The notes under the pieces are model-generated. The model did no database searches. It was not told the origin of the DNA and saw only the letters and a program-made list of their open reading frames with translations. A stretch of DNA of 33,035 nucleotides from Nitrospirota bacterium (GTDB lineage Bacteria; Nitrospirota; Nitrospiria; Nitrospirales; Nitrospiraceae), in NCBI GenBank assembly GCA_020027965.1, contig JAHRHE010000025.1, positions 1 to 33,035 on the forward strand, read 5' to 3'. Below are positions 1 through 33,035 of this stretch, one piece after another. A program made the translations under genes and the position numbers. Numbering within the stretch: position 1 is the first letter of the stretch; each line of letters begins with the position of its first letter.

Positions 1-354
1 CGGATTGATTGTCGGGTACTTGGGGCGATAGTCCGGCATGGGGATGATCAGCACATCGGGAATCTGGGCGGCGATCTCCAGCACCGCCTTGGCCTTCTCC
101 ACCGCGTGCTCGTTCCATGCCCAGAGCACCATCGGCCCCGGGAAGAGCGTCGCGTTGGGGCTGGTCAGCATCTTACTGGCCATCTCCTCGATGACCTTTT
201 CTTCATTGGGCTCCAGGATTCCATACTTGAGCCCCTGACCGGGGTCCGGGAGCATCACCCCCAACTGTGCAGCCGAAGGGGGTAGGAACCCGGCCGGCCC
301 AGGAACGATAATGCGCTCATCCTTTTTCTGCGGTGTCGCCTCCGCCTTCGCCAT
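1..354 (-). CDS. 2-oxoacid:ferredoxin oxidoreductase small accessory subunit (PorE/ForE-like), partial
   Basis: The gene runs off the left edge; 118 codons are visible from the ATG at 354, which follows a GGAGAG ribosome site and lies 7 nt after the porD stop. It has no signal peptide and no Cys cluster. A proline-rich start (near residues 17-25) leads into a conserved-looking stretch (LFPGPMVLWAWNEHAVEKA) and a predicted helix plus hydrophobic strand (VLIIPMP). As the fourth gene of an operon with beta, gamma and delta subunits, it is most likely the small fifth subunit of the five-subunit pyruvate/2-oxoglutarate:ferredoxin oxidoreductases of reductive-TCA bacteria such as Hydrogenobacter. 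I also recall such proteins being annotated as 'CO dehydrogenase beta subunit family', unverified. It does not resemble the N terminus of an alpha subunit. Confidence 0.6.
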   Translation of the reverse strand, partial: MAKAEATPQKKDERIIVPGPAGFLPPSAAQLGVMLPDPGQGLKYGILEPNEEKVIEEMASKMLTSPNATLFPGPMVLWAWNEHAVEKAKAVLEIAAQIPDVLIIPMPDYRPKYPTINP

Positions 355-361
355 CTCTCCG

Positions 362-685
362 TTACCCCACCATCTGACTGACCAGGAGCGCGGTCGTGTC
401 TTTCTCACCGTAGGTCACGTTGTCCGTGATGGCCGCCTGCGGAAGCTGGTCAATCATCACCATTTTGATGGCGTGGTGCTTGGCCATGTTGTCGCAGACC
501 CAGACGCACTGGGCGCACCCCTTGCACCGGTCCACCGCGACATAGGCAGACCCGTACTTGAGGCCTTTCTCTTTTCCCGCGTCGTTGTTGTACAGGATCG
601 TGTTTGCTTCGGGGCAGAACTGAGTGCAGAGCTTGCAGCTCGTCGCGGCGCAGATTTCAACGTTGATATCGGCTACCAGGTACAT
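362..685 (-). CDS. porD: 2-oxoacid:ferredoxin oxidoreductase delta subunit (2[4Fe-4S] ferredoxin)
   Basis: This 107-residue ferredoxin-like subunit should carry electrons from the TPP site to external ferredoxin. Two four-cysteine clusters are visible: C12-x4-C17-x2-C20-x3-C24-P and C54-x2-C57-x2-C60-x3-C64. The second lacks the proline that usually follows the last Cys (Asp65 instead), and the first has four rather than two residues between its first two cysteines. Between them is an insert of about 29 residues, as in delta subunits rather than compact ferredoxins. The ATG at 685 follows a GAGAGAGG ribosome site. The gene lies between gamma (30 nt upstream) and the small accessory subunit. 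Confidence 0.88.
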   Translation of the reverse strand: MYLVADINVEICAATSCKLCTQFCPEANTILYNNDAGKEKGLKYGSAYVAVDRCKGCAQCVWVCDNMAKHHAIKMVMIDQLPQAAITDNVTYGEKDTTALLVSQMVG

Positions 686-714
686 GGATGCCTCTCTCGA
701 TCGTTCAGCGGCCT

Positions 715-1431
715 CTAGGCTTTCGCGACAGCGGCTTCCGTCTTCTTGGCGGCCTTGCTCACTTCATCCCAGCCGTGCTTCTCCGCGAATTCCCACCCGG
801 CCTTAACCACCGCCACGTTCTTATCGATCAATTCCTGCTTCTTCTTGAATTTCCGTTCCACCACGCTGTCCAGTGCCGCCGTGCCGCCAGACACCACGAA
901 TCCTTTGCCGAGGAAGCGGTCTTTCACGGCCTGGGCCAGCGCATCAATAGTGGTGAGGCCCGTGATGCACCCGATCGCGCCCATCAGGGCCATGTTGGTG
1001 GACAGGTCCATCCCCGCGACCTCCAGCGACAGCTTGGTCGCCGGCAAGTAGAACATCCTCGCCCGGCGCTCCTCGAGTTCACGCGCCTGATCCTTATGCA
1101 ACTTCATGGGGCCGTCATTATTGATCAGGCACACTCCGTCCTCCTTCAACCCGAAGTAGAACGGCATCGTGTAGGACTTGCCGTGCGTGATGACCTGCGG
1201 GTGAAAGATGATGATGATGTGGGGGAAGGTAATTTCCCCGATCTCGTAGATCGGCTCGTCCGACACCCGCACGTAGCTCTCGACCGGCGCCATCCGTTTC
1301 TCGGATCCGTAGAACGGGACGATCGTGCTCTCCCCGCCCGCAATGATCACGGCCGTGCTGAGGATGTGCGAGCCGGTGACGACTCCCTGCCCGCCGACGC
1401 CGGCCATCCGGATGTTAAAGCGCTTTGCCAT
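715..1431 (-). CDS. porG: 2-oxoacid:ferredoxin oxidoreductase gamma subunit
   Basis: This 238-residue protein matches the gamma (POR-domain) subunit of pyruvate/2-oxoglutarate:ferredoxin oxidoreductase. The N terminus carries the typical glycine-rich GVGGQGVVT motif (residues 11-19), followed by FYGSEKRMAPVESYVRVSD, which corresponds to the family's conserved 'yG.e.RGG...s.VRiSd' region. The ATG at 1431 has a strong AAGGAGGGG ribosome site. The C terminus is Lys/Ala-rich. It acts in the cytoplasm with alpha, beta and delta in CoA-dependent carboxylation or decarboxylation of acetyl-CoA/pyruvate or succinyl-CoA/2-oxoglutarate. Which substrate is used cannot be decided from this subunit. Confidence 0.9.
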   Translation of the reverse strand: MAKRFNIRMAGVGGQGVVTGSHILSTAVIIAGGESTIVPFYGSEKRMAPVESYVRVSDEPIYEIGEITFPHIIIIFHPQVITHGKSYTMPFYFGLKEDGVCLINNDGPMKLHKDQARELEERRARMFYLPATKLSLEVAGMDLSTNMALMGAIGCITGLTTIDALAQAVKDRFLGKGFVVSGGTAALDSVVERKFKKKQELIDKNVAVVKAGWEFAEKHGWDEVSKAAKKTEAAVAKA

Positions 1432-1496
1432 CGTCCCCTCCTTCGCCTCTGCCTACTGTGACGTTCCTGAATGCAGCGACCCTGACCGGCCCTCGC

Positions 1497-2387
1497 TTAC
1501 GCCTTGGAAATCGCGGCGGCCGGCTTCGGGAGGAACTCCTTGTAGCCATAGCGCTCGGCCAGGTACTGTTTGGCGTCCTCGGTGACGTACTCAGAGAACT
1601 GGTAGCGATCGTTCTCGACGTTCTTTGCGTCCTCCATGACCTTGTCCGTGGGGATCGCGTATTCGATATTGCAGGAGGTGTAGGCTTGAATGTAGGTGGG
1701 ACCGACTTCGCGGGCGATCAGGACCGCTTTCTTGATCACGCTTTCCACACGCCGCGGGTTATTCGGCACGACGGTGGCGACATAGGCGCAGCCCGCGATC
1801 TTGGCCATCCCGAGCATGTCCATCTTTTCGAACTTCTTCCCGAGCGGAGCCATCTTGAGCACGGCCCCCTGGTTCGTCATGCCGCTCTCCTGGCCACCGG
1901 TGTTCCCATACACTTCATTGTCGAGCATGATCGTGGTGAATTTTTCTTTCCGGAACCAGGAGTGGAGCGTGCCCGAGAATCCGATGTCGGCCATCCCGCC
2001 GTCGCCGACCATGACGACCACATCCTTGGGTTTATCGCCGAACCGGAGGCGCAAGCCTCTCGAGAGCCCGCTGGCCACGCCGTTCTGATCGCCGTAGTTC
2101 CCATACACGAACGGGATCGCGGCCTGAGAGATGGCCAACCGTCCGCAGCCGGCCGTTCCCACCGTGATCGTATCCTCCGGGTTCGGAAAGGAGATGATCG
2201 CCAGCCTGATGAACAGCGTCATCGCGCAGCCGGCGCACATCGGGTGCTCCTCGAGAATTTCCTTGAAGCTCCCCATCTGGGAAACCGTGACTTTCTTGCC
2301 GAAGGGACCGTGCTCGACCATGTCCCGATATTCCTTCGGCATGAACTTTTCGAAGCCCGGAGAAAACTTGACGTAATCGAGACTCAT
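1497..2387 (-). CDS. porB: 2-oxoacid:ferredoxin oxidoreductase beta subunit (TPP-binding)
   Basis: This 296-residue protein is the catalytic beta subunit. The thiamine-diphosphate/Mg site is visible as GDGG (128-131) followed by LDNEVYGNTGGQ (155-166). Cysteines C51, C54, C81 and one in SCNIEY near the C terminus fit the proximal [4Fe-4S] cluster ligands of the family. It is the first gene of the operon, with a GGGAGGC ribosome site before the ATG at 2387 and an upstream region of about 150 nt holding promoter candidates. The alpha subunit, normally adjacent, is not upstream; if it is in this operon it lies beyond position 1. In a Nitrospira-like host this enzyme would drive CO2 fixation by the reductive TCA cycle. 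Confidence 0.92.
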   Translation of the reverse strand: MSLDYVKFSPGFEKFMPKEYRDMVEHGPFGKKVTVSQMGSFKEILEEHPMCAGCAMTLFIRLAIISFPNPEDTITVGTAGCGRLAISQAAIPFVYGNYGDQNGVASGLSRGLRLRFGDKPKDVVVMVGDGGMADIGFSGTLHSWFRKEKFTTIMLDNEVYGNTGGQESGMTNQGAVLKMAPLGKKFEKMDMLGMAKIAGCAYVATVVPNNPRRVESVIKKAVLIAREVGPTYIQAYTSCNIEYAIPTDKVMEDAKNVENDRYQFSEYVTEDAKQYLAERYGYKEFLPKPAAAISKA

Positions 2388-2544
2388 CGGCGTGCCTCCC
2401 TATAGCTGCTGGCCTACAGCCAGTCCATTGTCGAAATCCGATTCGTGATCGCCTGATGACACAAGAAAGAGCCTAACGGCGTCGACACGACGCCTTAACG
2501 GAGGTCAAAATCCTTAGTAATCCAGACCTGTTGTGGAGATGTTG

Positions 2545-2574
2545 AGTCTAGCAAATGGCCTGAAACAAAGTCAA
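2545..2574 (-). promoter_or_regulatory. Candidate sigma-70 promoter of the por operon
   Basis: On the minus strand, TTGACT (2574-2569) is followed after 18 nt by TAGACT (2550-2545), which would give a leader of about 150 nt before porB. A 7-bp dyad (CCTGAAA at 2559-2565, TTTCAGG at 2583-2589) straddles the -35 box and could be an operator. A second candidate, TTGCAT-17-TAGGAT, lies further upstream on the same strand. Confidence 0.4.
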
Positions 2575-2601
2575 TCCGAAACTTTCAGGAGTTCGAGCCA
2601 T

Positions 2602-2613
2602 GAGAATGTTCTC
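2602..2613. promoter_or_regulatory. Short operator-like palindrome
   Basis: GAGAA-TG-TTCTC is a perfect 5+5 dyad. It overlaps a second dyad, TTCGAG...CTCGAA. It lies between the divergent promoter candidates of the por operon and the tldD-like gene, so a transcription factor site is possible. No known regulator motif was recognised. Confidence 0.25.
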
Positions 2614-2673
2614 GAATCCTATAACGTGTCGGATATTAATGCAACTTGGCAGAAGGCCCACCCCACCCGAAAG

Positions 2674-2706
2674 ATGGCCTACCTGGAGCGCTGGAGGGTA
2701 GGCCAT
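2674..2706. repeat. Perfect 10-bp inverted repeat in the por/tldD intergenic region
   Basis: ATGGCCTACC (2674-2683) and GGTAGGCCAT (2697-2706) form a perfect stem around a 13-nt loop that itself holds a TGGAG direct repeat. An outer GGCCCA/TGGGCC pair (2655-2660, 2706-2711) can extend it. It sits 70 nt upstream of the plus-strand promoter. It has no T-run, so it is not a typical intrinsic terminator. Confidence 0.6.
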
Positions 2707-2775
2707 TGGGCCCAACCCGGGCGAGGGGACCCCTGTGGCTCTGCGAGTTTTTGGGCATCAGAACGCATCTACGGC

Positions 2776-2804
2776 TTGACGGTGGAGCAGTAGTTTCCTA
2801 TAAT
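2776..2804 (+). promoter_or_regulatory. Strong sigma-70 promoter upstream of the tldD-like gene
   Basis: TTGACG (2776-2781), a 17-nt spacer, and a perfect TATAAT (2799-2804). Transcription would start near 2811, leaving a leader of about 270 nt before the ATG at 3083. No other -10 box in the window is as good. Confidence 0.65.
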
Positions 2805-2810
2805 CGCGGG

Positions 2811-3082
2811 AATTTACGTGGCCTTGGCACCACGCAACCGGCTGACGGTCCGGGTGGCATAGGATTGGGCCATTCTTCTGGCCGTTCTCGGCGTGGGCGT
2901 GCCAGGATGCAAATTGACCAGGTAGCCGGCACGGAGTGCCGCAGAGCGGAGGTGAGCGCGCTCTCGAGATGGCCGCGTGGTTCCTGTCCGTTGAACGCCG
3001 TGGATCGTCATTGAAATTCTTCTGAGCAGATCGGGCAGGCTTCGGGTGGCCAAAGCGGGACGAGTGGGAAAGGGCGGGCGGC
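2811..3082 (+). other. Long untranslated leader or separate small RNA before the tldD-like gene
   Basis: This 270-nt stretch follows the TATAAT promoter and has no convincing reading frame. Hairpins are visible: CGTGG/CCACG at 2817-2834, and CGGCAC-GGA-GTGCCG near 2928-2942. I compared it by eye with 6S RNA, SRP RNA, cobalamin and TPP riboswitches and found no match. It may be a plain leader or host a small RNA. Confidence 0.3.
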
Positions 3083-4663
3083 ATGGCTCGTACACTGGGC
3101 GTCAAGGTTCTGACTGTCGAAAGCCTCGACCGGGTCAAGCGCATCGCGTCGGACCTGGTTCGGCAGGCCCGCGCGAAACTGCGGGGCTGCCGGTACGCGG
3201 ATCTTCGGATTGACGTCACCGAGGTCAAGTCTGCCCGCGCCGAGAACGGGGTCGGAAAGTCGTCTGTGGACGACTACATCTTCGGGTTTGGTGTTCGCGT
3301 GTTGGCGGGAGACCCGTTCCCCTCCCCCGGCTATTTTGGCTACCGACTCGGGAGCGCCGACGTGCGGCGCTTGCCCGTCCTGCTGCGTGAGGGCCTCCGC
3401 CACGCCTACGATCGCGCCATGGCGAATGCGCGGTACAAGCACGAGACCCGCGCACGGTTTAAGGGATTGGGTGACAGCCTGGCCGGACTCACCCTGGCCC
3501 CGATCGAGATCCACCAGGACACCATCAAGGCTGAATATGTGGTGGATCTCCGTTCGATCCCCCTCGCCGAGGTGGGCCGGCAGACCACCGATGTCTCCCG
3601 GGCCGTGAAAGGGTTAAGCCCGCACATCCGCTTCAATGCCATCTCGACCTCGACCAGTCTGACCCGCGAGCTGTTCGCCAGCTCGGAAGGGGCGTTGATC
3701 GACCAGTCTTTTGCCACGACGCTGGGCTACTGCACGGTCGTCGCGGAAAGCGAGACGGCTGAGCAGTCCCTATTCGACTATATCGGCCATCAGCGCGGCT
3801 GGGAGGTGATCACGGAGGGCTCGCGCAGCGAGCTCGTCCGCCATCTCGACCTCCTGACCTTCGCCACCAGCCTGGGTCGCGACTGTCTGAAGCTCGTCGA
3901 CGCCCCTCCCCTGCGCGCCACGGACAAGGAAGTGGTCGTCGTGACCGATCCGCATTACAACACGCTCAAGGCGCATGAGATCATCGGGCACCCGACGGAG
4001 CTGGACCGGGCGCTGAAGATGGAGACCGGGTATGCGGGCCGGAGTTGGTTGCTTCGGAACCTCAAACAGAGCCAGATCGGCCGGCAGATTGCCTCGCCGC
4101 TCGTCACCGCGTACTCCGATCCGAGCCTGCCCGGCCTCGGGCATTACCTCTACGACCACGAGGGCACGCGGGGACGCAAGGTGGTGCACATTGACAGGGG
4201 GATCTTCACCGGGTTCATGAACAGTCGGCAGACGGCGGCGCTGCTCGGGGTCGAGCCCAACGGTTCGTACAAGGCCATCGAGGCCTCGATGGTCCCGCTC
4301 ATCCGGATGTCCAACACGGTGTTCGCGGCCGGCGCCAGCGATCCCGAAAAGATCATCGGCGAGGTGGATCACGGGTACTACCTCGTCGGACATCGCACGC
4401 CTTCGATCGCCGAGTCCCGCGAGAATTTCAGCATTTCGGCCCAGAAGGTCTACGAGATTCGGAAGGGCCAGATCGGCCAGCTCTATCGGGGCGGCGGCAT
4501 GACCGCCGACACCAAGGATTACCTCATGAAGGTCGACGCGGTGGGACGTGACTTCCGGCTCTCCCCGATTCCCAACTGCGGCAAAGGTCAGCCGATGCAG
4601 ACCAAGCGGCTAGGCAACGGCGCGCCCACCATGCGCAGTCGTGCTCGGCTCACGGGCCTATGA
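3083..4663 (+). CDS. TldD family metalloprotease
   Basis: This 526-residue protein belongs to the TldD/PmbA (U62) family. The metal-binding HExxxH motif is present as H298-E299-I-I-G-H303 within TLKAHEIIGHPTE, and the C-terminal region has the family's PNCGKGQP...GNGAPTMR segment. TldD and TldE form a heterodimeric cytoplasmic protease that trims unfolded peptides, known from microcin B17 maturation and CcdA degradation in E. coli. The ATG at 3083 has only a weak GGGCGGG ribosome site. The stop overlaps the next start (ATGA), which indicates translational coupling. The protein is somewhat longer than E. coli TldD (about 480 residues). Confidence 0.88.
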   Translation: MARTLGVKVLTVESLDRVKRIASDLVRQARAKLRGCRYADLRIDVTEVKSARAENGVGKSSVDDYIFGFGVRVLAGDPFPSPGYFGYRLGSADVRRLPVLLREGLRHAYDRAMANARYKHETRARFKGLGDSLAGLTLAPIEIHQDTIKAEYVVDLRSIPLAEVGRQTTDVSRAVKGLSPHIRFNAISTSTSLTRELFASSEGALIDQSFATTLGYCTVVAESETAEQSLFDYIGHQRGWEVITEGSRSELVRHLDLLTFATSLGRDCLKLVDAPPLRATDKEVVVVTDPHYNTLKAHEIIGHPTELDRALKMETGYAGRSWLLRNLKQSQIGRQIASPLVTAYSDPSLPGLGHYLYDHEGTRGRKVVHIDRGIFTGFMNSRQTAALLGVEPNGSYKAIEASMVPLIRMSNTVFAAGASDPEKIIGEVDHGYYLVGHRTPSIAESRENFSISAQKVYEIRKGQIGQLYRGGGMTADTKDYLMKVDAVGRDFRLSPIPNCGKGQPMQTKRLGNGAPTMRSRARLTGL

Positions 4664-6234
4664 TCCAGCTCACCAACCTGAAAGCCGCTGTCCAGCGGGC
4701 CCTCCGGCTCGTCACCGCCATGAAGGATGTCCGGGAGGCAGAGGTGTTCGCCTCCACGACCGGCCACCATGCCTGCCGGTTGAACTACACCTCCGAGATC
4801 CCCTGTCATGGCGTCGAAGAACCGAAGTCGTCGGAGTCGTCCGGGATCGCCATCCGCGCCGTGTTTGCCGGTCCCGATGGTCCCCGCATCGGTTTGGGGA
4901 GCGAGGCCAGGGACTTTTCGCTGAACGGGATCCGGCACGCCATCGAAAAAGCACGGCACGCCGCCGTAGCGGATCCCGACTTCGTGTCCCTCCCCGCGCC
5001 TGCCGCCCAGCCTTCGCCCTCGGAGCGCAAGGGGCGGCCACTCACCAAGTACCACGATCGGGCCATCATGGACCTGCAGGACGGGGCGCTCGTCGAGGCT
5101 GGGTGGCGCGTGATCCAGGACGCCCTCAAAGCATTCTCGGGGTCTGAGCCGCTCGCCAAGCAGGCCGGGTCGAAGGACAAGCTGGCCTCGATGGGGCTGA
5201 TCCTGAGCGGAGATGTCAGCCTCATCCAGCAGCGCATCGCGCTCGCCTCAACGCGCATGCCGAAGGTCCAGACGGACGAGTCGACCTGCGTCACCTCATT
5301 CGTGACCGCGATGGTGGAGCGATACCAGGCCAAAGGTAGCGGGTATGCGGCTGCGACTCACCTGGCCAAGTTCAAAGGAGACGCCGGGGGCGAGGCGGCG
5401 CGGAACGCGATGAAAGCCGTCGGCGGCCAGCGGCTCCCGACCGGTACGTATAACGTCATCCTGGGGCCCCAGCCGGTCAGCGACTTGATGACCAACTTGA
5501 TCCTGCCGAGTCTGAGTGCCGAGGCCTTCTATAGCTGCCAGTCGTCCTTTCTGGGGGAGATGGGCCGCCCAGTGGCCTCTGACCTCACCCTGTACGACCA
5601 TGGCGCGCTTCGCGGGTTTGTGGGGAGCAGGGGCATCACGTGTGAAGGCCTCCCGACGGGCCGAACTGACCTCATCCGCCGGGGTGTCCTCCAGGGACTG
5701 CTCTCCAACCACTACCAGACGCAACTGCTCCATCGTGACCCGGACGCGCGCGACAAGCTTGGCCTGAACCCGAAAGACCACCCGGAGGTGCTCACGCCGC
5801 GAAACGGTTTCCGCCTGTCGAATCGGGGAGGCCGCCAATACGATGCGCTCCCGTCGGTCGCTGCCACCAACGTGTTCATCGAGGGGTCCGTGCCACACAC
5901 CACGGCCACCTTGCTGAGTCTGGTGAACCACGGTGTCTACGTCGGCCGGATCTGGTACACGTATCCCATGAATGGGTTGCGCGCAGGGGACTTTACCTGC
6001 ACCGTGGTCGGGGACTCCTACCTCATCCGGGACGGGCGGCTCGCGGCCCCGCTCCAGAGCAACACGATCCGCATCACCGGCAACATCCGGCAGGTACTCC
6101 AGAACATCCTGGGGATGACCAAGCAGACCAGGCCGATCATCGGGTGGGGTGCCGATGAAGTGGTCTATGCGCCCGAGATCGCTGTTCGGGGTCTTCACCT
6201 CACGGAAATTGCCCAATTCATGGATTCGGTGTAG
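4660..6234 (+). CDS. TldE/PmbA family protein, partner of TldD
   Basis: This 524-residue protein is the second half of the TldD/TldE pair, coupled to the upstream gene by a 4-nt ATGA overlap. It shares the fold but has no HExxxH metal site, as expected for TldE/PmbA, which supplies the non-catalytic half of the cleft. Recognisable family stretches are VILGPQPVSDLM (about residue 267), the SFLGEMGRPVASDLTLYDHG region (about 294-315), and RGVLQGLLSNHYQ. The 11-nt gap to the small MetV-like gene suggests a three-gene transcript. Its substrate is unknown. Confidence 0.85.
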   Translation: MIQLTNLKAAVQRALRLVTAMKDVREAEVFASTTGHHACRLNYTSEIPCHGVEEPKSSESSGIAIRAVFAGPDGPRIGLGSEARDFSLNGIRHAIEKARHAAVADPDFVSLPAPAAQPSPSERKGRPLTKYHDRAIMDLQDGALVEAGWRVIQDALKAFSGSEPLAKQAGSKDKLASMGLILSGDVSLIQQRIALASTRMPKVQTDESTCVTSFVTAMVERYQAKGSGYAAATHLAKFKGDAGGEAARNAMKAVGGQRLPTGTYNVILGPQPVSDLMTNLILPSLSAEAFYSCQSSFLGEMGRPVASDLTLYDHGALRGFVGSRGITCEGLPTGRTDLIRRGVLQGLLSNHYQTQLLHRDPDARDKLGLNPKDHPEVLTPRNGFRLSNRGGRQYDALPSVAATNVFIEGSVPHTTATLLSLVNHGVYVGRIWYTYPMNGLRAGDFTCTVVGDSYLIRDGRLAAPLQSNTIRITGNIRQVLQNILGMTKQTRPIIGWGADEVVYAPEIAVRGLHLTEIAQFMDSV

Positions 6235-6244
6235 ACTTTCAGCC

Positions 6245-6493
6245 ATGCCACTGCGCGTGATCATCCCGGGCGAGGAGGAAGGCCAGAACCATACGGGTGG
6301 CGTGCACAACCGTCCTCCGATCCCCGACGGCTCCGCGAAAGCGGAGTGCCCCAAGTTCATGAGCCATGGCCCCTGCGGAGGCGTGCGCAAGGGGGGCTAT
6401 TGCGAAGTGTATCCTGAGATGATGTGTCCCTGGGTCACGCTCTACTTCGAGCTGGAAAAGATCGGCCAGGTGGACTGGATGAAACAAGTGTAA
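6245..6493 (+). CDS. Small four-Cys protein resembling the MTHFR C-terminal domain / MetV
   Basis: This 82-residue protein has four cysteines: C35, C44 (in HGPCGG), C53 (GGYCEV) and C61 (MMCPW), followed by YFELEKIG. This pattern resembles the zinc-binding domain found at the C terminus of some methylenetetrahydrofolate reductases and as the separate MetV subunit of acetogen MetFV. MetV proteins are usually longer (about 200 residues), so this would be a minimal form. The metF gene in this window (9793-10686) encodes only the catalytic barrel, so the two could act together. It starts at the ATG at 6245, 11 nt after the tldE-like stop. The family call rests on recall of the motif. Confidence 0.6.
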   Translation: MPLRVIIPGEEEGQNHTGGVHNRPPIPDGSAKAECPKFMSHGPCGGVRKGGYCEVYPEMMCPWVTLYFELEKIGQVDWMKQV

Positions 6494-6518
6494 GTACGGG
6501 CCTGGTGGGGCGCGGGGT

Positions 6519-6545
6519 ACCCGTTGCTCTGGGAATGCAACGGGT
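6519..6545 (+). repeat. 9-bp stem hairpin, repeat copy 1
   Basis: ACCCGTTGC (6519-6527) pairs perfectly with GCAACGGGT (6537-6545). The same hairpin recurs at 6866-6894 with the flanking GGGTACCCGTTGCTCT conserved and a different loop. It lies 26 nt after the MetV-like stop and has no T-run. Confidence 0.75.
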
Positions 6546-6550
6546 CTAAG

Positions 6551-6690
6551 CTCGCGCGTCGCGCACACAAGAACGGGGGGAGCTGGGTGGCCTGGCTGAC
6601 CCGCGTGCTCGCGGAGCGCGCACTCAAGAACGTGGGAGAGCGGGCGAGGTGGCAGGTGGCCTCCCGTGCTCGCGCACCGCGCACACGGGA
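6551..6690. repeat. About 60-bp tandem repeat, roughly 2.5 units
   Basis: Units begin CTCGCG at 6551, 6608 and 6669 (periods 57 and 61). Each carries a GCGCGCAC-type palindromic core; the first two continue CAAGAACG, then G-rich sequence with GGTGGC. The units are imperfect, so the array is old or under weak constraint. No coding potential is evident. Confidence 0.6.
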
Positions 6691-6727
6691 TCTATCGGTT
6701 CGGAGAGTGATGGATGTGTGCTCGGTG

Positions 6728-6911
6728 GACGCGCGCAGTCTCAGTCCACCCTGCCACCTGCCCACTTGGGAATGGAGACGCTAGTGATCTGGGGAGGGAC
6801 CGACGCGCGCAATTGGGGTCAGCCAAGCCACCGGGTCTTGTGGGAAGGTGGATGATGTGCCGGGTACCCGTTGCTCTCCTTCAATGCAACGGGTGATGAC
6901 GCGCGCAGTCT
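6728..6911. repeat. Dispersed GACGCGCGCA words and second hairpin copy
   Basis: GACGCGCGCAGTCT occurs at 6728-6741 and 6898-6911, with a shorter GACGCGCGCA at 6802. Between them, 6866-6894 holds the second ACCCGTTGC/GCAACGGGT hairpin. With the tandem repeat to the left, almost all of the 461-base gap between the MetV-like gene and queF is repeat. No promoter could be singled out. Confidence 0.6.
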
Positions 6912-6954
6912 GAGGCATCGCCACCAGCCCCTATGGTGGAGAGGGAAGTGAGGC

Positions 6955-7380
6955 GTGAAGCGTAAAGGGCCAGGGACCAGGCCAAAGGCACAAACCTCCG
7001 CACCACGGGGATATACGGAGGCGCATGCCAAGAGCGGCATCAGCACCGGGCTGCCCGAGATCGAGACCTGGCCCAACCAGTACAAGCGCTACGAGATCGC
7101 GATCGAGATCCCCGAATACACTGCCATCTGCCCCAAGACCGGGCTTCCGGACTTCGGGACGATCCGGCTGCGCTACATGCCGGACAAGGCCTGCCTCGAA
7201 CTGAAGTCGCTCAAGCTGTACATCCACGCCTACCGGAACCTGGGCATCTTTTACGAGAATGCGGTCAACCGCATCCTGCAGGATGCGGTGAAAGCCTGCC
7301 GCCCGATCTGGGCCATCGTCACTGGCGAGTTTACCGCCCGTGGGGGGCTCCGCAGCACGATCGAAGCCAAATACCCCTAA
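6955..7380 (+). CDS. queF: NADPH-dependent 7-cyano-7-deazaguanine reductase
   Basis: QueF reduces preQ0 to preQ1 in queuosine (tRNA) biosynthesis. The 141-residue protein is of the short unimodular type. The catalytic Cys59 lies in TAICPKTGLPDFGTI with the proton donor Asp66. The diagnostic QueF motif is ELKSLKLYI (residues 82-90). The C terminus has the conserved GEFTARGG. The start is the GTG at 6955, behind a GGAGAGGGAAG ribosome site; no ATG fits. No preQ1 riboswitch was recognised upstream, and no other queuosine gene lies nearby. Confidence 0.93.
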   Translation: MKRKGPGTRPKAQTSAPRGYTEAHAKSGISTGLPEIETWPNQYKRYEIAIEIPEYTAICPKTGLPDFGTIRLRYMPDKACLELKSLKLYIHAYRNLGIFYENAVNRILQDAVKACRPIWAIVTGEFTARGGLRSTIEAKYP

Positions 7381-7476
7381 CAGCGCCACAGTTTTCTTCT
7401 CGTCTTTTCTTGTCTCATCATCTACGCTGTACCTTTAGGTTCAGCATGTGAAATCATCACCTGCCCTCTTTGGACT

Positions 7477-8304
7477 ATGGCAACTTATGCAATTGGCGAT
7501 ATTCAAGGCTGCTTTCAGGCCCTGCAAAAACTGCTGGACCAGACCACATTTGACCCGGCTCAAGACCGGCTGTGGTTCGTCGGGGATCTGGTCAATCGCG
7601 GGCCTGATTCACTCTCGGTGCTGCGGTATGTGAAGGGGCTTGGTCCCTCGGCGGTCGTCGTGCTGGGCAACCATGATCTCCACTTGCTGGCCGTTGCCGG
7701 TGGGTGTGCCAGCCCGCGCCGTACGGACACGTTCCAGGACGTCCTGAGCGCTCCGGATCGTGAGGAGTTGCTGTTCTGGCTTCGACACCAGCGCTTGCTG
7801 CATCGTGAAGACCGGTTCGTGCTCGTCCACGCCGGGCTGTTGCCCCAGTGGACCGCCGAGCAGGCGGTGGATCTGGCTCAACAAGTGGAGCGGGTCTTAC
7901 GTGCTGACGATTATCGGATCTTTCTTCGCGTGCTCTTCGGCAGCCCCCGCGCCCAATGGTCCGATGACCTGACGGGGCTGGCCCGGCTTGCCGCCATCAC
8001 CCATGCGATGACACGGCTGCGAGTTTGTTCAGCAGAAGGAACGATCGACTTCTCCTACAAGGGGTCTCCGGAGACCGCTCCCGGCGGCTTTCTGCCTTGG
8101 TTTGAAATCCCCACCAGGAAGAGTGCCGACGCCACCATCATCTGCGGCCACTGGGCGGCCATGGGATTGCGGATCCAAGACAATCTGCTCGCCTTGGACG
8201 GCGGGTGTGTGGGGGGGCGGGAGCTGGTTGCGGTGCGACTGGAGGATCGACGGCTCTATCGGGTCGCCTGTGCAGGGCCGGCAGAGTCAACCGGACCTGA
8301 GTAG
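7477..8304 (+). CDS. apaH: Bis(5'-nucleosyl)-tetraphosphatase, symmetrical
   Basis: ApaH hydrolyses Ap4A to two ADP and belongs to the metallophosphoesterases. The metal motifs appear in order: GDIQG (7-11), GDLVNRGP (36-43), GNHD (64-67), LVHAG in the middle, and CGHWAA near residue 223. Length (275) and layout match E. coli ApaH. The ATG at 7477 lacks a clear Shine-Dalgarno sequence (CTCTTTGGACT precedes it), so translation may be weak or leaderless. It is 96 nt downstream of queF and convergent with the next gene. Confidence 0.92.
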   Translation: MATYAIGDIQGCFQALQKLLDQTTFDPAQDRLWFVGDLVNRGPDSLSVLRYVKGLGPSAVVVLGNHDLHLLAVAGGCASPRRTDTFQDVLSAPDREELLFWLRHQRLLHREDRFVLVHAGLLPQWTAEQAVDLAQQVERVLRADDYRIFLRVLFGSPRAQWSDDLTGLARLAAITHAMTRLRVCSAEGTIDFSYKGSPETAPGGFLPWFEIPTRKSADATIICGHWAAMGLRIQDNLLALDGGCVGGRELVAVRLEDRRLYRVACAGPAESTGPE

Positions 8305-8344
8305 ATCGTCGTAAACCAGGGAGGAGCGGATCGGCCGGACGGCG

Positions 8345-8842
8345 TCAAGCCAGCGCTGCAATCAGCACGGCGAGCCAGGCGATGCCGAACAGGAGGGGCG
8401 AGAAAAGCAGGTACCATCGAGAGGACACAGCCCCAAAGACCCGCATGATCGGCCGGGCGCGCTGCTGGTACTCACCCGTATCGAGAATGGAAAAGCGCGG
8501 GTCGTCTGGATATCGGGCTCGAAGCTCCTGGAGTTTCAGTTGCCAGACGTCCTGAAACAGCGCGGTTCGCCCGATCGAAAACATCCAGATGAAGCAGAAC
8601 ACGGCTCCCGCAAGGTAGACATACCACCGCTCCCTGGTTATCCCGCCGGACAGATTGACCGCTGAGACCAATAAGGCATTGACCGCCAGCAGCACCTGGA
8701 GCTTGGCCGTCTTGATCGGATTCTCCTTCGCCCACAAGTCGAGGAGGATCTTATAGGTCTGGTAGTCGCGTTCAGCCTGTTCATTCCGACCGGGCATCGC
8801 AGGACTCCGCAGGTTGGCTCTGGGCGCACTCCGACTGGGCAT
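8345..8842 (-). CDS. Small integral membrane protein, function unknown
   Basis: This protein of up to 165 residues has a polar N terminus with an AERDYQTYKILLDLW helix. Three likely membrane segments follow: LLAVNALLVSAVNLSG (about 50-65), YVYLAGAVFCFIWMFSIG (about 74-91), and LLFSPLLFGIAWLAVLIAALA at the end. The layout loosely recalls RipA-type small membrane proteins, but no family is claimed. The start is ambiguous because a 45-bp tandem duplication has copied the ribosome site and start codon: ATG at 8842 and ATG at 8797 both follow a GGAG box. The inner start gives 150 residues. It converges with apaH. Confidence 0.55.
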   Translation of the reverse strand: MPSRSAPRANLRSPAMPGRNEQAERDYQTYKILLDLWAKENPIKTAKLQVLLAVNALLVSAVNLSGGITRERWYVYLAGAVFCFIWMFSIGRTALFQDVWQLKLQELRARYPDDPRFSILDTGEYQQRARPIMRVFGAVSSRWYLLFSPLLFGIAWLAVLIAALA

Positions 8843-8875
8843 CGCGAGACTCCGGAATCGGGCTCGGGTTGCCGA
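8786..8875. repeat. 45-bp tandem duplication covering a start codon
   Basis: Units 8786-8830 and 8831-8875 begin CCGACCGGGCATCGC and CCGACTGGGCATCGC. The period of 45 bp keeps frame, so the encoded N terminus repeats every 15 residues (MPSRS..., MPGRN...). Each unit carries a GGAG box and ATG on the minus strand. Confidence 0.7.
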
Positions 8876-8969
8876 AGGATAGAGGAACCGCCCCCGGCCG
8901 TCAAGCGCTTCTGGATGCGGCGGTCACATTCCAGATTCGAGCGGTTGAGAACTGAGCGGGAAGGCCTTT

Positions 8970-8993
8970 CCTTCGACAGACTCAGGACAGGTT
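8970..8993. repeat. Dispersed-repeat word (TTCGACAGACTCAGGACAG)
   Basis: CCTTCGACAGACTCAGGACAGG matches, from memory, a short repeat (TTCGACAGGCTCAGGACAG type) seen in intergenic regions of many bacterial genomes. It sits just downstream of the panB stop. Only one copy was seen in this window. Confidence 0.4.
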
Positions 8994-9004
8994 TCAGCGG
9001 CCTG

Positions 9005-9792
<788 letters not shown>

Positions 9793-9793
<1 letters not shown>

Positions 9794-10686
9794 CAGCTCA
9801 ATTCCGCCTTGGTGAGAATTTCGGGGAGGCGATCGACAGCCTTGATCGCCATGATGTGCACCCCATCGCAGTGAGGCCGCACTGCCTTGATCGTGCGCAC
9901 GGCAATCTCCACCCCCACGTCCAGGGCGTGCTTGTCTCCGGCTGAGCGCAGCTCGGCAATCATCGCGTCCGGCACCGAGACGCCCGGAATATTGGCGTTG
10001 AGAAACGCCGCCATCTTGCCGGAGCGCAACAAGAGAATGCCGGCCAGCACCTTCACCTTGAGCTTGCGCACCCGCTGCATGAACGTGCTGAATACGTCCG
10101 GATGATAGATGGCCTGCGTCTGAAAAAATTGAGCCCCTGCGTTCACCTTGGTTTCGAATTTCACCAGCATGGGGCCCATCGGGTCCGCCTCGGGCGTCAC
10201 GGCCGCGGCGATCGTGAAGTCGGTGGCACCATCCAGCTTGTTGCCGGCCAGGTCCCTCCCGTTGTTCATCCCTTGCACCAGTTGCATGATCTGCACGGAA
10301 TCCAAATCATACACCGGCTTGGCGTCCTTATGGTCGCCCACCGTTGGATAATCGCCGGTGAGACAGAGAATGTTACGAATGCCCAACAGGTGCGCGCCGA
10401 GCAGATCCGATTGAATCGCCAGGCGGTTCCGATCACGGCAGGTGATCTGCATGACCGGATCGTGGCCCATCTCATACAGCAACCGGCAGATCGAGAGCGA
10501 GCTCGCCCGCATCACGGCGGCCGTGTTATCCGTCACGTTGACGGCGTGGACGCGCCCCAACAGGCCCTTGGCGTTGTCGAGCAACGCCGAGACATTGGTG
10601 CCCTTCGGAGGGTTATACTCCACCGTGACGGCGAACTCGCCCCGGTCCAGGACTTCTTTTAAGCGCCTAGGCCCGTCGCCCATCAC
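9793..10686 (-). CDS. metF: Methylenetetrahydrofolate reductase, catalytic-barrel-only form
   Basis: This 297-residue protein matches the MTHFR TIM-barrel. Recognisable parts are FAVTVEYNPPKG at the N terminus, NVTDN, a D-R-N segment (TCRDRNRLAIQSDLLG), the RNILCLTGDYP flavin-loop segment, and QTQAIYHPDVF. MetF reduces methylene-THF to methyl-THF for methionine synthesis or, in some lineages, the Wood-Ljungdahl route. It ends without the C-terminal zinc domain seen in some long MTHFRs; a small protein resembling that domain is encoded at 6245-6493. Two ATGs lie in tandem at the start. It lies 63 nt after folD and overlaps panB. Confidence 0.88.
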
Positions 10687-10749
10687 GTCTCCAAAACGTG
10701 GTCAGTGGTTAGGGGGATGTCGTCTTACGATTGGCCATTGACCGCTTTT

Positions 10750-11610
10750 CTACCCAACGCCGGCGAACCGCTTGGCCGAGTCGAGGGTGTTCTCCAACAG
10801 CATGGCAATCGTCATGGGGCCGACGCCGCCCGGAACCGGCGAGATCCAGCTTGCCTTCTCGCTCACCGGCCCGAAATCCACGTCCCCCACGAAGGCCCCG
10901 TTCTCCAGCCTGTTTACACCGACGTCCACCACCACCGCACCGTCCCGAACCATATTCGCTGTCACGAACTTGGCCTTGCCGATCGCGACCACCAGGATTT
11001 CCGCCTCGCGGCAGACTGCGGGCAAGTCACGGGTCTTGGAGTGGCAGACCGTGACCGTGGCATGCCGGTGCATCAGCAAGAGGGCCGCCGGCTTGCCTAC
11101 AATATTGCTCCGGCCCACCACCACCGCCCGCTTCCCCTCGATCGCCACCCCCGTGGATTCGATCATCTTGATGACGCCCTTGGGCGTGCAGGGCGTGAAC
11201 ATGGGCACACCCTCCACGAGGCGTCCCATATTGTAGGGATGGAAGCCGTCCGCGTCCTTCAGCGGCGACACCGCATCCAGGATGACCTTGCTGTCGATCT
11301 GCTTGGGCAGCGGGAGCTGGACCAGGATCCCGTGGATCTTCGGATCGGCGTTGACCTTCTCGATCAACGCCAGCAGTTCGGCCTGGGTGGTGGAGGTCGG
11401 CAGTTTGTGCTCATCCACGTAGATGCCGGCCGCATCACAGGCCTTCTCTTTGTTCTTCACGTACAGTTTGGAGGCCGGGTCGTCCCCGACCAGGATCGCC
11501 GCCAGCCCTGGCCTGATTGCCGTTTGGGCGTGCAATTCCGCGACGTCTTTGGCGATGCGCTCCCTGATGCCCTGCGCCAGCGCCTTGCCATCAATCAATC
11601 GTGCCGCCAC
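10750..11610 (-). CDS. folD: Bifunctional methylene-THF dehydrogenase / methenyl-THF cyclohydrolase
   Basis: FolD interconverts methylene-, methenyl- and formyl-THF using NADP. The 286-residue length is normal. Family signatures are visible: VGDDPASKLYVKNKEKAC (catalytic Lys in the YVxxKxKA motif), GILVQLPLP, KDADGFHPYNMGRL, VVGRSNIVGKPAALLL (the nucleotide-binding loop), and PVPGGVGPMTIAMLLENT at the C terminus. It is the first gene of folD-metF-panB. The upstream gap holds a large imperfect dyad rather than an obvious promoter. Confidence 0.96.
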   Translation of the reverse strand: MAARLIDGKALAQGIRERIAKDVAELHAQTAIRPGLAAILVGDDPASKLYVKNKEKACDAAGIYVDEHKLPTSTTQAELLALIEKVNADPKIHGILVQLPLPKQIDSKVILDAVSPLKDADGFHPYNMGRLVEGVPMFTPCTPKGVIKMIESTGVAIEGKRAVVVGRSNIVGKPAALLLMHRHATVTVCHSKTRDLPAVCREAEILVVAIGKAKFVTANMVRDGAVVVDVGVNRLENGAFVGDVDFGPVSEKASWISPVPGGVGPMTIAMLLENTLDSAKRFAGVG

Positions 11611-11635
11611 AAGACCCTCCGCATTCGAAGGTTCA

Positions 11636-11723
11636 GGTTAAGGCTGAGGTTGAGAATGAATATAGATCGTGCCCCGTTATTGCTTAACGGAACTTAAGGA
11701 TTCCCTCAGCCTCGACCTTAACC
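11636..11723. repeat. Imperfect palindrome upstream of folD
   Basis: Arms 11636-11654 and 11705-11723 are complementary at 16 of 19 positions (GGTTAAGGCTGAGG type), with a small CCGTT/AACGG hairpin inside the loop. It lies in the gap between the divergent folD and beta-propeller genes; I see nothing else definite in that roughly 305-base gap. Confidence 0.6.
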
Positions 11724-11915
11724 TTATCCAAAGCGCTGCACAATACCAGGGCCTCTGAATCGAAGTCAACGTTTTGCGTTCCTCCAACCGCTTCCTTGAC
11801 AGCTCATTTGAGCGTCCAGTACCATGCTGCTCTGAGCCAACGCCTCCCACGCTGGCCCTGCCTGCGCCCGGCGCAGAAGTCACCTTGTAAAGCCCACGAC
11901 AGAGAGCCCCACGTG

Positions 11916-12911
11916 ATGCTTCTGCACAGCCTCACACAGAGAGACGCCCCGCTGTGGGTTCAGCGGGTCGTGCTGGCTAGCCTCGGCATTCTGTTCAGCC
12001 TGCTGGCGATAACCCCGGCGGATGCCCTGCAGGTCACCGACCTTCAGACTCCCTACGGATTCCTGGCCGATGCGTCCGGAGACGAGTACTTCATCTCCAA
12101 CGTCAATGGTGAGCCGGAGGTCAAGGACAACAACGGGTTCATCACCAAATTGGACCCCTCCGGGAAAGTCCTCAATTTGCGATTCATCGCCGGCGGGGAG
12201 GGAAACACGACCTTGCATGCTCCCAAGGGCATGGCCATTGTGGACCAGATCCTGTACGTCACCGATCTCGACACAGTCCGCGGCTTCGATAAAAGGACCG
12301 GGAAACCGGCGCTCACGGTCTCCTTCAACCGCTACGCAGGCACCTCGCTGGCCGACCTGGCGTACGACGGGCACGGCCTGCTCTACGCCTCCGACACCGA
12401 AGCCAATACGATCTACCGGATTGATACAACCCGCCAGAACGCCATCACCGTCCTGGTGCAGGATGCCTCCTTGGCGGGACCGCGCGGCCTCGCCGTGCAC
12501 CCGAAGACCGGAAACCTGATCGTGGCAAGCTGGCTCAAGGGGAAAATCCTGGAAGTGAAGCCTGACGGGACCATCACCGAGTTGGTCTCGAATTCCTTCT
12601 TCTCATCCCGGTTCAACAACCTCGATGGGATCGATTTCGACGGCATGGGGAACATGTACGTCTCGGATTTTACCGCTGGCAAGATCTGGAGGATGAGGCC
12701 GGACCGCCACTTCGACGTGATTGCGGAGTTCCTATCCTCACCCGCGGACATCGGCGTGGACCGTAAGAATCACCTGATCCTGGTCCCATATCAATACGGC
12801 AACGCGGCCGAGATCAATGGGCTGGGATCGCCGGCCAGATCGGAGAACAAGAAGCGGACCCTGGCCGACTACGGCTTCACCTTTCCGAAGCCGGGGAAGG
12901 AAGGAAAATAG
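11916..12911 (+). CDS. Exported beta-propeller protein (SMP-30/NHL-like)
   Basis: From the ATG at 11916 the protein has 331 residues. The N terminus has a signal peptide: polar residues, then VQRVVLASLGILFSLLAI and a cleavage site near ADA|LQ. The remainder shows repeating propeller blades: GFITKLDPSGKV, GMAIVDQILYVTDLDTVRGFD, DLAYDGHGLLYASDTEANTIYRID, GLAVHPKTGNLIVASWLKGKILEV, and GIDFDGMGNMYVSDFTAGKIWRM. This fits an SMP-30/gluconolactonase-like or NHL-type propeller in the periplasm. No specific enzymatic function can be assigned. An in-frame upstream extension to 11796 exists, but the signal peptide argues for 11916. The next gene starts 9 nt after its stop. Confidence 0.75.
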   Translation: MLLHSLTQRDAPLWVQRVVLASLGILFSLLAITPADALQVTDLQTPYGFLADASGDEYFISNVNGEPEVKDNNGFITKLDPSGKVLNLRFIAGGEGNTTLHAPKGMAIVDQILYVTDLDTVRGFDKRTGKPALTVSFNRYAGTSLADLAYDGHGLLYASDTEANTIYRIDTTRQNAITVLVQDASLAGPRGLAVHPKTGNLIVASWLKGKILEVKPDGTITELVSNSFFSSRFNNLDGIDFDGMGNMYVSDFTAGKIWRMRPDRHFDVIAEFLSSPADIGVDRKNHLILVPYQYGNAAEINGLGSPARSENKKRTLADYGFTFPKPGKEGK

Positions 12912-12920
12912 GCCAGGCTG

Positions 12921-13649
12921 ATGAGCAAATGCGTCTACTGCAAGCAGCGCAAAGGCAAGCGGCCATGCCCGGCCCTCGGTGGCCTCATCTGTAGCCAGTG
13001 CTGCGGCGAGCATCGGGTGGTTCGCATCTCGTGCCCCTCAGACTGCGTGTATCTGGATGCCAGCAGCGACTATCAGCAGAAGCGGGTCGGCGAGCGGTTC
13101 GCGCAGCAGCGGAAAGAATTCTACAAGGAGCTGTTCGAACTGGGCGGCGAGAAAGCCGCAGCGCTGTTTAACCTGATCGAAGTGGTCACCTTCAGCTATT
13201 TTCACGACCGGCGCAACGCGCAGGACGGCGAGGTGATCGCGTCCCTCCAGTCGCTTCGCCGGACCCTCAGCCCGCTCCACATCCCGGCGGCCCCTCCGCC
13301 GGTCTTCGCCGAACTCCTGAAGAAAGAATATGAGGCATTCACCAAGCAGCAGGGACAGGCCCAATCGGCGCAGCAGACCCTCGATCAGCAGGCGGCCGCC
13401 GAGGTGCTGGACCGCGCGCTCAAGTTCGTGACCGAGTTTTCAGGCCCGGGCTTGCAGTCTCAGCGCTTCCTGACCGGCCTCATCGGTTACATTCGATCGC
13501 ACCATCCCGAGGTGGCCGAACAATTGGCCAAACCACACGAAGGCGGCCGCATCATCCTCCCCGGCCAATTCACGCCCGGCCAGGTGGAGCCCGTCGGTCA
13601 TTCGCACCCCGGCCCCCAGCACGCGCACCACCACCCCCACCGCCACTGA
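12921..13649 (+). CDS. Cys-rich N-terminal metal-binding protein with His-rich tail, function unknown
   Basis: This 242-residue protein opens with a dense metal-binding region: C4, C7, C16, C24, C27, C28, H31, C38 and C42, enough for two zinc or iron sites. A helical region rich in Gln and Ala follows (about 60-180), including VGERFAQQRKEFYKELFELGG. The C terminus ends in HAHHHPHRH, a possible metal-binding tail. I recognise no named family. It lies 9 nt after the propeller gene and is probably cotranscribed. Its last 90 bp are duplicated, in degenerate form, about 1.66 kb downstream. Confidence 0.7.
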   Translation: MSKCVYCKQRKGKRPCPALGGLICSQCCGEHRVVRISCPSDCVYLDASSDYQQKRVGERFAQQRKEFYKELFELGGEKAAALFNLIEVVTFSYFHDRRNAQDGEVIASLQSLRRTLSPLHIPAAPPPVFAELLKKEYEAFTKQQGQAQSAQQTLDQQAAAEVLDRALKFVTEFSGPGLQSQRFLTGLIGYIRSHHPEVAEQLAKPHEGGRIILPGQFTPGQVEPVGHSHPGPQHAHHHPHRH

Positions 13650-13759
13650 ACTACCGGAAGGCGTCAGTCGTCATTCGTCAATCGTGGGAAGCTCAGAGAC
13701 AGAAGCATCATTCCAGAATATCTCGAACTGAAATGACTCCCGACTCTGTTTCAGCGTCT
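13561..13759. repeat. Long direct repeat, copy 1
   Basis: This segment matches 15225-15396 at high identity. It covers the last roughly 90 bp of the Cys/His gene and about 110 bp of 3' flank. Shared stretches include CCGGCCAATTCAC, CACCACCACCCCCACCG and TCGTCATTCGTCAATCGTGG. Copy 2 lacks about 27 bp in the coding part. The copies bracket an island of 1.5 kb. Confidence 0.9.
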
Positions 13760-13781
13760 TCTCTCGTCTCTTCCCCTTTTC

Positions 13782-14537
13782 TCAGACCGACGAGCTGTCC
13801 ACATCGATGGCCTCGAATCCAGGTCGGACCAGCGCTCGTGCGTCAGGGAAGAGTTTCTCCACGCCCCTGCGGAGCCGGTCGAGATGCACCATCAGATCGA
13901 GGACCTCATTGCCCGGAGCGCGCAGGTGTTTGCGTACCACGTCCCAGGCCGCAATTGAACGGTCTATGCCGATCAGGGCGATCTTGGCCTGGGCAACAGA
14001 GTCACAGGGGATGTCGTCCCCGATCTCAGGTTGGTCCTCTGAGTCGCTTCGAATCGCTCTCAGGAGTTTAATGTAGATCTGGTGTTGATACCAGCGGATG
14101 ACTTCCATTGCATCTTGCAAACCGACCCCGGCTCGGCCGGTATGCTTACCGTCCGCCATTCCGCTGTCGAACCACTCCTCAACTATCTCTGCGTAGCGCT
14201 TGGCCATGCGACAGCACTCGTGGTTCCGCGCTTCTTCTGTGCGCTTTTCGTCCTCAGCTAGCTCCTCACCGGTGACCGCATCCAGATCAACGCCCAGCTG
14301 CTCCGCTCGCTCCCGTAAGAGATCCCCCGCCACCCGCAGACTGTCGGTCAGGTGCCGCCAAAACTCGGCATTCGAGATGTCAGACACATCCTGGCCGCCA
14401 CCCTCCTCTTTCATCATCGCAAAGGTCAAGCAGCGTGACGTGACCGGGCACCGTTCACACCACCGGTCACAGTAGTTATAGATGCCCGGGGTGAATCGAC
14501 CGCTGCCAGCCAGCTTTAGGAGGTCGTCCTTGTCCAT
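13782..14537 (-). CDS. Hypothetical protein with N-terminal CX3CX2CX5C motif
   Basis: This 251-residue protein has no family I recognise. Near the N terminus C23-x3-C27-x2-C30-x5-C36 (YCDRWCERCPVTSRC) could bind zinc or an Fe-S cluster, and a CC pair occurs near residue 107. The spacing C-x3-C-x2-C matches radical SAM enzymes, but the rest is strongly helical and charged and shows no SAM-binding glycine motif, so that reading is unlikely. It ends ...DVDSSSV. The gene is inside the direct-repeat island, on the opposite strand to the preceding genes, and is likely accessory. Confidence 0.6.
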   Translation of the reverse strand: MDKDDLLKLAGSGRFTPGIYNYCDRWCERCPVTSRCLTFAMMKEEGGGQDVSDISNAEFWRHLTDSLRVAGDLLRERAEQLGVDLDAVTGEELAEDEKRTEEARNHECCRMAKRYAEIVEEWFDSGMADGKHTGRAGVGLQDAMEVIRWYQHQIYIKLLRAIRSDSEDQPEIGDDIPCDSVAQAKIALIGIDRSIAAWDVVRKHLRAPGNEVLDLMVHLDRLRRGVEKLFPDARALVRPGFEAIDVDSSSV

Positions 14538-14678
14538 GATGCCGACCAGTTATCCTTATTCATGGCGCGATCCGGCTGTCAGGTGAAGCAACGACCCGAT
14601 TACGTTCCTGGAATCCTTTTCCTGTACGCTCGCCTCACTGTGCAGATTGACTGCGTGGGCGACGTGCCGGGAACACGG

Positions 14679-14888
14679 TTACTGATTCCAAAACTCTCGC
14701 AATGAATACCCGGCTTGTTTGAGAATCTTGGCCAGGGTAGGGCGATCAATTTCTTTGCCCGGATGCACGGCAACGGTGATCTGACGGCCGTCAGGATGCC
14801 CCCAGATGCGGTGGCTGCCGCCTTCGTGACGAAACTCGGACCACCCACGTCCACGCAAAAACGCGAGAAGGTCCTTCAGCTTCGCCAT
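14679..14888 (-). CDS. hicA: HicA-family mRNA interferase toxin
   Basis: This 69-residue protein has the HicA (YcfA) dsRBD-like fold signature: KLKDLLAFLRGRGWSEFRHEGGSH, the catalytic His26 in GGSHRIW, a strand ITVAVHPGKEI, and TLAKILKQAGYSLREF. HicA toxins cleave mRNA and are neutralised by HicB. The gene overlaps the 3' end of the upstream partner by 13 nt, the arrangement expected of a coupled toxin-antitoxin pair. It belongs to the direct-repeat island. Confidence 0.85.
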   Translation of the reverse strand: MAKLKDLLAFLRGRGWSEFRHEGGSHRIWGHPDGRQITVAVHPGKEIDRPTLAKILKQAGYSLREFWNQ

Positions 14889-15151
14889 AGAGAAATGGCG
14901 TAGACTTCATTCCTGCCTTGGGACTTGCGTGGTGGTGGAAGGGGCAGGCCGCGTTCAATCAAGCATTCCAGGTGACTTTGAATGGCCCGGTACAATCGCC
15001 GCCGAGTCCGCTCCTTCGTACTGTCCATCGCCAAGACGGGCAATCCGACCGGCCAGGCAGACCACGTGCCTTTGCCCCGATGCCAGCGAATGGGGTACTG
15101 GTAACGGGCAAGGAGAGCAGAGGGTGCCGTTTGTGAAGCAGTTGCTCGCAT
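14876..15151 (-). CDS. hicB: HicB-like antitoxin
   Basis: About 91 residues from the ATG at 15151, which follows a GAGGA box at good spacing; a GTG at 15157 would add two residues. The core YPIRWHRGKGTWSAWPVGLPVL corresponds to the HicB strand pair ('y.v.i....g.y.a.vP.lPgc'). RTRRRLYRAIQSHLECLIERG is the following helix, and LPLPPP matches the usual P-I-P-x-P. The normal Cys of the 'LPGC' motif is missing. No DNA-binding domain is evident, so autoregulation may be weak. The antitoxin precedes the toxin and overlaps it. Confidence 0.7.
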   Translation of the reverse strand: MRATASQTAPSALLARYQYPIRWHRGKGTWSAWPVGLPVLAMDSTKERTRRRLYRAIQSHLECLIERGLPLPPPRKSQGRNEVYAISLWRS

Positions 15152-15224
15152 GTTCACATCCTCGTCAATCTTGCATTATCTCGTTCATGCAGGTGTGTGT
15201 CAATGCAGAGGCTGCTTCGTCTCT

Positions 15225-15396
15225 CCGGCCAATTCACACCGGGGACAGTGGAACTGTCCGGCCACCACCACCCCCACCGACACGGAACTACCGGAGGACG
15301 CCAGTCGTCATTCGTCAATCGTGGGAAGCTCAGACACAGACGCATCATTCCAGAATTTTTCGAACCGAAATGACTCCCGATCCAGTGTCAGCGTCT
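15225..15396. repeat. Long direct repeat, copy 2
   Basis: This degenerate copy of 13561-13759 is the right boundary of the HicBA island. The copied coding part is shortened and no longer open in frame with a full gene, so copy 1 is the ancestral 3' end. The 255-base gap between hicB and the next gene is mostly this repeat. Confidence 0.9.
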
Positions 15397-15406
15397 CAAA
15401 CTCCTC

Positions 15407-16477
15407 TTACAATCCAAAATAAGAAGTGGCAATCCATCCAAACGCCTTTTCTCCCTCCCCACCTCGCCAATAAGCCACCCCTGAGTGGCTACCTTCACTA
15501 CCTTCCAGATCAGCCCAAATCTCATCAAGACCATCACCGTTGAGGTCCCCGACAGACCTTGGTTTGATATGTGCGTAGTCGTCCTCGCCCAGCACTGAAA
15601 TGATAGAGAAATTACTGTCCAGAACTGCGGCGATCCAGTGGCGGGAGCGCAGCTCCGCGTAGAACGGTGAATCAAGCCGGGCATTTGGATCTAAGGGGTC
15701 TGGCGGAGCATGATAGCTAAGATAAGCTACATACTGAACGCTGTCATGCCTGGTAAAATGTCCCGCGAGAGCGATCAATTCCTTCGGCCGGTGCTTTCCT
15801 CGGATAGCGACTCCCTTAAGGATAGCCGCACGGATTGTCTCCAGAGTCCGTCTGTTCGGCCTTCTCTCCATATTTGCACAAATGCCTTTGCATTCAGGAA
15901 GGTCACGCGCCGCGATAAGGAGCCTTGTATCTGCCATTCTGAGGTCGGCAGCAGGGCGAGCGACCGCGAGGAGTAAATCATCCTCGCCGCCGCTATCGTG
16001 ATGGATCGCATAGCCGGTGATGGTGGCAGTTCCCAACCCAATTGGGGTGCGAACCTTCACATGCTCTCCAATCTGCAACTCAACTGCAGTTGCCACATAC
16101 TCGACGTCGAGGCTCTTATAGACAGAGTCTCCCCAGTAAGGCACCGATTTGTCCCGCGAATCCTCGGGTGAACCCTTGGCTGCTCGCTTGAAGAATGTTG
16201 ACCAGACATCGCGTCGCTCTTCATCGCTTTTGGCCTTTGTAAAGAAAGCTTCTTTCAGGTTCAGTTCGAGATAGATGGTTCCCTTGACTGCACCACCCGG
16301 CGTAAGGCCTTTGAAGAATCGATCGGCCGGACTTTCATCAGCCTGGGTCCAGACTGCTTCGGGGTGTGCCCACGACATCAACAAGACACCAAGCAACACC
16401 ACAATAGCTCTTAGATGATTCAAGCCTGAAGGTGACGTGACCAGCAGATGTATATTGGGCCTGTAGAAAATTGGCAT
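15407..16477 (-). CDS. Exported protein with C-terminal FG-GAP-like segment
   Basis: The protein has up to 356 residues. The hydrophobic stretch LRAIVVLLGVLLMSWAHPEAVW (about 22-43) is a signal peptide, with mature sequence from about TQADESP. The middle is a mixed domain of unknown type. The C terminus (from about residue 305) has SVGDLNGDGLDEIWADLEG, a calcium-binding FG-GAP/VCBS-like repeat. A GTG at residue 13 is an alternative start that gives a cleaner signal peptide. It is convergent with the genes to its left and borders the direct repeat. No function is assigned. Confidence 0.65.
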   Translation of the reverse strand: MPIFYRPNIHLLVTSPSGLNHLRAIVVLLGVLLMSWAHPEAVWTQADESPADRFFKGLTPGGAVKGTIYLELNLKEAFFTKAKSDEERRDVWSTFFKRAAKGSPEDSRDKSVPYWGDSVYKSLDVEYVATAVELQIGEHVKVRTPIGLGTATITGYAIHHDSGGEDDLLLAVARPAADLRMADTRLLIAARDLPECKGICANMERRPNRRTLETIRAAILKGVAIRGKHRPKELIALAGHFTRHDSVQYVAYLSYHAPPDPLDPNARLDSPFYAELRSRHWIAAVLDSNFSIISVLGEDDYAHIKPRSVGDLNGDGLDEIWADLEGSEGSHSGVAYWRGGEGEKAFGWIATSYFGL

Positions 16478-16596
16478 GGGTCTACTGCGGCAAGGGTGGA
16501 GGAGATGGGCAGGAGGACCTCACAATAGCTGGACCTCCCCGCAGTTAGTCACAAGAGTGCTGCGTTGCCCCTTCATATCCACCGCCCACAAATGCC

Positions 16597-16824
16597 GTCC
16601 GTCGGGGCGGTGAGAGAAGCGACATCGCGGGTGAGCCATGCTGATGTGTGAACCGGAAGAATGAGCGAGGCCCGACCAAGGTCGGCTGCTGAAGATCAGC
16701 CGAACTTGGATCGGAGAACGCCCCAAATTCTGATTTGGGGGATGGGGGGCGCCGCAGCCATTCCTCCGGTAGCTACAGCAGCTAGGCGAGCACGCGCAGG
16801 AGCCGAACCGCCGCCCCGACGGAC
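16597..16824 (+). ncRNA. Structured RNA element, copy 1 (HEARO/omega-RNA-like?)
   Basis: The 228-nt element is closed by a perfect 14-bp stem (16597-16610 with 16811-16824). Inside are a 13-nt-arm hairpin with 12 of 13 pairs (16676-16709) and an 8-bp hairpin (CCCCAAAT/ATTTGGGG, 16721-16740). Blocks shared with copy 2 are TGCTGATGTG (16639-16648), GCGAGGCCCGA (16665-16675), GGATCGGAGAAC (16708-16719), and GGTAGCTACAGCAGCTAGGC (16768-16787). Stem sequences differ from copy 2 but still pair. The strand is inferred from a U-G wobble in copy 2. It lies in the 348-base gap between the exported protein and the isomerase, ending 2 nt from the isomerase stop. The family is unproven. Confidence 0.7.
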
Positions 16825-16825
16825 G

Positions 16826-17458
16826 TCATTCCACTATCGTTACCGTCATCTCAATCCGCTCCGCCGGGTTGTCTTTCCCGTCACGCGGCTGATTGACGAT
16901 CTTATCCGCCACCCCGATTCCCTTCACCACCTCCCCAAAGACCGTGTACTTGCCATTCAGGAAGGGAGAGTCTTCGACCACAATGAAGAATTGCGAGCCC
17001 GCGCTGTCAGGGTCCTGCGCCCGGGCCATCGACACGATCCCCCGCTTGTGCGGCCGGTCGTTGAATTCCGCCTTGATGGTGTACCCGGGGCCGCCCTGGC
17101 CATACGTCTCCTTCTTGGCCGGGTCCTTGGTGTTGGGATCTCCTCCCTGGATCATGAACCCGGGGATGACGCGGTGGAAGATCGTCCCGTTGTACACGCC
17201 GCCCTTGGCCAGCTTGATAAAATTCTCGACGTGTTTGGGAGCCAGATCGGGAAAAAACTTGATCTCCAGCTCGCCGAACTTCGTCTTGATGACGGCCATG
17301 GGCTCCTTCATCTTCTTCTCTGCCGATTGCCCGGGCGCGGCTGTCGGCGCTGGCTTCTCCGCACCGAGCGCCGGGCTCCCCCAGATCCCTAACATGACCA
17401 CCCCGACTGCCATCGCCGCCAGCGCCGCGACCATTCTTCCACGCCCTTTCCTCAGCAT
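16826..17458 (-). CDS. Exported cyclophilin-type peptidyl-prolyl isomerase
   Basis: The 210-residue protein starts at the ATG at 17458, behind an AGGAGGCG ribosome site. A signal peptide is clear (RMVAALAAMAVGVVMLGIWGSPALGA|E), followed by a Pro/Ala-rich linker. The cyclophilin core then shows NFIKLAKGGVYNGTIFHRVIPGFMIQGGDP, the active-site FHRV, and SAGSQFFIVVEDSPFLNGKYTVFGEVV. It should catalyse proline isomerisation of secreted proteins in the periplasm. Its stop is 2 nt from the structured RNA on the other strand. A longer in-frame start at 17563 lacks support. Confidence 0.9.
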   Translation of the reverse strand: MLRKGRGRMVAALAAMAVGVVMLGIWGSPALGAEKPAPTAAPGQSAEKKMKEPMAVIKTKFGELEIKFFPDLAPKHVENFIKLAKGGVYNGTIFHRVIPGFMIQGGDPNTKDPAKKETYGQGGPGYTIKAEFNDRPHKRGIVSMARAQDPDSAGSQFFIVVEDSPFLNGKYTVFGEVVKGIGVADKIVNQPRDGKDNPAERIEMTVTIVE

Positions 17459-17622
17459 TGCCCCGCCTCCTGTCTGTGAGAGAGTAGCAGTTGGGTGTTC
17501 ATACCTTCTTGGCGAACCGACGACCAGGGACAACTTTGTCTCTCGTCGACTCGTTTTGTCCATTACCAGGAGGACGTCACTGTGGCGAGATGTTCAGCGT
17601 CAGCCTGGTGATCCTCACGAAC

Positions 17623-18336
17623 TCACGAATGGGAGGCCTGTTCGAGCGCTTGCTTGGCGGCCATCTGCTCGGCCTCTTTCTTGCTCCGCCCGACCCCGAC
17701 GCCCAGCACCTCGCCTCGGACCATCAACTTGACCTCGAAGAGTTTCTGGTGGTCCGGGCCGGTTTCCCTCACGGTGGCATACTGGGGCAGGGTCTCGAAC
17801 CGTTTCTGGCACCATTCCTGGAGCTGCGTTTTGTAGTCCTGGATCGCCGCCGGCCCCTCCAGCTCGCGGAGGTCCTCGAGCTCCTGCATCAGCGTCCTGA
17901 GCGTGAACAAGCGAGCCGCCTCCAGTCCGCCATCGAGATAGACGGCGGCGATGAGCGCCTCCACGGCATTGGCGAGCAGTGAACTCTTCTCGCGCCCCTG
18001 CGTCAGTTCTTCCCCTCGCCCCAACCGGAGCCGACTACCGAGGTTCAGCCGGCGGGCGGCCCTCGCCAACGAGATCTCGCTCACGAGCCGCGCCTTCAGT
18101 TTGGAGAGCTCCCCCTCGGTGGAGTCCGGGAAGGAGGCAGCCAGGTAGTCGCTGACGATGAGCGCCAGCACCGCATCGCCCAGGAACTCGAGCCGCTCGT
18201 TGTGCCGATAGCCTCTCTCTCTGGATTCGTTGACGTGGGACTTGTGGGTGAGCGCTTCTTCGAGCAGTCGCGGTTGCCGAAACACATACCCGAGGGTGTC
18301 GAGAGTCTCGTTGGTATCGCGAGAAGAATGCGCCAT
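17623..18336 (-). CDS. rnc: Ribonuclease III
   Basis: RNase III cleaves double-stranded RNA in rRNA maturation and mRNA decay. The 237-residue protein has the signature NERLEFLGDAVL (46-57), with Glu50 and Asp54 of the metal site, and a second acidic pair in NAVEALIAAVYLDGG. A C-terminal dsRBD follows (DYKTQLQEWCQKRF...KLMVRGEVLGVGVGRSKKEAEQMAAKQAL). It lies 23 nt after fabF in the same direction, the usual acpP-fabF-rnc order. Confidence 0.97.
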   Translation of the reverse strand: MAHSSRDTNETLDTLGYVFRQPRLLEEALTHKSHVNESRERGYRHNERLEFLGDAVLALIVSDYLAASFPDSTEGELSKLKARLVSEISLARAARRLNLGSRLRLGRGEELTQGREKSSLLANAVEALIAAVYLDGGLEAARLFTLRTLMQELEDLRELEGPAAIQDYKTQLQEWCQKRFETLPQYATVRETGPDHQKLFEVKLMVRGEVLGVGVGRSKKEAEQMAAKQALEQASHS

Positions 18337-18359
18337 GCTGTGCTGGGAGTCGCCGGAGC

Positions 18360-19616
18360 TCAGAGCTCAGGCCGCTTGAACAGGAGGCAGGCGTTGACGC
18401 CTCCGAATCCGAACGAATTGGAGAGCGCCACGTTCACCACCGCTTCCCGAGCCTGCCCCGGCACGTAGTCAAGATCGCACTCGGGGTCAGGGTGCTCCAG
18501 GTTGATCGTGGGCGGAATGACGCCACGGTAGATCGCCAGGACGCTCACGATCGCCTCCACGCCGCCCGCGGCGCCCAGCAAGTGCCCCGTCATCGACTTG
18601 GTCGAACTCACCGGGATGCGAGAGGCGCGCTCCCCGAACACCGCCTTGATCGCCTGGGTCTCAATCTTGTCCGCGAAGGTGGAGGTAGCATGGGCGTTGA
18701 TGTACCCGATCTCGTCTTTGGACACGCCGCTGTCCTTGATCGCGAGCTCGAGGCAACGCACCGCGCCCTCCCCATCCTCCGAGGGGGCGGTGATGTGGTA
18801 CGCGTCGCTGTTCATGGCGTAGCCGACGACCTCGGCGTAGATCCGCGCACCACGCCGGCGCGCCGTCTCGAGTTCCTCCAACACCAGCACACCGGCGCCT
18901 TCTCCGAGTACGAACCCGTCCCGGTCTCGATCGAAGGGCCGGCTTGCCCTGGGCGGATCATCGTTCCGGCGCGACAGGGCCCTGGCAGCCGCAAACCCGG
19001 CCACGGCCAGTGGGGTGATCGTCGCTTCCGTGCCCCCCGCGAGCATGACGTCCGCCTCGCCCCGCTGGATGAGCCGGAAGGCATCCCCGATGCAGTGGTT
19101 CCCGGTCGCGCACGCCGTCACCGCACAGGAGTTGGGACCCCGGGCTCCCAGTCGGATTGCCACCTGCCCCGAAGCCAGATTGATGATGACCATGGGAATG
19201 AAGAAGGGGGACACCCGGTCGGCGCCCTTCTCCAGAAGAATCTTGTGATAATGTTCGATGGCAGGCAGCCCGCCGATCCCCGCGCCGATGTACACGCCGA
19301 TCCGGTCTCGGTTGTCGTCGGTCACCTTCAGACCTGCATCATCCACCGCCATTTGACTGGCGCCCACAGCGAAATGGATGAACGTGTCCATCTTCTTGAT
19401 TTCTTTTTTTTCGATGAAAGCGGCGGGGTCGAAATCCTTCACTTCACCTGCGATTCGACAGGGATAGTCGGTGGGGTCGAACCTGGTGATCCGGCTGACG
19501 CCGGATTCTCCGGCGCAGAGCGCCTTCCAGGTCTTCTCAACGCCGGTTCCGAGCGGCGTGACCAGCCCTAGACCGCTCACGACCACTCGTCGTCTGACAC
19601 GCTCGTGCATCGTCAC
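18360..19616 (-). CDS. fabF: Beta-ketoacyl-ACP synthase II
   Basis: FabF extends acyl-ACP with malonyl-ACP. The 418-residue protein has the active-site Cys169 in [13 protein letters not shown] and the two histidines in [13 protein letters not shown] and [15 protein letters not shown]. The C-terminal [14 protein letters not shown] is typical. The third residue is a second Met, and either ATG could start it. It lies between acpP (upstream) and rnc in the fatty-acid cluster. Confidence 0.97.
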
Positions 19617-19630
19617 GCTGAACGGCCTCG

Positions 19631-19861
19631 TCAGATCTTCTCCTTAATATAGTCCATGGCGCGCCCGACCGTGAGGATCTTTTCCGCATCCTCGTCGGGA
19701 ATCTCGATGTCGAACTCCTCCTCGAACGCCATCACGAGTTCGACGGTGTCCAAAGAGTCCGCGCCCAGGTCATCGACGAACGAGGCCTCGGGGACCACCT
19801 CATCCTCGTCGACACCGAGCTGCTCGGCGATGATTTTCTTGATGCGATCCTCTACCGCCAT
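19631..19861 (-). CDS. acpP: Acyl carrier protein
   Basis: The 76-residue acidic protein carries the acyl chain on a phosphopantetheine attached to Ser36 in the [14 protein letters not shown] motif. The start at 19861 ([11 protein letters not shown]) is chosen because GGAGGAGGTGG precedes it and the length then matches ACPs; an in-frame upstream start would add 14 atypical residues. It sits between fabG and fabF. Confidence 0.97.
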
Positions 19862-20002
19862 TGGTTTGCCCACCTCCTCCCCCATGGTACCCCTCCCTTT
19901 CAACCATCATCGCAAGAGGTGACACTCGCGAGGCGGTGCCTCCGATCGACCTTCCGGTCCGGCCTCACGGCCACGCGCCCCCCGCCTCGTACCGTCCTGT
20001 CG

Positions 20003-20746
20003 CTACACCATCAGCATCCCACCGTTCACATGCAGGACGTGCCCTGTGATGTAGCTGGCCGCGTCGGACACCAGGAAGCGGACCGCCTCCGCGATATCCG
20101 ATGGCTGACCCAGCCGGCCCAGCGGAATCTGCTTCTGCAGGGTCTCCTTGACCTCAGCCGACAACCCCTGAGTCATCGCCGTGTCGATGAACCCGGGCGC
20201 GACCGCATTGACGGTGATCATGCGACTGGCATATTCACGCGCCATGGTCTTGGTGAGCCCGATCACCGCCGCCTTCGAGGCCGAGTAATTGGCCTGCCCC
20301 GCGTTGCCCATGACCCCGACAATCGAGGCAATGTTCACGATACGACCGTAGCGTTGCTTGGTCATCACCTGGAGGACCGCCTTCGCGCAATGGAACGTCC
20401 CGTTCAGGTTCACCTGGAGGACCATGCTCCAGTCCTCCTCTTTCATCCGGACCAGGAGCCCGTCCCGTGTGATCCCGGCGTTGTTGACCAGGATGTCGAT
20501 CCGGCCCCACTCTTTCATCACCTGGTCGGCCATGGCGCGAGCGTCGTCCCATTCTGCCACGTTCACCTTGACGTTCAGTGCCCGCCGGCCAATCTTGGTG
20601 ATCACCTCCACGGTGTCCTGGGAACGGCCCGGGTCCAGATCGGCCACTGCCACATCCGCGCCGTCGCGTGCCAGGGTCTCCGCGATCGCCCGGCCGATTC
20701 CTTGAGCCGACCCGGTCACAATGGCGACTTTACCTTCAAGCGTCAT
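20003..20746 (-). CDS. fabG: 3-oxoacyl-ACP reductase
   Basis: FabG is the NADPH-dependent ketoreductase of fatty-acid elongation. The 247-residue SDR protein has the cofactor motif TGSAQGIGRAIAE at residues 11-23, NNAG in LVNNAGITRDGLL, and the classical Y-x3-K catalytic pair in NYSASKAAV. The C terminus, HVLHVNGGMLMV, is typical of FabG. It contrasts with the Y-x6-K reductase at 21971-22783 in the same cluster. Confidence 0.97.
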   Translation of the reverse strand: MTLEGKVAIVTGSAQGIGRAIAETLARDGADVAVADLDPGRSQDTVEVITKIGRRALNVKVNVAEWDDARAMADQVMKEWGRIDILVNNAGITRDGLLVRMKEEDWSMVLQVNLNGTFHCAKAVLQVMTKQRYGRIVNIASIVGVMGNAGQANYSASKAAVIGLTKTMAREYASRMITVNAVAPGFIDTAMTQGLSAEVKETLQKQIPLGRLGQPSDIAEAVRFLVSDAASYITGHVLHVNGGMLMV

Positions 20747-20761
20747 TCACTCACTCCGTTT

Positions 20762-20838
20762 GTGAAGCGTCATTCGTTCTTCGTCTCTCGTCGCTCGTAT
20801 CTCGCATCTCGTAAAGAATCTGACGAGATACGCTTCAC
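20762..20838. repeat. Intergenic palindromic element between fabG and fabD
   Basis: GTGAAGCGT (20762-20770) and ACGCTTCAC (20830-20838) form perfect 9-nt arms. The interior consists of CTCGT/ACGAG words that can form a second stem. It fills the gap inside an otherwise compact gene run, so it would be transcribed as a hairpin. Confidence 0.6.
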
Positions 20839-20855
20839 GAACGACGAGATACAAA

Positions 20856-21851
20856 TTATGCGCCGCGCGTCACGCTTAACGTCTTTAAGGTTGCTTCGAG
20901 CGACTTCGGGTCATGCACATTCAGGGTCTCCGCCTCGGGCACGATCCGTTTCACAAGCCCGGTCAGCACGCTTCCCGGTCCCACCTCGACGAAGGTCCTC
21001 ACGCCCAGCCCTCGCATGACCCGGACTGACTCTTCCCACCGAACCGGCGACGGAAGCTGACGGATCAGCGAGGCCGTGACCTCCACGGCATGGCGCAGGG
21101 GCTTGGCATCGGCGTTGTTGACCAGCGGGACCGTTAGATCCGACCAGTTCGTTGCGGCGACGTCAACGGCCAACCGATCTGCGGCGGCTTGCATCAGCGG
21201 CGTATGCACGGGCACACTCACCGGGAGCGGGATCGCCTTTCTGCAGCCTTTGGCCTTGGCCAGCTCGATGGCCTTTTCCACCGCCGGTTTTTCACCGGCG
21301 ATCACGACCTGCCCCGGACAGTTCCAGTTCGCCGGCGCCACGACGCCGACGCGAGACGCCTCACGGCAGACCTCTTGCACCGCCTCGCTGCTGAGACCGA
21401 GCATCGCCGCGACCAGGCCGCTCTCGGCAGGCACCGCCTCGGCCATATACCGCCCCCGCTTCTGCACCAGAGAAACGGCAGCGCCGAACGTCAATCCTCC
21501 TGCAGCGACCAGAGCCGTGTATTCACCGAGACTGTGGCCCGCGACAGCCACGGGCCGAAGACCAGCGGGGTGAACAGCCAACTCCAGCACGCGCAGAGCA
21601 GCAACGCTGGCGGTCAGCAAGGCGGGCTGAGTATGTTCCGTCAGGTTCAGGCGCTCCGGCGGACCCTTGAAGCACAGCGCAGCGACATCATACCCAAGGA
21701 TCTGCCCCGCGTCTTCGTAGGCCTTCCGGGCAACCGGGTGGGCGTCGTACAACTCACGCCCCATCCCGACCGATTGAGACCCCTGGCCGGGAAACACCAA
21801 CCCGATGCCGGACCCCACAGCGGAGTATGATATGGGCGAATCATTTTCCAT
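20856..21851 (-). CDS. fabD: Malonyl-CoA:ACP transacylase
   Basis: FabD loads malonyl groups from CoA onto ACP. The protein has VFPGQGSQSVGMG near the N terminus, the catalytic serine in GHSLGEYTALVA (Ser107 from this start), and the conserved VPVHTPLM segment. From the ATG at 21851 it has 331 residues. A TTG at 21893 behind a GAGGGAG box would add 14 residues, and the ATG itself lacks a clear ribosome site, so the start is uncertain. It lies in the fab cluster between fabG and the enoyl-reductase candidate. Confidence 0.93.
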   Translation of the reverse strand: MENDSPISYSAVGSGIGLVFPGQGSQSVGMGRELYDAHPVARKAYEDAGQILGYDVAALCFKGPPERLNLTEHTQPALLTASVAALRVLELAVHPAGLRPVAVAGHSLGEYTALVAAGGLTFGAAVSLVQKRGRYMAEAVPAESGLVAAMLGLSSEAVQEVCREASRVGVVAPANWNCPGQVVIAGEKPAVEKAIELAKAKGCRKAIPLPVSVPVHTPLMQAAADRLAVDVAATNWSDLTVPLVNNADAKPLRHAVEVTASLIRQLPSPVRWEESVRVMRGLGVRTFVEVGPGSVLTGLVKRIVPEAETLNVHDPKSLEATLKTLSVTRGA

Positions 21852-21970
21852 TGTCAACAGTTTTTGGGACCAGGCACGAAGCGCGAGGCTCAAGGCTCCC
21901 TCGGAACCTCATCGCATCGTCCTATTCAGATACCCCTCGTACCCCTGGCCCCGCGCTCATCGTCTCTCCT

Positions 21971-22783
21971 TCAATCCACAACAAATTCTCCGCCGTCCAC
22001 GCAGAGGACATTCCCGGTCACCCACTGGGCCTTCGGGTGGCTGAAGAGCCCGATCGCCGCCGCCACATCCCGCGGGGTGGTCAGGCGACCAGCCGGGTTC
22101 TTCCGTTGGGCCAGCGTCATCATCTCCTCGGCCCCGGGAATCTTTCGCAGGGCCGGCGTATCGGTCACTCCCGCCATGATGGCATTCGCCGTAATCCCGA
22201 GTGGCGCCAGTTCGAGCGTCAACTGGCGGATGTGTGACTCCAGCGCAGCCTTTGCCGCCGAGACCGCACCATAGGTGGGCCAGACCCTCGCACCCCCCGC
22301 GCTGGTCATGGCGAAAACGCGTCCACCGCGCCCCATCAACTGGCGGGTCACAAGGTCCTGCACCCAGTACACCAGGCTGTTGGCCATCACGTCCACAGTC
22401 ATGTCGAGGTGGGCTTTGGCGATGCCGTCCGCAGGGGACTTGGTGATGAAAGGTTTCAGGGTTCCGAACGCCAGGGAATGAAGGAGCACGCGAACCATGC
22501 TGGGGCGCCCAGCCGATGCCAGCCGGGTCTGCATCTCGTTCAGGATCTCTTGCCGCTTCTCGGCATCGGCCGCATTCGCATTGAAGAAGACCGCTTCTCG
22601 ACCGGCGGCGCGAATCTGCCCCGTGATCCGCTCCACATTCGGCAGGGTCCCCTTTCGGTCCAGATGGACCCCGAAAATATGCATGCCGAGTGAGGCCAGC
22701 TCGAGCGCCGTCGCCTCGCCGAACCCGCTTGACGCCCCCAAGATCAGCGCCCAGTCTCCCTCTAATGGCCGATGTTCCGTCAC
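21971..22783 (-). CDS. Probable enoyl-ACP reductase of the SDR family (FabI/FabL hybrid features)
   Basis: This 270-residue short-chain reductase sits where an enoyl-ACP reductase is expected between fabD and fabH. The cofactor loop is G16-ASS-G20-F-G22, closer to FabL than to FabI. Instead of the classical NNAG it has HSLAFG (102-107), as in the FabI 'HSIAFA' motif. The catalytic pair is Y171-x6-K178 (YGAVSAAK), the spacing typical of enoyl reductases and not of ketoreductases (Y-x3-K). The C terminus reads GNVLCVDGGEFVVD. No other enoyl reductase is seen in the window. The enzymatic role is inferred. Confidence 0.75.
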   Translation of the reverse strand: MTEHRPLEGDWALILGASSGFGEATALELASLGMHIFGVHLDRKGTLPNVERITGQIRAAGREAVFFNANAADAEKRQEILNEMQTRLASAGRPSMVRVLLHSLAFGTLKPFITKSPADGIAKAHLDMTVDVMANSLVYWVQDLVTRQLMGRGGRVFAMTSAGGARVWPTYGAVSAAKAALESHIRQLTLELAPLGITANAIMAGVTDTPALRKIPGAEEMMTLAQRKNPAGRLTTPRDVAAAIGLFSHPKAQWVTGNVLCVDGGEFVVD

Positions 22784-22814
22784 CTTGGTTCCTCCTCTGT
22801 TCCGCAGCTCTACG

Positions 22815-22910
22815 TGACGGGTGACGCGCCTGCGCGCTGAAGCGCTGCGGCGCGCAAGCGCGTGACAAGTTATCTCATCACAGTTGGTCTCCCAACTCGC
22901 GTCACCCGTG
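22815..22910. repeat. Intergenic palindrome between fabH and the reductase gene
   Basis: ACGGGTGACGCG (22818-22829) is matched by CGCGTCACCCGT (22899-22910), a perfect 12-bp arm pair. An inner GCGCGC/GCGCGC stem lies in the loop. GTGACGGGTGACG words recur in related form at 29471-29537. Confidence 0.7.
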
Positions 22911-22932
22911 ACCCGTCACGCGTCACGGTGCT

Positions 22933-23907
22933 CTACCATCGAATCAGAGCCGACGCCCAGGTCAAGCCACCTCCGAATGCCTCAATCATGACCAGGTCCC
23001 CGTCCCGGACGCGGCCAGCCCGTACCGCCTCATCCAGCGCCAGCGGGATCGAGGCCGCGGAGGTGTTGCCATAGCGGTCCATATTGAGCACGACCTTTTC
23101 CATTGGCAGTCCCAGCCGGCTCGCCACCGCTTTGATGATCCGCACGTTGGCTTGATGGGGCACGTACAGATCGAGATCCTCCACCGAGAGCGAGTGAGCC
23201 GTGAGCGCTTCTCGCGCCGCCTCTTCGAGGGTTTTCACCGCCACCTTAAAGGTTTCATTGCCTTTCATCTTGAGATATTGGAGCCCCTCGGCCAACATCT
23301 TCTCGGAAGTCGGAAAGCGTGACCCTCCCCCTTGCACACAGATCAGATCCCAGAGGTTCCCATCCGAATGCAGATGGGACGAGAGAATCCCTCGATCCTC
23401 GTCCGTTGCGCTGAGGACCACCGCTCCCGCGCCATCCCCGAACAAGACACACGTGCTTCGGTCTGTCCAGTCCGTCATCGAGGACATCACTTCAGCCCCC
23501 ACGACCAGGACGTGCCGTAGACCGGTCTTGACATAGGCGTCGCCCACCGAGAGCGCATACACGAAGCCGCAGCAGGCGGCCGAGATGTCACACGCGGCCA
23601 CGTGCCCGGCGCCGAGCCGATCCTGGAGGAGACACGCGGTGGAGGGCAACGGGACATCCCCGGTACAGGTCGCGACAAGAATGAGGTCAAGGTCGGTCGC
23701 TCGCAGGTCCGCTGCCTCGAGCGCCCGTTCGGCAGCCTTGGCGCCCAGGTCGGAGCACGCTTCGCCGGGCGCCGCGATGCGTCGTTCGCGGATTCCGGTC
23801 CGCTCCACAATCCACTCGTCAGAGGTCGCGACCATGCGCTCAAGATCGGCATTGGTCAACACGCGCTCCGGCACATAGGATCCTGTCCCCGCAATTCGGG
23901 CTCTCAT
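22933..23907 (-). CDS. fabH: Beta-ketoacyl-ACP synthase III
   Basis: FabH starts chain synthesis by condensing an acyl-CoA with malonyl-ACP. The 324-residue protein has the catalytic Cys112 in CDISAACCGF (followed by a second Cys where Ser is usual), the His in YVPHQANVRI, and the Asn in DRYGNTSAASIPLAL. Its start overlaps the plsX stop by 4 nt (ATGA), so the two are coupled. Confidence 0.97.
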   Translation of the reverse strand: MRARIAGTGSYVPERVLTNADLERMVATSDEWIVERTGIRERRIAAPGEACSDLGAKAAERALEAADLRATDLDLILVATCTGDVPLPSTACLLQDRLGAGHVAACDISAACCGFVYALSVGDAYVKTGLRHVLVVGAEVMSSMTDWTDRSTCVLFGDGAGAVVLSATDEDRGILSSHLHSDGNLWDLICVQGGGSRFPTSEKMLAEGLQYLKMKGNETFKVAVKTLEEAAREALTAHSLSVEDLDLYVPHQANVRIIKAVASRLGLPMEKVVLNMDRYGNTSAASIPLALDEAVRAGRVRDGDLVMIEAFGGGLTWASALIRW

Positions 23908-24935
23908 TCGACGGCCTCTGCCTGGTTGCCTTGCCGCTGTTGCGCCAGACTCTCCTCGATATCGCGCTGAATGAGCTCGTTCAGGTTGCTCTCCGCCAGG
24001 CTCTTAGCCCGCAGCATGGCGTTCTTGATCGCTTTGGCGGAGGAGCGGCCGTGGCAGATCATGCTGATCCCGTTCACCCCCAGAAGGGGTGCACCGCCGA
24101 ATTCCGCATAGTCCATTCTCCGCCGGAGTCGCAACAGCGGGGCTGCCAGGAAGGGGTAGGCCAGCCGGCCGAGACGGGAACCGGCAATTTCCTTCATCAA
24201 CATTTTCTTGATCGTCTCTGCCACGCCTTCGGAGATCTTCAGCGCGACGTTTCCGATAAACCCGTCACACACGATGATATCGGCGATGCCGCTGTACACA
24301 TCCCGTCCCTCGACGTTGCCGATGAAATTGATCGGGCTGGCCTTCAGCAGCCGGAAGGCCTCCTTGGTGACCTCATTGCCCTTGCTATCTTCTTCGCCGA
24401 TGCTCAGCAGACCGACCCGCGGGTTCGGTTTCCCGAACGCCAGTTTGCCGTATTCGTTCCCCATCAACCCGAACTGGTGGAGATGCTGGGCTGTGCAATC
24501 CACGGTGGCGCCCACATCCAACAAGACGGCGGTCCCCGTCAGTGTGGGCAGGGTGGCGGCAATGGCCGGCCGCTCCACTCCCTTCCTCAAGCCCAGCACA
24601 AAGAAGGCCGCGACCATGCTGGCTCCGGTGTTACCGGCGCTCACCACGGCGCCGGCCTCGCCGGACTTGACGAGTTCGGTCGCCACCCAGACGGATGAGT
24701 CTCGCTTCTTCCGGGCGACTTGCGCCGGAGACTCGTGCATGCCGACGGTCTGGGGGGCATGGTGGATCGTCAGACGCGGGTCGTCACACCCAAGGCGTCT
24801 GAGGTGATCCCGAACCTGGACTTCGTCCCCGACCAGGATCACCTGGAGATCGAGTTCCTTGACCGCCTGTAGGGCGCCTTCGATGTTCGGGGCCGGACCG
24901 TAATCCCCGCCCATCGCATCAATTGCGATTCTCAT
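23904..24935 (-). CDS. plsX: Phosphate acyltransferase
   Basis: PlsX makes acyl-phosphate from acyl-ACP for the PlsY route to phosphatidic acid. The 343-residue protein begins MRIAIDAMGGDYGP, the typical start, at the ATG at 24935; a GTG ten codons upstream is possible but unlikely. Other family stretches are SAGNTGASMVAA, LDVGATVDCTAQHL, LLSIGEEDSKGN, and CDGFIGNVALKISEG. It is flanked by rpmF and fabH, the standard order. Confidence 0.97.
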   Translation of the reverse strand: MRIAIDAMGGDYGPAPNIEGALQAVKELDLQVILVGDEVQVRDHLRRLGCDDPRLTIHHAPQTVGMHESPAQVARKKRDSSVWVATELVKSGEAGAVVSAGNTGASMVAAFFVLGLRKGVERPAIAATLPTLTGTAVLLDVGATVDCTAQHLHQFGLMGNEYGKLAFGKPNPRVGLLSIGEEDSKGNEVTKEAFRLLKASPINFIGNVEGRDVYSGIADIIVCDGFIGNVALKISEGVAETIKKMLMKEIAGSRLGRLAYPFLAAPLLRLRRRMDYAEFGGAPLLGVNGISMICHGRSSAKAIKNAMLRAKSLAESNLNELIQRDIEESLAQQRQGNQAEAVE

Positions 24936-24996
24936 CGTCTGCTCTGGAAACCCTGACGATACCACTGTGAGTTCATAGCTACCAGCGATCAGGTCT

Positions 24997-25009
24997 GAGC
25001 GACTCGCTC
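24997..25009. repeat. Small palindrome between rpmF and plsX
   Basis: GAGCGA-C-TCGCTC is a perfect 6-bp dyad with a 1-nt centre, set among GCTACCAGCG-type words like those in other gaps of the window. Confidence 0.4.
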
Positions 25010-25034
25010 TCCGCTTCCAGCTGTTAGCCAGGTA

Positions 25035-25217
25035 TCAGGCTTCTTCGACTGCGATCACCGCAATACCTTTGTAGGTGCCGCAATGGAGGCAGGTGTAATG
25101 CGGGAGCTTCGGCTCGTGACACTGCGGGCAGATCGAAATGCCCGGAGGGGTAAGTTTCTTGTGAGTCCGGCGCTTATCCCGTCGGGCCCTGGAGATCTTG
25201 TGTTTCGGATTTGGCAT
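25035..25217 (-). CDS. rpmF: 50S ribosomal protein L32
   Basis: This 60-residue basic protein begins MPNPKHKISRARRDKRRTHKKL, the usual L32 start, with a zinc ribbon formed by C-P-Q-C and C-L-H-C. The start is set at 25217; an in-frame upstream extension overlaps yceD and is not protein-like. It lies between yceD and plsX, the conserved arrangement. Confidence 0.97.
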   Translation of the reverse strand: MPNPKHKISRARRDKRRTHKKLTPPGISICPQCHEPKLPHYTCLHCGTYKGIAVIAVEEA

Positions 25218-25282
25218 CGTTCTTCCCCACTGAACGAGAACCGGTTTCAGCTTCGCGCCGAGGAAATGAGCTCGCTCGACCC

Positions 25283-25903
25283 TCAGCTTAGTCCTTTGCC
25301 GCTGCTCGAGCCTGAGCGTTTCTTGTCTTTGCCTGTCCTCTGCCGCAGGACGGCAAACGGGCTGCTGAGTCCGGTGTCCGCGCAGCCGCAGTCGCGCTCG
25401 TTGCGATCCTGCCCGCACACAGGGCAGAGGCCTCGACAGTCCGCGCGGCAGAGCGGCTGCATCGGGGTCCCCAGAATGATCTGTTCGCGCAGCATCCCGG
25501 CCAGGTCGATCTGGTCGCCGTCCAGCGTGTACACGGCGTCCTCGTCCCCCTCGCCTTCTTCCTCGATCGCCGCCGGCTGCGGCTCGCGGCCGGCAGGCCT
25601 CGACCGGACGGCCCTTGGAGGCTCGTGGCTCCCGGCGGCCGGACGATAGACGGCTTCGAACGGGAGCTCCACCGCGTCCTCATACTCCTTCAGGCAGCGG
25701 ACACACTGTCTGAGCGCGGTCCCGACGAGGACGCCGATGACGTTCACCTGCCGGCCGACCTTGTCCACGTCGATCGAGAGGGAGAACCCGTCTTGGAACA
25801 CTCCCTCGGTCGCACTCAGAGTCAGCTCCTCCTGCTGGACCTGGGAGGTCAGGTTGAGCCCCTCTTCAGGGATATCGTCGAGGCGCAGGGTAGGAAGCGA
25901 CAT
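25283..25903 (-). CDS. yceD: YceD/DUF177 family protein (23S rRNA accumulation)
   Basis: This 206-residue protein belongs to the family found next to rpmF that affects 23S rRNA levels in bacteria and plastids. It shows RQCVRCLKEYEDAVELPFEAVY in the middle, DLAGMLREQIILGTPMQPLC, and the C-terminal Cys-rich GLCPVCGQDRNERDCGC. A variable acidic and Pro/Ala-rich linker lies between. The C terminus ends in a Lys/Ser-rich tail. The name is by family position; activity has not been shown here. Confidence 0.9.
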   Translation of the reverse strand: MSLPTLRLDDIPEEGLNLTSQVQQEELTLSATEGVFQDGFSLSIDVDKVGRQVNVIGVLVGTALRQCVRCLKEYEDAVELPFEAVYRPAAGSHEPPRAVRSRPAGREPQPAAIEEEGEGDEDAVYTLDGDQIDLAGMLREQIILGTPMQPLCRADCRGLCPVCGQDRNERDCGCADTGLSSPFAVLRQRTGKDKKRSGSSSGKGLS

Positions 25904-25994
25904 GGCCTCACATCCTCGGCGAAGTCGTTCACGGTTCTATACACGGAAGCCCCTGCCAAGTCAAACCGATGCCGCTGGTCCCACACGCGCACCT

Positions 25995-26222
25995 TCAATG
26001 CTCTTCCGAAAACGCCAGCATCGCAATAGTCCTCGCACGCTTAATGGCAATGGTCAGTTCCCGCTGATGGCGCATGCAGTTTCCAGAAATCCGACGCGGA
26101 ACGATGCGGCCCCGCTCCGTGAGAAAGTTCCTGAGAAGACCGACGTCCTTGAAGTCGATCGGCATCGATTCTTGGCAGAACCGACAGACGCGTCGTCGTT
26201 GAAATAACCGTCCTCGCTCCAC
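25995..26222 (-). CDS. rpsR: 30S ribosomal protein S18
   Basis: This 75-residue protein has the S18 core [27 protein letters not shown]...[18 protein letters not shown]. It has a zinc-type site: C13-x2-C16 and C49-x2-H52. The start is a GTG at 26222 behind GGAGGAG. It follows ssb in the rpsF-ssb-rpsR order. Confidence 0.96.
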
Positions 26223-26261
26223 TCTGCTCCTCCATTCGTGTCATTCAGCCATGACCGCCGG

Positions 26262-26657
26262 TTACGACCGCGGTTCTTCGATCTCCTCCTCGGGTTCGGC
26301 TGGATGGCCGCTCTCCATGCCTGAGTCTTGCCGCTTGGGCAGGAAGGTGACGGTCTGCGCGACCACCTCGTGCTTGCTGCGCTTCTGACCGTCTTCCGTT
26401 TCCCAGCGACGCTGCTGAAGCCGCCCGTCGATAATCACGCCGTTGCCCTTGCTAAGGTACTGCCCGCAATGTTCCGCCTGCTTCCCGAACACCACGATGT
26501 CGACGAAGCAGACCTCTTCCTTCAACTCCTCCCCCTGGCGGAAACGCCGGTTGACCGCCAACCCAAAGCTGGTCACCGGCGTGCCGTTCGGCGTGTAACG
26601 GAGCTCAGGATTCTTGGTGAGGTTTCCGACTAGGATGACCTTATTGAACCCTGCCAC
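26262..26657 (-). CDS. ssb: Single-stranded DNA-binding protein
   Basis: SSB coats single-stranded DNA in replication and repair. The 131-residue protein has a normal OB fold (NKVILVGNLTKNPELRYTPNGTPVTSFGLAVNR, then VDIVVFGKQAEHCGQYLSKGNGVIIDGRLQ). The C terminus is short and acidic (EPEEEIEEPRS) and lacks the usual D-D-D-I-P-F tip that recruits partner proteins. It overlaps rpsF by 17 nt. Confidence 0.95.
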   Translation of the reverse strand: MAGFNKVILVGNLTKNPELRYTPNGTPVTSFGLAVNRRFRQGEELKEEVCFVDIVVFGKQAEHCGQYLSKGNGVIIDGRLQQRRWETEDGQKRSKHEVVAQTVTFLPKRQDSGMESGHPAEPEEEIEEPRS

Positions 26658-26985
26658 GGTAAGACTCCTTGGGCTCGGCCGCCGGCCTCTGAACAGCCTC
26701 CTGCTCGAGCCGAACCGTCAGAAACTTGATCACGGAGTCCTCCAGACGGTAGGACCGTTCGAGGTCGCTGACGACGCCTCCATCGGACTTGAAATGCAAG
26801 TAGATGAAGGTGCCTTTGCGCTCCCGCTTGACCTCATAGGCGAGCTTCTTCTTGCCCCAGTTCTCGGACTTCAGGACGGTGGCGCCGGACTTTTCCACCA
26901 CGCCCTTCATCTTCTCGATGATTTTCTGGGTGTCTTCGTCCGTCAGGGAGGGGCGAACGACAAAGATAGACTCGTAGAATGGCAT
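26641..26985 (-). CDS. rpsF: 30S ribosomal protein S6
   Basis: This 114-residue protein matches S6: YESIFVVRPSLTDEDTQKIIEKMKGVVEKSGATVLKSENWGKKKLAYEVKRERKGTF in order, with a variable C-terminal tail. The ATG at 26985 has a strong GAGGAGGT site. It is first in rpsF-ssb-rpsR; S6 pairs with S18 on the 30S platform. Confidence 0.97.
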   Translation of the reverse strand: MPFYESIFVVRPSLTDEDTQKIIEKMKGVVEKSGATVLKSENWGKKKLAYEVKRERKGTFIYLHFKSDGGVVSDLERSYRLEDSVIKFLTVRLEQEAVQRPAAEPKESYRGRVQ

Positions 26986-27060
26986 ACGGAAGACCTCCTC
27001 ATAGACAATGGCCCCAGGACTTGGCCTGGAGCGAGGTGGACAGACCTTCGCGAAGCGTGG

Positions 27061-27090
27061 ACCCTACCACAGCCCCGGATGAGCTGTCAA
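27061..27090 (-). promoter_or_regulatory. Candidate sigma-70 promoter of rpsF-ssb-rpsR
   Basis: On the minus strand TTGACA (27090-27085), an 18-nt spacer, and TAGGGT (27066-27061). The leader would be about 70 nt and contains a CCAGG/CCTGG hairpin that may relate to S6:S18 autoregulation, though the known leader motif was not identified. Confidence 0.45.
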
Positions 27091-27113
27091 ATTCCAATGA
27101 GTTGACTCGGCCC

Positions 27114-27151
27114 AGCGGGCGCGGCCTCGTCCCAAGCAGGCCGCGCCCGCT
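27114..27151 (+). repeat. 14-bp hairpin, repeat element copy A
   Basis: AGCGGGCGCGGCCT (27114-27127) pairs perfectly with AGGCCGCGCCCGCT (27138-27151). The same hairpin, with base changes that keep pairing through wobbles, recurs at 28154-28189. After both comes a TTGGGTTG box, a variable stretch of about 20 nt, and a CGGGGCG start. In copy A what follows is degraded. Confidence 0.8.
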
Positions 27152-27226
27152 CACCTCTCCACCCTTGGGTTGTACGGCGAGAATGCAAGAGTCGCCGGGG
27201 CGGTGGGCGGTCAGCTCCAATGCCTT

Positions 27227-27934
27227 GCTAGGCCGCAACGTCCAGCAATCTAGGGGGCCCGGGTGCGACTTTGCTGAACGAGCTCGAGCTCTTCCAGCAC
27301 CTCGGTGAGCGACTCCGCAGCGTGTCCGTCGCGCCACCAGGGTGAGCCCAGTGCGTGGAGCCGCGTAGACATCGACTGTGGGTCGCGCAACCCATAGTTT
27401 CGAAGCTCGAAGAGCATGTGGTCGACTCGATCAAGGAATTGGTCGCTGTCCAACGGACGTGGAGCTGAAAGCGCCGAAAGGATCTGCTCGACCCTTGCCG
27501 GGTCCGGAGAAGGTGGGCGGAGGACAACCTCAAGCGTTGGCTCCAGTTCGATGCCAGCGACCGGGATCACCCGCCGGAACAGGATCTCGGGCGAGGAAGA
27601 CCGTGGGTCATAGGTATAGACGAGGAGAGTGAGCTTGCCGTTCTTGACCGAGTACTCGATCGGTGGCTTGGCCTCGGACGAGTCGATGATCTCCCGGGAT
27701 CCATGGTTCTGGTTGCCGCGATAGAAAGTGATGCCAGAGGCGCGCCAGCGATCTCCGCCGACCTTGCGCGGCTCGTTGCCGTAGGAACAGGCGAAGATCT
27801 CCGAATCACCAGCCCTCCACGAGTGAGTGAGGCTCCCGTGCTCGCAGCGGGAAGAAGTGTTGGCGGTCGCCACGAGCGAGGTGGCAGCGAGGAGCGCGGC
27901 GATAAGGACGGCGTACCTCAAGTTGCGGCCTAAC
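27227..27934 (-). mobile_element. Possible integron-like gene cassette
   Basis: A perfect 11-bp inverted repeat (TAGGCCGCAAC at 27229-27239, GTTGCGGCCTA at 27922-27932) frames one gene. On the minus strand GTTAGGC (27934-27928) lies 6 nt before the start codon, as in cassettes. After the stop, GCCTAGC-AAGGCATTGGAGCTGAC resembles the left arm of an attC site, with GAGTTGAC (27099-27106) pairing with GTCAGCTC (27210-27217). The distal core box is not convincing, and no integrase is present. Confidence 0.4.
27250..27921 (-). CDS. Exported hypothetical protein, cassette-like gene
   Basis: The 223-residue protein has a signal peptide (MRYAVLIAALLAATSLVATA|N), then a C-x20-C pair and a mostly beta domain (IEYSVKNGKLTLLVYTYDP), ending in a helical region with WWRDGHAAESLTEVLEELELVQQ. 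I recognise no family. The start is the TTG at 27921; an in-frame stop lies just upstream and no ribosome site is evident. It is framed by an 11-bp inverted repeat and by two related repeat elements, so it is likely acquired. Confidence 0.55.
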   Translation of the reverse strand: MRYAVLIAALLAATSLVATANTSSRCEHGSLTHSWRAGDSEIFACSYGNEPRKVGGDRWRASGITFYRGNQNHGSREIIDSSEAKPPIEYSVKNGKLTLLVYTYDPRSSSPEILFRRVIPVAGIELEPTLEVVLRPPSPDPARVEQILSALSAPRPLDSDQFLDRVDHMLFELRNYGLRDPQSMSTRLHALGSPWWRDGHAAESLTEVLEELELVQQSRTRAP

Positions 27935-28153
27935 TATGAGTATGCTGACTGGGATAGCACGTAAATGCGGGCTGCAAACTGCTAGGTGATTCTCCGCTGG
28001 GTTCGCTCACTTGTCAATGATTTCCACAGCTCACGGCCGGCGCGATATTCCGATCGGTATAGCTCCGTTATAGCTGCGAGGGGTTGAGCGCAGGAGTGGC
28101 GAACGAGCGGCGAAAACGTATCGGACAGGATGCAGGCTAAGGAAGCCAACCGA

Positions 28154-28189
28154 GCGGGCGCGGCCTCGTCCCGAGCGGGTCGCGCCCGC
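28154..28189 (+). repeat. Hairpin repeat copy B, upstream of structured RNA copy 2
   Basis: GCGGGCGCG (28154-28162) pairs with CGCGCCCGC (28181-28189), extended by G-U, C-G, C-G and U-G pairs. The wobbles suit transcription of the plus strand. It is homologous to 27114-27151. The 523-base gap here otherwise holds 27935-28140, in which I see nothing definite. Confidence 0.75.
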
Positions 28190-28228
28190 CACTCTCCCCG
28201 CTTTGGGTTGGGCCGTGTGCGAACCCGG

Positions 28229-28435
28229 CGGGGCGATGGCGACAGCGACCTTACGGCCTTGCCGTGCTGATGTGCGTAGCCGCGAAGCGTGCGAGGCCCG
28301 AACGTCCTTGCCTGTCGGAACAGGCGAGGACGGATCGGAGAACCCCCGCCTTGCGGGGGATGGGGGGGGCGCAGCCGCTTCGCAGGTAGCTACAGCAGCT
28401 AGGCAGGGACGTGCAGAGCGGGAGCCATCGCCCCG
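28229..28435 (+). ncRNA. Structured RNA element, copy 2 (HEARO/omega-RNA-like?)
   Basis: The 207-nt element is closed by a 12-bp stem (28229-28240 with 28424-28435). Hairpins are ACGGC-CTT-GCCGT at 28253-28265, 28304-28331 (12-nt arms with a U-G wobble) and 28343-28359 (CCCCCGC/GCGGGGG). It shares four blocks with copy 1, including the identical GGTAGCTACAGCAGCTAGGC at 28385-28404. The stems have other sequences at the same places. It ends 9 nt from the ychF stop on the opposite strand. The family name is a hypothesis. Confidence 0.7.
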
Positions 28436-28444
28436 GCGGTGAGT

Positions 28445-29463
28445 TCAGACATTGAATCGAAAATAGACCACATCGCCTTCTTTGATGATATAGTCCCTTC
28501 CCTCCAGCCGGAACAACCCTTTCTCGCGCACCTTGGCCTCCGACCCGCAGGCGATCAGATCGTCGTAGGCGTATACCTCCGCTCTGATAAAGCCGCGCTC
28601 CATGTCGGAATGGATCTTCCCGGCCTGAGGTGCAGCAAATCATAGGCGGCCCTCGTCAGCCGGACCAGCCCCGACTCGGTGAGGCCGGCTTCCTTCATGA
28701 ACTCCGCGCGATCCTCGGCGGGCAAGGTCGAGAGTTCCGCCTCCAACTGTCCATAGAGGATTACCAGCCTGGCTCCTCTCTTGACGGCCAACTCCTTGAC
28801 CGTTCGCACGAGGGGATCGCCCTCACCGGCTCCTTCAGCGGCGTTGGCGATAAACAGCACCGGCTTGGCCGAGAGCAACTGGCACTCGTTCAAGAACGCG
28901 TGCTCTTCCGGCGAGAATGGCTGGCCGCCGAGCCATTCGCCCTTGTTCAGCAGATCGATGAACTTCTGTACGGCCGCCAGCTCCTTGGCAGCCTTGGTGT
29001 CGCCTGACTTGACCTTCTTTTCGACCCGCTGCTTCCGGCGGTCCAGAGTCTCCAGGTCCGCCAGCATCAGCTCGGTCTCGATCGTCTCGATGTCGCGCAG
29101 CGGGTTCACGCCGCCGCCCACATGCACCACGTCGGGATCCTGGAAGCAGCGGACGATATGCATCAGGGCGTCCACTTCACGAATCTGCGACAGGAACTGG
29201 TTGCCGAGGCCTTCCCCCTTGCTTGCCCCTTCCACCAGACCGGCAATGTCTCTGACTTCCAGGGTGCTGGGCGTCATCTTTTTCGAGCGGAAGATGTCAA
29301 CCAGCTTGTTGAGGCGCGGGTCAGGCATCGGGGCGATCCCGACATTGGTCTCCACCGTGGAGAAGGGATAATTCGCGGCCACCGCGCCGGCGCCGACCAG
29401 CGCGTTGAACACCGTCGTCTTCCCAACGTTCGGGAGCCCGATCATGCCGCAACAGAGTCCCAT
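28445..29463 (-). pseudogene. ychF: Redox-regulated ATPase/GTPase YchF, internal deletion with frameshift
   Basis: YchF is an Obg-like ribosome-associated ATPase of about 363 residues. From the ATG at 29463 the G domain is intact: GLPNVGKTT, NYPFSTVETNVG, DIAGLVEGASKGEGLGNQFL, coiled coil, and the FIANA stretch. After AYDLLHL the frame goes to an unrelated tail and stops at 28555. The real C terminus continues in another frame ([22 protein letters not shown]...[14 protein letters not shown]...YFRFNV) to the TGA at 28445-28447. About 25 residues of the TGS domain (usually containing TYFT..G..E.RAWT) are missing at about 28625-28630. This may be a real mutation or an assembly error. Confidence 0.85.
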
Positions 29464-29470
29464 AACTACC

Positions 29471-29537
29471 GTGACACGTGATGCGTGACGCGTGATGAAT
29501 CCAGCCTTCGCGTCACCTGTCACCCGTCACTCGTCAC
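29471..29537. repeat. GTGACG-type dyad repeat between ychF and pth
   Basis: GTGACACGTGATGCGTGACG on one side and CGCGTCAC...CGTCAC words on the other form an imperfect palindrome (8-bp core GTGACGCG/CGCGTCAC at 29485-29492 and 29509-29516). It runs into the pth stop codon and resembles the repeat at 22815-22910. Confidence 0.6.
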
Positions 29538-30114
29538 CCTCTTCCTTTTCCTTGTCTCGCACGTTAAACCGATTCATCGCCGCCGCCACGCCCTCGACCA
29601 CCAGGCACTCCAACGCGAGCACGGCCTGCTCCACCGTCGAGTCCACCAGCGCGCGTTCTTCCGGTAAGAATGGTGCGAGGACGTACGCGGCGCTGTCTTG
29701 GCCCGGCGCGGGGCGCCCGACCCCGATCTTCAGCCGGCAGAACTGGCTGGACTCCAAGGCGGTGAGAATCGAGAGGACCCCGTTGTGGCCACCGGACCCG
29801 CCGCGGCGTTTGATTCGAAGGCGACCCAGCGCAAGGTCCAGATCATCATGGACCACGACAAGGACTTGGGGGGAGAGCGTCAACTCTTCCAAGAGGCCCT
29901 TGACCACCAGGCCTGCCTGGTTCATCCACGTTAGCCGCGAGGCCAGCGCCACTTCGTCAGATCCAACACGCCCGCGACGATACGGTGCGGGGCCGGCCGG
30001 CCCAAGAGCCATCCCCCACCGGGAGGCCGCTGCCTCAACAACCCGGGCCCCGATATTGTGGCGGGTGAGGGTGTAGCGTTCCCCCGGATTGCCGAGCCCA
30101 ACGATCAGACGCAA
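29527..30114 (-). CDS. pth: Peptidyl-tRNA hydrolase
   Basis: Pth frees tRNA from peptidyl-tRNA released by stalled ribosomes. The 195-residue protein shows LIVGLGNPGERYTLTRHNIG with Asn9 and the catalytic His19, VVHDDLDLALGRLRIKRRGGSGGHNG, and RLKIGVGRP. The length is normal. It follows rplY by 2 nt, the usual order, and its 3' end is in an intergenic repeat. Confidence 0.96.
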   Translation of the reverse strand: MRLIVGLGNPGERYTLTRHNIGARVVEAAASRWGMALGPAGPAPYRRGRVGSDEVALASRLTWMNQAGLVVKGLLEELTLSPQVLVVVHDDLDLALGRLRIKRRGGSGGHNGVLSILTALESSQFCRLKIGVGRPAPGQDSAAYVLAPFLPEERALVDSTVEQAVLALECLVVEGVAAAMNRFNVRDKEKEEGDE

Positions 30115-30116
30115 GG

Positions 30117-30956
30117 TTACTTCTTCTTCTCCTCCTTGGCTTCCTTCTTCTCAGCCTTGGCTTCCTTCTTCTCAGGTTTGGGCTCCTTGCCTTCCTTCTT
30201 CTCGCCCTTCTGCTCTGCCTTTGCCTCTCCTTTTGCCTCCGCCTTCGGTTCGCCCGGCACGGCGACCTTCTCTCCCGCTGCCGCCGCCGCGGCTGCTTCC
30301 TCCGGGGTCAATTCTTTGCCCTTCCCGATGACTTCGGGTTCCTTGCCTTCCTCAGTCACCGCGCTGCTGGTCAGCAAGGCTTCCAGTTTCGCCTCGGACA
30401 TCGGGGCGGCGACGCTCACCACCATGCGGTCGGCGTCCTCCAGCAGCTTGACCCCCTCGATCGGCCTGAGGTCGCGGACGTGAATACCCTGATTGATCTG
30501 CAACTGAGATGCGTCGACCTCGATGCGTTCGGGAATGGCAGCGGGCAGGCACTCGATCTGCAGCTCTCGAAGATTGTGGTGAACCACGCCGCCCTCCTTG
30601 ACCCCGAGGGGCATCCCGCCCACCACGCTGACCGGCACCTTGACCCGGATCGCCTTGTCCAGCGACACCTCAAACAGGTCCGCATGCAAGAGGTCTCCGG
30701 TGACCGGGTCCACCTGATAATCGCGGAGGAGCGCGGTCCGGACGCGCTTCGAGGTCGCGCCGGCAATGGTCAGGGTAATCAGCGCCGTACTCGCGGCATG
30801 AGCGCGCAGGATCGTGACATTGGCAGGATCGAGGGTCAGGTGAAGGCATTCCCCCAGGCCATACAGCACCGCCGGGATTCTGCCGCTTCGCCTGAGTTGG
30901 CGGGCGACCCCCTTCCCCACCGACTCCCGAACTTCCGCGGTCATGTCAAACTTCAT
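30117..30956 (-). CDS. rplY: 50S ribosomal protein L25 (long CTC form)
   Basis: The 279-residue protein is the long (TL5/CTC) form, which binds 5S rRNA. The N-terminal L25 domain is visible (RESVGKGVARQLRRSGRIPAVLYG, DPVTGDLLHADLFEV), followed by the C-terminal beta domain (VPVSVVGGMPLGVKEGGVVHHNLRELQIECLP). An alanine linker leads to a low-complexity Lys/Glu/Ala tail of about 45 residues. The tail is an unusual length and its DNA is repetitive. It lies between prs and pth. Confidence 0.93.
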   Translation of the reverse strand: MKFDMTAEVRESVGKGVARQLRRSGRIPAVLYGLGECLHLTLDPANVTILRAHAASTALITLTIAGATSKRVRTALLRDYQVDPVTGDLLHADLFEVSLDKAIRVKVPVSVVGGMPLGVKEGGVVHHNLRELQIECLPAAIPERIEVDASQLQINQGIHVRDLRPIEGVKLLEDADRMVVSVAAPMSEAKLEALLTSSAVTEEGKEPEVIGKGKELTPEEAAAAAAAGEKVAVPGEPKAEAKGEAKAEQKGEKKEGKEPKPEKKEAKAEKKEAKEEKKK

Positions 30957-30973
30957 ACTCTCCCCTCATAATA

Positions 30974-31046
30974 CGCGAATAGCGACCAGCGGGTAGCCCT
31001 CACCTCGGAACCTCTCCGGCTTGCTACCAGCCACTCGCTATTCGCG
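30974..31046. repeat. Intergenic palindrome between prs and rplY
   Basis: CGCGAATAGCGA (30974-30985) and TCGCTATTCGCG (31035-31046) form a perfect 12-bp stem, with a GGTAGC/GCTACC pair inside. Confidence 0.7.
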
Positions 31047-31053
31047 CTCGACA

Positions 31054-31995
31054 CTAGGCGAACAGTGAACTGACGGACTCTTCCTCGTGGATCCTCGTGA
31101 TGGCCTCGCCCAGGAGCGGCGCCACGGAAAGCACCCGAAGCTTGGGACAGCGTTGTTCTTTCCCATTGAGCGGGATCGTGTTGGTCACCACCACCTCAGT
31201 GAGACAGGAATTCTGGAGCCGCTCGAGTGCCGGCCCGGACAGGACGGGATGCGTACACCCTGCCCAGACGATGCGCGCGCCCTGGTCTGCGCACGCTTGC
31301 GCTCCCTGGACGATGGTCCCGCCCGTGTCGATCATGTCATCCAGCAGCAAGGCGCTGCGGCCCTCCACTTCACCGACGATATTCATGACGTGCGCGTTGT
31401 TGGCGCCTTCCCGTCGTTTGTCGATGATCGCCAGTTGTGCCGACAGGCGCTTTGCGAAGGCACGCGCACGCTCCACCCCGCCGGCATCGGGAGAGACCAC
31501 CACCAGGTCCCGGAACTCCTGCTTGTTGATGTAATCCAGTAGGACGGGCGTCGCGTACAGATGGTCCACCGGGATGTTGAAAAATCCCTGGATCTGTCCG
31601 GCGTGGAGGTCCATCGTGAGGACACGATCAGCCCCGGCTGTGGTGATCAGATCCGCCATCAACTTGGCTGAGATCGGCACCCGAGGCTGATCTTTTCGGT
31701 CCTGACGGGCATAGCCGAAATACGGAATCACGGCCGTGATCCGATAGGCCGAGGAGCGCTTCAGCGCGTCGATCATGATCAGCAATTGCATGATGGACGT
31801 GTTGACGGGATCGCAGCACGATTGCACCAGAAACACGTCTGCGCCGCGCACGTTCTCCTCGATCCGGACGCGGATTTCCCCGTCGCTGAAGCTGGAGACG
31901 GTCGCCTCACCCAGGCTGACCCCCAGATGTCTGCAAATCTCTTTCGCCAGCGCCAGGTTCGCGGTTCCCGAAAAGACCTTGAGTTCCTTGTGCAT
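31054..31995 (-). CDS. prs: Ribose-phosphate pyrophosphokinase
   Basis: Prs makes PRPP for nucleotides, histidine and tryptophan. The 313-residue protein has the N-terminal [37 protein letters not shown], the ATP/metal segment [31 protein letters not shown], and the PRPP loop [14 protein letters not shown]. The length is standard. It lies downstream of ispE and upstream of rplY. Confidence 0.97.
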
Positions 31996-32089
31996 GGCAT
32001 CCTCCGAGAAGCCCGAAGGGCCGGCTTCGGCGCCGCCTCGCGCCCGTTGCCCGCCTCGACCGCGTGTGTGGAGTTCAGCCGAACAATCG

Positions 32090-32119
32090 AGGGTATCGGA
32101 AAGAGCGGTCCCTTGTCAA
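32090..32119 (-). promoter_or_regulatory. Candidate sigma-70 promoter of prs
   Basis: On the minus strand TTGACA (32119-32114), an 18-nt spacer, and TACCCT (32095-32090). The -35 box overlaps the ispE stop codon, so prs could be transcribed apart from ispE with a leader of about 90 nt. Confidence 0.45.
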
Positions 32120-33035
32120 CCGACGCGCACCGGGCGGGGGCCAGGCTCCTCTTCACAGGCCAGCGCACGGGTCCCGGCGCGCACCGCGAAGGCCTTCCGC
32201 CCGGGAGCCCGCTCAATCGAGGCTCGCGCCCGTGTGGCCGCGCCTTCGTCTCGAAAGATCCCGAAGACCGTCGCGCCGCTCCCGGAGAGCAAGGCGGCCT
32301 CTGCTCCGGCTGAAAGCAGTTCACACTTGATGGTGCCCAGCACTGGGTGGTCGGGAGTCAGGGGCTCCTCGAAGTCGTTTTCCATCAGCGAGATCACATC
32401 CTCCCACCGTACAGTCCCTGCGCCCATGATCAAAGCCAGTGCCGGCGAGAGGGGTCGCACCGTCGTGCGGAGAGCGGCCAGGCGGTCATAGGCCCAGCGC
32501 GTTTCGATGGGAAACCCCGGATGGACCAGGACCACCCAGCGTTCTCCGGTCACGGTCAGGGCGGCCACGTCCTCCCCTCGCCCGCGCACCCGGGCGGTCG
32601 GCGCAAAGAAAAAGAACGGCACGTCGCTGCCCAGGACCTGGCCCACGGCCGCCATCTCATGGTCGGACCAGCCCAGCGCGAGCAGGCGATTCAATCCGAC
32701 AATCGTGGCCGCGGCGTCACTGCTGCCCCCACCCAGCCCGGCGGACACCGGAATGCGCTTCGTGATCCGGATTTCGAGCCCCACGGCCCGATCGCCTTGC
32801 AGGCCGGCGCGCTCGAGGACGAGGGTGGCTGCGCGGTGGACCAGATTCCGACCATCGGTCGGCAGCGTGGCATCGTCGCAGACCAGGCTGAGTCCGGCCG
32901 ATCCTGGTCGCAACCGGATTCGAAGCTCATCCTCCAGTCCGACTGTCTGCATCAGCGACCAGAGGTTATGGTAGCCATCAGGGCGGCGATCCAGCACCCG
33001 GAGGATCAGATTCACCTTCGCCGGCGCCCTGACCA
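32116..33035 (-). CDS. ispE: 4-diphosphocytidyl-2-C-methyl-D-erythritol kinase, partial
   Basis: IspE phosphorylates CDP-methylerythritol in the MEP isoprenoid pathway. The visible part has APAKVNLILRVLDRRPDGYHNL at the N-terminal end (running to the window edge), the GHMP-kinase loop PVSAGLGGGSSDAAA, and the C-terminal GSGATVFGIF. Only the first few codons are missing, beyond 33035. The order ispE-prs-rplY-pth-ychF is common in bacteria. A tRNA gene is often found between ispE and prs, but none is seen. Confidence 0.95.
   Translation of the reverse strand, partial: VRAPAKVNLILRVLDRRPDGYHNLWSLMQTVGLEDELRIRLRPGSAGLSLVCDDATLPTDGRNLVHRAATLVLERAGLQGDRAVGLEIRITKRIPVSAGLGGGSSDAAATIVGLNRLLALGWSDHEMAAVGQVLGSDVPFFFFAPTARVRGRGEDVAALTVTGERWVVLVHPGFPIETRWAYDRLAALRTTVRPLSPALALIMGAGTVRWEDVISLMENDFEEPLTPDHPVLGTIKCELLSAGAEAALLSGSGATVFGIFRDEGAATRARASIERAPGRKAFAVRAGTRALACEEEPGPRPVRVG

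What the first reader, a model, noticed from the sequence alone, without database searches (positions are those of the whole stretch)
16597..16824. Conserved structured RNA with compensatory changes, copy 1
Two distant elements (here and at 28229-28435) share four sequence blocks, one of 20 identical bases. Their closing stem and two hairpins have different sequence but retain pairing: 14 bp versus 12 bp; 12-13-nt arms; CCCCAAAT/ATTTGGGG versus CCCCCGC/GCGGGGG. Compensatory change between copies is the hallmark of a functional RNA fold. The size and long-range closing stem recall HEARO/omega RNAs of IscB-type nucleases, but no iscB or other nuclease gene is in the window, so these would be free-standing copies. 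The alternative is a new RNA family.
Basis: partly seen in the sequence, partly recalled or inferred. Interest (0 to 1): 0.87.

Follow-up and report, generated by a model that had tools for sequence, protein, structure and literature searches.

The report
Folded mobile repeat behind Nitrospira genes
A roughly 215-base non-coding element, spread in several copies through Nitrospira-type bacteria, keeps an elaborate folded shape while its letters change and sits in a fixed orientation just behind the stop codons of ordinary genes; it matches no known RNA family and its job is unknown.

Summary
The two window elements are members of one structured family. A covariance model found 55 copies in 15 of 175 Nitrospiraceae genomes (12 of 22 genera), and none outside that family in 396 genomes drawn from the phylum. 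A phylogeny-aware covariation test supports 14 of 52 pairs; the nine strongest of all column pairs lie in the predicted helices. The HEARO/omega-RNA reading fails: the Rfam model does not match, real HEARO RNAs of other Nitrospirota look different, and IscB is absent from 14 of 15 carriers. Two features stand out. (1) 22 of 33 free-standing copies end 4-27 nt (mostly 4-14) from the stop codon of a convergent gene; none do so at the 5' end. (2) In three genomes, 18 copies lie inside a ~490-860 bp transposon-like unit with ISL3-like ends; three have perfect 8-bp target duplications. The folded strand is antisense to the adjacent gene, and no own promoter was found. Best reading: a new family of non-autonomous mobile intergenic repeats whose folded strand is under selection, perhaps recognised by an enzyme in trans. 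It resembles REP, ERIC and YPAL repeats in kind but has a far more elaborate conserved core. Function is inferred, not shown.

The parts
16597..16824 (+). Copy 1 of the element, whole, including GTC/GAC closing pairs
   Evidence: CM R1 214 bits; MFE -130.9, z -9.2
28226..28438 (+). Copy 2 of the element, whole
   Evidence: CM R1 193 bits; MFE -137.0, z -7.9
16597..16612 (+). Copy 1 closing stem P1, 5' arm (partner 16808-16824)
   Evidence: fold; covariation in P1
16808..16824 (+). Copy 1 closing stem P1, 3' arm; next to the stop codon (TCA, 16826-16828) of the convergent cyclophilin gene
16639..16648 (+). Conserved block TGCTGATGTG (5' strand of helix P3)
16663..16676 (+). Conserved junction block GAGCGAGGCCCGAC
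16672..16714 (+). Variable hairpin P5 (arms differ in nearly every copy, pairing kept)
   Evidence: covariation; fold
16708..16719 (+). Conserved junction block GGATCGGAGAAC
16721..16740 (+). Hairpin P6, CCCCAAAT / ATTTGGGG
16740..16759 (+). Conserved G-rich block GGATGGGGGG followed by CGCCGCAGCC
16768..16787 (+). Conserved 20-mer GGTAGCTACAGCAGCTAGGC (3' strand of P3/P2)
28385..28404 (+). Same 20-mer in copy 2
16826..17563 (-). Adjacent convergent gene: cyclophilin-type peptidyl-prolyl isomerase (stop codon about 4 nt from copy 1)
   Evidence: Pfam PF00160; gene
28446..29523 (-). Adjacent convergent gene: ychF GTPase (apparent frameshift near its 3' end); stop about 6-7 nt from copy 2

Best explanation
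This is a new family of short (about 215 nt) non-coding, non-autonomous mobile intergenic repeats of Nitrospiraceae. Its + strand is under selection to fold into a closed rod (P1-P4) ending in a junction with two hairpins (P5, P6) and invariant unpaired blocks. Shown: the family, the fold, the strand preference, the multi-copy scatter, and the oriented position of free copies just behind stop codons. Also shown: carriage inside a transposon-like unit with ISL3-like ends in three genomes, with perfect target duplications for three of the copies. Inferred: the element spreads because an enzyme supplied in trans recognises the folded strand (as single-stranded DNA or as RNA), with free copies entering behind stop codons in one orientation and ISL3-type transposition moving other copies as a package. 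At the insertion site its complement becomes a stable 3'-untranslated hairpin of the neighbouring gene's mRNA, which makes the insertion tolerable or mildly useful, as for REP and ERIC repeats.
For: Multi-copy and family-restricted. Fold and covariation. Strand: on a GU-free consensus G-U 55 versus A-C 30 (p 0.009), and the + strand folds more stably in 52 of 55 copies by about 14 kcal/mol on average. Position: convergent stop within 30 nt of the 3' end in 22 of 33 free copies, 0 at the 5' end (p 5e-7), 0 of 19 in the MITE group. Mobility: unrelated flanks; left and right ISL3-like ends with perfect 8-bp duplications in L098, L099 and L111; a real ISL3 copy in G010 has a similar terminal sequence. 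Same gene end occupied by unrelated copies in different genera: ychF and methylmalonyl-CoA mutase, with relatives lacking the element there.
Against: No enzyme was identified. RAYT-type transposases occur with and without the element, and those inspected are not flanked by it. The three genomes with the transposon-like unit show no ISL3 transposase, though they are 72-88% complete. No expression data. One shared locus (L071/L075) looks vertically inherited, so part of the distribution is retention rather than movement. The strand test is modest once conserved wobble pairs are excluded.
Confidence: 0.55

Rival explanations
1. A trans-acting structured ncRNA made from the + strand, serving as scaffold or guide for an unknown protein, copied around the genome.
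For: Invariant unpaired blocks and junction sequences across 12 genera, variable but paired stems, + strand preference.
Against: No sigma70-like promoter upstream of free copies: mean score 4.7 versus 5.0 in shuffles; no constant neighbouring gene; most upstream genes point away from the element.
Confidence: 0.2
2. A 3'-untranslated element of the adjacent gene (terminator or mRNA-end protector), functional on the complementary strand.
For: Stop codons 4-14 nt away in 18 free copies; the complement is co-directional with that gene; it also folds strongly, z -8.5. REP repeats show the same placement (PMC3733652).
Against: Wobble pairs and folding energy favour the opposite strand; no T-run after the hairpin was seen in the flanks; the genes have unrelated functions and most relatives examined lack the element there.
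Confidence: 0.15
3. A single-stranded-DNA recombination or transposition site comparable in logic to integron attC: folded strand antisense to the gene, directly behind its stop codon.
For: Strand, orientation and spacing; fold conserved without sequence conservation in P1, P4, P5.
Against: No attC-type AAC/GTT core seen at the ends; not in cassette arrays; neighbours are core chromosomal genes; no integrase was tested.
Confidence: 0.12
4. Free-standing HEARO / omega RNA of IscB-type nucleases.
For: Similar length and a long-range stem (one search gives a 211-position model; element about 215 nt).
Against: No model match, different sequence and shape, no IscB in 14 of 15 carriers.
Confidence: 0.02

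Closest known systems
REP / BIME repeats (GTAG- and CGTC-tagged; PMC3733652)
   Same: Palindromic, multi-copy, intergenic; in REP-rich genomes mostly within 20 bp of the 3' end of the upstream ORF
   Different: REPs are 20-40 bp single hairpins; here ~215 nt with a multi-helix junction, invariant unpaired blocks and a strict antisense orientation; the RAYT genes inspected are not flanked by it
ERIC/IRU, YPAL/RU-2, NEMIS, RUP (bacterial MITE-like repeats; PMC2229807)
   Same: 100-200 bp, non-autonomous, transcripts with long stem-loops formed by 5'-3' end pairing
   Different: Conserved terminal sequences are replaced here by covarying ends; the core is branched; restricted to Nitrospiraceae
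ISL3-family MITE
   Same: 18 copies lie within units with ISL3-like terminal repeats; three have perfect 8-bp duplications
   Different: Free copies (all of those in the window's genome) lack these ends, so the ISL3-like unit is a carrier rather than the element itself
HEARO / omega RNA (RF02033)
   Same: Length, long-range pairing, multi-copy in Nitrospirota
   Different: No sequence or model match; no IscB in 14 of 15 carriers

Membership tests
HEARO / IscB omega RNA (RF02033) | Match to the Rfam covariance model | tested here: not met
   No hit at gathering threshold, at E up to 10 (copy 1), at E up to 5 (20 loci), or in the own genome; the model works in other Nitrospirota
HEARO / IscB omega RNA (RF02033) | IscB-type nuclease (RRXRR) in the genome or next to the RNA | tested here: not met
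   Absent from 14 of 15 carrier genomes; present in four of five HEARO control genomes
ISL3 MITE | ISL3-type terminal inverted repeats and 8-bp target duplication | tested here: inconclusive
   Right-end repeat found for the 18 MITE-group copies in G013/G015/G028, both ends for 13; duplications perfect in L098, L099 and L111, near-perfect or absent in others. Not met for free copies, including both window copies
REP/RAYT repeats | 20-40 bp single hairpin with GTAG or CGTC tag, flanking a RAYT gene | tested here: not met
   Element is ~215 nt and branched; element motifs not found around the RAYT regions inspected in G000, G013, G015, G019, G035
Bacterial MITE-like structured repeats (ERIC/YPAL type) | Small, multi-copy, non-coding, intergenic, mobile, end-to-end pairing | tested here: met
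Integron attC site | R''/R' boxes with AAC/GTT core | tested here: inconclusive
   Not seen at the aligned ends by eye; no attC model was run
sRNA gene | Own promoter and transcript | tested here: inconclusive
   No promoter enrichment upstream; no expression data available

The most novel reading that the evidence does not exclude
A folded-strand mobile element that integrates in one orientation directly behind stop codons by recognition of its single-stranded fold (DNA or RNA) by an unidentified enzyme: a targeting mode I know of for no described bacterial small repeat.
Probability: 0.2. Interest if true: 0.85.

Novelty: new variant of a known kind. Interest (0 to 1): 0.56.

Why it matters
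It adds a well-supported structured family, absent from Rfam 15, to a bacterial family that includes environmentally important nitrifiers. It also shows that mobile bacterial repeats can carry a branched, covarying core rather than a simple hairpin. The oriented, few-nucleotide spacing to stop codons in unrelated genes is a concrete puzzle: either insertion is targeted there, or only that orientation survives. Both are testable.

Tried and rejected
HEARO/omega RNA: rejected. Constant neighbour gene or partner protein: none in 53 fetched neighbourhoods plus the window. RAYT (Y1 transposase) as driver: present in carriers and non-carriers alike, and not flanked by the element where inspected. 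ISL3 transposase in the genomes with the transposon-like unit: none found, genomes incomplete. Own promoter: no enrichment. Insertion into a larger host palindrome or terminator: closing-stem pairing goes only 2-3 bp beyond the model, then falls to chance. Phages, plasmids, viral contigs: no match. Retron, group I/II intron and bridge RNA were considered from anatomy and set aside because the concentric rod with two apical hairpins does not fit them; no models of these were run beyond Rfam.

Full report
Check of the observation. The two elements at 16597-16824 and 28226-28438 share the blocks described, including the 20-mer GGTAGCTACAGCAGCTAGGC. Both fold far better than shuffled sequence (z -9.2 and -7.9). 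A search of the window's own genome (a 3.6 Mb, 263-contig assembly) found seven further near-complete copies plus truncated ones. Seven copies aligned and folded together give 75 pairs, 26 of them with compensatory changes.

Extent of the family. A covariance model from these seven copies finds 55 places in 15 of 175 Nitrospiraceae genomes, in 12 of 22 genera. It finds none outside the family among 396 genomes drawn from the phylum. A 20-letter conserved pattern scanned over 84,980 species returned 32 stretches, all from Nitrospira / Nitrospirae metagenome assemblies. Viral contigs, phages and plasmids gave nothing. Distribution is patchy, from 1 to 13 copies per carrier genome.

Structure. 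From outside in: P1 closing stem, a purine-rich internal loop, P2, P3 (TGCTGATGTG with TACAGCAGC), P4, then a junction with the invariant blocks GAGCGAGGCCCGACC, GGATCGGAGAAC and GGGGATGGGGGG. The junction encloses hairpins P5 (highly variable) and P6. I built a covariation test that keeps the tree and the substitutions per branch. Of 52 consensus pairs, 14 are significant, and the nine highest-scoring pairs of all column pairs are in the structure. The sequence conservation of loops and junctions, together with free variation of P1, P4 and P5 under pairing, is direct evidence of selection on the fold.

Which strand. In a consensus computed without wobble pairs, G-U cells outnumber A-C cells 55 to 30 (p 0.009). 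With the full consensus the counts are 87 to 44 and 65 to 15. The + strand folds more stably than its complement in 52 of 55 copies, by about 14 kcal/mol on average. Copies from a genome are related, so these counts overstate independence. Wobble pairs exist in DNA too, so the test points to a strand, not to RNA over single-stranded DNA.

Where the copies sit. Gene calls by a simple self-trained coding model show that for free-standing copies the 3' end faces a convergent gene in 30 of 33 cases. In 22 of these its stop codon lies within 30 nt: distances 4, 5 (six times), 6 (three), 7 (four), 9, 10, 13, 14, 22, 22, 26, 27. At the 5' end no stop lies within 30 nt (p 5e-7). Two of those 22 (the ychF cases) were set by hand because the gene call was broken by a frameshift or contig end. 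The genes are ordinary chromosomal ones: cyclophilin, YchF, RtcB, ProC, TrpRS, IspG, TruA, methylmalonyl-CoA mutase, and others (names other than cyclophilin and the YchF GTPase domain are from my reading of the sequences). The 3' end of ychF carries a copy in both G000 and G015, and that of methylmalonyl-CoA mutase in both G145 and G031. The copies at each pair of sites are not each other's closest relatives, which suggests independent insertion at the same spot. G146 and G144, about 95% identical in the mutase gene, have no element there, and closer relatives of G000 lack it behind ychF. By contrast L071 and L075 (two genera, same locus) are sister copies, consistent with inheritance.

Mobility. 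In G013, G015 and G028 the element lies in a unit of about 490-860 bp with ends like GGCTCTTCCGGCTTTCGTGTGGG. Both ends were located for 13 copies and the right end for all 18. The direct repeats at the ends are perfect 8-bp duplications in L098, L099 and L111 and imperfect or absent in the others. An ISL3 transposase copy in G010 carries a similar terminal sequence, which supports calling these ends ISL3-like. These copies show no stop-codon preference (0 of 19 in the same analysis group, which also holds two non-MITE copies that were set aside as truncated). Free copies share no flanking sequence, and stem pairing extends only 2-3 bp past the model before falling to chance, so the element proper ends there.

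What it is not. It is not HEARO. The model does not hit it at any threshold tried, although the same model rings in 10 other Nitrospirota genomes; those HEARO RNAs have a different sequence and shape; and the IscB domain is missing from 14 of 15 carriers. No promoter-like signal precedes free copies, so an independent small RNA is not supported, though a non-sigma70 promoter or read-through cannot be excluded.

Interpretation. The best-supported reading is a non-autonomous mobile repeat whose folded strand is under selection. Shown steps: family, fold, strand, orientation, spacing, carriage in ISL3-like units. Inferred steps: recognition of the fold in trans, and tolerance of the insertion as a 3'-untranslated hairpin. 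REP repeats likewise sit mostly within 20 bp of the 3' end of the upstream gene (PMC3733652), and ERIC and YPAL are comparable in size and end-to-end pairing (PMC2229807). I therefore file it as a new variant of that kind, not as a wholly new kind. The branched core with invariant unpaired blocks and the strict antisense orientation set it apart.

Limits. All genomes are assemblies, many incomplete. Gene calls are my own. E-values from the model are rough. No expression or binding data exist here. Absence of a mobilising enzyme was tested only for a few families.

Noticed in passing
window 6480-6940: A different repeat-rich stretch directly behind a stop codon (TAA at about 6491): several GTGCTCGC..GCGCAC palindromes plus two CCGGGTACCCGTTGC..GCAACGGGT hairpins (6520-6544, 6867-6893). 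Related sequence forms the left half of the ISL3-like unit in G013/G015/G028.
   Followed up: partly
L077, L084, L090, L097, L104, L107, L108, L110, L114 (inside the element) and elsewhere: A ~45 nt mini-hairpin CCGGGTACCCGTTGC..GCAACGGGTGATGA is nested in the P4 or P5 loop of many element copies and also occurs outside them: a repeat inserted into a repeat.
   Followed up: partly
L074, L076, L085, L093, L108, L163, L169, L199: A motif CCTCGGCTGACGAAGGGCG recurs just behind stop codons in several genera, with or without the element: perhaps a third 3'-end repeat family.
   Followed up: partly
window 28555-29523 (-): ychF appears frameshifted near its 3' end (about 28620): the reading frame switches before the normal C-terminus, either an assembly error or a broken gene.
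   Followed up: no
L079 4001-4221: Mosaic copy: its outer stem is of the G015 transposon type while its inner part is nearly that of window copy 1, suggesting recombination between copies.
   Followed up: no
G000 contigs C9, C209, C207: Truncated copies: 5' halves in C9 and C209, a 3' fragment in C207.
   Followed up: no
G231, G283 (other Nitrospirota family): Genomes rich in HEARO RNAs and IscB genes, up to 10 RNAs and 14 RRXRR hits in one genome.
   Followed up: no
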